Assembly: GCA_023489435.1 (NCBI GenBank) | Contig: JAMDCA010000014.1 | Coordinates: forward strand, 1 to 59,846 | DNA: 59,846 nt | Reading direction: 5' to 3' | DNA from: Thermoplasmatota archaeon | Lineage (GTDB): Archaea > Thermoplasmatota > Thermoplasmata > Thermoplasmatales > Thermoplasmataceae | In this document: positions 1-59,846 of the stretch, one piece after another | How the letters are laid out: every line of letters begins with the position of its first letter | How positions within the stretch are numbered: position 1 is the first letter of the stretch | The notes under the pieces: generated by a model | Told to the model about the DNA's origin: nothing | Seen by the model: the letters and a program-made list of their open reading frames with translations, nothing else | Database searches by the model: none | Program-made: the position numbers and the translations under genes

Positions 1-923
1 AACTCAATGTCCCTTTTTATGGGGAAAAGGGTGAGAAGAACCCGGTAAAGATCATTAAGAATGGCCTCAAGTCACACAGCGAACTAAAGGTGAAGATTAT
101 TGACACCAGCGGCAGGGACTCCCTGAATGACGACCTCATTAAAGAAATCAAGGAGATTAAGGCCACCTTCAATCCAGACGAGGTACTTCTGGTGATTGAT
201 GCCACCGTGGGCCAGCAGGCAGGTCCACAGGCTCAGACCATTAACGATGCCGTGGGCATAACTGGCGTCATACTTACCAAAATGGACGGAACCGGCAAGG
301 GAGGCGGTGCCTTAAGCGCTGTGTCCCAAATTCACGCACCGGTATACTTCATTGGTACTGGCGAACACCCGGAAGACCTTGAAATCTTCCAGTCCAAGAA
401 ATTCCTTTCCAGGCTCCTGGGACTTGGAGACCTGGAAACCCTGCTCGAGGCATTCAAGGAAACGAATATTTCCGAGGAAGAGGCAGAAGAGTCCATGAAC
501 AAGCTCATGTCCGGGAAATTCAACCTGAAGGACATGTACGAAATATGGGAGAAATTTGCCCAGCCGGGATTGATTTCAAAAATGTTTGACTCGCTTCCGC
601 TCGCAAAGATGCCGGGTGGAAACAAAATCGACTCCAATGCCATAGAAACAGCTCAGGAAAAACTCGGGAATTACAGGGTCATAATGGATTCAATGACTTA
701 TTTTGAACTTGAGAATCCAGATGAAATAAATGCCAAGAGAATCTCCAGGATAGCCAGAGGTTCAGGGCGGTCTGAGACTGACATTAGATCCCTTTTGAGG
801 GAATTCAAGGCCATGAAGAACAACATGAAGGCCATGAAAGGAAACCGCGGATTCAAGAAGATGATGAGATCCCAGATAAAATCCGGCAACTTCGGCCTGG
901 AAGATGCAGAAAACTTGAGCTAA
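1..923 (+). CDS. srp54: Signal recognition particle 54 kDa protein, C-terminal part
   Basis: SRP54 is the GTPase and signal-sequence-binding subunit of the signal recognition particle; it works with 7S RNA in co-translational targeting to the membrane. The gene starts left of the window; the reading frame is already open at base 3 (LNVPFYGEKG...). Visible are the G3 motif DTSGRD, the G4 motif TKMDG, the GTGEHPEDLEIF closing loop of the G domain, and the C-terminal methionine-rich M domain (GKFNLKDMYEIWEKF onward, ending FKKMMRSQIKSGNFGL). About 307 residues of an expected ~450 are present. It converges on and overlaps the next gene by 4 bases. Confidence 0.95.
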   Translation, partial: LNVPFYGEKGEKNPVKIIKNGLKSHSELKVKIIDTSGRDSLNDDLIKEIKEIKATFNPDEVLLVIDATVGQQAGPQAQTINDAVGITGVILTKMDGTGKGGGALSAVSQIHAPVYFIGTGEHPEDLEIFQSKKFLSRLLGLGDLETLLEAFKETNISEEEAEESMNKLMSGKFNLKDMYEIWEKFAQPGLISKMFDSLPLAKMPGGNKIDSNAIETAQEKLGNYRVIMDSMTYFELENPDEINAKRISRIARGSGRSETDIRSLLREFKAMKNNMKAMKGNRGFKKMMRSQIKSGNFGLEDAENLS

Positions 924-2074
924 TCTCCCATTCCAAGGATTTCTTGAATTTTTCTAATGGTCAAGCCTGATCTTGACATGATTTCATCCACAGAAACCTT
1001 ACGATAATCATATTGGGAAAGGGTGGAAAATAGATCAGCCTGTTGATCCAAGCTGGCTTTCGATATTGCCTCCCGGAACTGTAGTTGGGTTTTCATTCCC
1101 TTAAAAAGGCTTTCTCCGATCTTTCTGGAATATGATCCCAGTGCACCCTCTCCGGAACTTTGGGATCCAATTATTGCCTGTGCTGCCAATCTTCCTGAAA
1201 TTACTGATTCCCTGAAGCCAGTAAGGAAGAAGCCGTCATACAGCCCTGCGGCAATGCCAGTGTTAATGATCCGGCCATTCCCTGGAATTGGTTCCTCCGC
1301 AAGAATAACTTCCCTGTTTCCGGAAATAATCTCCCTGCCACGATCTTTTTGATCATTCGTTGTCTCCAAATAACTTTGCGAATCCCTGATTCCGACGCGA
1401 TTGAACTGGTTGTGTCCCCTTGGAACCAGGTAATTCAGATTGGATCCAGTACCAACATCAATGACCGGGATCAAGGGTCCTTTATCTATGATTGAGCGTT
1501 CATAGTAATATCTGATCCTTCTTTCAGCCAGCTTCTCGCTTTTCGCCCCTAACTTTGGGGTGCCATTTGCCAATATTAAGTGGTTGGCGTCAACTGATAC
1601 CATCTTTCCGCTCTCCTTGTATCTTACAATAACGTTACTTTCTTCTTGGGTCGCGTCGATGAATTCTGATCTTATCCTTAACCTGGCGCCTGTAATAACA
1701 GCCCTCGAAATTAATTCCTTGTCTAGGCGATCCCTTTCAACCACCGTATTGAATGCATCATTCTCTCCCATTTCGGGATGAATAGTAAAGGACCTGCCCC
1801 CTGCTCTGAGTTCGACATGTTCCGGTTCAATGAGCCTGACCCTCGTGTCGTCCCTTAATCCTTCCAGTTCCGGGAGTTCCAGGTTAACCAGATCTGCACA
1901 GATAACGGGAGCGCCAATCTCCATTTTGGAATCGATGACCAGAGTACTGAAACCAGCCTCGGAGAGCTTTAGGGCAGCGGTGGAGCCAGCCGGGCCAGCT
2001 CCAACCACCACCACATCTGCATAGTTTCCGGAATTGTTCTTCTGGCTCTTCATGGGATTACTGTTCAGGCACAT
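920..2074 (-). CDS. FAD-dependent geranylgeranyl reductase family protein
   Basis: A 384-residue flavoprotein of the COG0644 family, which includes the digeranylgeranylglycerophospholipid reductases that saturate archaeal lipid chains. The N-terminal Rossmann motif VVVVGAGPAGSTAA with a terminal acidic residue (LVID) binds FAD. The stretch EIGAPVICADL aligns with the family's EIGSPVRCGEG loop: the cysteine is kept but the following glycines are not, so the substrate may differ from the lipid reductase. The ATG at 2074 lies about 25 bases after an AT-rich TATA-like stretch (2090-2103), fitting a leaderless start. It is divergent from a second family member, with an inverted repeat between them. 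The family is clear; the exact substrate is not. Confidence 0.8.
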   Translation of the reverse strand: MCLNSNPMKSQKNNSGNYADVVVVGAGPAGSTAALKLSEAGFSTLVIDSKMEIGAPVICADLVNLELPELEGLRDDTRVRLIEPEHVELRAGGRSFTIHPEMGENDAFNTVVERDRLDKELISRAVITGARLRIRSEFIDATQEESNVIVRYKESGKMVSVDANHLILANGTPKLGAKSEKLAERRIRYYYERSIIDKGPLIPVIDVGTGSNLNYLVPRGHNQFNRVGIRDSQSYLETTNDQKDRGREIISGNREVILAEEPIPGNGRIINTGIAAGLYDGFFLTGFRESVISGRLAAQAIIGSQSSGEGALGSYSRKIGESLFKGMKTQLQFREAISKASLDQQADLFSTLSQYDYRKVSVDEIMSRSGLTIRKIQEILGMGD

Positions 2075-2171
2075 GATAGGGCATTGGCATAATTTTTTTG
2101 CACTTAGACGAGAAAGTGAACTTAGACCGGATACATAGTTAGCTTGCGCAGTATAAGAAAAAAGATGTGCA

Positions 2172-2189
2172 ATGCACAGAACTGTGCAT
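2172..2189. promoter_or_regulatory. Perfect inverted repeat, candidate operator
   Basis: Half sites ATGCACAG and CTGTGCAT are separated by AA, between two divergently transcribed reductase genes. The symmetry and position suggest a binding site for a dimeric regulator. No regulator gene lies next to it. An extra GTGCA copy sits just left of it (2167-2171). It precedes the TATA-like stretches of the rightward gene (around 2210-2230). Confidence 0.5.
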
Positions 2190-2251
2190 ATTCGGGTCGG
2201 CTAAATAAGGTTTAAATATTGACGAATATACAGAGAACCTAGTAGGTTTCT

Positions 2252-3697
2252 ATGAAAAGTGGCGGAGAATACGATATAATTGTTGCCGGTGCAGGTTTGG
2301 CAGGAACCCTTGCCGCGGCTGCCGCAGCTAGAAAAGGTAAAAATGTTCTATTGCTTGACAGAAACCCCGAAGCGGAGGTTGGGAAAAAGACCGTTTGGGG
2401 TTGGACCTGTGGCGATGCAGTTGCAGGATCTCACATTGATTTTGTTCAGAAAAAAATGGGCGTGAAGTTTGGCCAGCCCGAACTCGACAGGAGAGTTGAC
2501 GGAGTGTATGCGCTTTCTCCTGACCTCGAGACCAGATTCATGTTCGAGGGCGTTGGCTACACCCTTGACCGGCCGGAATTTGAAGCCAAGCTTCTCCAGA
2601 TTTCAAAGGCATCCGGTGCCAACTACAAAAGCCAGTTTGAGGTTCAGGGCCCAATCATTGAAGACAAGAAAGTGGTCGGAATATACGGCAGAGATAAGGA
2701 CAAAGAAGAATTCTCCTTCAAATCCAGGGTAGTAATAGACGCACTGGGCATCTCCACTGTCATTAGAAGAAATCTCCCAGAGAACCCATACGTGGACAAG
2801 GTCGTGGATATAGATGATGTTGAATCCACGGGAAGATACATTTACGAGTTTGAGTTGAATGGCGATGACCTCGCCTACTATGACAGGGACAATGCCCTGA
2901 TCCACCTCAACAACCTGATGGCACCCGGTGGTTACGGATGGGTGTTTCCCAAGAGCGGAAACAGGGTCAACATAGGCCTTGGAGTACAGAAAAGGAGCCT
3001 TGACATAAGAAACGCAAAACTTGGAAAGAAGGACAATCTCCAGACACTCATTGATGAATATGTGAAATGGAACCCGCTGTTCAAGAACCTGAAACTCTGG
3101 AACAAAAACAACAATGGAAAGGGCTCATGGTCCGTTGCAGTGAGAAGGAATATGGAGAGCCTTGTTTATAATGGTTATATGGGTGCAGGCGACAGCATGG
3201 TTATGCCAAACCCAATCAGTGCGGGAGGAATTGGCCCCGCCCTTATATCGGGCATACTATCAGGCGAGAATGCAGCAAGGGCCATAGAGGCAAATGATAC
3301 CTCAGTTAATGGACTGTGGCAATACAACGTCGACTATAATCAGGCATACGGAAAAAAGATGGCAGGAATGGAAGTTTTCAGGATTTACCTGCAGTCTTTG
3401 AACAACGATATCCTGAATTATGGAATGAAATCTTTCCTTACAACAAAAGAGGCATCGGACATTACCCTCGGACTCATTCCGGATCTGAGCATGGGGGCAA
3501 AGTTCAAAATGGTGCTCAAGGGGGCAAGAAACATCAGTGCATTTACAAACCTTGTCTGGGCAGTGGGCAGGATGAAAACCATGAACGAACTTTACGAAAA
3601 ATACCCGGAATCCCCGGAAGCATTCACCCCATTCAAACAGAAAGTAGTACACATGATTGAAGAAGCTAAGGGAAGATTTCCCTCCTCCCCAATATAA
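2252..3697 (+). CDS. Geranylgeranyl reductase family flavoprotein
   Basis: A 481-residue FAD-dependent oxidoreductase of the geranylgeranyl reductase family. It has the dinucleotide-binding motif IIVAGAGLAGTLAAAAA, a YTLDRPEFEAKLL segment matching the family's YVLDR-type motif, GGYGWVFPKSGNRVNIGLG in the middle, and GYMGAGDSMVMPNPISAGGIGPALISG near residue 310, the second FAD contact (GDA-type, here GDS). It is longer than the ~400-residue Thermoplasma lipid reductase because of a C-terminal extension of about 80 residues. With the prenyl synthase at 36.7 kb it plausibly belongs to isoprenoid lipid synthesis. ATG at 2252; AATATACA at ~2224-2231 would give a leaderless or very short leader. 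Confidence 0.8.
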   Translation: MKSGGEYDIIVAGAGLAGTLAAAAAARKGKNVLLLDRNPEAEVGKKTVWGWTCGDAVAGSHIDFVQKKMGVKFGQPELDRRVDGVYALSPDLETRFMFEGVGYTLDRPEFEAKLLQISKASGANYKSQFEVQGPIIEDKKVVGIYGRDKDKEEFSFKSRVVIDALGISTVIRRNLPENPYVDKVVDIDDVESTGRYIYEFELNGDDLAYYDRDNALIHLNNLMAPGGYGWVFPKSGNRVNIGLGVQKRSLDIRNAKLGKKDNLQTLIDEYVKWNPLFKNLKLWNKNNNGKGSWSVAVRRNMESLVYNGYMGAGDSMVMPNPISAGGIGPALISGILSGENAARAIEANDTSVNGLWQYNVDYNQAYGKKMAGMEVFRIYLQSLNNDILNYGMKSFLTTKEASDITLGLIPDLSMGAKFKMVLKGARNISAFTNLVWAVGRMKTMNELYEKYPESPEAFTPFKQKVVHMIEEAKGRFPSSPI

Positions 3698-3702
3698 TCT
3701 TA

Positions 3703-3731
3703 ACTGGAATATTATTATTTCATATTCCAGT
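3703..3731. terminator. 10-bp stem-loop between convergent genes
   Basis: ACTGGAATAT (3703-3712) and ATATTCCAGT (3722-3731) form a perfect 10-bp stem with a 9-base loop, starting 5 bases after the rightward reductase stop codon and followed by an AT-rich run. It lies between convergent genes, so a terminator or 3' end stabiliser is the simplest reading. The rest of the gap to 3853 shows no gene. Confidence 0.5.
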
Positions 3732-3853
3732 AACATTTCTAAAATTTATTAGCGGGAAGCTTAATCACGAAGTTTTCCTGCCTTTTTTTCGTTACTGATA
3801 ACCTTAATGAAGAAAATACACCGAATCACAAACTGCCGAAGGATAAACTGACT

Positions 3854-4543
3854 CTATTTTCCAGAGTTTTTCTTTGCCTTATTTTTGCTGCCTTTATCCG
3901 GATTCTTGCTGGTTTCCCTGTAATAGGAACAGTAAGCATTTATGGAACATTCCCCGCACTTAGGCCCGATGGGTTTGCATATTTTCTTGCCGAATTCCAC
4001 CAGCATGGGGTTGAAACCCAGCCAGTATTCCTCAGGTATAATCTTAATTAGTTCTTGCTCAGTCTCATCAGGATTCTTTGTACTGGACCAGCCAATCCTG
4101 TTGCTGATCCTGTGGACATGGGTATCCACTGCTATGGCAGGCTTGCCAAGCGCATCTGCAAGTACAACGTTTGCAGTCTTTCTTCCAACACCGGGTATTA
4201 CTGTCAGTTCCTTAATTGTATCAGGAACCTTGCCACTGTACCTGTCCATAATTATAGTAGCCGCATCTATGACTCTCCGGGCCTTTACTGTTGCAAACCC
4301 TACCCGCGAAATCAGCTCATAAACGTCCTCGTATTTTGCCTGTGAAAGTCCCTTTGCGTCGGCGTACCTGTTGTAAAGGTTTCTTGCTGCGACATCAGTC
4401 ACCTCATCCTTTGTCCTGTGGGACATTATGGTTGTTATTAGAACCCAGAAAGGATCCTTGAATTCAAAATGGTGAGGAGGGGATTGGCTCCTGATTCCAG
4501 CATAAATGGCAGGGAATGTCTCCTTTGCAGTTTTAAGGTTCAT
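3854..4543 (-). CDS. nth: Endonuclease III
   Basis: A DNA glycosylase/AP lyase that removes oxidised pyrimidines in base excision repair. The helix-hairpin-helix is at LTVIPGVGRKTANVV (residues 113-127) with catalytic Lys122; the catalytic Asp is Asp140 in VDTHVHR. A C-terminal 4Fe-4S cluster motif is complete: Cys189-x6-Cys196-x2-Cys199-x5-Cys205. Length of 229 residues is normal, with a basic tail after the cluster. It is the last gene of a carA-carB-nth run and its start overlaps the end of carB by 4 bases (ATGA type), implying translational coupling. Confidence 0.95.
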   Translation of the reverse strand: MNLKTAKETFPAIYAGIRSQSPPHHFEFKDPFWVLITTIMSHRTKDEVTDVAARNLYNRYADAKGLSQAKYEDVYELISRVGFATVKARRVIDAATIIMDRYSGKVPDTIKELTVIPGVGRKTANVVLADALGKPAIAVDTHVHRISNRIGWSSTKNPDETEQELIKIIPEEYWLGFNPMLVEFGKKICKPIGPKCGECSINAYCSYYRETSKNPDKGSKNKAKKNSGK

Positions 4544-7500
4544 TGTGCACTCCAGTATTCCCGTATTTCCCTGAAATCTGATTTTTCTCCAGCTCTGAGG
4601 GTCTGGACAAATGCATCCGCCAGTTTCAGGTTGGTGATCAGAGGTATGTTCTTCCTGATTGCAAGTTTTCTTATCTGGTAGCCGTCCTTGATTGACCCCG
4701 ACCTAGAGCTGGGTGTGTTTATGATCAGATCGGGCCTGTTTTCGCTTATAAACCGGTCAATTCTGGGTTCCCTCACATCCTCCATTTTATAGATGACTTC
4801 TGCATCAAGGCCGTTTTCCCTCAGGAAATGCCTGGTCCCTGGGGTGGCAACCAGTTTGTGCCCAATCTTCGAGAAATATCTGGCTATATCAAGCAGCTGA
4901 TCCTTATCCTTGTCGCTTACTGATATTACCACGGATCCCTTGCTGGGCATCCTGACATTCATCATTTTCAAGGCTTTTCCAAGAGCCTCTTCCAGAGTCC
5001 TGCCTGCTGTCATCCCCTCTCCTGTGGACTTCATCTCAGGGCCAAGTATTGCATCAAGGTCCAGGAATCTGTTAAACGGGAATGCAGGTATTTTCACGAA
5101 ATAGCTTTTCGGCTCAACCTCTTTCTGTGCCTTGAGGTTGCCAGTAAGCATTGCATCGATTCCCACTGATATCCAGTCTACGCCTGTGGCCTTGCTTACA
5201 AATGGAAGAGATCTGCTTGCCCTCGAATTCAGCTCAATTACGAAAATATCGTTGCCCTTCACTGCAAGCTGGAGATTGGAGAAACCCTTGAGTTTATATC
5301 TTGCCACAAAGGTGGCAACAAGGTCCCTTATCCTTTCCCTGGTCCTATTGTCAGGCGAGTCGGGAGAAAGTGTCATAGTGGCATCGCCAGAATGTGTCCC
5401 CGCCTCCTCTACGTGTACGCATATACCAGATATCACGAAATTCTTCCCATCTGATACAAAATCAACATCAATTTCTGTGGCATCCTCCACGTACCTGCTC
5501 AGGAGAACCGGGAAGCCTGGCCGTTCCTGGAGAAGTGCTGCTACCCTGCCGTATACCTCCTCCTTCTCGTTGATAATATCCATGGCCCTTCCCCCTATTA
5601 TGAAGCTGCTCCTCACAATGACCGGAAGAGGGGTCTTCTCAATGGCATCCACTGCCCCCTGCATGTTTGTAACAGTCACAAATTCAGGCTGCTGTATGCC
5701 ATATTCCCTGAGCGCCTCTGCAAATTTCTTTCTGTCTTCAATAGCCTCAATGCTCTGTGGAGAAGTCCCCAGAATTACTTCATCCCCGAATATTTCCCTG
5801 ATCTGCATTGCAAGGTTCTGGCCAGTCTGGCCTGAGAACTGAATTATGATCCTGCAGGGAGATTCTCTCCTTATGATGTTGCAGATATGTTCCAGGGAAA
5901 GTGGTTCGAAATACAGAACGTCAGAAACGTCAAAGTCTGTTGAGACAGTTTCGGGGTTGCTGTTGACCATCACCGTCCTGAAGCCGCTCTCCCTCAATTT
6001 AAGAACTGCCTTAACCGAGCCGTAGTCAAATTCCAGTCCCTGTGAAATTCTGTTGGGGCCCGAACCAAGGACCACCACAGTGTCTTTTTTCCTGTCCATA
6101 TTAAGAAATTCGTTTTCCTGGTCAAATGTGGAATAAAGATATGGGGTCTCGGCAAAGAATTCTCCTGAACATGTGTCAATGGCCTTGTATGCAGGGAATA
6201 TTCCCTGTTTCTCCCTCTCCTTGTAAATTTCTGTTTCCCGGATCCCGGTGAATGCGGAAATGAGGGAATCTGGAATGCCGGTGTACTTGAGTTCCTTGAG
6301 ATTCCCCGGCATTACTCCGGTGCTGAGTTCCGCAAGCCTGTCGGTGACATTCTTCAACTTCTCAGTAAAGTAAATTGCATATCTGGATAACTTGCTCACT
6401 TCTTCAGGGCTCCATTTCCTGAGCAGTGCTTCCATTATTGCATAAATCCTCAGGTCAGAGGGTATCCTGATAAGTTCCCTGAGTTTCTCATCCGAAACCG
6501 GGACCCTCAGAGTCTGGGATTCCTTGGTTTCCAGAGAGGCTATCGCTTTGAAGAAAGCTTCTTCAAATGTCCTCCCAATGCCCATGACTTCCCCGATGGA
6601 TTTCATCTGGACTCCAATTTTCCTCTCCACCTCAAATTTGTCAAACGGCCATCTTGGAATTTTTACTGTTATGTAGTCCAGTGAAGGCTCAAATGCCGCG
6701 GAAGTGTTCTTTGTTATTGGGTTGATGATCTCAGTCAGGTTATACCCCACAGCAATCTTGCTTGAGGTTCTCGCGATGGGGTAGCCACTTGCCTTGGAAG
6801 CTAATGCAGATGACCTGGAGGTCCTCGGGTTCACCTCAACGATGTAATACTCCCCAGTTTCCTGATTGAGCGCAAACTGTATGTTGCATGCCCCCCGTAT
6901 TCCCAGTGCTGAAATGACCTTGATTGCGGAATCCCTCAGGTTGTGGTACTCCTGATCGCTCATTGTCTGTGATGGTGTGACAACAATGCTTTCGCCTGTG
7001 TGGACTCCCATGGGGTCCAGGTTTTCCATATTACATATGGTAATGCAGTTTCCCGCATTGTCCCTTATAACTTCATACTCGATTTCCATTATCCCTTCAA
7101 GGGATTTTTCCAGTTCAAGCCCCTCATCAGGATAGACCCTGAAAAACTCATTTGCGAGAGCCGTAAGTTCCTCCCCGGTCCTTAGGATTTTGCCTCCAGA
7201 ACCTCCCAGAGAGAAGGATGTTCTTACAATCAACGGATAAATGTCAAGTTTCGGAATCTCCACTTCATAATTGCTGATAGTAAGCCTTGCTGACGGGGCC
7301 ACTGGTTCGTTTATATCAAGCATGAGCCTGTGGAATTTCTCCCTGTCCTCCGCTGTGTCAATTGTTTCTATGGGTGTTCCGATGATCCTCACGGGATATT
7401 TCTCAAAAATTCCTCCTCTCTTCAGTTTGAGAGCAAGATTGAGTGCTGTCTGTCCGCCCATTGTGGGAAGAATGGAGTCAACCTTTTCCTTTGCGATGAT

Positions 7501-7728
7501 GCGGTCCACTGCCTCAACGCTGATTGGCTCAATGTAGATCCTGTCAGCAACACTGTGGTCAGTCTGGATTGTCGCAGGGTTTGAATTAAGTAGTACGACC
7601 TCAATTCCTTCTTCCCTCAGGGAAAGGCATGCCTGTGAGCCTGCATAGTCAAACTCAGCCGCCTGGCCAATGACAACAGGCCCTGATCCTATGACCAGCA
7701 CTTTTTTAATTGATTTGTCAAGAGGCAT
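4540..7728 (-). CDS. carB: Carbamoyl phosphate synthase, large subunit
   Basis: The synthetase subunit makes carbamoyl phosphate from bicarbonate, ATP and ammonia for pyrimidine and arginine synthesis. It has the usual duplicated ATP-grasp layout: the N-terminal half opens with GSGPVVIGQAAEFDYAGSQA, and the second half (from about residue 550) with GSGPNRISQGLEFDYGSVKA. An MGS-type allosteric domain occupies about the last 130 residues. Full length, 1062 aa. Its ATG overlaps the carA stop codon by one base (TGATG) and is preceded by GGAGGTG, a strong ribosome binding site inside the end of carA. Confidence 0.97.
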   Translation of the reverse strand: MPLDKSIKKVLVIGSGPVVIGQAAEFDYAGSQACLSLREEGIEVVLLNSNPATIQTDHSVADRIYIEPISVEAVDRIIAKEKVDSILPTMGGQTALNLALKLKRGGIFEKYPVRIIGTPIETIDTAEDREKFHRLMLDINEPVAPSARLTISNYEVEIPKLDIYPLIVRTSFSLGGSGGKILRTGEELTALANEFFRVYPDEGLELEKSLEGIMEIEYEVIRDNAGNCITICNMENLDPMGVHTGESIVVTPSQTMSDQEYHNLRDSAIKVISALGIRGACNIQFALNQETGEYYIVEVNPRTSRSSALASKASGYPIARTSSKIAVGYNLTEIINPITKNTSAAFEPSLDYITVKIPRWPFDKFEVERKIGVQMKSIGEVMGIGRTFEEAFFKAIASLETKESQTLRVPVSDEKLRELIRIPSDLRIYAIMEALLRKWSPEEVSKLSRYAIYFTEKLKNVTDRLAELSTGVMPGNLKELKYTGIPDSLISAFTGIRETEIYKEREKQGIFPAYKAIDTCSGEFFAETPYLYSTFDQENEFLNMDRKKDTVVVLGSGPNRISQGLEFDYGSVKAVLKLRESGFRTVMVNSNPETVSTDFDVSDVLYFEPLSLEHICNIIRRESPCRIIIQFSGQTGQNLAMQIREIFGDEVILGTSPQSIEAIEDRKKFAEALREYGIQQPEFVTVTNMQGAVDAIEKTPLPVIVRSSFIIGGRAMDIINEKEEVYGRVAALLQERPGFPVLLSRYVEDATEIDVDFVSDGKNFVISGICVHVEEAGTHSGDATMTLSPDSPDNRTRERIRDLVATFVARYKLKGFSNLQLAVKGNDIFVIELNSRASRSLPFVSKATGVDWISVGIDAMLTGNLKAQKEVEPKSYFVKIPAFPFNRFLDLDAILGPEMKSTGEGMTAGRTLEEALGKALKMMNVRMPSKGSVVISVSDKDKDQLLDIARYFSKIGHKLVATPGTRHFLRENGLDAEVIYKMEDVREPRIDRFISENRPDLIINTPSSRSGSIKDGYQIRKLAIRKNIPLITNLKLADAFVQTLRAGEKSDFREIREYWSAQ

Positions 7729-8777
7729 CAGTGCACCTCCAGGTCCTTTCTTATGTCTTCAAAAAACCATTTAGCGTCCCTTGGGCCAGGCGACGCCTCA
7801 GGATGGTACTGGACACTGAATATGGGCTTATCGGTGTGCCTGACCATTTCAACACTTCTGTCATTGATATCCCACTGGGTTACCATGAGCCCGGTGTTCG
7901 CCAAAGATTCCTCGTCCACTGCGTAGCCATGGTTGTGAGTGGTGATGAATATCTTATTTCCATCTGTCACGGCGTGGTTTGAACCCCTGTGACCAAACTT
8001 CATCTTCACTGTCCTGCCTCCAAGGGCTAATGAAATTATCTGGTGGCCCAGGCAAACCCCATATATGTGCGAATCATCAGAGCGCTTCCTGATAAAGTCA
8101 GTTACCTTTGACAGTGAGATATGGGATGGGTCGCCGGGACCATTTGAGATGAAGATTGAGTCATAATCGTAGTCTATCTTCTCAAAGTTGCTGTCGTATG
8201 GTACCACGTACAGGTCTGCGAGATTTGAAAGCTCCCTCACCAGGCTTTTCTTTGCACCCACATCTATGAAGAGAACTTTGTGCCTGCCATTCCCTTCAAC
8301 ATGGTACGGTTCGCTGCAGGTTACCTTTGAAACCACATCCTGATCCATTGGATCAGGGAAAGCCTTAGGCACCTCCGGTGATGAAGAAATATATGCACGC
8401 ATCACACCTTTCTCCCTGATCTTCCTCACAAGGAGCCTTGTATCGACCATATCTATGCCTGGAACCTTCTGTTCCTCCAGCAGGTTGTTGAAGTACAGCC
8501 AGCTCTGGTCTATCAGGAGTTTGGCATGTGCGTCTCTGGCAACAATTCCGGAAACCTGGACCGAATCGCTTTCAAAAACTCCCATTTTGAGAGGATAATT
8601 TGCAACCGTGGGGCTGGCAAAAGTAAGTATCTGGTTCCTGTAGGATGGATCAGTGATGGATTCCAGGTATCCTGTCATTGATGTTGTGAAGACTATTTCG
8701 CCATAGGAATCCCCGGTGTAACCAAAAGCGACCCCCTTGAGAACCGTTCCGTCTTCAAGGATAAGGTACCTGTTCAT
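7728..8777 (-). CDS. carA: Carbamoyl phosphate synthase, small (glutaminase) subunit
   Basis: It hydrolyses glutamine and passes ammonia to CarB. The N-terminal CPSase domain begins with the characteristic LILEDGTVLKGVAFGYTG. The class I amidotransferase domain shows the nucleophile in GVCLGHQ, the SNGPGDPS oxyanion region, THNHGYAVD, and the catalytic His-Glu in QYHPEASPGP. At 349 residues it is complete. The start is supported by GGGTGA a few bases upstream. It heads the carA-carB-nth operon; a hairpin with a T tract lies about 90 bases before it. Confidence 0.96.
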   Translation of the reverse strand: MNRYLILEDGTVLKGVAFGYTGDSYGEIVFTTSMTGYLESITDPSYRNQILTFASPTVANYPLKMGVFESDSVQVSGIVARDAHAKLLIDQSWLYFNNLLEEQKVPGIDMVDTRLLVRKIREKGVMRAYISSSPEVPKAFPDPMDQDVVSKVTCSEPYHVEGNGRHKVLFIDVGAKKSLVRELSNLADLYVVPYDSNFEKIDYDYDSIFISNGPGDPSHISLSKVTDFIRKRSDDSHIYGVCLGHQIISLALGGRTVKMKFGHRGSNHAVTDGNKIFITTHNHGYAVDEESLANTGLMVTQWDINDRSVEMVRHTDKPIFSVQYHPEASPGPRDAKWFFEDIRKDLEVH

Positions 8778-8862
8778 TCCACTTCACCCTTGTCTTTTTC
8801 TCCATTAATTATTTCCAAACTCAATTTCATTAAAATCAACTTGATTGGTTTTCTGCCTGGCA

Positions 8863-8915
8863 AAAAAACAAATAAACCGGACGGAAAAACTGTGTTCCTG
8901 ACTCCCTTTCCGGTT
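8863..8915 (-). terminator. Hairpin followed by T tract (leftward)
   Basis: Read leftward, AACCGGA (8915-8909) pairs with TCCGGTT (8881-8875), enclosing a second small GGAA/TTCC hairpin, and is followed at once by a T-rich run (TTTATTTGTTTTTTT). It lies about 110 bases after the sfsA stop and 90 bases before the carA start. A terminator for the upstream transcript is most likely; an attenuator in a carA leader is also possible. The remainder of this 250-base gap holds a TATA-like AAATAATTAA near 8808 that fits carA. Confidence 0.5.
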
Positions 8916-9028
8916 GCGTATTCCAAGACTGTTCGGGCTTGACGATACAAGAGTTAGATAAAACCATTTTGTTTTGTTTACCCCTGAAAATGATCCATTT
9001 TGCAGAATTTGCAGAGAAGTCTGATAAT

Positions 9029-9730
9029 TCAGGGCCCACAAACATCTATGGCACCCTGGAACAGGATATTTCCATTCTCAAAAGATAACCGCGGTATGAA
9101 CACTTCCACACCATCATTCAGGGCTTTGTAAAATTCCTTTGAGAATTCCGGGTCAGTATTACTGTTCGGGATGAAACATTTGGCTGACTTCCTGAATGCA
9201 AGGATGAAAAGTGCAGACCTTCCTCCACTGGAAACATGCTGCCTCAGAATTTCAATATGCTCTCTGCCCCTCTTTGTCGGCGCATCAGGGAAAGTTGCAG
9301 TTTCTCCCACTAGCATAGTGCACCCTTTGACCTCAATAAGCGTGTCTTCCCATTGGAAGTCTATTCTGTGGTTGCCAATTGCAACTTCTTTCCGGGTATT
9401 GGGAGGAAGGAATCTTGAGGCTATTTCTGAGTGGATCCTTGTATCAGTGAGGACCCATTCATCGTTATCACGTGACGCAGTTACAGAATGGGATGTCTTT
9501 ATTCCTTTTGTCTCCCTTACAAGAACCTTGTTTCCGGGGAATATGAGTTCGCGAAGCCTTCCCGGGTCGTGAAGGTGGCAAGGTATGTTCTTTCCTTCCA
9601 TGTCAACATTTACAAGGAACCTGTTGGGCCTGTCCCTGACTGTTCCCGGAATGAGATCTGTGGCAAAGCTGAAAAGTGTCGCACCGGAATCCGGAATTCT
9701 GATAATATCCAATAATCCTGCCATCTTCAT
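9029..9730 (-). CDS. sfsA: SfsA family DNA/RNA nuclease-like protein
   Basis: SfsA proteins carry an N-terminal OB-like domain and a PD-(D/E)XK nuclease-type core; the bacterial member was first named as a sugar fermentation stimulation protein. Diagnostic segments are FLVNVDMEGKNIPCHLHDPGRLRELIFPG (residues about 39-67), the core RIDFQWEDTLIEVKGCTML containing the D...E-x-K active-site pattern, and FPDAPTKRGREHIEIL. Length of 233 residues is typical. A 41-residue zinc-knuckle ORF ends 10 bases upstream on the same strand, so the two may be co-transcribed. Confidence 0.93.
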   Translation of the reverse strand: MKMAGLLDIIRIPDSGATLFSFATDLIPGTVRDRPNRFLVNVDMEGKNIPCHLHDPGRLRELIFPGNKVLVRETKGIKTSHSVTASRDNDEWVLTDTRIHSEIASRFLPPNTRKEVAIGNHRIDFQWEDTLIEVKGCTMLVGETATFPDAPTKRGREHIEILRQHVSSGGRSALFILAFRKSAKCFIPNSNTDPEFSKEFYKALNDGVEVFIPRLSFENGNILFQGAIDVCGP

Positions 9731-9740
9731 TCTACTAAAA

Positions 9741-9866
9741 CTATGACTTTGAAGGTGATGACATCAACGTGTGTCCGCATTCAGAGCAGTGCTTCTGTCC
9801 CTCTTCTGTTTCACACTCACATTCACACGTTGGGCTGCCGATTTCCAGCTTGCAAAAAACGCACAT
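9741..9866 (-). CDS. 41-residue zinc-knuckle microprotein
   Basis: An unrecognised small ORF starting MCVFCKLEIGSPTCECEC and ending with a KHCSECGHTL knuckle before SSPSKS. It has seven cysteines in 41 residues: Cys2-x2-Cys5, Cys14-x-Cys16-x-Cys18, Cys27-x2-Cys30, plus His26 and His32, consistent with one zinc ribbon or a compact metal site. The ATG lies 25 bases after a TATA-like ATAAATAC (9888-9895), exactly the spacing seen for other leaderless genes here. It ends 10 bases before sfsA. The cysteine pattern and promoter spacing argue for a real gene; function is unknown. Confidence 0.6.
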   Translation of the reverse strand: MCVFCKLEIGSPTCECECETEEGQKHCSECGHTLMSSPSKS

Positions 9867-9887
9867 GCTTCACGGAATTGCTTCTGA

Positions 9888-9895
9888 GTATTTAT
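9888..9895 (-). promoter_or_regulatory. TATA-like box for the microprotein
   Basis: ATAAATAC on the minus strand is centred about 25 bases before the microprotein ATG at 9866, predicting a leaderless mRNA. It is the only clear promoter element between kbl and sfsA, so it may also serve sfsA. Confidence 0.45.
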
Positions 9896-9982
9896 GATTT
9901 GAATCTCAACCACTGTTTGGTTAGCTCTGCAGGGCGTCAAGTTCAAGAACAGGAGGGGAAAAGCTATGGAAACGGGTAGGGA

Positions 9983-11176
9983 TTACCTGATAATCCCAAG
10001 CTTCCTTCCAACTTTCTGGAACGCTTCAACAGTGTAGCTGATATCGTCCCCGGAATGTACAGCCGAAGGCATCAGCCTGATTCTTGCCGCACCCATGGCC
10101 ACAGTGGGGTACACAATTGGCGATGCGAAGACCTTTTCCTCTTTGTAAAGAAGCCCGCTGAGTTCCAGCGTCTTTTTCTCATCCCCCACTATGACTGGCG
10201 TTATGGGGGTCTTTGTGCTCCCTGTATTAAAGCCTATTTCGTTGAGCTTTTCCCTGAGAAGTTTTGCATTGTCCCACAGTTTCCTCAGCAGTGAATCGTC
10301 CTTCTCCATTATCTCAATGGATTTCAGGACGGCTGCTGTGTCTCCGGGGTTGAGGCCGCTGCTGAAAAGGAATGGCCTTGCCTTTCTCTTGAGATATTCA
10401 ACCAGGTCTTCTGAACCAGCAACAAACCCGCCCATTGAGCCGATGGCTTTGGAGAATGTTCCCATTTCAACGTCTATCCTGTCAGAAACACCGAAATGAT
10501 CGCATATTCCCCTTCCATGATCCCCCAGGACACCTTCCCCGTGCGCATCGTCAACGTAACTCATTGCACCGTACTTCTCCGCAAGTTCCACAATCTCAGT
10601 AAGTGGTGCGACGTCCCCGTCCATGGAAAAAACTCCATCAGTTATGACCAGTGAACGCCTGTACTTTTTCACATTCTCTTTCAGTTTCACCTCAAGGTCA
10701 CCCGTATTAAGGTGCTTGTAGACACCCCTCTGGGCACCGCTCAACCTAACTCCGTCAATTATGCTTGCATGGTTTAGCTCTTCACTTAGGACATAATCTT
10801 CTTTGCCCACAATTGGAGGAATTGTTCCTGAATTCGCAAGGAGGCCCCCCTGATATACCAGGGCAGCTTCCATGTGCTTGAACTTTGCAACTTTCTCTTC
10901 CAGCCTGAGATGAATCTCGTTTGTGCCCGCAATTGACCTTACTGCGCCTGCTCCAACACCAAACTCCTCTATGGCCTCAATTGCTGCCTTCTTCACTTCT
11001 GGATGGTTGGCGAGGCCGAGATAATTATTTGAGCACATGTTAAGGACCCGGTTACCTTCTATCTTGACCCAGGCACCTTGTGGTGACTGGAGAACTTTGA
11101 TAGGGACAAATCTTCCTGCATCCTTCATTGCCTGTATTTCATCCTGAACCCATTGTAAAGAAGTCACGTTTATCAT
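9983..11176 (-). CDS. kbl: Glycine C-acetyltransferase / 2-amino-3-ketobutyrate CoA ligase
   Basis: A PLP-dependent alpha-oxoamine synthase that joins glycine and an acyl-CoA or runs the reverse step of threonine breakdown. SNNYLGLANHPEVKKAA, TDGVFSMDGDVAPL, VDDAHGEGVLG and the PLP lysine in GTFSKAIGSMGGFVAGS are all present. The frame is open to 11221, but the ATG at 11176 (MINVTSLQWVQDE) gives 397 residues, the normal family length, and lies about 24 bases from GTTTAAAATT (11195-11204); it is therefore preferred. Related enzymes (AONS) share the fold, so substrate is inferred. No threonine dehydrogenase lies beside it. Confidence 0.88.
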   Translation of the reverse strand: MINVTSLQWVQDEIQAMKDAGRFVPIKVLQSPQGAWVKIEGNRVLNMCSNNYLGLANHPEVKKAAIEAIEEFGVGAGAVRSIAGTNEIHLRLEEKVAKFKHMEAALVYQGGLLANSGTIPPIVGKEDYVLSEELNHASIIDGVRLSGAQRGVYKHLNTGDLEVKLKENVKKYRRSLVITDGVFSMDGDVAPLTEIVELAEKYGAMSYVDDAHGEGVLGDHGRGICDHFGVSDRIDVEMGTFSKAIGSMGGFVAGSEDLVEYLKRKARPFLFSSGLNPGDTAAVLKSIEIMEKDDSLLRKLWDNAKLLREKLNEIGFNTGSTKTPITPVIVGDEKKTLELSGLLYKEEKVFASPIVYPTVAMGAARIRLMPSAVHSGDDISYTVEAFQKVGRKLGIIR

Positions 11177-11259
11177 TGCATTAATGCCAGAAAAAATTTT
11201 AAACTTCCCCTTCCGTGCCAATTTTTGTAAGTGCTTATGAAAAAGCTAGAAAATCCATC

Positions 11260-11268
11260 TTTTTATAA
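11260..11268 (+). promoter_or_regulatory. TATA box for the NiCoT-like gene
   Basis: TTTTTATAA is centred 24 bases before the GTG at 11288. This supports a leaderless transcript starting at the GTG codon and makes the GTG the preferred start. Confidence 0.5.
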
Positions 11269-11287
11269 CAACTTCCTATTAACGTGA

Positions 11288-11875
11288 GTGAGCGTTTATG
11301 TATTGCTGCTTCTGGTTGCCCTTTCTGTCTCCTCTTTGCATATGATTGCACCGGACCACTGGCTTCCGCTCACCGTGATTTCATCTGCGAAGGCTTACTC
11401 TTCAACTAAGAAATATGGCGTTGCAGCCGGTCTTGGCTTTGCCCATGCGGCAACATCCATAGTAGTTGCCATGGCAATTTTTTATGCAGGGTTGGTTCTC
11501 ATCCACAGCTATGTCAGTTATCTTCTTCTTGCTGGCGAAGTGCTCCTTGTAATCATTGGACTCTACTTCATAATAAACGGTTACCGTGAATCACATGAGG
11601 AAACCTCATTCTCGGAGACTTCGGCAATTTCAGTGAGTGCCTTTCCAGACCTTGCGCTTCTTCCCATTGTAATTTCGGCAGCCACACTGAGCAATCTTCA
11701 AATCGGAACAATATTGCTTGTATTCTTCCTGGCCAGCGGCGTAGCTCTCACGGCAATGGTATTCATTGCAGGCAAAGGGCTTGGAAAAGCTATTTCCAAG
11801 GTGCCTCCAAAATATATGGACTACCTCATTGGAGGGGTTCTTATTGCCACTGCAGTCTTTATAAGATTTATCTAA
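11288..11875 (+). CDS. NiCoT/NicO-type metal transporter-like membrane protein
   Basis: A 195-residue membrane protein with about six hydrophobic segments. The first contains HMIAPDHWLPL (His18 to His24), matching the HX4DH signature of nickel/cobalt permeases; a later GFAHAATS resembles their second histidine motif. It is shorter than classical NiCoT proteins (~330 aa), closer to the compact NicO/UreH-like group. It likely moves a divalent metal or a related ion across the membrane; substrate is not provable here. It starts with GTG, is divergent from kbl, and overlaps the convergent mqnD-like gene by 4 bases. Confidence 0.65.
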   Translation: MSVYVLLLLVALSVSSLHMIAPDHWLPLTVISSAKAYSSTKKYGVAAGLGFAHAATSIVVAMAIFYAGLVLIHSYVSYLLLAGEVLLVIIGLYFIINGYRESHEETSFSETSAISVSAFPDLALLPIVISAATLSNLQIGTILLVFFLASGVALTAMVFIAGKGLGKAISKVPPKYMDYLIGGVLIATAVFIRFI

Positions 11876-12687
11876 ATTATTTCCAGGTTGAAGGGTTCGA
11901 TGAGATTCATTGACACTGCCCTCTTGTAGTAGAGATCCAGTGCCTTCCTGCCCTTTTCGCCGAAGTCTATGGACAATGGGTTCACGTACATCCTGATGAA
12001 CTTTCTCTCAAGTTCCATGTCTGCGTACCTGGCATATTTAAGTGAGTATTTCACTGCAGCATCTTCGTTATTCATAGAATACTTGATGGAATCTTCGAAG
12101 TCTTTCTTGTACTTCATTGCAACATCTTTTCCCACTGATTTCTTAATGGCGTTGAACCCGAGAGGGATTGGGAGGTCTCCAGCATACTGCTTCCACTTCT
12201 CATATAGGTCAAGGACTTTGATCAATCCCTTGTTCTGGAAAGTAAGTTGCTCATCGTGAATCAGGATGCCTGCATCAACTTCTCCTGAAAGTACAGCTTC
12301 GGGAATCTGGTCAAACCTGACTTCCCTGAATTCTTTGGGCTCAGGGGCGAACATCTTGTAAAGCAGATAGGCAGAAGTGAATTTCCCCGGCACTGCAACC
12401 ACAGACTTGGAAAGGTCAACTTCCTTCTTTGCAACCACTGCAGGGCCGTAGCTGAGGCCAAAACTTGCACCGGATGTTGTGAGGTAGTACTTGTCGTGCA
12501 CCTTTGCATATCCGTTGGCAGAAATAGCAGTAACATCATACAGTTCCTCTGGAGCTTCCTTGTTCAGAGTTTCAATGTCCTTTACAACCTGATCGTACTC
12601 AAAAGCACAGGGAATCTTCTTTTCGAACATCGCGTAAAACATGAAGGAATCATCCGGGTCTGGCGTATGGGCTATAACGAGTTTCAT
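11872..12687 (-). CDS. mqnD: MqnD-like 1,4-dihydroxy-6-naphthoate synthase
   Basis: A periplasmic-binding-protein-like enzyme of the futalosine menaquinone pathway, fitting the menaquinones known in Thermoplasma relatives. It opens with the diagnostic TPDPDDSFMFYAM (residues 8-20) and has DVTAISANGYAKV, the central IHDEQLTFQNKGLIKVLDLYEKW, and DLPIPLGFNAI, all MqnD hallmarks. No signal peptide is seen, as expected for the cytosolic enzyme. Length of 271 residues is standard. No other mqn gene is in the window. MqnA is a homologue, but the DPDD motif and HDEQLT segment favour MqnD. Confidence 0.82.
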   Translation of the reverse strand: MKLVIAHTPDPDDSFMFYAMFEKKIPCAFEYDQVVKDIETLNKEAPEELYDVTAISANGYAKVHDKYYLTTSGASFGLSYGPAVVAKKEVDLSKSVVAVPGKFTSAYLLYKMFAPEPKEFREVRFDQIPEAVLSGEVDAGILIHDEQLTFQNKGLIKVLDLYEKWKQYAGDLPIPLGFNAIKKSVGKDVAMKYKKDFEDSIKYSMNNEDAAVKYSLKYARYADMELERKFIRMYVNPLSIDFGEKGRKALDLYYKRAVSMNLIEPFNLEII

Positions 12688-12834
12688 GAGAAGGAGAGCA
12701 CTTCATGTAAGAATTGCTTTTCGCTTTGCCGATAATTTGCCTGGTATGAAATATTTCAAATATCCTTCAAAATAACAAGCACTGGAATTAAATATTGAAT
12801 CAGAATGGCATACACCTGAAATTCTGGTGATTTC

Positions 12835-13764
12835 ATGAAGAAGATACTCATTGCCTTTGGTGGTAACGCCCTCTTGAGAAACGGAGATGACAGCACCTTT
12901 GATTCCCAGCTTAACAGGGCTACTGAAGCATTTGAGAGGATTTCCGATATTATCCTGGAAAATAATGTTATCATAACACATGGGAATGGCCCGCAGGTTG
13001 GCAACATACTTCTTCAGAATGAATCCTCTCGAAAGGTTACCAAGGCTATGCCCCTTCACGCCTGCGGAGCCATGTCACAGGGCCTCATCGGCGAGATTCT
13101 TGCCGAAGCCTATGACAGTGTGAAGCTGAAGAAGGGGATAATGAAAGAAGCTTCAGTCATAATGACAAGAACTGTCGTGGACAGCGATGACCCTGCATTC
13201 CTTAGCCCAACAAAGCCAATTGGCCCTTATTACGACAGGGAAACTGCCGATGACCTTATGAAAACGAGGAAATGGCTGATGAAAGAAGAGGAAAACAAGG
13301 GCTACAGGAGGCTTGTTCCCTCACCAGTTCCCAAGGATATTGTGGAACGTTCTGCAATATTCAACTGCCTAAATGATGGGTTCATGCCCATATGCACGGG
13401 TGGGGGAGGAATTCCCGTGGTAAAGTCAGACAGGGGATACATGGGCGTAGACGCGGTCATCGACAAGGATCTTGCGTCATCACTACTTGCAAGAATACTG
13501 GAAGTGGACAAATTTGTAATTCTCACCGATGTCAAGGGGGTATACAGGAATTACGGCGGTTCGCAAGAGGAGTTTATTCCGGAAATCAGCGCCCTTGATC
13601 TGGAGGGGGAATTGCAATCTGGCATTTTCCCTAAGGGAAGCATGGGACCCAAAGTCCGGGCAGCCCTTGAATTTGCAAGAGTTACAGGGAAACAGGCGAT
13701 TATAGGTTCACTGGATGAAGCTGGAATGGTAATTGATGGAAAGGCTGGAACTATAATCCACTGA
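12835..13764 (+). CDS. arcC: Carbamate kinase
   Basis: It transfers phosphate between carbamoyl phosphate and ADP/ATP (amino acid kinase family). Signatures: KILIAFGGNALLRNG at the N-terminus, ITHGNGPQVGNIL, MPLHACGAMSQGLIGE, and the nucleotide region with ILTDVKGVYRNYG. Length of 309 residues is standard. GGTGAT lies just upstream of the ATG. No arginine deiminase or ornithine transcarbamylase lies nearby, so the source or fate of its carbamoyl phosphate is unclear; CarAB is encoded 4 kb to the left. It runs convergently into the PRTase gene. Confidence 0.95.
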   Translation: MKKILIAFGGNALLRNGDDSTFDSQLNRATEAFERISDIILENNVIITHGNGPQVGNILLQNESSRKVTKAMPLHACGAMSQGLIGEILAEAYDSVKLKKGIMKEASVIMTRTVVDSDDPAFLSPTKPIGPYYDRETADDLMKTRKWLMKEEENKGYRRLVPSPVPKDIVERSAIFNCLNDGFMPICTGGGGIPVVKSDRGYMGVDAVIDKDLASSLLARILEVDKFVILTDVKGVYRNYGGSQEEFIPEISALDLEGELQSGIFPKGSMGPKVRAALEFARVTGKQAIIGSLDEAGMVIDGKAGTIIH

Positions 13765-13769
13765 AATTG

Positions 13770-14420
13770 CTACTTCCCCACTTTCACATAATTCTGAGAT
13801 TCTTCCCGTAGTTTGCCGGATCTTACAAAATCCTTGAGCACCTTTTCCAGGTGGCTGTTTGCAATATCGAGATCATACTCATCCAAAAGAAGAGACTTGA
13901 TGCCTGAGAGACTTAACTTGTTCTTCATTGCCTTCATAAGCAGATTGTCCAGGTCTTCGTATACGTTCCATGGGAAGATAAACCATGTCCACTGCTTCTG
14001 GTCTACAAGTTCACCATAAAAATCAGGAACGAATTCTGATCTTGTTATATGAAGCATAGTTGCAGTCTTAATGTCTGCGGGGTCCTGGCTTCTGACAAAA
14101 TCGTAGGCCAGTTTCATGCTCTGGCCGGTATCAGTTATGTCATCAACTATGAGCACTTTTTTTCCCGTTAAGTTCAGCTTCCCTGGATCGTTGAGGACTG
14201 CGTGTCCACTTTTAGTCGCTGTAATACCCCAGTGTTCTGTCTTGATTGAAAGAAGATCCTTGATCCATAATGAGTCTGAGAGAATCCTGGATGGAACGAG
14301 TCCTCCGCGTGACAAACCAATGATGACCTCTGGTGAAAAGCTGTCCACTACCTGTTCTCTTATGGCACTGCACCACTTTTCAATGTCTTGCCAAGATACT
14401 AAATGTGCTCTGAACTCCAT
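13770..14420 (-). CDS. Purine phosphoribosyltransferase (Hpt1-like)
   Basis: A type I phosphoribosyltransferase of the COG2236 group, probably salvaging hypoxanthine, xanthine or guanine. The flavodoxin-like core shows IIGLSRGGLVPSRIL and the PRPP loop KVLIVDDITDTGQSM around residues 96-110. After the core (about residue 150) there is a C-terminal helical region of ~65 residues (MKAMKNKLSLSGIKSLLLDEYDL...) resembling a small winged-helix extension. Which purine it uses cannot be told from the sequence. Confidence 0.82.
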   Translation of the reverse strand: MEFRAHLVSWQDIEKWCSAIREQVVDSFSPEVIIGLSRGGLVPSRILSDSLWIKDLLSIKTEHWGITATKSGHAVLNDPGKLNLTGKKVLIVDDITDTGQSMKLAYDFVRSQDPADIKTATMLHITRSEFVPDFYGELVDQKQWTWFIFPWNVYEDLDNLLMKAMKNKLSLSGIKSLLLDEYDLDIANSHLEKVLKDFVRSGKLREESQNYVKVGK

Positions 14421-14611
14421 TGAATACCCATACAGTATCAGAACACCCTTTAAACATATTTCATGGAGTTTTTAACCTGATAATTACACCCGGGAGTGGA
14501 TTTGCTCAAAGGAAAATTTTTAGATTTTCCATAATTATATAGTCTCAGATATTTTTATAAGTATATTTCTATTTTACAAATATTTTTATATTGATTTGCA
14601 GTAATCATAAC

Positions 14612-15430
14612 ATGAGCAGCCTAGATATAGCACTTATAATTATCTTCTTGATAATTGTCTTCATCCTGCTCTCCGGTCTCCATATATTGAAAGAATGGGA
14701 GAGGGGAGCTGTGTTCACATTAGGAAGATTCTCACAGATCAAAGGTCCCGGCGTCATCTACGTGTGGCCAATTGTTAGCAAGGTCTCATCGATAATGTCA
14801 ACCAGGATACAGGTAGTTTCCTTCAAGACAGAGAGCACTTTCACAAAAGATAATGTGCCAATCAATGTGGATGCGGTCATGTATTTCCAGATCGTGGATC
14901 CCCAGAAAGCAGTACTCAACGTCGAAAATTATGGAGCTGCAACAAACTACTCTGCCCAGACTACCCTGAGGGAAGTTCTTGGTAAGAGTTCTTTTGACGA
15001 AGTTCTTTCGGAAAGGGAGAAAATAGGCGAGGCAGCAAGAGAGATCATCGATGAAAAGACAGAGAACTGGGGAATAAAAGTATCATCCGTTGAAATAAGG
15101 GATGTTATCGTGCCACAGAACCTCCAGGAGGCCATGTCAAGACAGGCATCGGCCGAGAGAGAGAGGAGATCAAGAGTAACTCTGGCAATTGCTGAAGTGG
15201 AAGCAGCGCAGAAAATGGTTGAAGCAGCAAACCAGTATACCAATAATCCAACTGCTTTCCAGCTCAGGTGGATGAACATTCTTTATGAAATCGGGCTTGA
15301 AGGAAAAGGCACCCTTATGATGATCCCTGCCAACACCCCGGCCGTAGGGGTAAGCAATCCTATGTCCATTGTAGGCCTGGATGAAATAACTAAGAGGGCA
15401 AAAGAATCTAAAGGCACTTCTAGCCAGTAA
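14612..15430 (+). CDS. SPFH/Band 7 protein, stomatin-like (slipin)
   Basis: A membrane-anchored scaffold protein. One N-terminal hydrophobic helix (IALIIIFLIIVFILLSGLHIL) is followed by the SPFH domain (EWERGAVFTLGRFSQIKGPGVIYVWPIVSKV) and a charged coiled-coil (SRQASAERERRSRVTLAIAEVEAAQKMVEAANQY). The frame is open from a TTG at 14591, but the ATG at 14612 lies about 25 bases after an AT-rich TATA region (14580-14590) and begins directly before the membrane helix. Archaeal stomatins usually sit beside an NfeD partner; here no NfeD is adjacent, but a short one lies at 50.4-50.7 kb. Confidence 0.9.
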   Translation: MSSLDIALIIIFLIIVFILLSGLHILKEWERGAVFTLGRFSQIKGPGVIYVWPIVSKVSSIMSTRIQVVSFKTESTFTKDNVPINVDAVMYFQIVDPQKAVLNVENYGAATNYSAQTTLREVLGKSSFDEVLSEREKIGEAAREIIDEKTENWGIKVSSVEIRDVIVPQNLQEAMSRQASAERERRSRVTLAIAEVEAAQKMVEAANQYTNNPTAFQLRWMNILYEIGLEGKGTLMMIPANTPAVGVSNPMSIVGLDEITKRAKESKGTSSQ

Positions 15431-16169
15431 TTTCTTGAAGCGCTATCTCCAGCAATTTTTCTGGAGATAGTTCATTTACCCTTTTATTTCCTATTTCCCC
15501 TTCAATTTTCCTTAAAGATGATGAAAGTTTCTTCCTCCTGTTGGAGAACAGTATTCTGAAGACCGCGTCTGCCTTGCGGATTTCATCTTCGCTGAATTCA
15601 CCCCTTGGAATGATCTCTATAACAGAGGAGTCGACCTCAGGGACAGGGCTGAATGAATTTCTGGAAACTTTTGCAATTACTTTGATCCTGAACCTTAACT
15701 GCGCGTTTACGGAAAGCCTCGAATAATCCTTTGAACCAACCTGGGAGACCAACCTGCTGCAGAACTCCCTTTGCAACATAAGAACTGCCCTCTTGAATTC
15801 GAAATTGCCAAGATGAAATAGGATCTCTGAGGATATGTGATAAGGCACATTGCCTATTATTCCATCACACTGCAGCTCTTTAAGATCAAGAATATTAGCT
15901 TTTTTAAGAGTTAACGCGCCGGAATCCAAAAATTGGCTGAACTTCCCTAGCAATTCCTCATAAAACCTGTGGTCAGGTTCGATTGCATCAACTTTGTATC
16001 CTTTTTCAAGGAGAAGTGACGTAAGAGTTCCCGGTCCGGATCCTATTTCAAGTATCCTGGACCCGGGAGGGAGTTTCAGGGCCTCAACTTCAAAGCGTGC
16101 AACCTTTGGATTGCGCAGGAGAACCTGTCCATATTTCTTTGTGTAAAGTCCCTTTGATCCCGGACTCAT
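15420..16169 (-). CDS. rsmA: 16S rRNA adenine dimethyltransferase KsgA/Dim1
   Basis: It dimethylates two adjacent adenines near the 3' end of 16S rRNA during small-subunit maturation. The SAM-binding motif is ILEIGSGPGTLTSLLLEKGYKVDAIEPD, and the N6-adenine motif IV is NVPYHISSEIL. Length of 249 residues is normal for archaea. It is the last gene of the superoperon; its start overlaps the DUF655 stop by 4 bases and its end overlaps the convergent stomatin by 11 bases. Confidence 0.95.
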   Translation of the reverse strand: MSPGSKGLYTKKYGQVLLRNPKVARFEVEALKLPPGSRILEIGSGPGTLTSLLLEKGYKVDAIEPDHRFYEELLGKFSQFLDSGALTLKKANILDLKELQCDGIIGNVPYHISSEILFHLGNFEFKRAVLMLQREFCSRLVSQVGSKDYSRLSVNAQLRFRIKVIAKVSRNSFSPVPEVDSSVIEIIPRGEFSEDEIRKADAVFRILFSNRRKKLSSSLRKIEGEIGNKRVNELSPEKLLEIALQEITG

Positions 16170-16714
16170 CTTGCCACGAAAAGCTTGTGCTTTTCAAATC
16201 TTTCCTGGAGTTCAACCACAATTCTTCCGGCGATCATCTTCTGGGGATTGTGGACTGTTTTTACCCTCTCAGTAAGTTCATGGAATGACTCAAAAAGCTT
16301 CTTTTTCCTCTCGTCAAGAATGTTCCACATGGTCTTGTTTCCGAGACCCGGCAAGAGTTCAAGGGAGTGCAGCCTGGTTGAAATGGACTCTGCCTGGTTG
16401 AAGAACTTTACAAAATCTTTCTCACGTGAGTTGATGATGTTTTCCAGTGTGAAAGGTAGTTCATTCATTGCAGCATTTGTAAGATCGGCATAGGAGATCC
16501 TTCTCTTCACTGACATTACCTTATCCCTCTGCTCCTGCTCCTTTCCAATGTAGACCCTCTCACCAATGGTGATGATTGCATTGGTCTTGGGTATCAGTTC
16601 CAAAAGCTTGAATTCAGTTTCGCCGACAGCTATGGCCAGTGGGGTTTTATGGTAACTCTTATCATCTGCCCTGCCCTGCGGCAGATAGTCTAACACATAT
16701 GCAAATTCTTCCAA
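16166..16714 (-). CDS. DUF655 family predicted RNA-binding protein
   Basis: An archaea-specific conserved protein (COG1491/DUF655) almost always found between RNA polymerase subunit F and ksgA, as here. The N-terminal half (FAYVLDYLPQGRADDKSYHKTPLAIAVGETEFKLLELIPK) is a small beta-barrel-like region with basic character; the C-terminal half has LHSLELLPGLGNKTMWNILDERKKKLF, a helix-hairpin-helix-like GLGNKT turn. Its role is not established; nucleic acid binding in ribosome maturation is inferred from the fold and neighbours. 182 residues, overlaps ksgA by 4 bases. Confidence 0.85.
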   Translation of the reverse strand: MEEFAYVLDYLPQGRADDKSYHKTPLAIAVGETEFKLLELIPKTNAIITIGERVYIGKEQEQRDKVMSVKRRISYADLTNAAMNELPFTLENIINSREKDFVKFFNQAESISTRLHSLELLPGLGNKTMWNILDERKKKLFESFHELTERVKTVHNPQKMIAGRIVVELQERFEKHKLFVAR

Positions 16715-16734
16715 AAATCAAAGCCTCCCCTGCC

Positions 16735-17040
16735 TTACTCGCCTGTAAAATAACTAACGAGGCTATTTAAATCTTTTTCGGAGAGCAGTATACTGTATCC
16801 TGAGACAATGCTGGTTACTTCTTCCTTGCTTTTTGGAACAAGGTCGACCAGTTTCACCGCCACTTTCTCAGGGAGCTTGAAATCCTTTACCAGATCTGCA
16901 ACGGCCTTCTTGGCGTCCTTGCCTTTCATCTTTAGAAAGGCTTCACAGTAGCCAAGGTTCTCAGCCTCAGTAGGGTCGTGTTCCTTCTTCTTGGAAAGAA
17001 CATCAAACACTTCCGGTATAGTGATAAACTTGCTTTTCAT
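16735..17040 (-). CDS. rpoF: DNA-directed RNA polymerase subunit F (Rpo4/Rpb4)
   Basis: The archaeal Rpb4 homologue, which pairs with subunit E' (Rpb7) to form the RNA polymerase stalk. The 101-residue sequence has the expected helical arrangement with the C-terminal HRDC-like region (LVDLVPKSKEEVTSIVSGYSILLSEKDLNSLVSYF). It starts one base inside the L21e stop codon, so the two are translationally coupled. The L21e-rpoF-DUF655-ksgA order is the standard archaeal arrangement, which supports the call. Confidence 0.9.
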   Translation of the reverse strand: MKSKFITIPEVFDVLSKKKEHDPTEAENLGYCEAFLKMKGKDAKKAVADLVKDFKLPEKVAVKLVDLVPKSKEEVTSIVSGYSILLSEKDLNSLVSYFTGE

Positions 17041-17339
17041 TATCTTCCTTCTATTTTCTTGAGGTGTACAGGTGCAGCAAGGACCTCTTTTCTAACGCTG
17101 CCAATCTTAACCGTAAGGAAAAAGCATTCACCCTGTTTTCCGGTTATTCTTCCTGTAAGTCCCTGGAATCCGTGGTAGGGCATTCCGTTGTGTATGGATG
17201 GCTCAATATTTACTGCTGCAAGGTCTCCAACTTCAAAGTTCTTGAAAAATCTAGTAACTGGAGGCAGGCCTCTATCCTTGACACGCTTTGTCATTTTCAT
17301 TCTGGAGCCCGCTCTTGGGCCATGAGACATCTTTACCAT
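17040..17339 (-). CDS. rpl21e: 50S ribosomal protein L21e (eL21)
   Basis: An archaeal/eukaryotic large-subunit protein with an SH3-like barrel. The basic N-terminus MSHGPRAGSRMKMTKRVKDRG, FEVGDLAAVNIEPSIHNGMPYHGFQGLTGRI and the closing VHLKKIEGR region are characteristic. The ATG at 17339 is preceded by GGTGA at the end of pus10; an alternative ATG lies three codons in. 99 residues. It abuts pus10 with no spacer. Confidence 0.95.
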   Translation of the reverse strand: MVKMSHGPRAGSRMKMTKRVKDRGLPPVTRFFKNFEVGDLAAVNIEPSIHNGMPYHGFQGLTGRITGKQGECFFLTVKIGSVRKEVLAAPVHLKKIEGR

Positions 17340-18521
17340 TTATTCACCGTTCCTGTGTATCCAAATTACATCTAGGCTCTCGACCGTCAGAGGTTCACCG
17401 TAAATTTCAGACAAACTTGGCTTTGTTCTGCCTTCATCGCCATGTATGAGTTCCTTGATATAGGTCCCGGCTTCAGCCCGCACCTTTAACACGGCGATAT
17501 GGCCAATGGTGTCTTCCACAGTGACATCCTGCAACGTCTTATCCCTGATGAGATCAGATCTTCTGGTAGATACCCTTAATGGTGTCCTTTGATAAATATG
17601 TTTTCCAGTTAATTTTCTCGCAGCATCCACCATTCTTTCCCGTTCTATGTCTGCAGGAGCCCTTACCCTTACGAGATAGGTCTTATCATTTGCAGAACCC
17701 TTGAGTTTTGCTACCTCTTCTTTCAAGGAGAACCTCAGTTTGGAAATCTCAACTCCTTCACCTGAGCTGTTGACCCTCTGTTCCAGCTCTTCCAAAGGGA
17801 AGGTGCGAATCCTGGGCTCTGATACTTCCATAATGAACTCTCTTCCATTGCCCAGCATCTGGACATCCACGTCTTCTCTCCCTGCACCATGGAGAAAATA
17901 GTTCCTTCCCTGAACCATTGGCATTAGGATGTCACCGATCAAAGTCTCTATGGAAGTGTTCATGTCAGTTCTATGAATCCATCTTGTCTGGGGGATGTCC
18001 CTCCTCATTTTCCTGTACAGGCCATAGACAAAGATGCTTCTTGTCTTTAGCTGAAATGAATCATAATTGAGGTCCACAATTACATTGAGATCAGGCTCTG
18101 AAAACTCTGCTTCTTTGCCTGTTCCTGCCCATATAGCCTTGCCAAACTCGCGGTTGAATTCCCTCTTAATGGATTCACCCTGATCACTGCCAAGATCCTT
18201 TTGAAGCAACTCTTCCATTTCCATGGTTTCTTTCGGGAATCTCGATCCCACAAGGTATGTTTTAAATTCGATGCCCCGTGACTGATCAGTAAATTCCTGA
18301 AAATAAGCGTCCAACCTCTGGAATACGCCCTGGCATATCTGACACTGTTCTTCTTCCACTACGGCAATATGCACCAGCTTCGACCGGTTTTCGATTTGCT
18401 GTAAAAAATTGTGACCCCGCTCAGGGTTTGCAAGTCCCGTGCCTACATTGGCGAATGCACGGCCTATGCAGCGTTCACACACTTTGGAGGCGTGTGATGC
18501 CTGAGGGGTTTCGACGTTCAT
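17340..18521 (-). CDS. pus10: tRNA pseudouridine(54/55) synthase Pus10
   Basis: It makes pseudouridine at positions 54 and 55 in the T-loop of archaeal tRNAs. The N-terminal zinc site is visible as CERCIGRAFA (residues 15-24) and CQIC near residue 60, followed by a THUMP-like region. The catalytic domain has the HGAGREDVDVQMLGNGREFIMEV signature with the active-site Asp, and ends with ETGTYIKELIHGD-type sequence (here AGTYIKELIHGDEGRTKPSL). Length of 393 residues is slightly short for the family. Its ATG overlaps the rpoP stop by one base (TAATG). Confidence 0.93.
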   Translation of the reverse strand: MNVETPQASHASKVCERCIGRAFANVGTGLANPERGHNFLQQIENRSKLVHIAVVEEEQCQICQGVFQRLDAYFQEFTDQSRGIEFKTYLVGSRFPKETMEMEELLQKDLGSDQGESIKREFNREFGKAIWAGTGKEAEFSEPDLNVIVDLNYDSFQLKTRSIFVYGLYRKMRRDIPQTRWIHRTDMNTSIETLIGDILMPMVQGRNYFLHGAGREDVDVQMLGNGREFIMEVSEPRIRTFPLEELEQRVNSSGEGVEISKLRFSLKEEVAKLKGSANDKTYLVRVRAPADIERERMVDAARKLTGKHIYQRTPLRVSTRRSDLIRDKTLQDVTVEDTIGHIAVLKVRAEAGTYIKELIHGDEGRTKPSLSEIYGEPLTVESLDVIWIHRNGE

Positions 18522-18652
18522 TATCTTGCGAGAATTACTTTTTCAATTCCGGGTCTTTCCTTGATGAATACCCTGGAACCGCATTCACATTCAATTTCTG
18601 CTGTTCCAAAGGATTTTTCAAGAGGCCTTCCGCATCTGATGCATTTATACAT
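18521..18652 (-). CDS. rpoP: DNA-directed RNA polymerase subunit P (Rpo12/Rpb12)
   Basis: A 43-residue zinc-ribbon subunit of archaeal RNA polymerase, read directly from the sequence. It begins [15 protein letters not shown] and ends [13 protein letters not shown]. The zinc ligands are Cys4-x2-Cys7 and Cys22-x-Cys24 (IECECGSRV). It overlaps the end of rpl37ae by 8 bases and the start of pus10 by 1 base, so it is embedded in the superoperon, and rpl37ae-rpoP is the usual archaeal order. Confidence 0.93.
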
Positions 18653-18905
18653 TTTGCGTTTCCTCTGCCTGCACCACTACCTTGGCAAGCTCGGGGGTAT
18701 ATGACCCGCCCGCGAACTTGTGCTGGCAGTGCCTGCATTCCCAAATTCCCGCGGCAACTCTCTTGACTTTCTTCTTCTTGCAAGAAGGGCAGGTATAGTA
18801 TGCAATCTTCTGTTTGTAAATTTCATTCCATGCCTTCCTGACAGTAACTCCGTACCTTGGTCCGAACCTGCCAGCGGCGCCTACCTTAACTGTTCTCTTG
18901 GACAT
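18645..18905 (-). CDS. rpl37ae: 50S ribosomal protein L37Ae (eL43)
   Basis: A zinc-binding large-subunit ribosomal protein. [24 protein letters not shown] matches the family N-terminus, followed by the four-cysteine zinc ribbon CPSC...CRHC and the closing AGGSYTP segment. The ATG at 18905 gives the standard N-terminus; an in-frame GTG at 18914 overlapping the rrp42 stop (GTGA) would add three residues and cannot be excluded. It follows rrp42, the usual archaeal order. Confidence 0.95.
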
Positions 18906-18910
18906 ATTGA

Positions 18911-19693
18911 TCACTGAAGATATTTTTCGCGGATTAGTTTTCCTGTATCGCTTGATATCTTTATAGCTTTTCGGATTTCATCAAGAGTGAAAGAACCTGC
19001 GTCTCCTTTCTGCATTGCCCTGAGGTGGCCGTCCTCGCTAATGGTGACTGTGACCCTGGCGGATGAAAGCTGTTCCTCCTCTACGGATGGGTCAACTACG
19101 ATCTCATCACCGATCTTGACCATGGTTACAGAGACTGGAAGGTTTCTGATTGGTAGAGTGAAGTCCTTTCCGCCTTCTTTCGATCCGGGGACAATTGCCG
19201 ACTTAAGTGCAGAGAGCACGCCCATAGTGCATGCATCAATGAGGTTGCCATCATAATCTATGACATTGATATCCACGAAAACGATGTATACCTTCTTTGC
19301 CGGCTCAATAACCAGCTTCTCAAGGTCAATCATCTTGCTTTCCCTGATCCCCCTGTCAACTACTCTTGCAATCTCGATTGAATTTTCGTTTGGGGGACCG
19401 GATTCAAAAGTGGGAAAAGCCATTGGGAGCAGTTCCACGTTTGTGGTAAGGACACCCTGGTTTGGCGTGTCTGGGAAAGGCTCTCCGGACTCAATCTTAA
19501 CGCCAGCAACTATTTTTGTCCTGCCAAGCTTTACAAATGCAGACCCGGCTGCCCTTGGGACAAAATTCGTCTGGATTGATATTTCCCTGAACTCATCAAG
19601 GCCCCTTCCATCGCCCCTCTTTCCTTCCTTTAGCTTCTTTATTATGTAATCTCTCTTTATCTCAGACAGTACTCCTGCTTCGTCTCTCGGCAT
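18911..19693 (-). CDS. rrp42: Exosome complex protein Rrp42
   Basis: The non-catalytic RNase PH-like subunit of the archaeal exosome, alternating with Rrp41 in the hexameric ring. It has the family opening [68 protein letters not shown], and [24 protein letters not shown]. It lacks the catalytic pattern found in Rrp41, as expected. 260 residues; starts one base within the rrp41 stop region. Confidence 0.95.
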
Positions 19694-20436
19694 TACTCAC
19701 CACCCCTTTCAAGTGCAAGTGAAATAAATTTACCGGCAAGTGCCTGCCTCTGTATTTCGTTGATTCTCTTGATCGCGTCAAGTATCATCTCTGTAGCCTT
19801 GTCGAATTCTTCCACGGAAAGATCTCCATCCATCTGCATTAGTACTACCTTGCCTGACTTGGAAAGTATTCCCATGGGGAGATCTGCCTGTCCAAAGTTA
19901 TCTTCTTCCTTGCCCAGGTCCAGGACTATCTGACCATCAATTTTCCCTGCGGTGCATCCCACAACAAGGTCCCTCATGGGGATTCCAGCTGATGCAAGTG
20001 CAACTGAAGCTGCCGTAAGGCCTGCAATTCTCGTTCCCGCATCGGCCTGGAGTACCTCAATGAACACATCAATCTGAGCCCTGGGAAACTGTTCAACCAT
20101 CACTGCGTTGGACAGTGCTTCTGAAATGACCTTCGAAATCTCCACCGATCTTCTGTCCGGTCCCGGCCTCTTTCTCTCATCAACTGAGAAAGCTGCCATG
20201 TTGTACCTTGCCTTGATTATGGCTTTCTCAATGTCCTGCGTGTGCTTTGGGTATGCTTCCCTTGGACCGTAAACTGCGACCATAATCTTGTTGCCGCCCC
20301 ATTCAATGTAAGCTGATCCGTCTGCCCTGTCCAGCACGTCTGTTTCTATCTTTATGGGCCTGAGTTCTGTTGGCGACCTGCCGTCTACTCTCAGCCCGTT
20401 TTCGTCAATTAACTTAATATCACTAGCTGTTCCCAA
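19693..20436 (-). CDS. rrp41: Exosome complex exonuclease Rrp41
   Basis: The catalytic phosphorolytic subunit of the exosome (3'-5' RNA degradation and tailing). RNase PH fold: GLRVDGRSPTELRPIKIETDVLDRADGSAYIEWGGNKIMVAVYGP, the RPGPDRRSVEIS phosphate/RNA-binding region, LQADAGTRIAGLTAASVALASAGIPMRDLV, and an acidic active-site stretch GKEEDNFGQADLPMGIL. 247 residues, standard. It is separated from rrp4 by two bases and overlaps rrp42 by one, so all three are co-expressed. Confidence 0.96.
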   Translation of the reverse strand: MGTASDIKLIDENGLRVDGRSPTELRPIKIETDVLDRADGSAYIEWGGNKIMVAVYGPREAYPKHTQDIEKAIIKARYNMAAFSVDERKRPGPDRRSVEISKVISEALSNAVMVEQFPRAQIDVFIEVLQADAGTRIAGLTAASVALASAGIPMRDLVVGCTAGKIDGQIVLDLGKEEDNFGQADLPMGILSKSGKVVLMQMDGDLSVEEFDKATEMILDAIKRINEIQRQALAGKFISLALERGGE

Positions 20437-20438
20437 TT

Positions 20439-21110
20439 TTATTCACCTTTCAATTCCTTAAGATAACTCTGTATCCTGTCTGTCAGCCCTGTGGTATGGG
20501 CTTCATTCTCCACCATCTTAACTGCCTTTATGGCAATCATCACATTTTCCGGGGTGCCGTCTATCCATATGAGCCCATTCTGCCCAACTACAATTCTGGT
20601 CTCTGTGGCGTCCTTGATCATATTGACCATTGAACCACCCTTTCCAATGATTCTTGGGACCTTAGGGGCAGGCACAGATGTAATGTGCCCTCCCTCCAGT
20701 TTCCTGAGCCCTACATCCTTCAGCGTGATCCAGCTTTCCTTGATCTCGTTGAGGGACATCACCTTTGCGTACACGTAATCTCCCGGGCCAAGGTATTTCT
20801 TTAGGTCCCCTGACTGTGTCCTCCACGGACTATCATTCATGTGGAGCAATGTGCTGTAGGGAGAGTTGATGTCAACTATCCACATAGAAGGGCCCACTTC
20901 GATGACCTTCCCAATTACCTTGTCTCCCCTTCTTGGGTAATATGGCCCTGAAAACGGGACCACATCTAGGAACTGGTCGCTTACCTGTACTATGCCGAAA
21001 TATGATGAACAGAACTCGTTTTCACCGCATTTGTATGTTCCGTTCCTGGGTTTGCCCTGGCTGGTGTCCAAGAGGTCTCCCGGCATAACTATCTGTTTTG
21101 TTTCTGCCAT
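20439..21110 (-). CDS. rrp4: Exosome RNA-binding cap protein Rrp4
   Basis: It caps the exosome ring and binds substrate RNA. An N-terminal domain is followed by an S1 domain (GDKVIGKVIEVGPSMWIVDINSPYSTLLHMNDS) and a KH domain with the GKGGSMVN loop (VPRIIGKGGSMVNMIKDATETRIVVGQNGLIWIDG). 223 residues. The start is supported by AGGTGA upstream, and a TATA-like AATTTATG near 21140 suggests an additional promoter here, inside the superoperon. Confidence 0.95.
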   Translation of the reverse strand: MAETKQIVMPGDLLDTSQGKPRNGTYKCGENEFCSSYFGIVQVSDQFLDVVPFSGPYYPRRGDKVIGKVIEVGPSMWIVDINSPYSTLLHMNDSPWRTQSGDLKKYLGPGDYVYAKVMSLNEIKESWITLKDVGLRKLEGGHITSVPAPKVPRIIGKGGSMVNMIKDATETRIVVGQNGLIWIDGTPENVMIAIKAVKMVENEAHTTGLTDRIQSYLKELKGE

Positions 21111-21397
21111 GTCTTCACCTTTGAAATCTCAAGCATAAATTCCCCTGTCGCTATTTGAACAGTGCTTCAAAGTTCGGAGCTATACAAGATTTCTCCGGTA
21201 ACCACTTTCCTCTTGCTGTTTGAGGAATCCGGCTTGATTTACTTTCTCTTCTCGCCATTCCATATTTAAGCAATATTTAGTCTTTCCGTATCCCATGAGG
21301 TGCCCTTGGGAAGATATAATAAAACATGCAATGCAAATTTGATTTCACAAGATAAGGGGGCAAAGAAGAAATCTATATATTGAAAACTGAGAAGCTT

Positions 21398-22099
21398 TCA
21401 CTTCCCCTTCACAACTTTGATTTCAATGTTATCCTGTCCTCTCCTGCTCAATGCCCCCATAATTTCACTTGCCATTCCGGCAGGAACCTCGAGTAGCCCA
21501 ATCCATGCACCGTCCTTGGACCATTCTTCCTTCGTGAGGTAGCCTTCCCTTACAATTTCACCATAGACCTTGCCATAAGCATCCCCTGTAAGTTTCACAG
21601 CAAGTTTTGCCTTCTCCATTCTTATTGGAAGGAGCGGTTTGATTGCCTTGAGCACAATCTGGACCTGCTCGCTTACACTTTTGAACGGATCAATATGGAT
21701 CTTTGTTTCATCGATTGCCTGAGATATCCTTGCCGGCGGATGGGGGGTGTTGGTCTGGGGATTGATAGATTCCCTCGCAATTGTGTCGATCACCTGCTTC
21801 CTCTTGCGTTCAGTCATCTGGTGGCGCTGTTCTGTGGTGAGCTGTATTTGACCCTTTCTTACAATTTCAACAATGATTTCAGAAGTATCTGTGGTCTTGA
21901 ATACTTCCTTGAGAGAGTCTTCTCCCGCCTTCTCTCCCTTCCTTGCGTCCTTATAGATTTCGTCAAGGGCCACATCGTTGACCAGATCAACAGTTCCCTT
22001 TTCCTTGATGCGGTCTGCTGCCTCCGGATCAAGAAAAATCTCGAACTTGTGGCCATGGGATTCCAGCCTGGCAACTATGGCGTCTTCAACTTGGACCAT
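21398..22099 (-). CDS. sbds: Ribosome maturation factor SBDS (Sdo1 homologue)
   Basis: The archaeal Shwachman-Bodian-Diamond protein family member, which helps release anti-association factor aIF6 from the 50S subunit. Three domains are visible: the N-terminal FYSH domain (VEDAIVARLESHGHKFEIFLDPEAADRIKEKG), a helical middle containing TEQRHQMTERKRKQVIDTIARESINPQTNTPHPPARI, and a ferredoxin-like C-terminal domain (LPIRMEKAKLAVKLTGDAYGKVYGEI). 233 residues. A 287-base gap separates it from rrp4; no gene is visible there, only AT-rich promoter-like sequence. Confidence 0.95.
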   Translation of the reverse strand: MVQVEDAIVARLESHGHKFEIFLDPEAADRIKEKGTVDLVNDVALDEIYKDARKGEKAGEDSLKEVFKTTDTSEIIVEIVRKGQIQLTTEQRHQMTERKRKQVIDTIARESINPQTNTPHPPARISQAIDETKIHIDPFKSVSEQVQIVLKAIKPLLPIRMEKAKLAVKLTGDAYGKVYGEIVREGYLTKEEWSKDGAWIGLLEVPAGMASEIMGALSRRGQDNIEIKVVKGK

Positions 22100-22156
22100 A
22101 TAACAGAAATGAACACTATTGATAAAAAAATATTGGATTCGCTAATTCAGCGAAAT

Positions 22157-22861
22157 TTACTGCATCAGCTTTTCAGTTTCTTCTTTTGTGAGAACTTTAA
22201 ATTTGTTTCCTTCAACAATTGAGGCAACTTCAGGTACCCTGAATTCCGAGGGATCTTCATAAGCTTTCCTCAGTGCCTTAATTCCAAGGGATATTGCATC
22301 TTTTTCTGAAAGGTCTTCCTTGTATTCCTTTTCAAGGGACTCGAGAACCTGGTTCCTGAACTCCCCGATCACCACTGCCTTGTATTCATTTATAGTCCCG
22401 GCGGGATCGCAATCAAAGAGCCTCGGCCCAATGCTGTCTGAACCTGCGAATATCATGGCAACACCATATGGCCTGACACCGCCATACTGGGTATACTGCT
22501 GCATCTGGTCTGCCACTTTCTTAACAAGGTTTTCTATGTTCACAAGTGAACCATAGGTAATCTTTTCCTGCTGAACAGAAACTCTCGCAAGATCGATAAG
22601 GATTCTGGCATCTGCCACAAGGCCTGATGTTACTGTAGCAACATAGTCATCGATGAGCTGGATCTTTTCCATTGAATTCTGCTCTACAAGCCTGCTTCTT
22701 ACCTTCTTGTCAGAAATGAGTACTACGCCATTTTTGAATCGTATGCCGAGGGCTGTTGATCCTTTCTTTATAGCCTCTCTCGCATATTCTACCTGAAAGA
22801 GCCTTCCGTCTGGAGAAAAAACGGTTATAGCCCTATCGTAAGCCATTTGGCCCTGCTGCAT
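22157..22861 (-). CDS. psmA: Proteasome subunit alpha
   Basis: The outer-ring subunit of the 20S proteasome. The N-terminal gate region [43 protein letters not shown] is near identical to the family pattern, and there is no catalytic threonine. Two ATGs are possible: [10 protein letters not shown] at 22861, supported by AAGGTGA upstream, or five codons later. TTTATAATT near 22897 is a good TATA box. It heads the leftward superoperon. Confidence 0.96.
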
Positions 22862-23020
22862 CTAATTCACCTTGGCTTCCATAAGCTACACCAATTATAA
22901 AGGTTTTCTCAATTTTGAATTTGGTCAATATTTCTGTGGAGTGGCATTTAGAGCCATCAGCACTTAAGGATTTCCAAGACTTAATATCATCCTCCGGAAT
23001 GATAGATGTGTCAGATAAGT

Positions 23021-24427
23021 TCAGGAGATGGCATTTGGCCTTTTCCCGGCCTCCTGTACAATGAGATTATAGTAATCCCTGAAAAGGAGCGGTAAGAACG
23101 AGACGGCACCAAGGATGATGCTTATGAGAATAAATGCACCACGCAATGTAAGCAGTTGAATAAGGGCTCCCCCTATTGCCCCTGAGACAAATATTATGCT
23201 AACCCCAAAGGTGCTCAATGTGCCGGAGACTCTCCCCCTCAATTCCTGGTCAACAATCCCTATCATTACAGTGTTTATAACCACGTTCAACACACCTACG
23301 AGAATTCCTATACCGAGAAACGCAGCGTAATCGAGGTAAATAGAGTCAATGTTTCCTATTGCAAAGAGAAGAAGCGCGGTTGGGAAGATAGTGCCAATGG
23401 AATAGCGCCCAACCCTTCCCCTGGCCTTTGAGCCCAGCAAAGAACCGGCAATAATTCCAATAGTTACACTTAGAGCCATAGTAGTGTAATATATTGCGGG
23501 TAGCCTGAAATGCACTTCAACTAGATATACAAGAAAAATACCTACGGTTCCGATTGTTAGGTTGATAGCCATGATAATTATAACCAGCGCCTTCAACCTT
23601 GAGTCGCCAAAAATAAACTTCAAACCTTCTCTTACAGAAGATTTAATGTCCTTCTCCCGTGCGACATTTTCAGTCTTTTCACCCTTCAATAGAATAAGGG
23701 GTGCGATGGAAACGCCGAATATGAGTGCAAAGCCGTAAATTGCAAATTGGAGGCCAAGCAGTATGAGCAAACCCGATATTGCATAACCAGCTGCCTCAGC
23801 AACAGCAGTAACGCTTTGCAGCAGCGATACTCCTGACTGGTATTGCGGCACTTCCAGGAACTGCTTTGTCCAGCTCGACCTGATGGAATTGAGAACATCC
23901 GTAGACATGCCGACTACAAATGCCACAAAATAAATAGAAAGAACCTCCAGTACAAGGCTGCTGTATAATATGGCTATGAACAGAGCAAAGATCGAAAAAG
24001 TCCTGAAGATAGAAATTGAGATTGCAAATGTCCTTTTGCTGAAAAGTCTGTCAACAATGGCGCCAAATACGAAACTGAGCACAAGTGGAAGTGCAGACAT
24101 GCCGTCTGCAAAACCGGCAAGAACAGGAGACTTGGTCAATAAGAGCGCGATCCAGAGTATTGCGAGTTGGAATCCTGAAGTTCCGGCCCTTGAAATAGCG
24201 CTGTTATAAACGACAAGCCTGTAATTTCTGGAGAAATGGCTCTTAGCGGTTTTAAGTGCTTCGGCTGCCAGCTCATTCACCTCCAAATGGCTTTCTTGAG
24301 TTAAAACTGGAATATAGTGAGACAAATTTTCCTGAGGAAGGAACTTCTTGCCCTTCCAGTATTCTGATAATAGAAACTGAATATGGCCGGATTGAATGCA
24401 GAAGGCTTTTGACGGGGCTTGGGCCAA
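23021..24427 (-). CDS. MFS family transporter
   Basis: A major facilitator with about 12 predicted hydrophobic segments, probably an exporter of drugs or metabolites. A family-type loop GFADGMSALPLVLSFVFGAIVDRLFSKR follows the second segment. The first membrane helix starts only around residue 75, leaving a long soluble N-terminus; starting instead at the GTG at 24280 would give ~419 residues, a more usual size. However, the TTG at 24427 lies 25 bases from the left half of the palindrome at 24448-24468, which fits a leaderless start. It is divergent from an HTH regulator, which probably controls it. Substrate unknown. Confidence 0.75.
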   Translation of the reverse strand: MAQAPSKAFCIQSGHIQFLLSEYWKGKKFLPQENLSHYIPVLTQESHLEVNELAAEALKTAKSHFSRNYRLVVYNSAISRAGTSGFQLAILWIALLLTKSPVLAGFADGMSALPLVLSFVFGAIVDRLFSKRTFAISISIFRTFSIFALFIAILYSSLVLEVLSIYFVAFVVGMSTDVLNSIRSSWTKQFLEVPQYQSGVSLLQSVTAVAEAAGYAISGLLILLGLQFAIYGFALIFGVSIAPLILLKGEKTENVAREKDIKSSVREGLKFIFGDSRLKALVIIIMAINLTIGTVGIFLVYLVEVHFRLPAIYYTTMALSVTIGIIAGSLLGSKARGRVGRYSIGTIFPTALLLFAIGNIDSIYLDYAAFLGIGILVGVLNVVINTVMIGIVDQELRGRVSGTLSTFGVSIIFVSGAIGGALIQLLTLRGAFILISIILGAVSFLPLLFRDYYNLIVQEAGKRPNAIS

Positions 24428-24447
24428 ACATATAATTAGTATTCATT

Positions 24448-24468
24448 CGTATAAATTTCATTTATACG
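24448..24468. promoter_or_regulatory. 21-base palindrome with facing TATA-like half sites
   Basis: CGTATAAAT (24448-24456), a 3-base spacer TTC, and ATTTATACG (24460-24468) form a perfect inverted repeat between the divergent transporter and HTH regulator. Each half read outward contains TTTATA, so the palindrome may be both promoters and operator. The left half is centred 25 bases before the transporter TTG; the right half is 38 bases before the regulator ATG. Confidence 0.65.
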
Positions 24469-24501
24469 TAAAAACTAAATTACTATATTAACTTCACTGT
24501 C

Positions 24502-25110
24502 ATGGAGCAGGACGATAAGTTTGAGGTTCTGGTTAATTCCTACCGCAACCCTACAAAATTCAGCATCATAGTGATCCTGGCTGAACAGGGGAAAATGACT
24601 GTTACCCAGATGTCGGAATATATCAGCGTGAGCCGATCAAACCTGTACCATTTTGTTTCACAACTTCTTGAGGACGGCATACTCAATGAACCTGAAGTAA
24701 TTCCAAAAAAGAACTACGTCGAGAAATTCTACTCCCTTAACGAGAAACTATTCAAGGCGTCAGAATATGAACGGTGGGGGGAACTTCTCAAAAGCAAATC
24801 TCTCGAGGAAATCAGAGGTTTGAGCAGTTCCATCCTGCTTGGCTATTCAATGATGCTGAACATGGCAGCCAACAGGTTCGCCCACTCCAGTGATGAGGAA
24901 ACTGCTAAACTGAAGGATTGGCTTACCAGTGAAATGCCATGGTGCACAACATATTCCCTGCTGAGCAGAAAAAGCACTGATTCAATTGCACCTGCAGTTA
25001 AGGCTCTGAATGATACTCTTTCTGCGACTTCTGAAGACACAGAAGACCGGCAGCATTTCAGCAGGCTCCTGGTTGTGTTCCTTCCATTCCTTGGTGGGCA
25101 AAGGAATTGA
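24502..25110 (+). CDS. Winged-helix transcriptional regulator (ArsR/TrmB-like)
   Basis: A 202-residue regulator. Residues about 5-75 form a winged helix (PTKFSIIVILAEQGKMTVTQMSEYISVSRSNLYHFVSQLLEDGILNE, then a wing with EKFYSLNEKLFKA). The C-terminal ~120 residues are helical, have no recognisable ligand domain and probably serve in dimerisation or sensing. It is divergent from the MFS transporter with a perfect palindrome between them, so autoregulation and control of the transporter are likely. A hydrolase follows 30 bases downstream on the same strand. Confidence 0.75.
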   Translation: MEQDDKFEVLVNSYRNPTKFSIIVILAEQGKMTVTQMSEYISVSRSNLYHFVSQLLEDGILNEPEVIPKKNYVEKFYSLNEKLFKASEYERWGELLKSKSLEEIRGLSSSILLGYSMMLNMAANRFAHSSDEETAKLKDWLTSEMPWCTTYSLLSRKSTDSIAPAVKALNDTLSATSEDTEDRQHFSRLLVVFLPFLGGQRN

Positions 25111-25140
25111 TAATTGAACCCTTGATTGGATGCCGGGCAG

Positions 25141-26013
25141 ATGGGACCGACTGATATGCCATTGAAAGAAGCTGACGACAGATACATCATTTTCGACAAC
25201 CACATGCACTTGAACCCTAAGGGCAGGTTTCTTGACGCAGTTGATATGTTCCTTAAGGCAGGGGGAGATACATTCAATCTTGTGAACCTGCCGGACAACA
25301 GCCTCGGAAACGATCTTTACTATGAAACCCTTTATGAAAGAACTGTCTCCATGTCCAGAATAATAAGGGAAGAGAAGGAATTTGACCTTCCTGTAACACT
25401 TGGCCCCTACCCGCTTGATTATTTCAGGATAAAGGAAACGGGAAAAGACCCCATTGAGGAGATGAAGAGGGCAATCGACCTTGCATGCAGATACATTTCT
25501 GAAGGCGAAGCAAATGCGATTGGAGAGATAGGAAGGCCACATTTTCCGGTCCCGGAGGAGATACTGGATGCCAGCAACTCTATCATCCTATATGCCATGG
25601 AAAGGGCTGCTGAACTCCATTGCCCAGTAATCCTCCATACAGATGACCTCAATGAGGAGGGGTACAGGCTCCTTGAGCGGATGGCTGAACATGCAGGGCT
25701 GGATCGGGAAATGGTCGTAAAACACCACGCATTGTCCCAGGATCTGTCCATAGAGACTCAAATTCGGCGTTCCTTGCTCGCATCAAAATCCAATGCCCGT
25801 ATAGCCAGCCTTTCTGGAAAGCCTTTTCTGCTTGAGACAGACTACGTGGATGATCCCGCCCTTGGATGGAAAGTCATCCCTCCTGATTCAGTACCAAGGA
25901 GGGCCATAATGCTGAAATCTGGACCTGGAAACTGGGAAGCAGTTTTCAGCCAGGCTTTCAGGACTATCCCCATAGAGCTTTTTGGAGAGGATAAGTTCAA
26001 AGCATTCCTGTGA
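25141..26013 (+). CDS. TatD-like metal-dependent hydrolase (COG1831)
   Basis: An amidohydrolase-superfamily TIM-barrel enzyme of the archaeal TatD-related group. Metal-binding segments are FDNHMHL near the N-terminus, GEIGRPHFPVPEE, CPVILHTDD, VKHHAL, and the late acidic ETDYVDDP. The natural substrate is not known for this group. The frame opens with a TTG at 25126; the ATG at 25141 is preferred, with a third candidate at 25156 (MPLKEADD). It follows the HTH regulator closely and may be co-transcribed, which would place it in the same response. Confidence 0.75.
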   Translation: MGPTDMPLKEADDRYIIFDNHMHLNPKGRFLDAVDMFLKAGGDTFNLVNLPDNSLGNDLYYETLYERTVSMSRIIREEKEFDLPVTLGPYPLDYFRIKETGKDPIEEMKRAIDLACRYISEGEANAIGEIGRPHFPVPEEILDASNSIILYAMERAAELHCPVILHTDDLNEEGYRLLERMAEHAGLDREMVVKHHALSQDLSIETQIRRSLLASKSNARIASLSGKPFLLETDYVDDPALGWKVIPPDSVPRRAIMLKSGPGNWEAVFSQAFRTIPIELFGEDKFKAFL

Positions 26014-26061
26014 GATGCAATGGAGCAATAATAAAAAATACACAGTAGCTATTTAAAAGCA

Positions 26062-26742
26062 ATGACCCTTGATCCTACCCAGATAGACAAAGTAGCCAGT
26101 GATCTAAGGTCTTTCTTCAGGGCAGAGTTCAGGTCAAAAAAGATCAAGAAGCTTGATCCAGCATTCTACAAGAACGTTACCAGTGCACTTGATTCACTGA
26201 ATGAGGAAGCTGAGAAGAGCCTCAAAGCACAGGATATAACTTCATACATGGATCTCAAGAAGAGGGTCAGTGACCTTGAAAAAGACTTCAAGGCCCTTTT
26301 CCAGAGAAGGTTCGAAAAAATTGCGACCCTGTCCATTTATCCGCTGGACAGTGAGCTGATGAATACCCTTACTCCAGAAGAGAAGGAATTCATTGTGCGT
26401 CTCCACAACATGATGCAGGACCAGCAGAATCTGCTCATAAACAAACTCCCTGCACCACAGGAGCCAAAAGAGGAAGCTCAGGTTAAACCTGAGAAACCAT
26501 TGGCCCCTGCAAAGGAACCAGAATCGGAAGAAGAGGAAGAGCCGGCTTTGGAGGAACCCCTAGAGCAGAAGGGGTCTGAATACGCCCTTGTTCGCATTTT
26601 TGGGGACCAGCCACCAATAGCACAACCTGACCGGGACTACTACCTTCATGACAACGATCTTGTGTATCTGCCTGAACCTTTTGCAGATATACTCATTAAT
26701 AGAAAGGCTGCTCAGCGGGTAAGCCTTCCGGATATTTCTTAG
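26062..26742 (+). CDS. gins51: GINS complex subunit Gins51
   Basis: An archaeal GINS protein that links MCM helicase and Cdc45/GAN in the replisome. The order is helical A domain (residues about 1-125), a long acidic/proline linker (EPKEEAQVKPEKP...EEEEEPALEEPLEQ), then the small beta-rich B domain (YALVRIFGDQPPIAQPDRDYYLHDNDLVYLPEPFADILINRKAAQRV). A-then-B order identifies Gins51 rather than Gins23. In Thermoplasma-type archaea it can form a homotetramer. ATG at 26062 is 26 bases after AATAAAAAATA, so the mRNA is probably leaderless. Confidence 0.9.
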   Translation: MTLDPTQIDKVASDLRSFFRAEFRSKKIKKLDPAFYKNVTSALDSLNEEAEKSLKAQDITSYMDLKKRVSDLEKDFKALFQRRFEKIATLSIYPLDSELMNTLTPEEKEFIVRLHNMMQDQQNLLINKLPAPQEPKEEAQVKPEKPLAPAKEPESEEEEEPALEEPLEQKGSEYALVRIFGDQPPIAQPDRDYYLHDNDLVYLPEPFADILINRKAAQRVSLPDIS

Positions 26743-26779
26743 AGCAAAATTTAAGGCTAATCTGCAATGTTTACCTTGT

Positions 26780-27090
26780 GGAAAAGCCCGAGGGCAACTT
26801 ACGCTCGTTAGAGTGAGGAAAGTCCCCTCTCCCCGGTGGGGTCCAATCTGCTCAAGCAGGTACCTCGGGAGGGGTGGTTCAGGGAAAAGAAAAATAACGG
26901 CCCCTGCGCAGGATGATTCCGGCGGATGACGTTTCAGGGATGCCGATGGAAACTCTTCCTGGACGGAGAAAGTCTAAACAGGCCCTGTGATGCCACCGAG
27001 AGGGCCGGGTAAGACGCAGCACATAGTGCGGAAGTCGAATGTTGCCAACCCGAAAGGGCGAACAGAAAGGGGCTTACTCCGGGCATTTCC
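26780..27090 (+). ncRNA. rnpB: RNase P RNA, archaeal
   Basis: The catalytic RNA that trims tRNA 5' leaders. Helix P1 pairs GGAAA-A-GCCCG (26780-26790) with CGGGC-A-TTTCC (27080-27090). The conserved CR-I core GAGGAAAGTCCCC begins at 26815 and CR-V core ACAGAAAGGGGCTTAC at 27062. Helix P4 forms from AAGTCCCC (26820-26827) and GGGGCTT (27069-27075) with the universal bulged U. A TATA-like AAATTTAAGG centred at 26750 fits transcription from about 26777. It lies in the gap between gins51 and a small zinc protein gene. Confidence 0.95.
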
Positions 27091-27152
27091 ACGTTCAAAA
27101 CAAGCGATATGGATAAATACGCCCTTATGCTCTAAATCAATCGGAGAAGAAT

Positions 27153-27344
27153 ATGTCAGATAAGAACTGTGAAGTGCCTGACTGCACAAACGAAAGCTTC
27201 AAAACTGTACCGGGAGACCTTGCCAAGAAGGTCTTCACATTGGACGAAAAGTTGACAAAGGTTCACCTCTGCAAAGAGCATTACAAAGAGTACAAGAAAG
27301 GAACCAAGAAAGAGCGGACCATGAGCAGGTTGGACTGGGATTAG
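27153..27344 (+). CDS. 63-residue zinc-binding protein, unknown function
   Basis: A small acidic/basic protein beginning MSDKNCEVPDCTNESF and ending MSRLDWD. Cys6-x4-Cys11 and Cys40-x2-His43 (HLCKEHYKEYKKG) form a plausible single zinc site of treble-clef type, followed by a lysine-rich segment. GGAGAAG upstream of the ATG is a reasonable ribosome binding site. It lies right after RNase P RNA and 5 bases before the glycosyltransferase gene, so it may be co-transcribed with the latter. I do not recognise the family; nucleic acid or protein binding is only a guess from the lysines. Confidence 0.65.
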   Translation: MSDKNCEVPDCTNESFKTVPGDLAKKVFTLDEKLTKVHLCKEHYKEYKKGTKKERTMSRLDWD

Positions 27345-27349
27345 AAAAA

Positions 27350-28126
27350 ATGGCTGTCCCCGGAGTCGGTATATCCATTGTCATCACCGTGAAGAACGAG
27401 GCCGCCGGCCTTGTTGAACTTTTTTCCGGGCTGGCAGTACAGGAGGGGCCATTTGAAGTGGTGCTGGTGGATTCGCAAAGTACAGACCACACCGCCGATG
27501 TTGTCAAACAATTTCAGGAAAGGCTGTTCATTAAGCATATTATCAAGAAGTCTACCCGTGGCGAAGGCCGGAACATCGGAGTGCAGAATGCTTCCCATGG
27601 CCAGGTCATATTCATGGACGGGGATGTCACCGTATCCCCAGGCCTGGTTCTTTCTTACAGGAAGCTTTTCAGGGAAGGATATGAACTCATCGCAGGTGAG
27701 GTTGTATCAACAGGAGTTGAAAAATTCAGGCTGGGCAGGGTTGAACTGATTTACAGGGATTTCGAGATTACGAGGCCTTCTGCCAATCTTGGCTACAGGA
27801 AGGAATTTTTTCTGAAAATTGGTGGATTCGATCCGGCTTTCATAACAGCTGAAGACATTGACCTGAACCTTAGGGCAATTAAATCAGGTGCAAAACATAC
27901 AATATGCAGGGAGTGCATTATTTACAACAAGACCAGAAACAACTACGGAGAATTTACACGCCAGGCTTTCTGGAATGGCTATGGGCGCAGGCAGTTGAAG
28001 AGAAAGAACAGAGACATCTGGAATTCCATTGAGAAGGGCCCTAAGGTAAGTTCAGGCCCTCTTTTTCAGCACCTTGTAAGACTGGCATTCGGTGGATTGG
28101 GATACCTCTACGCATACTTTCACTGA
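27350..28126 (+). CDS. Family 2 glycosyltransferase
   Basis: A GT-A fold sugar transferase for cell-surface glycans or glycolipids. ISIVITVKNEAAGLVELFSGL opens the nucleotide-sugar domain; EVVLVDSQSTDHTADVV, the metal-binding FMDGDV (DxD), and the acceptor-side ITAEDIDLNLRAIKSG (ED motif) follow. A GRGEGRNIGVQNA-type segment (TRGEGRNIGVQNA) is typical of GT2. 258 residues, no clear membrane anchor except a weak C-terminal hydrophobic patch. It starts 5 bases after the small zinc protein. Confidence 0.88.
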   Translation: MAVPGVGISIVITVKNEAAGLVELFSGLAVQEGPFEVVLVDSQSTDHTADVVKQFQERLFIKHIIKKSTRGEGRNIGVQNASHGQVIFMDGDVTVSPGLVLSYRKLFREGYELIAGEVVSTGVEKFRLGRVELIYRDFEITRPSANLGYRKEFFLKIGGFDPAFITAEDIDLNLRAIKSGAKHTICRECIIYNKTRNNYGEFTRQAFWNGYGRRQLKRKNRDIWNSIEKGPKVSSGPLFQHLVRLAFGGLGYLYAYFH

Positions 28127-28183
28127 ATGTTTCAGTTATAACTGCCGCCAAGAGAATGTGAAATGTTATAATTATTACAGGCA

Positions 28184-29758
28184 ATGAGGTCTGGCATGGC
28201 TGAAGTTGACGATCTCTTCAAGGGCATCAGGAGAGCCGAACTACGGGTATTCTTCAGGCTCTTCCCTGTTTTCAGGCGCTACCTCAGGGACCGGGAGAGG
28301 GCCAAGAAAGATGAAGAGGGTACTTGGAGCTATGACCGGGAGAAAAACGGAGAGAAAGCGCTCATGGCTTTCATTTCACTTGGCCCGACGTTCATCAAGC
28401 TTGGGCAGGTCCTTTCTGCAAGGCCTGATCTTCTGCCCAGGGAATATCTTTCATCGTTTCAGAAACTTCAGGATGAGGTGCCTGCTGCACCATTTGATGA
28501 AGTTCTCCCCACACTTCAGAAAAACATAGGCAATGTTGATGAAGTTTTTGAAGAGTTCAACAGGGAGGCAATTTCTGGAGCATCACTGGGACAGGTATAT
28601 CAGGCAAAATACAGAGGAATGGATGTAGCTGTCAAGGTTAACAGGCCAAATATTGAGCGGGTCCTCAAGAAGGACCTGATTGTCATTAACAGGCTTCTAA
28701 AACTTGTGAAAGGCAGAATTGAAAACTTCCTTTATATTAGTGTATTCAACGTTATTTCTGACTTCAATTCAAGGATTTACGACGAAATAGATTACAGGAA
28801 AGAGGCAGAAAATTCAAGGAGAATTGCAAAGAACCTCAAGGGAAAGGAGGATATCATAATTCCCGGAGTTATAGATGAGGTAAGTGGAAAGGAAGTCATG
28901 GTGCTGGAATACAGGAAAGGCATAAAGATCACTGACCTGGAGTCACTTAAGAAAACAGAAATTGATCTTAAGAGGCTTGCATTCAGGGTCGACCTTCTCT
29001 TCATGAGGATGTTGCTCAGAGATGATATTTTCCATGCGGACCCTCATCCGGGAAATATTTCCGTAACCCCGGAGGGTGCAATAATCCTGTACGACTTTGG
29101 CATGGTGGGAAATCTCGACAAGAAAACGAGATTTTCCCTACTTTCGCTTTACGACGGCCTTGTAAACACAGATCCTGATGCCATCATGGACGCCCTGATA
29201 TCCATGGGGGCGCTCTCCCCGGCCGCAAACAGGGCTGTCATGCGGCGAAGCATGGAAATGGCCATTTCCAGCTTTCAGGGAAAGAATCCTGAAGAAGCAG
29301 AAATCTCAGAGCTCTTTGAGATCGCAAACAATGTGATCTTTGAGTTCCCCTTCCGGCTCCCAAGGTCACTGGTACTGTATATGAGGATGTCTTCCCTTCT
29401 TGAAGGGGTCTGCATCAGCCTGGATCCTGATTTCAAGTTCGTGAAGGTCCTAAGGCAGCTGCTTTACAGCGAGGGAATGCTTGATGAACTGTACAGGCAG
29501 CAGCTCAGTGAGTTTGCGAAGAAGGCCGTGGTTTCAATTGAGAAAGGGCTGGATGTTCTGCCTTTGCTGAAGAAAAAGCTTGAGGATGACCTTAACCGCA
29601 TGCCTGAAAAGAAAGACAGAAAAGTTCCCGCTTCAATTTTCCTCGGGTCAGTCTTGCTTGCCAGCGTTATAATGTTCACCCAAAGGCCATTGCTCTCACT
29701 TGTGGTGTTGGCTATTGACCTTGCAGGTTTTGCCTATCTGTTGTTGAAAAAGAGTTGA
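28184..29758 (+). CDS. ABC1/UbiB-family atypical kinase
   Basis: A protein-kinase-like ATPase of the UbiB/AarF family linked to quinone or lipid metabolism. Diagnostic features: the KxGQ motif GPTFIKLGQVLSARPDLLP near residue 72, the alanine-rich replacement of the glycine loop ISGASLGQVYQAKYRGMDVAVKV, DIFHADPHPGN, and the metal-binding DFGMVG. Two hydrophobic segments at the C-terminus (ASIFLGSVLLASVIMF and LLSLVVLAIDLAGFAYLLL) anchor it to the membrane. The organism's menaquinone pathway (mqnD-like gene at 12 kb) gives a plausible context. It is convergent with hsp20, one base apart. Confidence 0.92.
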   Translation: MRSGMAEVDDLFKGIRRAELRVFFRLFPVFRRYLRDRERAKKDEEGTWSYDREKNGEKALMAFISLGPTFIKLGQVLSARPDLLPREYLSSFQKLQDEVPAAPFDEVLPTLQKNIGNVDEVFEEFNREAISGASLGQVYQAKYRGMDVAVKVNRPNIERVLKKDLIVINRLLKLVKGRIENFLYISVFNVISDFNSRIYDEIDYRKEAENSRRIAKNLKGKEDIIIPGVIDEVSGKEVMVLEYRKGIKITDLESLKKTEIDLKRLAFRVDLLFMRMLLRDDIFHADPHPGNISVTPEGAIILYDFGMVGNLDKKTRFSLLSLYDGLVNTDPDAIMDALISMGALSPAANRAVMRRSMEMAISSFQGKNPEEAEISELFEIANNVIFEFPFRLPRSLVLYMRMSSLLEGVCISLDPDFKFVKVLRQLLYSEGMLDELYRQQLSEFAKKAVVSIEKGLDVLPLLKKKLEDDLNRMPEKKDRKVPASIFLGSVLLASVIMFTQRPLLSLVVLAIDLAGFAYLLLKKS

Positions 29759-29759
29759 T

Positions 29760-30140
29760 TTATTCAACTTCGATTGTTTTAACGCCCTTTGCAGGAAACC
29801 TCACAGTGAGGACTCCATTGAGGAGCTTTGCCTTGAAGTTAACATCCTGGTCAACTTCCATTGGAAGCCGTATTCTCTTCGTGAATTTCTCAGGCCTCTG
29901 GTCAAGGTACAGGACACCTTTTGTTTCGAGTTTTCTCTCAGCGGATATGGTGAGGGCATTCTTTTCAAGCCTCACAGTAACATCCTTCTTGCTGAATCCG
30001 GGGAGATCAGCCTCTATGACCATTTCACCTGCATCCTCATACATTGTAACCGGCGGGTATAGGAAAGTCAGTACTTCCTTGGCTCTGTCACCAAGGTTCT
30101 TTGCAAATTCATCTGTGAAATATTTCAGTGGGTTGTACAT
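29760..30140 (-). CDS. hsp20: Small heat shock protein (Hsp20 family)
   Basis: An alpha-crystallin chaperone. The alpha-crystallin domain runs from about residue 30 (VTMYEDAGEMVIEADLPGFSKKDVTVRLEKNALTISAERKLE) to LLNGVLTVRFPAKG, closing with a C-terminal IEV (I-x-V type) oligomerisation tail. The frame is open to 30167, but that ATG falls inside the TATA box (CTTTATATAATG); the ATG at 30140 (MYNPLKYF) is downstream of the predicted transcription start and is preferred, giving 126 residues. Confidence 0.92.
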   Translation of the reverse strand: MYNPLKYFTDEFAKNLGDRAKEVLTFLYPPVTMYEDAGEMVIEADLPGFSKKDVTVRLEKNALTISAERKLETKGVLYLDQRPEKFTKRIRLPMEVDQDVNFKAKLLNGVLTVRFPAKGVKTIEVE

Positions 30141-30201
30141 CTCTATCAGGTAAAAATGAAACCTCATTATATAAAGCTTAACTAGATGGAAAAGAGAAAA
30201 A

Positions 30202-31149
30202 CTACGCTATGCTGTTGATGAGGTTTTCAGCCGCGGAATATGGATCAGTTCTCTTCTCCATCAGAATTCTGATCTTCTCATTATCTGAGAGAAAAGCCCT
30301 GATCTCCTTGTAGAACCTGTTCCTGAGTTCCTCGTCAATGGTAATCTCAAGTTCGGTCCTGAACTTCCTGAATGCTATATCGGAGCTCTTCTTCACGAAT
30401 TTTCCATGCCTGTCAATTTCCATTATAAGGTCATCGTACCCTTCCTTGGTGAGTGAATTGACACCCACAACTGGAGGTTTCCATTCCCCCTTTGGTGACA
30501 TGGCAAGTGTCTCCTCGATATCCTTCTGGGCTATGAAAGCGCCTGGCAGGTCCATTTTGTTGATTACAAAGAGGCTGCCTATCTCCATAATTCCTGCCTT
30601 GATTGCCTGGATCTCGTCACCAAGGCCTGGCCCAAGGACCATGACTATGGTTTCTGCCAGGTTCACAACATCCAGGTCAGCCTGTCCAGCACCCACTGTT
30701 TCGACTATTATTATATCAGAGCCTGATGCGTCCAGTATCTTAACCGTGTCCCAGATGGATCTTGACAGCCCCCCCTTCATACCCCGGTTAGCAAGGCTCC
30801 TCATGAAAACACCATGGCGGGTAAGAGACTCCTGCATCCTTATCCTGTTGCCGAGAAGTGACCCACCTGAAAAAGGGCTCGACGCGTCTATTGCAACAAC
30901 GGATACTTTTCTCCCGCTGCCGCTGAGCATTGCCGCAAGGTTACCGATCATGGTGCTTTTTCCGATGCCGGGCGGGCCTGTTATGCCAACTATGTGGGCT
31001 CTGCCCGTATGGGTGAAGATTTCTTTTATGATCTTCTTTGCGTTGATTGAAACCTGTTCGTTTTCAACTATGGAAATAGCCCTGGATACACTGCGCCTGT
31101 CTCCCTTGATAATGCCCTGAATGAGTTCATCCAATTTCAGCAGGATCAC
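30202..31149 (-). CDS. meaB: MeaB/ArgK-type G-protein chaperone of the acyl-CoA mutase
   Basis: It protects and reloads the B12-dependent mutase encoded just upstream. Walker A is GITGPPGIGKSTMIG (near residue 56), followed by VVAIDASSPFSGGSLLGNRIRM, the Walker B/switch region DIIIVETVGAGQADLDVV, and NKMDLPGA (G4). 315 residues, normal. Its ATG overlaps the B12-subunit stop by 4 bases, so the three genes form one operon: large subunit, B12 subunit, chaperone. Confidence 0.95.
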   Translation of the reverse strand: MILLKLDELIQGIIKGDRRSVSRAISIVENEQVSINAKKIIKEIFTHTGRAHIVGITGPPGIGKSTMIGNLAAMLSGSGRKVSVVAIDASSPFSGGSLLGNRIRMQESLTRHGVFMRSLANRGMKGGLSRSIWDTVKILDASGSDIIIVETVGAGQADLDVVNLAETIVMVLGPGLGDEIQAIKAGIMEIGSLFVINKMDLPGAFIAQKDIEETLAMSPKGEWKPPVVGVNSLTKEGYDDLIMEIDRHGKFVKKSSDIAFRKFRTELEITIDEELRNRFYKEIRAFLSDNEKIRILMEKRTDPYSAAENLINSIA

Positions 31150-31598
31150 TCTTCCATGGACTTGAGCTTCCTCATTTCTGCAGCTCTTTCAGTGATGTGC
31201 TCAACGATCTTGGAAATTGGGGTTCCCGGGCCATAGTTGCCAGATATGCCCATTTTTTCAAGCTTGGGTTTGTCCCCTTCAGGGATTGTCCCACCACCTA
31301 CAACAGCGATATCATTGATGTTCCTGCCCTTCATCAGATCAGCGACTTTCTTGAACACTGTCATGTGGGCACCGTTAAGGAGGCTGAGTGCTATAACATC
31401 CACATCCTCATTGACTGCGGTATCCACAACTTCCTCGGGTGTGGGGAGCAGACCTACGTATATGACCTCCATTCCTGCGTCCCTGAATGCCTTGGCTAGC
31501 ACCAGGATTCCCCGGTCATGTCCGTCGATCCCGGGTTTTGCAAGCAGAATCTTGATAGGTTTGCCCTTAAACAATGACTGGTTCTTTCCAGCTTCCAA
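31146..31598 (-). CDS. Acyl-CoA mutase, B12-binding subunit
   Basis: The cobalamin-binding partner of the mutase large subunit. The DxHxxG motif that supplies the lower cobalt ligand is intact as DGHDRG (residues 25-30), with SLLNGAHMT and GGGTIPEGD completing the corrin pocket. 150 residues, fitting the split archaeal mutase layout. The start is a TTG at 31598 within the end of the large-subunit gene (32-base overlap), supported by GGGAGG seven bases upstream. Confidence 0.93.
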   Translation of the reverse strand: MEAGKNQSLFKGKPIKILLAKPGIDGHDRGILVLAKAFRDAGMEVIYVGLLPTPEEVVDTAVNEDVDVIALSLLNGAHMTVFKKVADLMKGRNINDIAVVGGGTIPEGDKPKLEKMGISGNYGPGTPISKIVEHITERAAEMRKLKSMEE

Positions 31599-33285
31599 AT
31601 ACTTTCCTCCCTACGTTTGAAATCTCTTCCAGCGTCGCATACTCTTCCACTGCCCTGAGTATGAAAGGCATTGTGTTCACATCTTCCTTGCGCATCGCGG
31701 TCTCAAGCTCTTCGAGGGCTTTCCTTACCTGTTCCTCATCCCTTGAGCCCCTGACCTCGTTCAGCCTGTCAAGTTGGTTTTTCTGGGCTTTCTTGCTAAT
31801 CTTCAGTATGTTGATGGGCTGTTCTCCTTCCTCCTTGTGCTTGTTTACGCCAACCATGATTTCCTTGCCCTCCTCCAGGCGCATCTGCCTCCTGTATGAG
31901 GTCGCCGCAATTTCCTTCTGGAGGTACCCAGCCTTTACCGCTTCCAGAATTCCCCCCATGCGATCGATCTGGTCGAAGTATCTGAAAGCCTCCTCCTCCA
32001 TCTTGTTGGTAAGCCATTCCACGTAGTATGAGCCGCCAAGGGGATCTGCAGTATCTATGACTCCGGTTTCCTCTGCGATAATCTGCTGAGTTCTCAGGGC
32101 AATCTTCACAGCTTCCTCTGAAGGAAGGGCCCATGCCTCGTCATATGAATTGGTATGCAGGCTCTGCGTTCCACCAAGAACAGCTGCCAGTGCCTCAATT
32201 GTTGTCCTGATCACATTGTTCAGAGGCTGCTGCCAGGTAAGTGTATACCCGGAAGTCTGTGTGTGGAACCTGAGAAGAAGAGTCCTGTCCTTTTTTGCCC
32301 CGTATTTCTCCTTTAAAACTCTAGCCCAGATTCTTCTTGCTGCCCTCAGCTTGGCAATTTCCTCGAAGAAATTAATTGAGGAGTTAAAGAAAAAGGAGAG
32401 CCTGGGAGCAAAATCATCAACGTCAAGGCCAGCCTTCATGCCCATTTCGACGTAATAAAAACCATCAGCAATGGTAAATGCGAGTTCCTGTGCAGCACTT
32501 GATCCAGCTTCCCTGATGTGGTATCCAGAGATGCTTATGTAGTTCCACTTCGGAGTATTTTCAGTACAGTACACCATCATATCCCTGATTAGCCTCAGAT
32601 GGGCTTCGGGAGGGTATATCCATTCCTTCTGCGCAATGTATTCCTTCAGGATATCCGCCTGCACAGTACCGGCAAGCTGGTCAAGTGGCACACCCTGTTT
32701 CTTTCCTATTGCGATATACATTGCTGTGAGTATTGCAGCAGGAGCATTGATGGTCATTGAGGTGCTGACCTTGCTCAGGTCTATGCCTTTGAAAATCACT
32801 TCCATATCCTTGAGGGAAGAAACGTTCACACCACACTTTCCGATCTCCCCGTCAGCTCTGGGGTTATCGCAGTCATATGCGTAGAGAGTGGGCATGTCAA
32901 ATGCAATGCTCAGTCCGGACTCCCCATGCTTAATAAGATACTTGAGCCGCTTGTTGGTGTCTTCAGGTGTCCCGAAACCTGAGAACATCCTCATGGTCCA
33001 CAGCCTTCCCCTGTACATGTTCGGGTAAATGCCCCTGGTGAACGGGTATCTGCCGGGCAATCCAAGGAGGTGCTTTTCCGTGTTTTCCGGGATGTCCTTT
33101 GAATTATAAACTTCCTTTATTGGAATGTTGGATGAATTTGTGAATTCCTTCTCCTGGAATCCCGTCTGCCGGTTCCAGGGTGTGAGGGTATTATCAGCCC
33201 ATTCTCCATACTCACTGTTGGGGCTGTGATTCTGTTCCCTCAGTTGCCTGTACTTGAGAGACCAGTAAGAATCCTTTTTCTCCAT
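31567..33285 (-). CDS. B12-dependent acyl-CoA mutase, large subunit (isobutyryl-CoA mutase-like)
   Basis: The TIM-barrel catalytic subunit of the methylmalonyl/isobutyryl-CoA mutase family. YPFTRGIYPNMYRGRLWTM and ISGYHIREAGSSAAQELAFTIADG are family hallmarks. At the substrate-specificity positions it has Phe101 (in MRMFSGFG) where methylmalonyl-CoA mutase has Tyr89, and Gln209+10 = Gln219 (in EYIAQKEW) where it has Arg207; Ala128 replaces the Asp117 of 2-hydroxyisobutyryl-CoA mutase. Phe/Gln is the known isobutyryl-CoA mutase pair. The frame is open to 33369; the ATG at 33285 (MEKKDSYW) is preferred, 47 bases after GTATATAAC. 572 residues. Many databases would label it methylmalonyl-CoA mutase. 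Confidence 0.88.
   Translation of the reverse strand: MEKKDSYWSLKYRQLREQNHSPNSEYGEWADNTLTPWNRQTGFQEKEFTNSSNIPIKEVYNSKDIPENTEKHLLGLPGRYPFTRGIYPNMYRGRLWTMRMFSGFGTPEDTNKRLKYLIKHGESGLSIAFDMPTLYAYDCDNPRADGEIGKCGVNVSSLKDMEVIFKGIDLSKVSTSMTINAPAAILTAMYIAIGKKQGVPLDQLAGTVQADILKEYIAQKEWIYPPEAHLRLIRDMMVYCTENTPKWNYISISGYHIREAGSSAAQELAFTIADGFYYVEMGMKAGLDVDDFAPRLSFFFNSSINFFEEIAKLRAARRIWARVLKEKYGAKKDRTLLLRFHTQTSGYTLTWQQPLNNVIRTTIEALAAVLGGTQSLHTNSYDEAWALPSEEAVKIALRTQQIIAEETGVIDTADPLGGSYYVEWLTNKMEEEAFRYFDQIDRMGGILEAVKAGYLQKEIAATSYRRQMRLEEGKEIMVGVNKHKEEGEQPINILKISKKAQKNQLDRLNEVRGSRDEEQVRKALEELETAMRKEDVNTMPFILRAVEEYATLEEISNVGRKVFGSWKEPVIV
31606..31611 (-). promoter_or_regulatory. Ribosome binding site for the TTG start of the B12 subunit
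   Basis: GGGAGG on the minus strand, 7 bases before the TTG at 31598 and located within the mutase large-subunit coding region. It decides the start of the B12 subunit, since no in-frame ATG occurs in its first 35 codons. Confidence 0.6.
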
Positions 33286-33424
33286 GGGTTCATAAAGGCA
33301 ACCTGAAATTAATATTTTGTCGATCCAAAGGTTATATACTAAACCAGTGAAGCATTGAATGCCCCTCAAATGATAGATGCATATGATAAACCAGATGCGT
33401 TTGCGCGACAGGAAGAAAGGTAGG

Positions 33425-33949
33425 TTACCAGTAGTCCTTGTTTATGAGATCGTCGTATATGTCCACAAGCCGGTTCTTGTTTTCCATCTCGTGTTCGGCC
33501 AGCGTCTTCAGGAATTTACTTATGCCTGCCATCTTGTATTCCTCTGACATTAAGAGCAGTACCTTGTGCAGGTCGTTGGACATTTTCATTGCTGAAAGCA
33601 GTACGCTCTGGAGGTCATTTGGGTCCGGATCCTCCAGATCTTCCGAAATTATGTGGTCAAGGATTTCGTAGTCTCCAGATGATTTGTCAAAGTCACTGGA
33701 TTTTAGTGTGCCTGTCTCTATGGTTTTCCTGATCAGATGGGTGTCCTCTTCCTCTTTCTTCTTCAATTCCACAAGCAAAGCTTTGACGTGGTCTAGTGTT
33801 GACTGCTGCGAAAGGGCATCATACCTCTGGCTGATTCTCTCCTTCAGGCGTACTGTCCTCTTCAGAAGCTGATTTCTAACCTCTTCAAAGGATTTACCTG
33901 ATATGGTACTAGGATTATTCTGGGGTCCAGGCATGTTAATTGTAATCAT
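33425..33949 (-). CDS. Ferritin-like/rubrerythrin-like helical protein
   Basis: A 174-residue, almost entirely helical protein of unknown function. One ExxH motif (Glu68-His71, in KKKEEEDTHLIRK) and a late helix FLKTLAEHEMENKNRLVDIYDDLI resemble the four-helix ferritin-like fold, but the second helix pair lacks the usual ExxH histidine, so a full di-iron site is uncertain. The start is ATG 33949 or 33934. An inverted repeat lies 15 bases upstream. It is about 140 bases upstream of the mutase operon on the same strand but has its own promoter region. Confidence 0.6.
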   Translation of the reverse strand: MITINMPGPQNNPSTISGKSFEEVRNQLLKRTVRLKERISQRYDALSQQSTLDHVKALLVELKKKEEEDTHLIRKTIETGTLKSSDFDKSSGDYEILDHIISEDLEDPDPNDLQSVLLSAMKMSNDLHKVLLLMSEEYKMAGISKFLKTLAEHEMENKNRLVDIYDDLINKDYW

Positions 33950-33963
33950 GCGGATACTTGTTT

Positions 33964-33989
33964 ATAACCGTTTCGCATCAAATGGTTAT
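33964..33989. promoter_or_regulatory. Inverted repeat upstream of ferritin-like gene
   Basis: ATAACC (33964-33969) and GGTTAT (33984-33989) flank a 14-base spacer, directly before the ferritin-like gene and overlapping its TATA-like TTATAAAC. It could be an operator. The rest of the gap to 34182 is AT-rich with no gene seen. Confidence 0.35.
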
Positions 33990-34182
33990 TTATAATTATC
34001 GGCAGTAATCATGACTCGCTTCTGACCCTTTGTTTCTCCCCCTTTTTGTCAAAAATATTCAACAAGTTAAAAATCTAGAGCATTGAACTTGGATGAACAC
34101 AATTTCATTCCATTACCTTTTACTTAAATTGTGTTTTACCTTTGCTGCAAAAATAACAAATATGATTCAAAAATGATGGGTT

Positions 34183-34827
34183 GTGATTAAAGTCTCGCCG
34201 TCGCTGATTTCATGCAAGCTCGAGATCCTTGGGAAGGAAATTGCAGCTTGCGATGAGGCTGGCGTTTTCTCATACCATATTGACATAATGGATGGACATT
34301 TTGTGCCCAACCTTACAAGCGGGCCCGATTTTGTGAAAGCCATAAACAGGAGCACAGACAAACCTCTGGAATCCCACCTGATGATTGAGAGGCCGGACCG
34401 TTATTACAAGAATTTCATTGAAGCTGGTTCTGACATCCTTCTTGTGCACCAGGAGTGCCTTGTTGATTTCAGGAAACTCATCGCCGACATCAAGGCTGAG
34501 GGAGCAGGCTTTGGCATAGTCATCAATCCAGAAACGCCCTTCTCAAAGGCAGAGAAATTCCTTGAGGAATCAGATATCCTGCTGGTGATGTCAGTGCACC
34601 CCGGTTTTTCAGGGCAGAAATTCATAGACTACGCAGTCCCAAAGATTGCTGAGGCAAGAAAATTCATAGATGAACAGGGGCTTAAAACGAAGATTGAGGT
34701 TGACGGAGGCGTTACTGACGTAACAGGCAGAAAAGCGCTGGAAGCAGGCGCAGACATCCTTGTTTCCGCATCCTACATCTTCTCAGGCAATATTGGGGAA
34801 AGGATCAGGACCCTTCAGTTCTTATGA
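34183..34827 (+). CDS. rpe: Ribulose-phosphate 3-epimerase
   Basis: It interconverts ribulose-5-phosphate and xylulose-5-phosphate. The TIM-barrel enzyme shows VSPSLISCKLEILG, the metal-binding HIDIMDGHFVPNLTSGP, ESHLMIERPDRY, VMSVHPGFSGQKF and the catalytic EVDGGVT. 214 residues, typical. It starts with GTG at 34183. It converges on the dehydrogenase gene with a 6-base overlap. Confidence 0.95.
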   Translation: MIKVSPSLISCKLEILGKEIAACDEAGVFSYHIDIMDGHFVPNLTSGPDFVKAINRSTDKPLESHLMIERPDRYYKNFIEAGSDILLVHQECLVDFRKLIADIKAEGAGFGIVINPETPFSKAEKFLEESDILLVMSVHPGFSGQKFIDYAVPKIAEARKFIDEQGLKTKIEVDGGVTDVTGRKALEAGADILVSASYIFSGNIGERIRTLQFL

Positions 34828-35802
34828 AATCTCCAGGATAATCCTTCCATCCCTTATCTTTTCAAATTCATCCAGGGCCCTTCCTAACTGCATCAGTTTC
34901 ATTCTTGTTGCCACGGGAGCCTTGAATTCATGCTTGGCTGTGAGCTTCATCAGCCTTGTAAGATCTTCCAGTGAGCCACCGGTGGAACCTATGACTTCTA
35001 TTTCACTTGTGTAAAGGTGGGCTATATCCAAAGATGCTTCCCTTCCTGTGAGAACGCCAAAACTGACTATTTTTCCCCCTGTTGCGACATGGGAAACAGA
35101 TTCTTTCCAGAAATCCGCCCCAAGGGAATTTATGACGATGTCTGCCTTGAAATCCTTGGGGACTTCACCTGTGCTGAAAACAGTGCTGCACCCGAAGTCC
35201 TTTACCCAGGCCTTCCTTGACACGCCATAGACATCGAGGCCCATTATGGATGCGAGCTGCGACGCAAATATCCCTGTATTGCCCGATGCACCATATATGA
35301 GAATAGAGTCCCCGGGCCTGGCTCCAGCCCTGATAAGGGCCCGATAGGAGGTCAGGCCTCCGATTGGCAACGATACGGCAACCTCCTCGCTGAGCCCATC
35401 GGGAATGTGGAAAAGATTCTTCTCGGAAATAGAGACAAATTCAGTGTATGCACCATTCGAAACAACACCCCAGATGCCCCCGTTCCTGCAGAGATGTTCC
35501 CTGTGGGTTCTGCACATGTCGCAGGTGCCGTCAAAGACCCTGTTGTATATCATAACCTGATCTCCCTTTTTGAAGTTTGAACCATCAGATTCCACAATGC
35601 CTATTGCCTCGGAGCCTGGAATGTGTGGCACAGGTGCCAGATTATAGACTATCTTTCCGTGAATCAGGTTGTAATCTATGGGATTCAGGCCTGCCTTTGT
35701 AATTCTAACAAGAACTTCACCGAATTTTGCCTGTGGTTTCTCAATGTTTACAAACTTCAGGTTTTCCTTCCCAAATTCCGGACCTATGTTTACTGCGTGC
35801 AT
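34822..35802 (-). CDS. Zinc-type medium-chain alcohol dehydrogenase
   Basis: An NAD(P)-dependent MDR-family oxidoreductase. GroES-like N-domain with PHIPGSEAIGIVESDG, a structural-zinc-like cysteine group GTCDMCRTHREHLC (C-x2-C-x7-C), and a Rossmann domain with IYGASGNTGIFASQLA. The substrate is unknown. The frame is open to 35862, but the ATG at 35802 (MHAVNIGPEFG) lies 25 bases after CCTATAAT (35824-35831) and gives the normal MDR N-terminus, so it is chosen; 326 residues. Confidence 0.85.
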   Translation of the reverse strand: MHAVNIGPEFGKENLKFVNIEKPQAKFGEVLVRITKAGLNPIDYNLIHGKIVYNLAPVPHIPGSEAIGIVESDGSNFKKGDQVMIYNRVFDGTCDMCRTHREHLCRNGGIWGVVSNGAYTEFVSISEKNLFHIPDGLSEEVAVSLPIGGLTSYRALIRAGARPGDSILIYGASGNTGIFASQLASIMGLDVYGVSRKAWVKDFGCSTVFSTGEVPKDFKADIVINSLGADFWKESVSHVATGGKIVSFGVLTGREASLDIAHLYTSEIEVIGSTGGSLEDLTRLMKLTAKHEFKAPVATRMKLMQLGRALDEFEKIRDGRIILEIS

Positions 35803-35902
35803 GAATAATTCATGCCAAACTTGATTATAGGGATTTCCGAGGCGCGATCCTTTTGATCCCACGGGGGAACTAATTAATAGGAATAAGTGCTATTTTATTG
35901 CA

Positions 35903-36748
35903 ATGGAGGCTAAGCAGGAGCTGGAGAAATTCTCCTCTTACATGTTGGGTGAGAGGAAGAGCCCCAACACAATCAAGGAATACAGCTTTTTAGTATCAGT
36001 ATTCCTTAATTTCCTCAAGAAACCTCTGGAAAAGTGCACTGTGGAAGATATTGAATCGTACAAGCATTATCTGGCCTCGGCCAGGAAATATTCCAAAACC
36101 ACACAATACCTTGCCATTAAAGCCCTGAAACATTATTACAAATTCAAGAAAATTAACGTTCCCCTGAATCTTACAGTTCCAAAGAGGCCACGGAAAATGC
36201 CAAGTTACCTTTCAGAAAGAGAAGCCTCCCGGCTTATATCAGAATCCAGCGGCAATTCAAGGACACATCTTGTGGTATCTCTGCTCGCACACACGGGAAT
36301 GCGGGTCAGTGAACTTTGCAACCTCAAGATAAATGATATTGATCTTGACGAGAACGTGATAACAATCCGTTCAGGAAAAGGAGACAAGGACCGTATAGTG
36401 ATTATTCCAGACTACTGCAGGGACATCATTGGAAAATACCTTCCGGAAAGATACAAAATGAGGACAGACAATGATTTTCTTCTGGTAAGCCGGAAGGGGA
36501 CAAGGTTCGACTCATCAACCATACAGAGAATGGTGAGAGAACTCGCCCGGACAGCGGGAATAACAAAGAAAGTCACGCCTCATGTGCTCAGGCACACTTT
36601 TGCCACTGCGATCCTCAGGAACGGAGGGGACATAAGATTCATCCAGCAGCTGCTGGGACATTCCAGTGTCGCCACAACCCAAATTTACACACACGTTGAC
36701 GACAGTGCGTTGAAGGAGATGTACCAGAAGCACAGGCCAAACTATTAG
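35903..36748 (+). CDS. xerA: Tyrosine recombinase XerA
   Basis: The archaeal Xer recombinase that resolves chromosome dimers at dif. Catalytic residues are all present: Arg134 (TGMRVSEL), Lys159 (SGKGDKDR), His227/Arg230 (HVLRH), His253 (LGHSS) and nucleophile Tyr262 (QIYTHV). The N-terminal SAM-like DNA-binding domain covers residues 1-90. At 281 residues it matches Thermoplasma XerA. ATG at 35903 is 26 bases after TTAATAG. It is not linked to mobile genes, which supports a chromosomal role. I found no dif site in the window. Confidence 0.93.
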   Translation: MEAKQELEKFSSYMLGERKSPNTIKEYSFLVSVFLNFLKKPLEKCTVEDIESYKHYLASARKYSKTTQYLAIKALKHYYKFKKINVPLNLTVPKRPRKMPSYLSEREASRLISESSGNSRTHLVVSLLAHTGMRVSELCNLKINDIDLDENVITIRSGKGDKDRIVIIPDYCRDIIGKYLPERYKMRTDNDFLLVSRKGTRFDSSTIQRMVRELARTAGITKKVTPHVLRHTFATAILRNGGDIRFIQQLLGHSSVATTQIYTHVDDSALKEMYQKHRPNY

Positions 36749-37803
36749 CTCTTCCTTTCGATGATATAATTGGCGAGCCACTTCAGGAATTCCTTGATCT
36801 CGGCATTCCCATTGACCTGGGAAAGGTATTCCTTGGACTTCTCAATCATGGACTCCATCATCTTTCTTGAGTATTCGTAGGAACCGGAATCTTTGACGAT
36901 CTGCCTGAGCCTTTGGAAATCACCGTCTGAAACATCACCGCTTGCAAGGCATTTTTTAATGAATTCCCTGTTTTCCTGGCTCGTGTTTTCCAAAGCCTTG
37001 AGCATTAGCAACGTCTTCTTCCCCTCATTCACGTCACTTTTTATGGATTTCCCTGTTTCAGCTTCATCCCCAAACAGCCCGAGAATGTCATCGTGAAGCT
37101 GGAATGCCGTCCCCAGAAGCGTTCCGTAATAACTCAGGGGCTTCACATCCTCCTTTGTTCCGCTGAGCATTGCCCCCAAAATCAGTGGGCCCTCTATTGT
37201 GTACTTTGCAGTCTTGAGGATATGCAGCCTCAGAAGGTCCCTTTGGCCAAATGAATCGTTGGTCGCTGAGTCTATGTCTATGAGCTGTCCGTAACCTGTC
37301 ATCTCTATGATCCTGGAAAGCTCAATGTTGGCCCTGATAACATCAGACGGGTCCATTCCGCATTCAAGGAGTGCCTGATGCGCAAGCGAATCTGCGAGAT
37401 CCCCGGCTACGATTGCAATGTTCTCTGATATCCTCCTTGCATCGTTTACATGGCCTGGCATCTGGTTTCTGACAGCAACATGCAGGCTGGGTTTTCCCCT
37501 TCTGATTTCGCTCTGGTCCATTATGTCATCATGAATAAGCAGGTAGGTCTGCGTCAATTCCATTGAAATGGCAGCACGGAAAACCTTGTCATCGTGGGGT
37601 GCAAAAAGATCATGACCAAGCACAATAAGCATTGGCCTCAGCCTTTTTCCTCCATTCAAGGTGAAGGCCCTGATGTGCTCGTTTACATTTCTGCATACAG
37701 GATCCAGGGAATTTTTTTCCCTCTCCCTGAAGAATTGCTCGAGTTCCAGGTCAATTCTTCCTTTCAATTCTTTCATAAAACCGTTGTGATCTGTACTGTG
37801 CAT
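36745..37803 (-). CDS. Geranylgeranyl diphosphate synthase (polyprenyl synthetase)
   Basis: A trans-prenyltransferase that builds the C20 chain for archaeal ether lipids. The first aspartate-rich motif is HDDIMDQSEIRRG (Asp92, Asp93, Asp96) and the second FQLHDDILGLFGDEAETGK. Tyr87, five residues before the first motif, is the aromatic plug that in archaeal enzymes limits chain length to about C20. GGKRLRPML is also present. The frame is open to 37845; the ATG at 37803 (MHSTDHNG) is preferred, with 37776 (MKELKGRI) possible. It overlaps xerA by 4 bases, convergently, and is divergent from rnhB. Confidence 0.92.
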   Translation of the reverse strand: MHSTDHNGFMKELKGRIDLELEQFFREREKNSLDPVCRNVNEHIRAFTLNGGKRLRPMLIVLGHDLFAPHDDKVFRAAISMELTQTYLLIHDDIMDQSEIRRGKPSLHVAVRNQMPGHVNDARRISENIAIVAGDLADSLAHQALLECGMDPSDVIRANIELSRIIEMTGYGQLIDIDSATNDSFGQRDLLRLHILKTAKYTIEGPLILGAMLSGTKEDVKPLSYYGTLLGTAFQLHDDILGLFGDEAETGKSIKSDVNEGKKTLLMLKALENTSQENREFIKKCLASGDVSDGDFQRLRQIVKDSGSYEYSRKMMESMIEKSKEYLSQVNGNAEIKEFLKWLANYIIERKS

Positions 37804-37866
37804 GATTTGAGGCCTTGGTGATAATGCACAGGGAAAATTTAACATTTTTTCACACTTACCGGTATC

Positions 37867-38520
37867 ATGACAGAAGGCAATGGAAAATTAATGACCTGTG
37901 GCGTCGACGAGGCTGGAAGAGGGCCCGTTATCGGTCCAATGGTGGTTTCCATTGTATGTGGGAACCCGGAGGAACTCATGGGCATTGGGGCAAGGGATTC
38001 GAAGGCACTCTCGCCACAATCCAGGGAAAAACTGTTCCATAAGATCACTGAAATTTCCAGGTTTTACTCCATCAGGATTATCACTGCATCTGAACTTAAT
38101 TCGTTGATGGACAGGATCAACCTCAACCGCATTGAGGAGGAAGCTTATTCCGGCCTGATAGCCAAATCCCCAATGGACTGCGAATACTATGTTGACTCAT
38201 TTGATGTTGACGAGGGCAGGCTTTCAAAACTGCTCAGCGAGAGAACCGGAAAGAAGGTTGTGTGCAAACACAAAGCTGACTCACTGTTCCCGGCAGTGTC
38301 TGCAGCTTCAATTTTATCCAAGGTTACAAGAGACAGCGAAATTGAGAAACTGAAGCAGAGATATGGAGACCTTGGTTCCGGTTACCCGGCAGATCCCGTT
38401 ACAAGGGAATTTATCATAAGCTCTCTCAGGCAGGGCAGGGATATATCCGACATTATCAGGACTCACTGGAAAACTTACCGGGACCTGCTCGGTGAAAGCA
38501 AAAAAACCACGCTTTTCTAA
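37867..38520 (+). CDS. rnhB: Ribonuclease HII
   Basis: It removes ribonucleotides and RNA primers from DNA hybrids. Catalytic acidic residues lie in CGVDEAGRGPVIGPMV (Asp14-Glu15) and in KHKADSLFPAVSAASILSKVTRD; GARDSKALSPQSRE is the family's conserved loop. 217 residues. The ATG is about 25 bases after AAATTTAACATTT, shared with the divergent prenyl synthase promoter. Confidence 0.95.
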   Translation: MTEGNGKLMTCGVDEAGRGPVIGPMVVSIVCGNPEELMGIGARDSKALSPQSREKLFHKITEISRFYSIRIITASELNSLMDRINLNRIEEEAYSGLIAKSPMDCEYYVDSFDVDEGRLSKLLSERTGKKVVCKHKADSLFPAVSAASILSKVTRDSEIEKLKQRYGDLGSGYPADPVTREFIISSLRQGRDISDIIRTHWKTYRDLLGESKKTTLF

Positions 38521-38557
38521 CTCCATTGCTCATATTAGCCATAGCCCGTCGTTAATC

Positions 38558-38567
38558 TTAATATATC
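38558..38567 (+). promoter_or_regulatory. TATA box for the TPR gene
   Basis: TTAATATATC is centred 24 bases before the GTG at 38587, indicating a leaderless transcript with a GTG start. Confidence 0.5.
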
Positions 38568-38586
38568 AAACCTGACTTTAGGCATT

Positions 38587-39285
38587 GTGTCCACATTCAT
38601 ACCAACAGGAAAATCAGAGCAGGCAGATGATTACAACGAGAGAGGAATTTCATACTTCAACCTGAAGAAGTATCCAGAAGCAATAAAAGAGTTCACCAAG
38701 GCTATTAAGCTCATAGACAACGAGCCGGATTTCCATTTCAACAGGGCCCTCACCTATTATTCCATGAAAATGCTTGAGCAGGCAGTGAAAGACTACCAGA
38801 AAAGCATAGAACTATATCCTAACCATGCAGATTACTACAATGCTATTGGGGCCGCTTATGACGACCTTGGCCAGACTGACAAGGCAATTGAGGCATTTTC
38901 CAAGGCCATTCAACTGGAGAATGACATTCCAGACTATTACTACAACCGGGGAAATGTCAACTTCAGGAAGAAGAACTATGATGAATCGCTGAAAGATTTC
39001 AACAAGGCTGTGGAACTTAATTCCACAGACCAGATTTTCACATACAGGAGATACGAACTACTCATGGAGATGGGAAAATATGAGGATGCTATCCGTGACA
39101 TGGATAGTGCCCTAAGGATGGTCCCTGATAATTACCAGTACCATCTCGCAAAATCAGAGGCTTATGAGAAGCTGGGTAAGCTCAAGGAAGCTCTAGCTTG
39201 CGTGGACGATGCAGGTAAATTACTTCCCGATCCAGCGGTCCTTGAACAGAGGAAAAAAGAAATCCAGTCTAAGATGACCTCCTAG
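38587..39285 (+). CDS. Tetratricopeptide repeat protein
   Basis: A 232-residue protein made almost wholly of about six 34-residue TPR units, starting with DDYNERGISYFNLKKYPEAIKEFTKAIKL and continuing in register to the C-terminus. No signal peptide or membrane segment is seen, so it is probably a cytosolic protein-protein adaptor. Partner unknown. It begins with GTG. The XPD helicase gene follows 22 bases downstream and may share its transcript. Confidence 0.88.
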   Translation: MSTFIPTGKSEQADDYNERGISYFNLKKYPEAIKEFTKAIKLIDNEPDFHFNRALTYYSMKMLEQAVKDYQKSIELYPNHADYYNAIGAAYDDLGQTDKAIEAFSKAIQLENDIPDYYYNRGNVNFRKKNYDESLKDFNKAVELNSTDQIFTYRRYELLMEMGKYEDAIRDMDSALRMVPDNYQYHLAKSEAYEKLGKLKEALACVDDAGKLLPDPAVLEQRKKEIQSKMTS

Positions 39286-39296
39286 TACAGTGGAAA

Positions 39297-39302
39297 GGAG
39301 GG
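39297..39302 (+). promoter_or_regulatory. Ribosome binding site that decides the XPD start
   Basis: GGAGGG lies 6 bases before a TTG at 39308. The frame is also open from a GTG at 39290, but that codon is upstream of this site and has no binding site of its own. Confidence 0.5.
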
Positions 39303-39307
39303 ATATT

Positions 39308-41182
39308 TTGCGTGAATCCTGGGGGCTGAGGGAATACCAGAACAGCCTTGTGGACTACATTATTTCCAAGCTCCAGGGCCATGAAGGAGTTGCAGTGGAG
39401 GCCCCCACCGGCTCTGGCAAGACCATTACAGGTCTCTGCGCAGCTGTTGAATTTGCCTCCAGCACAAAAAAGAAAGTTCTGTACCTCACACGCACAAATT
39501 CCCAGCAGGAGCAGGTTCTCAAGGAGCTCCGAAAGATCAACCAGAATGAAATGATCAAGGCTGTCCCACTCCAGGGAAGGCATAACCTATGCCCCCTTTA
39601 TATGGAGATGGAAGAGGGCTCTGATTTTTCCTCCGATTCTTTGTCCAGGTTCTGTAACAGCAAAAAGAAAAGGGTCAGGGAGGGTGACGGAGATGCCTGC
39701 AGGTTTTATAATCAGAAAGTCCAGGCAAAGAGCACTCAGGACGTGATTTTTTCAGAGATACCGGATGCGGAGAAATTCCTCGAGTACGGCATCACTAATA
39801 CAGTTTGCCCTTATGAATCCTTGAAGGTCGCAGCATCCAATGCAGATCTTGTGGTCGCCCCGTATTCATATTTCCTGAACAACTTTATCGCCGACAGGTT
39901 CCTTTCAAGATGGGGTGTGGCAAGGGAAGATCTTGTGGTCGTGATGGACGAAGCACACAATCTTCCTGATCTTGCACGTGAACTTTCTTCCTATGAAATA
40001 ACCATGAAAAACATTGAGCTTGCGGAAAAAGAATCTCAGGAATTTGGTGACTCAGAGCTGTCGGAAAGGTTCAGGGCGACTGACTACTGCGAAATGCTCA
40101 GGAACGCCATCCTTGATCTTATGGAGGAACACCTTGAAAAGAGAGATGAGGCCAGGATCCAGTTCAGGGACCTCGTTGAGTACGCAGCAATAGGGGCAAA
40201 GATTTCAATGGAGGATTTCTGGTCTTATACTTCCATATTCGCCCTTTTCGGCGAGATGATAACACAGAAGAAAGACGATATGGGTAAGGTCCCGCGATCA
40301 CATGTCCTTTCACTGTCGGGAAAGATGCTCACGTGGAGAGAATCTGAAGATGAAAGTTTTGTTGCCATTGTGTCAAACGATGATGACGGCAAAGTGGAGG
40401 CATTCTGCATGGAACCCAGGGGCATTCTTGAACCTTTAAGGAAATCGAAGACAATTCATATGTCAGGAACCCTTGAGCCGTTCAAAATTTACAGGGAAAT
40501 TACCGGCTTTTCGGACCTTCCTGCCAGAAAGATGACCAATATTTTCCCGGAGGAAAACAGGCAGATCCTCTATTTCGATGACATCTCCACAAAATATGAT
40601 GAATTTACTCCGGAGCAGGCATTGAAACTCAGGGACCTCATATCTTCAATCATAGAGAAGGTGGGCAGGAAGACAGTTGTTTTCTTCACATCGTATAATG
40701 TTATGGACAGGATAATCCAGATTGGATTCAGTTTCCCTTTCATGGCTGAATCCAGGAACACCAGCCAGCAGGACCTCATGAATCTTCTGGGAAGGTTCAG
40801 AAAAGGTGACGCTCCACTGCTTGCAGTGATGGGGGGCAGAATATCTGAGGGAATCAACCTTCCAGGCGAACAGCTGGAAGTGGTTGTAATCGCGGGCATA
40901 CCTTACCCGAGACCAGACGCAAAACACAAGGCACTCTTCGCTTACTATGAAAGCGTCCACAGGAATGGCTGGGAATACGCTGTGACATTTCCTGTCCTGG
41001 TGAAAATGAGGCAGGCAATAGGCAGATTGATAAGAAGTGCTGATGACATCGGCTCTGCCATCATACTTGACAGAAGGGCGTCATACTTCCGGCCTTACAT
41101 CCCTGAGATGATGCTTTCCCATGATCCTGTGGGCGATGCAGAAAAGTTCTTTGAAATGCGAAAGAATAAAGAGGTCGGATAA
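39308..41182 (+). CDS. xpd: DNA repair helicase XPD (Rad3 family)
   Basis: A 5'-3' superfamily 2 helicase with an iron-sulfur cluster, homologous to nucleotide-excision-repair XPD. Walker A is APTGSGKT, Walker B MDEAHN, and motif VI QAIGRLIRS. The four cluster cysteines lie in HNLCPLY, SRFCNS, DACRFY and NTVCPYE between motifs I and II; the Arch domain follows. It closely resembles Thermoplasma acidophilum XPD along its length. 624 residues from the TTG at 39308, chosen because of the GGAGGG upstream; GTG at 39290 would add six residues. Confidence 0.95.
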   Translation: MRESWGLREYQNSLVDYIISKLQGHEGVAVEAPTGSGKTITGLCAAVEFASSTKKKVLYLTRTNSQQEQVLKELRKINQNEMIKAVPLQGRHNLCPLYMEMEEGSDFSSDSLSRFCNSKKKRVREGDGDACRFYNQKVQAKSTQDVIFSEIPDAEKFLEYGITNTVCPYESLKVAASNADLVVAPYSYFLNNFIADRFLSRWGVAREDLVVVMDEAHNLPDLARELSSYEITMKNIELAEKESQEFGDSELSERFRATDYCEMLRNAILDLMEEHLEKRDEARIQFRDLVEYAAIGAKISMEDFWSYTSIFALFGEMITQKKDDMGKVPRSHVLSLSGKMLTWRESEDESFVAIVSNDDDGKVEAFCMEPRGILEPLRKSKTIHMSGTLEPFKIYREITGFSDLPARKMTNIFPEENRQILYFDDISTKYDEFTPEQALKLRDLISSIIEKVGRKTVVFFTSYNVMDRIIQIGFSFPFMAESRNTSQQDLMNLLGRFRKGDAPLLAVMGGRISEGINLPGEQLEVVVIAGIPYPRPDAKHKALFAYYESVHRNGWEYAVTFPVLVKMRQAIGRLIRSADDIGSAIILDRRASYFRPYIPEMMLSHDPVGDAEKFFEMRKNKEVG

Positions 41183-41187
41183 ACAAA

Positions 41188-41194
41188 TTTATAT
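41188..41194 (+). promoter_or_regulatory. TATA box for the ClC gene
   Basis: TTTATAT is centred 25 bases before the TTG at 41216. This is the clearest example in the window of a probable leaderless mRNA beginning at a TTG codon. Confidence 0.55.
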
Positions 41195-41215
41195 GTCGCT
41201 TTAAATAGCTCTCTG

Positions 41216-43030
41216 TTGACTCCATTGAAGAGAAATGCCAGGCTGAGCCAAAGCATCAAGCAGATGCTGGACAAGGGTACTGTTGGAAAATGGGTCCTTG
41301 TAGGCCTCCTAATCGGGATTATCGCTGGAGTCGGAAGCCTTGCGTTGTATGAGGCAATTGCGTTCTTTTCAAGTATCCTTCTCACAGGTATTACAGGCCT
41401 TTCGCTTCCTGTGGAGGGAATTGCCGGGCAGACCCCTGCATATTCCCTTGGCCACTACAAACTATTGCTGATCCCTGTTTCAACGGTCCTGGGAGGTTTG
41501 ATCTCCGGATTCATCGTATACAGGTTTGCCCCAGAGGCAGAAGGGCATGGTACGGATGCCACGATCAGTGCCTTCCACTACAACAACGGCAAGATTAGAA
41601 GGAGGATCCCATTGGTCAAACTGGTTTCCTCCGCGATTACTATCGGCTCTGGCGGAAGCGCGGGAAGAGAGGGTCCGATAGCACAGATTTCCGCAGGTTT
41701 CGGTTCTTTTGTTGCTGACGCCTTCAAGCTTTCTGACCATGACAGAAGAATTGCCATGGCTGCTGGGATCGGCGCAGGAATAGGAAGCATATTCATGGCT
41801 CCGCTTGGCGGCGCCCTCCTAAGTACGGAGGTCCTGTACAGGCAGGATTTTGAAGTAGAGGCACTCATTCCTTCCATTATTGCCTCAATTACAGGTTATG
41901 CCATATTCGGCTATGCATTTGCATACCAGCCCCTTTTTACCATTCCTGGAAGCACTTACCTTGGGTTTTCACACCCAGAAGCCCTTCTCATCTACCTTAT
42001 GGCAGGGATAATCGCAGGTTTTGGAGGCATCCTATATGTGAAGACATTCTACGGGATTCAGTCCCTATTCCTCAGAATGAGGAGGATTCCAAAGTATTTC
42101 CGCCCTGCAATTGGTGGCCTCCTAGTCGGCTTAATAGCCATAGAGTATCCTCAAATTCTAGGCCTCGGGTACGGCTGGATACAATTAATCTTCTTCAACA
42201 ATCTGGCCCTTCTCCCTCTCTATGTCCTGATAATACTGTTTTTCCTCAAGATCATAGCGACTTCACTGACAATAGGTTCAGGCGGTTCTGGAGGAGTGTT
42301 CGCACCCGGCATTGTAACCGGTGCGTTCCTTGGAGCTGCCATGGGAGTCGTCATTCACCCATATTTTCCTTACATAAACGTTGCGGAATTGACCATTGTA
42401 ACCATGATATCGTTCTTTGGCGGAATATCCAAGGCCCCGATTTCTGTCCTGATCATGGGAACGGAGATGACAGGGGGATTCGGCCTCTTTCTGCCCCTGA
42501 TGCTTGCAACCACCGTATCTTACTTCGTTTCCGGCTCAAAGTATTCCATATACAGGGCACAGGTCAAGAACCGTGAGGCTTCCCCCGCCCACCGTGCAGA
42601 ATATGAGAAGCCTGTCATGGACCAGGTCTCTGTTTACGATGCCATGGTGACTTCATACCCTTCCACTGATCCAGACCAGCCTCTCAACGAGGTCATGTCC
42701 CTTCTCAGATCCACGAGGACAAAAACCATTGTTGTTGAGCGGGATCATTTGCTTTTCGGAACACTGTCTATTGAAAATATCCGATCTGATATGCCCCTGG
42801 CCACCACAAAGGTAAAGGATGTCATGACCACTGACACTTCCATAATAACCCAGGATGAGAACATCCACATCGCGCTGGACATGCTGACCCGTACCACTTC
42901 CGGCAAACTGGTGGTTGTGGATTCCAACGACAGGCATAGAGTCCTGGGAACCATAGGTTTCGCTGATGTGGCAGAGGCATATAACAGGGAAGTAAGGAAA
43001 ATCAAGCTCCGGCAGATGGAACAGACCTGA
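41216..43030 (+). CDS. ClC-type chloride channel/antiporter with CBS domains
   Basis: A membrane protein with the ClC fold: GSGGSAGREGPIAQI contains the external gating glutamate (GREGP), and GSGGSGGVFAPGIVTGAFLG the later GxFxP selectivity segment. About 10-12 hydrophobic segments cover residues 20-450. Two CBS domains (residues about 465-600) in the cytosolic tail probably bind adenine nucleotides. The retained gating glutamate suggests proton-coupled exchange rather than a channel. It may aid ion and pH balance in an acidophile, which is inference. Start TTG at 41216, supported by the TATA spacing. Confidence 0.92.
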   Translation: MTPLKRNARLSQSIKQMLDKGTVGKWVLVGLLIGIIAGVGSLALYEAIAFFSSILLTGITGLSLPVEGIAGQTPAYSLGHYKLLLIPVSTVLGGLISGFIVYRFAPEAEGHGTDATISAFHYNNGKIRRRIPLVKLVSSAITIGSGGSAGREGPIAQISAGFGSFVADAFKLSDHDRRIAMAAGIGAGIGSIFMAPLGGALLSTEVLYRQDFEVEALIPSIIASITGYAIFGYAFAYQPLFTIPGSTYLGFSHPEALLIYLMAGIIAGFGGILYVKTFYGIQSLFLRMRRIPKYFRPAIGGLLVGLIAIEYPQILGLGYGWIQLIFFNNLALLPLYVLIILFFLKIIATSLTIGSGGSGGVFAPGIVTGAFLGAAMGVVIHPYFPYINVAELTIVTMISFFGGISKAPISVLIMGTEMTGGFGLFLPLMLATTVSYFVSGSKYSIYRAQVKNREASPAHRAEYEKPVMDQVSVYDAMVTSYPSTDPDQPLNEVMSLLRSTRTKTIVVERDHLLFGTLSIENIRSDMPLATTKVKDVMTTDTSIITQDENIHIALDMLTRTTSGKLVVVDSNDRHRVLGTIGFADVAEAYNREVRKIKLRQMEQT

Positions 43031-43088
43031 TATTTCGCATTGTTTAGTCGAAAACTAAAAATCCTAAAAGCACTCTATGGGGATATAA

Positions 43089-43547
43089 ATGCATATTGAC
43101 ACATCCCAGTATGGCATGATAAGGCAGTTCCAGAGGAGCGACATAGACCGGATACTGGAAATTGCAGGCAACTCCCTTACTGAATACTATACTTCAAGCC
43201 TCATCTTCGACCTTTTCGATTCATGGCAGGACGGGTTCACAGTCTATGCCCTTGATGGAAATATTGTTGCATTCATGATATGTGCCAGGAACACCCCTAA
43301 TGAAGCAAGGATCCTGATGTTTGCTGTGGATGGTGAACACAGGAGACAGGGCGTGGGGGAGAAACTTATGCTTGATTTTCTGGCATATTGCAGGCAGAAT
43401 GGGTTTATTAGCGTAAAACTTGAAGTCAAAACGGACAACGAAGTCGCCATTGCATTCTATAAAAGATTCGGGTTTGTGATCACATCAAGATTGCGCGCCT
43501 ATTACAGCGACGCATCCGATGCTTTCACAATGTGGAAAATTATTTAG
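43089..43547 (+). CDS. GNAT N-acetyltransferase (RimI/Ard1-like)
   Basis: A 152-residue acetyl-CoA-dependent acyltransferase, probably acting on protein N-termini. The acetyl-CoA loop is EHRRQGVGEKLML; KLEVKTDNEVAIAFYKRFGFVI is the RimI/Ard1-type motif B region. ATG at 43089. Between it and the ClC gene an imperfect TTTAGT/ACTAAA hairpin (43043-43059) could end the ClC transcript. It converges on the mat gene one base away. Confidence 0.85.
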   Translation: MHIDTSQYGMIRQFQRSDIDRILEIAGNSLTEYYTSSLIFDLFDSWQDGFTVYALDGNIVAFMICARNTPNEARILMFAVDGEHRRQGVGEKLMLDFLAYCRQNGFISVKLEVKTDNEVAIAFYKRFGFVITSRLRAYYSDASDAFTMWKII

Positions 43548-43548
43548 T

Positions 43549-44754
43549 TTAGAAGACTGCTACTTTGCCTTCTGTAAACATTTTCGTAAGTTCAGATATT
43601 TTTGCAAGCCTGTCATCGGCGAGGTTTCTTATGTTGTTCTTCAGCTTTGACGGGTCGACGTTGTCTGCATATATGACCTGAAGGCTTGCTACATGGGGGT
43701 CGTCAATTCTTCTTCCAATCTGGGAAACAATCCTCACATGAACTTCCTGTACATCATCCCCGTGTTCCTTGACTACATCCTGTGCAATGAGGTTTGAAAG
43801 AACGTTGTAAAGTTTTCCCACGTGCGTGACCGGGTTCTTTCCTGCAGCAGCTTCCATGCTCATTGGCCTGTATGGTGTGATGAGGCCAGTAACCCTGTTC
43901 CCTCTTCCCACTGATCCGTCGTCTCCATTTTCCATTGAAAGACCCGTAACTGTAAGATAGTGGCCAGTTCCCTTTCCGTCTTCCTCGTCCGCAGTGTTTA
44001 TGTAAATCTTGACCGGCTTGTCCGTGAGGGCCTCAGCCTGCTTTGTTATGTGTTCCCTGAGCTCTTCCTTTATTGAAAAGTACTCCGGGTCATCCTTTAC
44101 GAATTTGTCAACGTAAGCGGCAGCAACTGTGAGGTTTATGCTTTCCTTTTGCCTGAAGCCCATGACCTTGATATCGTATCCAATTGCCGGGAGCTTTTTC
44201 TTGAATTCCCTGCTGTTAATGTACTTCTCTGTTTCGTAAACGAGCCTCTCAGTATCTGAATATGGCGCAAATCCTACTCCGAATGATGTGTCGTTTGCCC
44301 TCAGCTTGGATGTATCGTAAATCTCAGTGAGATCAACTGATCCATGTCCGATTCTGCAGTCAATCATAACATCTGCATCAAGATCAAGGTGGTCGAAGTT
44401 TGATTTGAGGTACTCCCTTGTTGCCTTAATTGCAATGGACTTGAACGGTATCCTGTCATTTCCAACCTTCGTGGTTGCCCTTCCGCTGAGAAGAATGTAG
44501 GTTGGTTCCAGTACCTTTCCCCCACCAAAGGTTGGAGCTGACTGGCCGCCTACCACTTCTACCTGGTCTGTATTATGGTGAAGAATCTTTCCATATTCCT
44601 TAAGGTAATATTTGCTCAATGCTCTGCTAACTGATTCTGCAATTCCATCTGAAACACTGTCAGGGTGCCCTATTCCCTTCCTCTCTACAATTTCAATTTC
44701 CCTCTTGTGTGTGGGTGTCTGCTTGATTTGTTCTACAGCAATGTTTCTTTCCAT
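43549..44754 (-). CDS. mat: S-adenosylmethionine synthetase, archaeal type
   Basis: It makes S-adenosylmethionine from methionine and ATP. The archaeal form is strongly diverged from the bacterial one; here [76 protein letters not shown] and the C-terminal IGRRIDDP all match it. 401 residues, standard. TTAAATATAAAAT about 28 bases upstream is a TATA box that gives a very short or no leader. Confidence 0.96.
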
Positions 44755-44913
44755 TGTATTGCCTCTTTTCGAGGGATTTTATATTTAACATAAAGGTTTT
44801 GTATTTATGTAACCTAAATTACTATGGTATGTAATAAAATTACCAACTGTAATTTTTTAACCTTGAAAAGCCAAATGCAAACCAATTAAACATGGATGCC
44901 ATAAGCTTTCATA

Positions 44914-46416
44914 ATGAAAATTCTTGCCAGTGTTCATGACAAAACAAACCTGACTGCTTTCCTAAAGGGGATTTCACAGTTCATCACTGAGGTTTATGCA
45001 AGCGGCAACACATACAGGCACATTACTGAAGCAGGAATCAAAGCCATAAATATCTCTGACCTGACTGGTTTTGAAGAACTGCTTGGGGGAAGAGTCAAAA
45101 CACTTCATCCCGCGATCTTCTCAGGAATACTGTCCACAAGGGATGAACAGGCTAACAGGCAACTTGCGGAAAGAAATTTTCCGGAATTTGACATGGTAAT
45201 ATCCAACCTTTACCCCTTTGAGGAAGCTGCAAAAACCGGGGAACTCCACAATATGATAGAAAATATTGATATTGGCGGAATTTCATTGCTGAGGGCTGCA
45301 GCAAAGAATTTTGAGAATGTCGTGGTGCTTACAAGCCCCGACCAGTACGAGATGGTTGAAAAGGAGCTGCTTCAAAACTCCAAGGTATCCCAGGAAACCA
45401 GGAAAAGACTTGCCCTGAGGGCATTTGGCAGGGCAGCGGATTATGATATTGCCATTTACAGGTCACTTGCAGACAAACTCCTGGGTACACTCCCTTCAAG
45501 ATTTTACCTTAAAGGAATGAACGGAAAAGAACTGAGGTATGGCGAGAACCCCGACCAGAAAGGCTTTGTCTATTCAGACGGCTCCGGGAACGGGATAGCC
45601 AATGCACAGCCACTTCAGGGAAAAGAACTTTCATACAACAATCTGCAGGATGCCGATGCTGCCCTGGAAACAGCCCTTGATTTCGATGAACCTGTTGCAG
45701 TGGTGATAAAGCACAACACCCCCTGCGGAGTTGCTACGGCACCTGCTGCCTCAGAAGCACTCATCAGGGCAATAGAAGCAGACAGCGAATCCGTCTACGG
45801 ATCAGTGATAGCGTTGAACAGGATCTTTGATGAAGCCTGCCTGGAAGCCATGTCCAAATACTTTGTTGAAGTGCTCATAGCCCCCGACTATACTCCGGGA
45901 GCTCTTGAAGGCCTGAAGAAGAAGAAAAATCTCAGAGTGCTCAAGGTGCCTCTGGTTCGGGACAGGAGCCTGAGGGTAAGGTCAATCTCAAACGGTTTCC
46001 TCGCTCAGGGTCCCCTGTCGTCCGAATTCGGCGAGCCACTTCTCAAAACCTCACAGAAGGCAAATCAGCAGCAGATGGACGATATGGACTTTGCCTGGAA
46101 AGTTGTAGCCCACTGCAGGAGCAATGCAATTGTACTTGCAAAAGGCGGAATGACGGTTGGAATTGGAGCCGGGCAGACCTCCAGGATAGAGGCACTGAGG
46201 GGAGCCGTGGGAAGGGCAGGCGACAAATCCAAGGGCGCAGTCCTTGCTTCAGATGCATTCTTCCCATTCTATGACAATGTTGAACTTGCTTCTTCTGCAG
46301 GCGTTTCAGCAATAATCCAGCCTGGCGGTTCAGTCAGGGACGACCAGGTAATCGCTAAAGCCCAGGAGCTTGGGATTCCCATGTACTTCACAGGCAAGAG
46401 GGTATTCCTCCACTGA
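44914..46416 (+). CDS. purH: Bifunctional AICAR transformylase/IMP cyclohydrolase
   Basis: It performs the last two steps of IMP synthesis. The N-terminal IMP cyclohydrolase domain (residues 1-190) has SVHDKTNL, DLTGFEELLGGRVKTLHPAIFSGIL and NIDIGGISLLRAAAKN. The transformylase domain follows with LSYNNLQDADAALE, the catalytic KHNTPCG, SNAIVLAKGGMTVGIGAGQTSR and SDAFFPFYDNVE. In the N-domain the usual STGGT loop reads ASGNT. At 500 residues it is slightly shorter than bacterial PurH (~525). ATG is 26 bases after AATTAAAC. Many archaea use PurP/PurO instead. Confidence 0.94.
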   Translation: MKILASVHDKTNLTAFLKGISQFITEVYASGNTYRHITEAGIKAINISDLTGFEELLGGRVKTLHPAIFSGILSTRDEQANRQLAERNFPEFDMVISNLYPFEEAAKTGELHNMIENIDIGGISLLRAAAKNFENVVVLTSPDQYEMVEKELLQNSKVSQETRKRLALRAFGRAADYDIAIYRSLADKLLGTLPSRFYLKGMNGKELRYGENPDQKGFVYSDGSGNGIANAQPLQGKELSYNNLQDADAALETALDFDEPVAVVIKHNTPCGVATAPAASEALIRAIEADSESVYGSVIALNRIFDEACLEAMSKYFVEVLIAPDYTPGALEGLKKKKNLRVLKVPLVRDRSLRVRSISNGFLAQGPLSSEFGEPLLKTSQKANQQQMDDMDFAWKVVAHCRSNAIVLAKGGMTVGIGAGQTSRIEALRGAVGRAGDKSKGAVLASDAFFPFYDNVELASSAGVSAIIQPGGSVRDDQVIAKAQELGIPMYFTGKRVFLH

Positions 46417-46423
46417 GGAATAT

Positions 46424-47314
46424 TCAAAGCAATACCGAGAAAATAAGGTACGCAATCAGGAAGCCGGAAACGGCCCCTCCATTTATTAGCGGAAGGCCTG
46501 GTGCAGGACGGGCAACATTTGTGAACATTAGCACCCCCATTCCAATTATTGCACCAATAAGCGGGAACAGTAAAAATGGAACAGGGTCAGCCTTTCCGTA
46601 AAGATAGGAGGCAACCACCATTATGCTTGGGAAAACCATGTCTCCGAAACCCAGCAGCAGCATTTTGTGCTCGCCCTTATCCACACCGTCAGCCATTTTA
46701 ACATCCTTCATTTTTACCCCCCTTTCACCGGGGAACACAAAGAGCAGTGGTAACTTTTCATTAACTGCAACCTTTGCCAGGCTCACCATATGCTTTGTCC
46801 GGTACACTGCAACGTAGTCATAGATTGCAAAGACTACCAGAAAAGCCACGGATGCCCACACGCCGATGATGAGAGACCATATTGCAGACACACCCGCGAC
46901 AAGGAAGAAACCAGCCGCATCCACCACGTACCATTCGTTCTTGAATATGAGAAGCAGGACCATTATTGCAGGTGCCATGAACAGCATGATGTAATACTCG
47001 AGATATGTCTGGGCAATATACGCTCCAATGAATATCCATACATAGAACACTATGTATGCAATAATTGCAAGGAAAACCCACCTGAGAATGCTGGCGATTC
47101 TCCTCCTGCCAAGGTAAATGACCACTGCTGAGAATGCAATTGCGGCAACGAGGTAATAGATGATGTAAGAGGCCCCCTGAGTGCCACTGGTTGGGGGAGA
47201 CTGGGCACCTGACGCTATAATCAGGGATGAGAGGAAAGTCGCGAATAGGGCTGATATTATAAAAAGTATAAGGCTTGAGACCTCAGGAACTTTGCTTTTT
47301 AGTGCGCCTGCCAC
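46424..47314 (-). CDS. Presenilin/signal peptide peptidase-type intramembrane aspartyl protease
   Basis: An archaeal presenilin homologue that cuts peptides within the membrane. About nine hydrophobic segments are present; catalytic aspartates are Asp166 in AIYDYVAVY (YD motif) and Asp225 in LGFGDMVFP (GxGD motif), with APGLP (271-275) as the PALP-type element. 296 residues. The likely start is a GTG at 47314, inside the last 32 bases of topA. No soluble partner subunit is nearby, as expected for archaeal members that act alone. Confidence 0.88.
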   Translation of the reverse strand: MAGALKSKVPEVSSLILFIISALFATFLSSLIIASGAQSPPTSGTQGASYIIYYLVAAIAFSAVVIYLGRRRIASILRWVFLAIIAYIVFYVWIFIGAYIAQTYLEYYIMLFMAPAIMVLLLIFKNEWYVVDAAGFFLVAGVSAIWSLIIGVWASVAFLVVFAIYDYVAVYRTKHMVSLAKVAVNEKLPLLFVFPGERGVKMKDVKMADGVDKGEHKMLLLGFGDMVFPSIMVVASYLYGKADPVPFLLFPLIGAIIGMGVLMFTNVARPAPGLPLINGGAVSGFLIAYLIFSVLL

Positions 47315-49670
47315 TGCTTTTCACACTCTTCTTTTTCTCCTTTGGCTTCTCTTTGTCGCCAGTTTCTTTTGGCTTGGCTTTCTTTTCCTTGTTGTACTTG
47401 CAGTCCATCTTGGGGCAGAACTTCCATGCCCTGCCGTTCCTGAAATCTATTATTAGGGGTGCCCCGCACTCTTCGCATATTTCCCCTGTGTTCTTGAGCT
47501 GGCCCATCTGCGGCAGAGGGTAGGTTGTTGTGCACTTGGGATAGTTTGAACAGCCAAGGAACCGTTTGCCGAACCTTGACTGGCGAATAATGAGATCTCC
47601 ATTGTCCTGCGGGCACTTACCCATAAGGATTCTGTTTGAGTTAAACTGGCACTTGGGATTGATGCATCTGGTCTCAGGTGACTGTCCCTTCCTGATCACC
47701 CTTATCAGCGGAAGGCCGCATTCCTCACATTTGTCCTCCAGGATTTGAGGAGTGCCTCTTAGTGGGCTGGGAAAATCAATAACACAGCCTTCCTGTTCGC
47801 ACTTGAGCCTGGAATAATCCTTGTTCCTCATCAGGACTATGTCCATGCCATGGATAGGGCATTTCCCAACGGGGTTTCCCTTCCTCAGGGAACTTATGAT
47901 AGTCTCCCTTATGACTGCCTCCTTGGTCCTGAACTGCTCCAGGACATCCAGCAACATATCCTTGGAAATCTGCACCACATCTGACTTGGTCTTCTTCCTG
48001 TTTGCTATTCCATCCATTTCAGTTTCAAGGGTCGCCGTCATGTCGGGCTCAGTAATTGTGGAATGTACCATGAGAAGCGCCTCTATGAGCCCCATTCCCA
48101 GATGTGTGGGCCTGACCGGATTACCCTCAATGAAGCCCCTCATCTGGAGTTTTTCTATAATGTCATGCCTTGTGCTCTTTGTTCCAAGGTTCAGTTCCTC
48201 CATTTTCTTTATGAGTGAAGCCATGTCGTATCTTCTTGGTGGTTTGGTCATTTCCTCGTTAAGGTTCCATTCTTTGCCTTTAACCTCTGTTCCTGGCTGA
48301 AGCTCCGGGATCAATGTCTCCTCGACCCTCCTGTATGGATAGAGTTCGAGCCAGCCATGATCCTTTATGGTCTGTCCCCTGGACTCAAAATCATGGCCAT
48401 TGACATCAATGAGGGCGTAAGAGACTTCCTTTGTCCCTTCCCTGTAAAGTGTGGCCAGAAATCTCCTCACAATGAGTTCGTAGATTTTCCAGTAATCACC
48501 CCTCAGATCAGACTGTTTTGCGGCTGATACCGGATAGATAGGAGGGTGATCGGTTGCCTCAGTCTTTCCCCTTGAGGGCCTGATCGTCTCCTGTTCCAGC
48601 ACTTTCTTGACCAGTTCAGAAAACTCAGTATCCTTGAGCTTGTTCAAGACACCCTTGAGGTTTATGGACCTCTGGTAGACTGTATTGTCGGTCCTTGGGT
48701 AACTGATGAATCCCCTTGTGTAGAGGCCCTCGGCAATCTTCATAGCCCTTCCCGGCTGGACTCCAATCCTGGAAGCTTCCCTGATAAACTCTGTGGTGTT
48801 GAATGGTGGAGGCTTGTATATCCTTTCATCGTTCCTGGAGAATTCCTTGACCGTCCCGTTTCGACCGTTGATTTCCTCGTAAATCCTGTCGGCATCTTTC
48901 CGTTCCCAGATTGCCCCTTCCTTGGAGGTTGCCAGGAAATCCCTCTTCTTGTTGAACAGTATGCTGATTGTCCAGTAAGGCTTCTCCACGAAGTCACGGA
49001 TTTCGATCTCCTTCCTCACAACAAGCGCCAGTGTAGGGGTCTGCACTCTTCCAACTGACAGAAAATTTTTTCCCAGGCGGTTTGAGGTCAATGAAAAGAA
49101 CCTTGTGAGGACTGCTCCCCAGAAAAGGTCAATTTCTTCCCTTGCTGACGCTGACTGAGCTAAGTCGTTGTCCACATCAGCAAGTTCAGCAAATGCCTTC
49201 CTTATGTCGTCTGGTGTGAGGGCGCTGAATCGTGCACGCTTGATTTCAGGATTTGATTTCACTTTCTGGAGCACATTCCTGTCCACTATGTCCAGTGCCT
49301 CAACACCGATAAGTTCCCCTTCCCTGTCATAGTCAGTGGCGACAATGATGCTGTCAGCCTTGTCGGTGAGAGATACAAGGCTGTTGAATGCGCTCTTGTT
49401 GGTTACTTTGTGGACAATGTTTGAGGAAATGAGATTCTCCAGCTTTGTGGATTTCCAGTCCTTCATGCTGTCGTTGAAATCAATTGCCACTATATGCCCG
49501 CTAAGTGGAATGACTGCATGCCGGTCATCCCCCTCTCCAAATTCAATGTAATTGAGGCCTTTAGATCTCTTCTGCTTGGAGGTCCCATTTGAGAGAATAT
49601 AGGCAATTCTCCTTGCTGCATCAGCCTTTTCTGTGATAATGATCTTCTTTGGTGAAGTTGTTTCTTGCAA
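47283..49670 (-). CDS. topA: DNA topoisomerase I (type IA)
   Basis: It relaxes negative supercoils via a 5'-phosphotyrosine intermediate. TOPRIM domain: ITEKADAARRIAYIL, then ATDYDREGELIG (residues 111-122). The active Tyr324 is in GFISYPRTDNTVY. Four C-terminal zinc ribbons are visible (starting GKCPIHGM, DKCEECGL, GKCPQDNG and EICEECGA), followed by a lysine-rich tail. 795 residues. The start is a TTG at 49670, 25 bases after AACTTAATAG (49691-49700), so a leaderless mRNA is likely. The last 32 bases overlap the presenilin gene. Confidence 0.95.
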   Translation of the reverse strand: MQETTSPKKIIITEKADAARRIAYILSNGTSKQKRSKGLNYIEFGEGDDRHAVIPLSGHIVAIDFNDSMKDWKSTKLENLISSNIVHKVTNKSAFNSLVSLTDKADSIIVATDYDREGELIGVEALDIVDRNVLQKVKSNPEIKRARFSALTPDDIRKAFAELADVDNDLAQSASAREEIDLFWGAVLTRFFSLTSNRLGKNFLSVGRVQTPTLALVVRKEIEIRDFVEKPYWTISILFNKKRDFLATSKEGAIWERKDADRIYEEINGRNGTVKEFSRNDERIYKPPPFNTTEFIREASRIGVQPGRAMKIAEGLYTRGFISYPRTDNTVYQRSINLKGVLNKLKDTEFSELVKKVLEQETIRPSRGKTEATDHPPIYPVSAAKQSDLRGDYWKIYELIVRRFLATLYREGTKEVSYALIDVNGHDFESRGQTIKDHGWLELYPYRRVEETLIPELQPGTEVKGKEWNLNEEMTKPPRRYDMASLIKKMEELNLGTKSTRHDIIEKLQMRGFIEGNPVRPTHLGMGLIEALLMVHSTITEPDMTATLETEMDGIANRKKTKSDVVQISKDMLLDVLEQFRTKEAVIRETIISSLRKGNPVGKCPIHGMDIVLMRNKDYSRLKCEQEGCVIDFPSPLRGTPQILEDKCEECGLPLIRVIRKGQSPETRCINPKCQFNSNRILMGKCPQDNGDLIIRQSRFGKRFLGCSNYPKCTTTYPLPQMGQLKNTGEICEECGAPLIIDFRNGRAWKFCPKMDCKYNKEKKAKPKETGDKEKPKEKKKSVKSSGRRTKKQSS

Positions 49671-49690
49671 TCGTCCATTAAATGCTTCTT

Positions 49691-49700
49691 CTATTAAGTT
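49691..49700 (-). promoter_or_regulatory. TATA-like box for topA
   Basis: AACTTAATAG on the minus strand is centred 25 bases before the TTG start at 49670. Confidence 0.4.
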
Positions 49701-49775
49701 CTTTACCTGTCTGGCAATGGCTCCGCATTTGTTGGAAATTTTCAGGTCTCTGCAACTTATTACAGATGGCTTAAC

Positions 49776-49784
49776 ACTTTATCC
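49776..49784 (+). promoter_or_regulatory. TATA-like box for the HemK-type methyltransferase
   Basis: ACTTTATCC is centred 25 bases before the TTG start at 49805; the two nearer ATG codons (49794-49799) are in another frame. Confidence 0.4.
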
Positions 49785-49804
49785 ACCAGTGTCATGATGA
49801 AAAG

Positions 49805-50389
49805 TTGATAGTCCATTACGAGAAGTACAGTTCAATTTCCATCGAGCACTGCAGCAAGGTATACGGCCCTGCAGAAGACACTTTTCTCATAATGGACCAT
49901 ATGATTCCGGGCACCAATGTCCTTGAAGTTGGCTGTGGCACTGGAATTATTTCCATTTACTGCTGCAAGCTGGGAAGAAAGGTTACCTGCTGTGACGTCT
50001 CCAGGGATGCCAGGAACTGCTGTGAAAGAAATGCAATCAGGAACCATGTTGAATTCGAGATTGTTGATTCGCAACTTTTCAACAGGATAGAGGGCAGGTT
50101 TGACACCATAATCTTCAATCCGCCTTACCTTCCCACAGAAGACAGGTATGAAGAAGCTGGCCAGTGGAACGGCGGGTCAGAGGGTTTTGATGTCATCAGG
50201 CCATTTCTGAAAGATGCATCTAACCATCTTGAGGAACACGGATCAATTTACATAATTCTGTCAAGCCTTACCGATGTCAATTCACTAATAGCTGAATTCA
50301 ACCAGTACACCTTCCTGGAAAAAGCCAGGCAATCATTCTTCTTTGAAACTATTTACCTTTACCAGCTTTTCAAGAGGACGGGCCCTTAA
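49805..50389 (+). CDS. HemK/PrmC-type (Mtq2-like) N5-glutamine methyltransferase
   Basis: A SAM-dependent methyltransferase whose homologues methylate the GGQ glutamine of release factors. SAM motif I is VLEVGCGTGIISIYC, and the catalytic NPPY appears in FDTIIFNPPYLPTEDRYEEAGQWNGG. GPAEDTFLIMD before motif I is characteristic of the archaeal/eukaryotic Mtq2 group. 194 residues, short because that group lacks the bacterial N-terminal domain. Start TTG at 49805. Its end overlaps the convergent nfeD-like gene by 20 bases. Confidence 0.85.
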   Translation: MIVHYEKYSSISIEHCSKVYGPAEDTFLIMDHMIPGTNVLEVGCGTGIISIYCCKLGRKVTCCDVSRDARNCCERNAIRNHVEFEIVDSQLFNRIEGRFDTIIFNPPYLPTEDRYEEAGQWNGGSEGFDVIRPFLKDASNHLEEHGSIYIILSSLTDVNSLIAEFNQYTFLEKARQSFFFETIYLYQLFKRTGP

Positions 50390-50729
50390 GTTTTGCGTCA
50401 ATCTGTGCAGCGTTTTCAGGTAGGACTTTCTTCTCCACCTTCAAAGTGAGGTTTTCCATTTCCGTGACAGTCACAGTATCCCCGATCCCGACAGAGTCCA
50501 TGTCAGCGCATTCAGCATTCCAGACCTGGGAATTAATAGAAACCCTGAGAAAACCTGGTTTCTTGCCCACAACGACTGCTTTTCTGCCAACGTACGAATC
50601 TTTGCCCGTGAGCGGATTTCTGCCGAACGGGTACCTCATTATGAGCCTGGTGAGCCAAGAACCCATCGCACCCCCTACCAGTAGAAAGATGAGTGCGTAT
50701 AGGATAAATGTCGTCTGGGAAACCTGCAT
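50370..50729 (-). CDS. Short NfeD-like membrane protein
   Basis: A 119-residue protein with one N-terminal hydrophobic helix (TTFILYALIFLLVGGAMGSWLT), a short linker, and a small beta-barrel typical of the NfeD C-terminal OB-like domain (GRKAVVVGKKPGFLRVSINSQVWNAECADMDSVGIGDTVTVTEMENLTLKVEK). NfeD proteins partner with stomatins; the stomatin here is 35 kb away. ATG at 50729 is about 25 bases after AATTATAACC. Membership rests on the domain pattern, so moderately sure. Confidence 0.68.
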   Translation of the reverse strand: MQVSQTTFILYALIFLLVGGAMGSWLTRLIMRYPFGRNPLTGKDSYVGRKAVVVGKKPGFLRVSINSQVWNAECADMDSVGIGDTVTVTEMENLTLKVEKKVLPENAAQIDAKLKGPSS

Positions 50730-50814
50730 TGTTCCACTATTATCTCTTTGGTTATAATTTTACCCGAAAAGACTCATAGAGTTTTAAATGTGGAAATAAT
50801 GACCTGTAAACCAA

Positions 50815-51900
50815 ATGCCTACCATTCAGGACAGAATAAAGGAAATTGAGGAGGAACTCCACAAGACAGAGTACAACAAGGCCACACAGAAGCATATAGG
50901 TATTCTGAAGGCCAAGCTGTCGAGGCTGGAGCTGGAATCCCAAACTCAGAAGAAAGGTGGCGGCGAGGGCTTTTCTATCCCGAAATCCGGTGATTCAACG
51001 GTAGCCCTTGTTGGTTTTCCAAGCGTGGGAAAAAGCAGCATCCTGAACAAGCTCACCTCCCAGGAGAGCAAGATAGGAAGCTTTGCATTCACAACGCTGA
51101 CAGTCATACCTGGGACACTGAACTACAAGGGTGCCCAGATACAGATACTGGACCTTCCTGGAATAATTGAAAATGCCAGCGTGGGCTCCGGGAGGGGAAG
51201 AGAGGTCCTGAGCATGGTCAGGAACGCTGACCTGGTCCTGGTCATCACCGATGTTGATGCCAAAGGGGTGGACAAGATAATATTTGAGCTTCATCGTGCA
51301 GGCATTGTCCTCAACAGGCGGAGAAGGAATATTTCCATAAAGAAGGGAAACAGCGGCGGCATCAAGATACACAAGCCCAAGAAAGTCGACATAAACGATG
51401 ATGAAATCCGTTCTGTCCTGAAGGAATTCAAGATCACCAACGCGGATGTGTTCATTAGGGAGGCTATAACCATGGATGACCTGATTGACCACCTCAGGGG
51501 AAATACAATTTATGCTCCAGGGCTCTTCATTGTGAACAAGATTGACCTGCCTCACAGGAAGGAAAACCTCGATAGCCTCAGGCAGTATGGCAAGGTCCTG
51601 ACCGTTTCAGCATCTGCAAACATAGGGATAGAGAACCTCAAGGAACAGATTTACCAGTCGCTGGAGCTGGTTCGCATTTACCTCAGAGAAAAGTCCGGTC
51701 GTGTCGATATGGAGAGGCCAATGGTTGTGAGAAAGGGGGTGGTTGTCCGGGAAATCGTGAGGAAGATAAGCAGGGAAATGCTTGATTCCTTCAGGTATGC
51801 AATAATTACCGGCCCCCACAGGAAGCAGGCTGAACTGAGGGTTGGCCTGGAATACGAGCTCCTGGACAGTGATGTTCTCACTATAATAAGCAGAAATTAG
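50815..51900 (+). CDS. DRG-family GTPase
   Basis: A developmentally-regulated-GTP-binding-protein homologue, a ribosome-associated translational GTPase. A helical N-terminus (IQDRIKEIEEELHKTEYNKATQKHIGILKAKLSRLE) precedes the G domain with GFPSVGKSSILNKLT, DLPGIIENAS and IVNKIDLP; the C-terminal TGS domain covers the last ~70 residues (RKGVVVREIVRKISREMLDSFRYAIITGPHRKQAELRVGLEYELLDSDVLTII). 361 residues, standard for archaea. ATG follows TTTTAAAT by about 29 bases. Acylphosphatase follows directly. Confidence 0.94.
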   Translation: MPTIQDRIKEIEEELHKTEYNKATQKHIGILKAKLSRLELESQTQKKGGGEGFSIPKSGDSTVALVGFPSVGKSSILNKLTSQESKIGSFAFTTLTVIPGTLNYKGAQIQILDLPGIIENASVGSGRGREVLSMVRNADLVLVITDVDAKGVDKIIFELHRAGIVLNRRRRNISIKKGNSGGIKIHKPKKVDINDDEIRSVLKEFKITNADVFIREAITMDDLIDHLRGNTIYAPGLFIVNKIDLPHRKENLDSLRQYGKVLTVSASANIGIENLKEQIYQSLELVRIYLREKSGRVDMERPMVVRKGVVVREIVRKISREMLDSFRYAIITGPHRKQAELRVGLEYELLDSDVLTIISRN

Positions 51901-51904
51901 GTTG

Positions 51905-52186
51905 ATGGTAAGAATGATTGTTGCTAGAAGGGTAAGATTTTACGGTGACGTGCAGGGAGTGAATTTCAGGAGAAATTTTGCCGCGCTTGGAAACAGCCTT
52001 AAGCTTGTTGGCTGGGTGAAGAACCTTGCAGATGGTTCGGTGGAAGCCCATATCGAAGGTGAGCCACAGTTAATCCAGTCAATGATCCACAGATCATGTA
52101 CGGAGCTATTTCCAGCAAAAGTTGAAAAATTCCAGTCTCAGGAAGATGAGATTGAGGAACTCCAAGAGTTCGTCGTCATCAGGTGA
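51905..52186 (+). CDS. acyP: Acylphosphatase
   Basis: A small enzyme hydrolysing acyl phosphates such as carbamoyl or acetyl phosphate. The catalytic arginine lies in GDVQGVNFRRNFA and the catalytic asparagine in GWVKNLADGSVEAHIEG, both in the standard ferredoxin-like layout. The ATG at 51905 is preferred over an adjacent TTG at 51902. 93 residues. It starts 4 bases after the DRG stop and overlaps the convergent threonine dehydratase by 8 bases. Confidence 0.93.
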   Translation: MVRMIVARRVRFYGDVQGVNFRRNFAALGNSLKLVGWVKNLADGSVEAHIEGEPQLIQSMIHRSCTELFPAKVEKFQSQEDEIEELQEFVVIR

Positions 52187-53399
52187 CTACCTCAAACTTG
52201 TATCCCAGTAGTTTGACTTTATCTAGGAGCACTCCCAGGTGGGTTTCGTCCCTTACGTTAACTGTGAAAGTAACGGTCTGGTATCCCACAGGAGTATTCC
52301 GGGCCAGATTGTCCACTTCCGCGTGGTAGATGTTCCCCCCGATTTCCGAAATAACAGATGCGATCCTGTAGAGAGTTCCAGGCTTGTCTGGTATCTTGAA
52401 TTCAATCCTGACCAGTTTAGATTCGATCTCAAGAGACTTGTAGATTATCTTGGAGAGCAGGAGGAAGTTCATGTTCCCGCCAGATAGGATAACTGCCACT
52501 TTCTTTCCCCTCACATCGATCTTGTGGTCCATCAGCGCTGCAACAGCGGCCGCACCTGATGGCTCAACCAGGGTCTTGTTTCTTTCCAGAAGTTTGTATA
52601 TGGCAAGTGCAATGGATTCGTCGCTGACAGTCACTATCTCATCCACATTCTGGCGCACCGCTTTGAATGTCAGTTCGCCCGGGTACTTCACCGATATGCC
52701 CTCAGCAATGCTCTGCCCGCTTGTGTGGGGAACTATCTTTCCCTCCTCGACTGACTTGAGCATTGAATCAGACAGTTCTGATTCCACCCCGATTATCCTG
52801 ACCTTGGGGTTGATGCTCTTTGCTGCAATTGATATCCCTGACATTAGCCCGCCGCCTCCAATTGGAACCACGATCATATCAACGTCCGGGAGATCTTCCA
52901 TGATTTCAAGCCCCACTGTACCCTGGCCGGAAATAATGTAAGGGTCATTGAATGCCTCTATGAATATACGGCCTTCCTCTTCCCTTATCCTGTCTGCAAT
53001 GGCTTTCGCCTCAGTGTAGTCTGCCCCGCCTAGAACTACCTCCGCCCCATATCCCTGAACCGCGTTGATCTTTGCCGGGGTGGTGAATTCGGGCATGACA
53101 ATTTTTGCAGATATCCCGTTATATTTTGCTGCATAAGCGACACCCTGCGCATGGTTGCCGGAACTGGCAGTTATCACGCCTTTCTTTCTCTCCTCTGGTG
53201 TAAGCTTTGACACCCTGTAGAGGGCACCTCTTGCCTTGAAAGAACCGGTCTTCTGGTGGTTTTCCATCTTGAAGAATATGGTTCCCCCTAGCATTTCACT
53301 GAATGTAGTAGACCTGGCAAGCTGGGTCCTGTTGGTCTTTCCATTGAGATATTTCTGAGCTTCCTTTATATCCTTTAATTCAGGCAATCCGTCTTTCAC
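52179..53399 (-). CDS. ilvA: Threonine dehydratase with C-terminal ACT domain
   Basis: A PLP enzyme that turns threonine into 2-oxobutyrate, the entry to isoleucine synthesis or catabolism. The PLP lysine is in GSFKARGA (ENHQKTGSFKARGALYRV); TASSGNHAQGVAYAA and the glycine loop VPIGGGGLMSGI follow. The last ~80 residues form an ACT domain (RIEFKIPDKPGTLYRIASVISEIGGNIYHAEVDN) for amino acid feedback. 406 residues, typical of the ACT-bearing form. Serine may also be used. Confidence 0.92.
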   Translation of the reverse strand: MKDGLPELKDIKEAQKYLNGKTNRTQLARSTTFSEMLGGTIFFKMENHQKTGSFKARGALYRVSKLTPEERKKGVITASSGNHAQGVAYAAKYNGISAKIVMPEFTTPAKINAVQGYGAEVVLGGADYTEAKAIADRIREEEGRIFIEAFNDPYIISGQGTVGLEIMEDLPDVDMIVVPIGGGGLMSGISIAAKSINPKVRIIGVESELSDSMLKSVEEGKIVPHTSGQSIAEGISVKYPGELTFKAVRQNVDEIVTVSDESIALAIYKLLERNKTLVEPSGAAAVAALMDHKIDVRGKKVAVILSGGNMNFLLLSKIIYKSLEIESKLVRIEFKIPDKPGTLYRIASVISEIGGNIYHAEVDNLARNTPVGYQTVTFTVNVRDETHLGVLLDKVKLLGYKFEVVT

Positions 53400-53409
53400 T
53401 TTATTTCAC

Positions 53410-54030
53410 CTAAAGCTTTCTTTCAAGTTCCTTCATTGCGTCACGGTAAATCTGCTCCGAATCCTCAAGAAACAGTTTGATCTTCAGCTGTTCCATTTCC
53501 ACCATTTCCGGATCCTTGAGTGATTTGAGGTTTATCCGTATATTCTGGATTACGCCCTTCAGGGCAGCAAGTGAAAACTCCAGTGAGCAGCCTGCGTCAG
53601 TTATGGCATTCCGGTTACCATAAGAAACCAACAATGCCGATATCCTCAGAACTTCCTGCGAAGCTGATGCTATTTTCCAGGGAACCCTTATGGCATCCAT
53701 TGTTGCAATCTGAAGTTCCTTTTCCCTCTCAGCCTTCTCGTCTTCGGTGGACTTTGGCATCTTCCATGCCGCAACGATTTTGTCGAAAGCCTCCTCGTCC
53801 TGCCTCATCAGGTCCCTGAGTTCTGTCATCAGTTCAGAAGACCTCTTGGAAACCTGCTCTGCTATTTTCTGGCTGTCCTCATATCCTTTCTTGCCCAATG
53901 TGAGTCCTGCCACCATTGATGTGAGGGCCACACCGACAACAGCCACCAGGCTGCTGGCAGCCCCACCGCCTGGTGCCGGGCTAGCGCTTGCAAGCCTTTC
54001 CACAAAGCTGTCTAATGATTCCATTTTCAT
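53410..54030 (-). CDS. Formiminotetrahydrofolate cyclodeaminase / methenyl-THF cyclohydrolase (FTCD C-terminal type)
   Basis: It handles the one-carbon unit released by the formiminotransferase. The family signature SLDSFVERLASASPAPGGGAASSLVAVVGVALTSMVAGLTLGKK covers the N-terminus; the rest is helical. About 206 residues. The ATG at 54030 overlaps the upstream gene's stop codon (ATGA); a GTG at 54036 and an ATG at 54024 are alternatives. In animals this domain is fused to the transferase; here the two are separate but coupled genes. Confidence 0.88.
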   Translation of the reverse strand: MKMESLDSFVERLASASPAPGGGAASSLVAVVGVALTSMVAGLTLGKKGYEDSQKIAEQVSKRSSELMTELRDLMRQDEEAFDKIVAAWKMPKSTEDEKAEREKELQIATMDAIRVPWKIASASQEVLRISALLVSYGNRNAITDAGCSLEFSLAALKGVIQNIRINLKSLKDPEMVEMEQLKIKLFLEDSEQIYRDAMKELERKL

Positions 54031-54923
54031 CCCCACATCTTCTTTTCAAGGATCTGGTCTCCTTTGAAACCATTAAGCTGAAGGTAGAATTTTGCAGCCT
54101 CTGTCATGGCTTCAAGAGGGACAAGGCCAACTACTTCTGATTCCACAACGGAAATCCCATACCTGGAAGCCTCCAGCTTCACTAACTCAAAAACCCTGTG
54201 TATGGGGGTTTTCCTGTAATTGGTCAGATTCATTGAGATCTGCACCATCTTCTTGTCTTCCAGAAAGAAAGCCAGCGCTTTCACAAAGGTGAAGCCACCG
54301 TCTTTTGCCCTGAGTGCTTTGGCAATCTTCTTTCCGATGGATATGTCCTGGGTGTTCAGGTTAACATTGTATGCAATTAGAAAATCCCTGGCTCCAATTA
54401 TGCTTGCACCCGCCGGGCCGATCTTTGCAGGCCCGAAATCCGGTTTCCATTCAGCCTCACCTATTGAGGCCCTGAGTTCCTCAAACTGGAAGCTTTTTGT
54501 CCTTATGTTCTCGAGGCTTTTTCTGTTTTCAAGAAAAGCTGCATCTGCATACATGTAAACTGGTATCTGGAGTTCTTCACCAACTTTCTTCCCCAGTTCT
54601 CTTGAAAGCTTTATGCAGTCATCAGAAGTGGCCCCTGATAACGGTATGAAAGGTATAACGTCGGATGCGCCAAATCTTGGGTGTTCACCGGAGTGCTTGT
54701 TCAGATCAATCAGCTGTGCAGCTTTGGCAATCCCTGCAAACGCCGCCTCCACCGCATGCTCAAGCCCAACAGTGAATGAAACTACGCTTCTGTTATGATT
54801 TTCATCAAGTTCCATGTCGAGAATCTTCACAGTTTCCACAGAAGATATCGCTTCAACAATCTGCTCCACTTTACCACGATTGCGCCCTTCACTGAAATTT
54901 GGAACGCATTCGACTGTCTTCAT
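54027..54923 (-). CDS. Glutamate formiminotransferase (FTCD N-terminal type)
   Basis: It transfers the formimino group from formiminoglutamate to tetrahydrofolate, usually at the end of histidine degradation. MKTVECVPNFSEGRN at the start and NHNRSVVSFTVG, EHPRFGASDVIPFIPL and AEWKPDFGP are characteristic. The frame is open to 54998, but the ATG at 54923 gives the exact family N-terminus and lies 25 bases after AATTTAATATT. 298 residues. No hut genes are in the window, so its source of formiminoglutamate, or an alternative role in folate one-carbon supply, is not shown. Confidence 0.9.
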   Translation of the reverse strand: MKTVECVPNFSEGRNRGKVEQIVEAISSVETVKILDMELDENHNRSVVSFTVGLEHAVEAAFAGIAKAAQLIDLNKHSGEHPRFGASDVIPFIPLSGATSDDCIKLSRELGKKVGEELQIPVYMYADAAFLENRKSLENIRTKSFQFEELRASIGEAEWKPDFGPAKIGPAGASIIGARDFLIAYNVNLNTQDISIGKKIAKALRAKDGGFTFVKALAFFLEDKKMVQISMNLTNYRKTPIHRVFELVKLEASRYGISVVESEVVGLVPLEAMTEAAKFYLQLNGFKGDQILEKKMWG

Positions 54924-55302
54924 GAGTATGAGATATTGAAGACGAATATTAAATTTGAACAGGATTTTCAACAAGGAAATTAATGGGAAGTCATTCATTC
55001 ACACCTGTTAACAAATAACAAAAACAACATCACTGTTCCAATGGTTTTCTATATAGTGATATATTATAATACATATTATCTAAAACAGCAATATTACAAT
55101 GTCTGGGATGAAGTTTATTATCAAATTTGCAATTGCCATATAAGAGATAAGTCTCAGTTAACACTAAAAAAATTTAATATGATCAGAACGTGTAAAACAT
55201 TAGTTATCATGATTGTGATCAAATCAGATAATGTATTACCAGATATGGTTACCAAGCAATAACAGATTCTGGTGACAAAAAAAAGATTTGTACCTCTGAG
55301 AA
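54924..55302. other. 379-base AT-rich intergenic region before nrdJ
   Basis: No convincing gene is seen. The left edge holds the formiminotransferase promoter. From 55040 to 55260 the sequence is strikingly AT-rich (TATATAGTGATATATTATA at ~55049-55067) and its only open frame (73 codons) reads as low-complexity tyrosine/isoleucine sequence. Near the right end ACCAGA (~55240) and TCTGGT (~55268) could pair around a 24-base loop, just before the ribonucleotide reductase start. It probably holds the nrdJ promoter and control sites. Confidence 0.4.
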
Positions 55303-57702
55303 ATGATAATGTTACCGACAACGAAAAAGCGAGATGAGAGTATGATTAATGAGCATGAACACAAGATAAAGAAAATAATCAAGAGAGATGGAACCGAGGT
55401 GGATTTTGTCGTATCAAAGATCTCCAGGGCCATTTACAAAGCAATGCTCTCTGTTAAAACCGGCTCAATGAAGGAAGCTGATGAAATTGCGGCAAAGGTT
55501 GTTTCCGAAGTTGAAAAGGAAACCCTTACGCCAACAGTTGAGCAGGTTCAGGACAAGGTTGAAAATGTCCTTATGACCACCTCTAAGAAGGGGAACAGAT
55601 ACAACGAGGTTGCCAGGGCATACATTCTGTACAGAGAAAAGAGAAGAACAATTAGGGAAGAAAAGGCCAGGCTGGGGGTTACAGATGACCTTAAGCTCTC
55701 AATAAACGCAATCAAGACACTTGAGGCCAGATACCTCCTCAAGGACGAGGATGGAAAAATCGTTGAAACACCAACCCAGATGTTCAGAAGAGTTGCCTCC
55801 CACGTTGGCGTGGTTGAACTCCTTTATGATTTCAGGACGTACCAGAAAACAGGGAAAGCGCCCAAGGACGGCAAGGTATTCGGAGCAATCTCAAAGACGC
55901 AGATGGAAGTGCTGGAAAGGGCACATGACCACTTGATAAATGAGAAGGAACTCAAAGGCACATTTGAAGAATTCCTCAACTTTGTTTACTCAAAGCCAAC
56001 CACTGCCACCGACACCATTGAGAAGTATTATGATGTAATGTGCAACCTTGAATTCGTTCCGAATTCGCCAACACTGATGAACGCTGGCGCAAGGTTGGGG
56101 CAGCTCTCAGCATGCTTCGTCCTCCCGGTTTCTGACAGCATTGAGGACATATTTGAATCACTAAAATACCAGGCTATGATCCACAAGTCAGGCGGAGGCA
56201 CGGGTTTCTCATTCTCAAGACTCAGGGAGAGAGACGACCTTGTCGGTTCAACTAAGGGAGTTGCCTCAGGACCTGTCTCATTCATGAAGATTTTCGATGT
56301 CACCACAGACATCATCAAGCAGGGTGGAAAGAGAAGAGGAGCCAACATGGGCATACTGAGGTATGACCACCCGGATATCATGGACTTCATACTCAGCAAG
56401 GATGCGGAAAACACCATCCTCAGCAACTTCAACATTTCCGTTGGAATGGATGATGAATTCTTTGAGAAACTGGATTCAGATGACTACATAGAGCTCAGAA
56501 GCCCCAGGAGCGGCAAGATCATAAACAGGATCAAGGCCAAGACCATGTGGGACACCATCATAAACAAGGCATGGCAGACCGCAGATCCAGGCTTAATTTT
56601 CCTGGATGAGATGAACAGGAAAAACCCTGTCAGGCACATTGCAGACATAGAGGCAACAAATCCATGCGGAGAACAACCGCTTATGCCATACGAGCCATGC
56701 AACTTGGGATCAATAAACCTGAGCAAGTTCGTGAAGAATGGAGAGGTGGACTGGAACCATCTGAAGGAAGTCGTGCACCTTTCCACAAAGTTCCTTGACA
56801 ATGTCATAGACGCCAACAAATTCCCTGTTGACAAGATCGAGAAGATGGCAAGGACTACAAGGAAGATTGGCCTTGGCTACATGGGATTCGCAGACCTTCT
56901 CATGCTCCTTGGCATATCTTACAACAGCGGTGCGGGCCTTGAAATGGCGGAGAGAGTTATGAGCTTCCTTGATGAAGAATCCCACTCTGAATCCGAAATA
57001 CTGGCAGTGAGCAGAGGAGTATTCCCCGGATGGTATGGGTCCACCTATGAGAAGGAAGGGCTCAAGAGAAGAAACTCCACCACAACCACCATTGCCCCCA
57101 CCGGAACTATCTCAATCATTGCAAACTGCTCATCCTCTATTGAGCCACTCTTTGCTCTGGCTTTCGTAAGGCATGTCCTCAACGGCCAGGAGCTCATGGA
57201 GATCAACCCCATATTTGAGCAGGTGCTCAAAGACAGAAACCTGTACTCCGAGGACCTCATGCATGAGGTTGCCAGAACTGGAAACCTTCACGAAATAGAT
57301 CTTCCAGAAGACATCAAGAGGCTGTTCGTCACAGCACACGAGATCGATCCGGAATGGCATGTGCTCATGCAGGCAACATTCCAGAGATACTGCGACTCAG
57401 GTGTATCAAAGACCATAAACCTGCCCTCGGATGCAACACCCCAGGATATCGCGAAAGCATACCTGATGGCCCACGAACTCCACTGCAAAGGAATCACAGT
57501 GTACAGGGACAGGAGCAAGTCGGAACAGGTCCTATACTCCGGAACTCAGTCAAGGCTCAAGGAGAAAAAGAAAGCTCCTGAGCCAAAACAGCCTGAGGCG
57601 GAGAAGCAGACTATAGAGCTCATCAAGACTGTTCCTGACAAGTACCTCAAACTGGATGCAACCTTTGACCCTGCTTGCCCCACTGGAAAGTGCGACAAGT
57701 AA
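55303..57702 (+). CDS. nrdJ: Adenosylcobalamin-dependent ribonucleotide reductase (class II)
   Basis: It makes deoxyribonucleotides with B12 instead of a di-iron subunit. An ATP-cone (KIIKRDGTEVDFVVSKISRAI) occupies residues about 25-115. The 10-stranded barrel shows the active-site cysteine in QLSACFVLPVSDS, the NPCGEQPLMPYEPCNLGSINL motif with the central Cys and Glu, and TIAPTGTISIIANCSSSIEPLFAL. The tail ends in CPTGKC, the shuttling cysteine pair. 799 residues. No nrdB-like gene is near. ATG at 55303 is followed by other in-frame ATGs at codons 3 and 14. Confidence 0.93.
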   Translation: MIMLPTTKKRDESMINEHEHKIKKIIKRDGTEVDFVVSKISRAIYKAMLSVKTGSMKEADEIAAKVVSEVEKETLTPTVEQVQDKVENVLMTTSKKGNRYNEVARAYILYREKRRTIREEKARLGVTDDLKLSINAIKTLEARYLLKDEDGKIVETPTQMFRRVASHVGVVELLYDFRTYQKTGKAPKDGKVFGAISKTQMEVLERAHDHLINEKELKGTFEEFLNFVYSKPTTATDTIEKYYDVMCNLEFVPNSPTLMNAGARLGQLSACFVLPVSDSIEDIFESLKYQAMIHKSGGGTGFSFSRLRERDDLVGSTKGVASGPVSFMKIFDVTTDIIKQGGKRRGANMGILRYDHPDIMDFILSKDAENTILSNFNISVGMDDEFFEKLDSDDYIELRSPRSGKIINRIKAKTMWDTIINKAWQTADPGLIFLDEMNRKNPVRHIADIEATNPCGEQPLMPYEPCNLGSINLSKFVKNGEVDWNHLKEVVHLSTKFLDNVIDANKFPVDKIEKMARTTRKIGLGYMGFADLLMLLGISYNSGAGLEMAERVMSFLDEESHSESEILAVSRGVFPGWYGSTYEKEGLKRRNSTTTTIAPTGTISIIANCSSSIEPLFALAFVRHVLNGQELMEINPIFEQVLKDRNLYSEDLMHEVARTGNLHEIDLPEDIKRLFVTAHEIDPEWHVLMQATFQRYCDSGVSKTINLPSDATPQDIAKAYLMAHELHCKGITVYRDRSKSEQVLYSGTQSRLKEKKKAPEPKQPEAEKQTIELIKTVPDKYLKLDATFDPACPTGKCDK

Positions 57703-57873
57703 TTTCCAACCATAAAAATTAAACACCAATCCCCCTTTTTTATCCGAAACCTATAATTTTTTCTTTCACTTAAGTGGCTTGTATAACCTTACTTAACAAT
57801 TGAAGTAAAACATTAACATAATCTGGCATTTAGCCTGAAAATACCTTAATATCTGCCCATATATTGTAATATT

Positions 57874-58158
57874 ATGACACCAAAAACCATGCTACTGCTC
57901 TATCTGCCCGTTGGATTGGTACTCCTGGTAATTGGAGTTGTTTTTAGCATGTCAGGGATTCGACATGTTGGAGCAAATACCACTCGTACCCTGTTCTATT
58001 GGTCTTTTAGCACCGTGTACCCTGTGGTTAGACCCTATCTTCTCGCCACAAATACATTAGAAATCCTGCTTCCCTGGCTTTTGATAGGGGCTTTCCTGAT
58101 TGTTGTTAGCATATCAGTCATTTTTGCTGTGACCATGAAAGTCTACAGAGAACTTTGA
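57874..58158 (+). CDS. Small two-helix membrane protein, unknown function
   Basis: A 94-residue protein with two clear hydrophobic helices (MLLLYLPVGLVLLVIGVVFSM and LLPWLLIGAFLIVVSISVIFAVTM) joined by a ~45-residue loop containing GANTTRTLFYWSFSTVYPVV. No known family recognised. TATA-like CATATATTG lies just upstream of the ATG. The gap before it (57703-57873) contains T-rich sequence (CCCCCTTTTTTATCC) that may end the nrdJ transcript. A small AGGC/GCCT hairpin follows the stop codon. Confidence 0.55.
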   Translation: MTPKTMLLLYLPVGLVLLVIGVVFSMSGIRHVGANTTRTLFYWSFSTVYPVVRPYLLATNTLEILLPWLLIGAFLIVVSISVIFAVTMKVYREL

Positions 58159-58264
58159 TATTTTATTATTATCCAAGGCAGGAAACCGCCTGAGTGCTTG
58201 CAAGACCAGTGTCATGCACCAACGTTATGCATTTTTTAAATTTTAAGTGCAAGTAGGCGCAAGG

Positions 58265-58345
58265 ACACGGGATTAATGATAGAGGTTTTTCCAGCACCAG
58301 GCTGAATCCAATCCCTGACTCTGTCAAGATCCCGTTGATGGGATA
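58265..58345 (-). ncRNA. Candidate guide (omega/reRNA) scaffold at the 3' end of tnpB
   Basis: Read leftward from the end of tnpB: ATCCC-GGGAT hairpin spanning the stop-codon region, a TGAC/GTCA mini-hairpin, then a nested structure in which GGGATT (58315-58310) pairs with AATCCC (58274-58269) around a CAGC-loop-GCTG hairpin (58304-58292). TnpB guide RNAs are typically processed from just this position. Proposed from base pairing and position only. Confidence 0.4.
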
Positions 58346-59565
58346 TGACTTCCCGCCATCTGCTCCCCATCTTTTAACTGGTTCACAGCTTCAACTGGCG
58401 GGCCTTTCTCCCTTAGGAGGGATCGCACAAGCCTGGTGCGGCCCCGTTTTGCCTGGGATATGCATGCATTGATGTCCCTGTTGATCCATATATCACAGGA
58501 TTCACAGTGTAACATGCGTCCGCTCTTTCGGGTAAGTGACCCACATTCCGAGCATCTGCTGCTTGTGCCGTATGTTTCCTGGCGTGTCAACTGGATCACG
58601 GGAAGGCCTTCCCATTCGGCCTTGTATTTGATCATGGATGCCAGCCTTCCGTAAGGGAATGAACTGTGCATGAGATGCCTGTGATTGGCACCTGTTCTGT
58701 CTCCCCTGTATGCCATCCTGTTTATGTGTCTAATGTCTTCAAGCACAGGCGCTTCCCTGTATGAGATGCATGCTTCCACGATCTCTTTCGACTTTTCATG
58801 GAGGATGGCATTGACCCTGTTCCTCTCTCTTCTCCCGTATTTTTCCCTTATCTTTTGCTGGATCCTGCGGTCGTTTCTCATGGGCCTGGATGACCTGTTG
58901 CGGTATCTCCTCTTGATCTTCACGATCTCTGAGAGATCATAGGATTCCTGGTGGAGTTCGTTTCCTACGGTGACATTGCGCAGGTTGCGGTCGATGCCGG
59001 CGGTCGAGTCACACTCAATCGTCTCAGGAATCCTCTCAATGGATATTGAAAGCATATGAGGGGTGAGGGTGAAGGACCTGGCATGGATTCCATCCATGCT
59101 GATCACTGAGGAAACATGGCGGTTAAGCATTATGGTTTCGTGTTCCCTGCCATATCTTTCCGTGGAGGCGGGTATGATCATGTTATCATCGGAGATGCGG
59201 AATCCATAATGTGAAGCAAGCATCCGCCTGTCCACGTGAGGAATCTTGATGTTCCTAGGCTTGCGTTTGGGCTTCGGACCACCATTCTTCTTCTGCTTCG
59301 CTCTCATCTCCTCCCTTCTCACGGACTTGCGGTAGTTCTTCACCATGGCTGTTGCCTTTGTGATGGCGGGAGGAATATAGTATGATGGGATGGGAAGATC
59401 CTTCACGAGAGGATAGATTTCCCTTGAGATCGATCCTTCGGATGTGAGGTTCTTCTTTATTGCCACATCAATAGTATGGTTCATGATTGAGGTGAATATG
59501 TCCATGAAATCCATGATCCTCCGGGAAGGTGAATAGGACTGGGTGACGGACTTGATCGCTCTCAA
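58324..59565 (-). CDS. tnpB: TnpB, RNA-guided nuclease of IS200/IS605 elements
   Basis: An OrfB/TnpB protein, ancestor of Cas12. The split RuvC site is intact: Asp192 (TAGIDRNLRNVTV), Glu276 (PVLEDIRH) and Asp364 (INRDINACISQA). The zinc ribbon between the last two has Cys338-x2-Cys341 and Cys354-x2-Cys357 (SSRCSECG, LHCESCD). A basic N-terminal region precedes it. 413 residues, full length. The start is a TTG at 59565, the first start-like codon after an in-frame stop; CATATGAC centred ~23 bases upstream could be its TATA box. No tnpA is present within the window. Confidence 0.92.
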   Translation of the reverse strand: MRAIKSVTQSYSPSRRIMDFMDIFTSIMNHTIDVAIKKNLTSEGSISREIYPLVKDLPIPSYYIPPAITKATAMVKNYRKSVRREEMRAKQKKNGGPKPKRKPRNIKIPHVDRRMLASHYGFRISDDNMIIPASTERYGREHETIMLNRHVSSVISMDGIHARSFTLTPHMLSISIERIPETIECDSTAGIDRNLRNVTVGNELHQESYDLSEIVKIKRRYRNRSSRPMRNDRRIQQKIREKYGRRERNRVNAILHEKSKEIVEACISYREAPVLEDIRHINRMAYRGDRTGANHRHLMHSSFPYGRLASMIKYKAEWEGLPVIQLTRQETYGTSSRCSECGSLTRKSGRMLHCESCDIWINRDINACISQAKRGRTRLVRSLLREKGPPVEAVNQLKDGEQMAGSHIPSTGS

Positions 59566-59764
59566 TAATGTGCCAGAATGCTATGTCATATGAAAGTTAT
59601 GATTTCTATAGCCATTTGTGCATAACTTATAGGTACAGGTAACTGAATGGCAGGAGACAGATGGAATCATGAAGTGTTGAAACCGATGGCCGTCGCACAT
59701 CAACTAAAAATTGACAATGTCCAATCCCTGAAAAGCTTATTTAATCGGTTGTGGTTTGCAAGCG

Positions 59765-59846
59765 GTGAATGATAGACTCCAGAACCATGGGAGCAAAAAA
59801 TCCCTGCACCTTGAAAACCTGAGATCCAACCACGCTAAAATGTTAT
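59765..59846 (+). CDS. Partial ORF running off the right edge
   Basis: An open frame starting at GTG 59765 (MNDRLQNHGSKKSLHLENLRSNHAKML...) has no stop before the window ends, 27 codons. TATTTAAT (59739-59746) is centred ~23 bases upstream, matching the leaderless spacing seen elsewhere. Too short to identify; may be a small DNA-binding or other hydrophilic protein, or chance. Confidence 0.3.
   Translation, partial: MNDRLQNHGSKKSLHLENLRSNHAKML

Follow-up and report, generated by a model that had tools for sequence, protein, structure and literature searches.

A conserved palindrome between divergent MFS transporter and winged-helix regulator genes is a candidate operator in Thermoplasmata

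Introduction

Does a perfect palindrome between two divergently transcribed genes of an archaeon serve as a pair of TATA boxes, or is it the operator of the regulator encoded next to it? The question is raised by a contig of a Thermoplasmatota archaeon (JAMDCA010000014.1), of which a stretch of 59,846 nucleotides (the window) was analysed. A sequence-only reading of this DNA had proposed that the two halves of the palindrome are face-to-face TATA boxes forming a compact switch. Here, we examine the palindrome, its two neighbouring genes, the core promoters predicted around it and its counterparts in related genomes.

Results

The palindrome and the genes that flank it

The following features of the locus were considered.

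23021..24286, minus strand: MFS transporter of 421 amino acids with the proposed start TTG 24286, from homology and an MFS_1 match
24448..24468, no strand: palindrome CGTATAAAT-TTC-ATTTATACG, the proposed regulator operator, from exact symmetry and conservation in relatives
24448..24456, minus strand: left half-site, which reads ATTTATACG in the window; its counterpart ATTTATATG carries the transporter ATG in many relatives
24460..24470, plus strand: right half-site ATTTATACGTA, its conserved extension included; no other part is as well conserved across relatives
24502..25110, plus strand: winged-helix (ArsR/MarR-like) regulator of 202 amino acids, from profile matches and predicted fold

The 21-base palindrome is exact, as the sequence-only reading had stated, with two arms of 9 bases each (24448-24468) that are 100% complementary and enclose the 3-base spacer TTC. 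When up to 3 mismatches were allowed, CGTATAAATNNNATTTATACG matched the window once, with 0.00 matches expected, and in the draft genome the palindrome had no second copy at up to 2 mismatches and two other sites with 3 mismatches each. Dinucleotide shuffling of the 74-base interval gave an equal perfect inverted repeat (9-base arms, loop 0-10) in 71 of 5000 shuffles (1.4%). By the same definition, the window holds eight perfect inverted repeats in total, two of them with a 3-base loop; the sole other 9-3-9 repeat is TTTGAAGAAAGCTTCTTCAAA at 6547-6567. Taken alone, the symmetry of the palindrome is only modestly unusual, and the argument therefore rests on conservation between orthologues. No RNA element at the locus matched Rfam up to the gathering score.

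That a transporter and a winged-helix regulator diverge from the palindrome was borne out by profile searches. The regulator matched HTH_5 of Pfam (E 1.2e-6; 28.7 bits versus a gathering score of 22) and also exceeded the cut-off for MarR (26.4 versus 24.6), so that it may belong to either subfamily; with the ArsR/SmtB metalloregulator profile NF033788 it obtained 18.8 bits, below the cut-off of 55. Its fold was predicted confidently (mean pLDDT 86.5), and a fold search with the model returned Kfla_6221 first and PH1932 (PDB 1uly and 2cwe) third and fourth. PH1932, an ArsR-like winged-helix protein of Pyrococcus horikoshii, was also the best sequence match of solved structure, for the DNA-binding part (E 8.7e-12), a likeness confined to profile positions 10-85 and accompanied by whole-chain TM-scores of 0.29-0.35.

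The divergent neighbour matched MFS_1 of Pfam (E 8e-21), and with a start at 24286 the match amounted to 75.5 bits against a gathering score of 33.4. Assignment to the H+ antiporter subfamily 2A0121 (TIGR00900) failed, at 114 bits versus a cut-off of 319.6, despite an E-value of 9.7e-33. The sequence-only reading had let this gene begin at TTG 24427, 25 bases from the left half-site. The frame from that codon is not kept in relatives: in loci L002 and L003 it is closed near the palindrome, opening just 102 nt and 177 nt from the centre, respectively, and homology begins later. The aligned start column reads TTG/TTG/GTG and corresponds to window position 24286. Comparison of the sequences thus points to a transporter start at about 24286, with nearby alternatives possible; TTG 24427 very probably plays no such role, and the 25-base spacing, which depends on it, finds no support in the relatives.

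Between the palindrome and the transporter start, a frame of about 52-59 codons was noticed in the window (24273-24446, minus strand) and in L002, L003, L004, L036, L037, L038 and L040. It spans from near the palindrome to the transporter start, and its end adjoins or overlaps that start; translational coupling to the transporter is possible. A conserved leader peptide was considered and rejected: frames of similar length recur, yet codon-position bias is absent.

Conservation of the site in relatives

A relative of the regulator was found in 33 of 300 genomes of the class (E 1e-8 or better). Nearly all loci read carry the same element upstream of it, with the consensus CATATAAAT-NNN-ACTTATACGTA, and at most loci a divergent MFS gene lies on the opposite side. 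In a collection of named organisms that was added, sites of the same form are present in Ferroplasma acidarmanus, Acidiplasma aeolicum, Cuniculiplasma and Thermoplasma. The sequence-only reading was to be refuted if related species had both genes and lacked the palindrome; they retain it, an outcome in favour of that reading. From its centre to the regulator start codon there are 43-48 nt in nearly all relatives; the spacer is 2 bases long in some lineages (L046, L048 and L050). Conservation upstream of orthologues at a fixed spacing is one property of the autoregulated palindromic operators of archaeal repressors, and the site has it.

Conservation is uneven along the element. The 34 non-redundant loci show hardly any variation in the right half TTATACGTA, with identities of 85-100% across relatives at operator positions +4 to +12, and more variation in the left half. 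Against the three nearest genomes, changes have built up on the transporter side, and the regulator side is almost unchanged. At 19 of the 34 loci the left arm contains the transporter ATG, which is 7-8 nt away from the centre and opens frames of 395-415 codons, so there the left arm is not the TATA box of that gene. The arm has no usable ATG in the clade of the window, where the gene starts farther off, mostly at 94-190 nt. These two states of the start codon need 3 changes on the tree, compared with 12 in shuffles.

On the protein side, the best-kept stretch of the regulator is the recognition helix around TVTQMS and RSNLY(H/Q). A histidine at residue 50 goes with T at operator position +3 at 19 of 21 loci and a glutamine with C at 38 of 43, counts that take in near-identical loci. 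Both splits track a deep branch of the tree, and the joint change may perhaps be a single event; it backs the pairing of regulator and site and is not independent proof of it.

Extra matches to the motif in relatives were about as frequent as matches to a reversed control motif, which gives no sign of a wide regulon. A regulator that acts locally is expected to leave no second good copy of its site in the genome, as was found.

Some loci stand apart. Two metagenome-assembled genomes labelled Caldisphaera and Thaumarchaeota (L071 and L065) have the same regulator, site and divergent transporter; both are placed inside the Thermoplasmata tree, and we read them as gene transfer or mis-binning. 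Two bacterial loci from Ktedonobacterales (L073 and L074) combine a distant relative of the regulator with a divergent MFS-like frame and lack the palindrome. In L014, L007 and L018 a second, half-site-like TTTATATG occurs to the left, about 20-28 nt from the centre of the palindrome, where the opening codons of the transporter encode DLYE, and may be a further half-site or merely conserved protein sequence.

Core promoters predicted around the palindrome

Ferroplasma contributed 203 upstream regions, among which TTTATA is commonest 28 nt ahead of the ATG and follows an A-rich stretch. A directional BRE/TATA matrix was built from these regions together with 157 from the genome under study, whose own promoter matrix is weak and has a broad position peak. 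Applied to the window, the matrix predicted two core promoters.

24468..24483, plus strand: predicted regulator core promoter GTAAAAACTAAATTAC, matrix score 6.6, predicted start 24503
24468-24474, plus strand: its BRE, GTAAAAA, from the matrix
24475-24482, plus strand: its TATA-like element CTAAATTA, from the matrix
24483..24498, minus strand: predicted leftward core promoter AGTGAAGTTAATATAG of the transporter, matrix score 5.7, predicted start about 24463, inside the palindrome
24491-24484, minus strand: its TATA-like element TTAATATA, from the matrix

Both core promoters and both transcript starts are matrix predictions, with scores just below the upper quartile of real upstream regions. 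Scored as TATA boxes, the half-sites reached 1.5 (left) and 3.8 (right), compared with 6.6 on the plus and 5.7 on the minus strand nearby. The predicted leftward start falls 3-5 nt to the right of the palindrome centre at 29 of 34 loci; the rightward one falls within 2 nt of the regulator start at just 17 of 34. In the window, the proposed transporter start lies 177 nt from the predicted transcript start. Most likely, on these predictions, the palindrome overlies the start site of the transporter and touches the BRE of the regulator, and the core promoters cross. The start-codon spacing of 51 nt in Ferroplasma would fit one TATA box serving both genes; such a single box was set aside, with a score of 4.0 against 7.3 for the overlapping box on the opposite strand (L057).

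Discussion

We consider it probable that the palindrome serves as operator for the regulator encoded beside it, which, as a dimer, would repress the transporter and limit its own production until freed by a ligand. The sequence of the site, its symmetry, conservation and fixed spacing and the joint change of helix residue and operator base are observed. A regulator dimer would occupy both half-sites, covering the predicted transporter start and abutting the BRE of the rightward promoter of its own gene. So placed, it would block the loading of polymerase at the transporter and of TFB at the regulator, and the transporter would stay repressed and regulator synthesis damped for as long as no ligand freed the dimer.

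Other explanations were weighed against this operator. The half-sites might be two TATA boxes, one per gene, with the dimer and TBP in direct competition for them on both strands. They are TATA-like in appearance, and no leftward box outscores the left arm in L041, L052, L054 and L059, four lineages for which the idea may hold. In the window, however, both halves score below the neighbouring sites, and the ATG within the left arm of many relatives and the loss of TTG 24427 as transporter start also speak against TATA boxes, which makes this explanation unlikely as a general one. What survives of the compact switch is that the site is palindromic, goes with the regulator, separates two divergent genes and overlaps predicted core-promoter sequence; the halves as TATA boxes do not survive.

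It is improbable that the regulator, bound to the palindrome, activates the transporter, for example by aiding TFB or TBP, and represses itself. There is a precedent in CopR of Pyrococcus furiosus, an octameric, metal-sensing protein that binds between divergent promoters, activating copA and lowering copR (PMC7830388), but the palindrome contains the predicted leftward start, a placement that suits repression better. Chance symmetry of AT-rich promoter DNA, conserved through its core-promoter elements only, is very improbable: the shuffles show that such a repeat can arise, but the right half, CG included, is better conserved than either predicted TATA box, and the spacing is constant over many genera.

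The operator favoured here has partial counterparts among known systems. YtrA(Sa) of Sulfolobus acidocaldarius, a member of the GntR family, uses a semi-palindrome that lies beyond BRE and TATA box and covers the transcription start, a placement also predicted for our palindrome; from there it represses both its own operon and a further membrane-protein locus (PMC6746942). It differs in regulator family and motif, and its site was footprinted whereas the present one is predicted. The copR/copA pair shares with our locus the divergent regulator and transporter genes, the semi-palindrome between both promoters and self-repression, but the CopR site lies upstream of the BRE (PMC7830388). In bidirectional promoters of P. 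furiosus, one TATA box in a single AT-rich promoter gives rise to two opposed starts, spaced by about 50 bp and by 49 bp in the case that was tested (PMC6640164), whereas here two overlapping boxes on opposite strands score better and the gene pair is conserved.

More tentatively, and with some doubt, we suggest that two core promoters cross within about 35 bp, exclude each other and are both occupied by a single operator dimer. In many species the arm also holds the transporter start codon, so that regulator binding and the starts of transcription and translation would all fall to the same bases; the operator is fixed over many genera, and the start codon lies within the arm or far away, depending on the lineage.

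The candidate operator is real, conserved and ordinary in kind, and it is new as a site: literature searches found no study of it and, as far as they show, it had not been mapped before in this acid-loving archaeal group. It provides Thermoplasmata with a defined candidate operator sequence and a regulator family, open to testing in cultured Ferroplasma or Thermoplasma. The locus also teaches that, where archaeal DNA is rich in AT, resemblance to a TATA box is a misleading guide when taken alone, as the relatives make plain: there the half-site goes with the regulator, and in many species it is translated.
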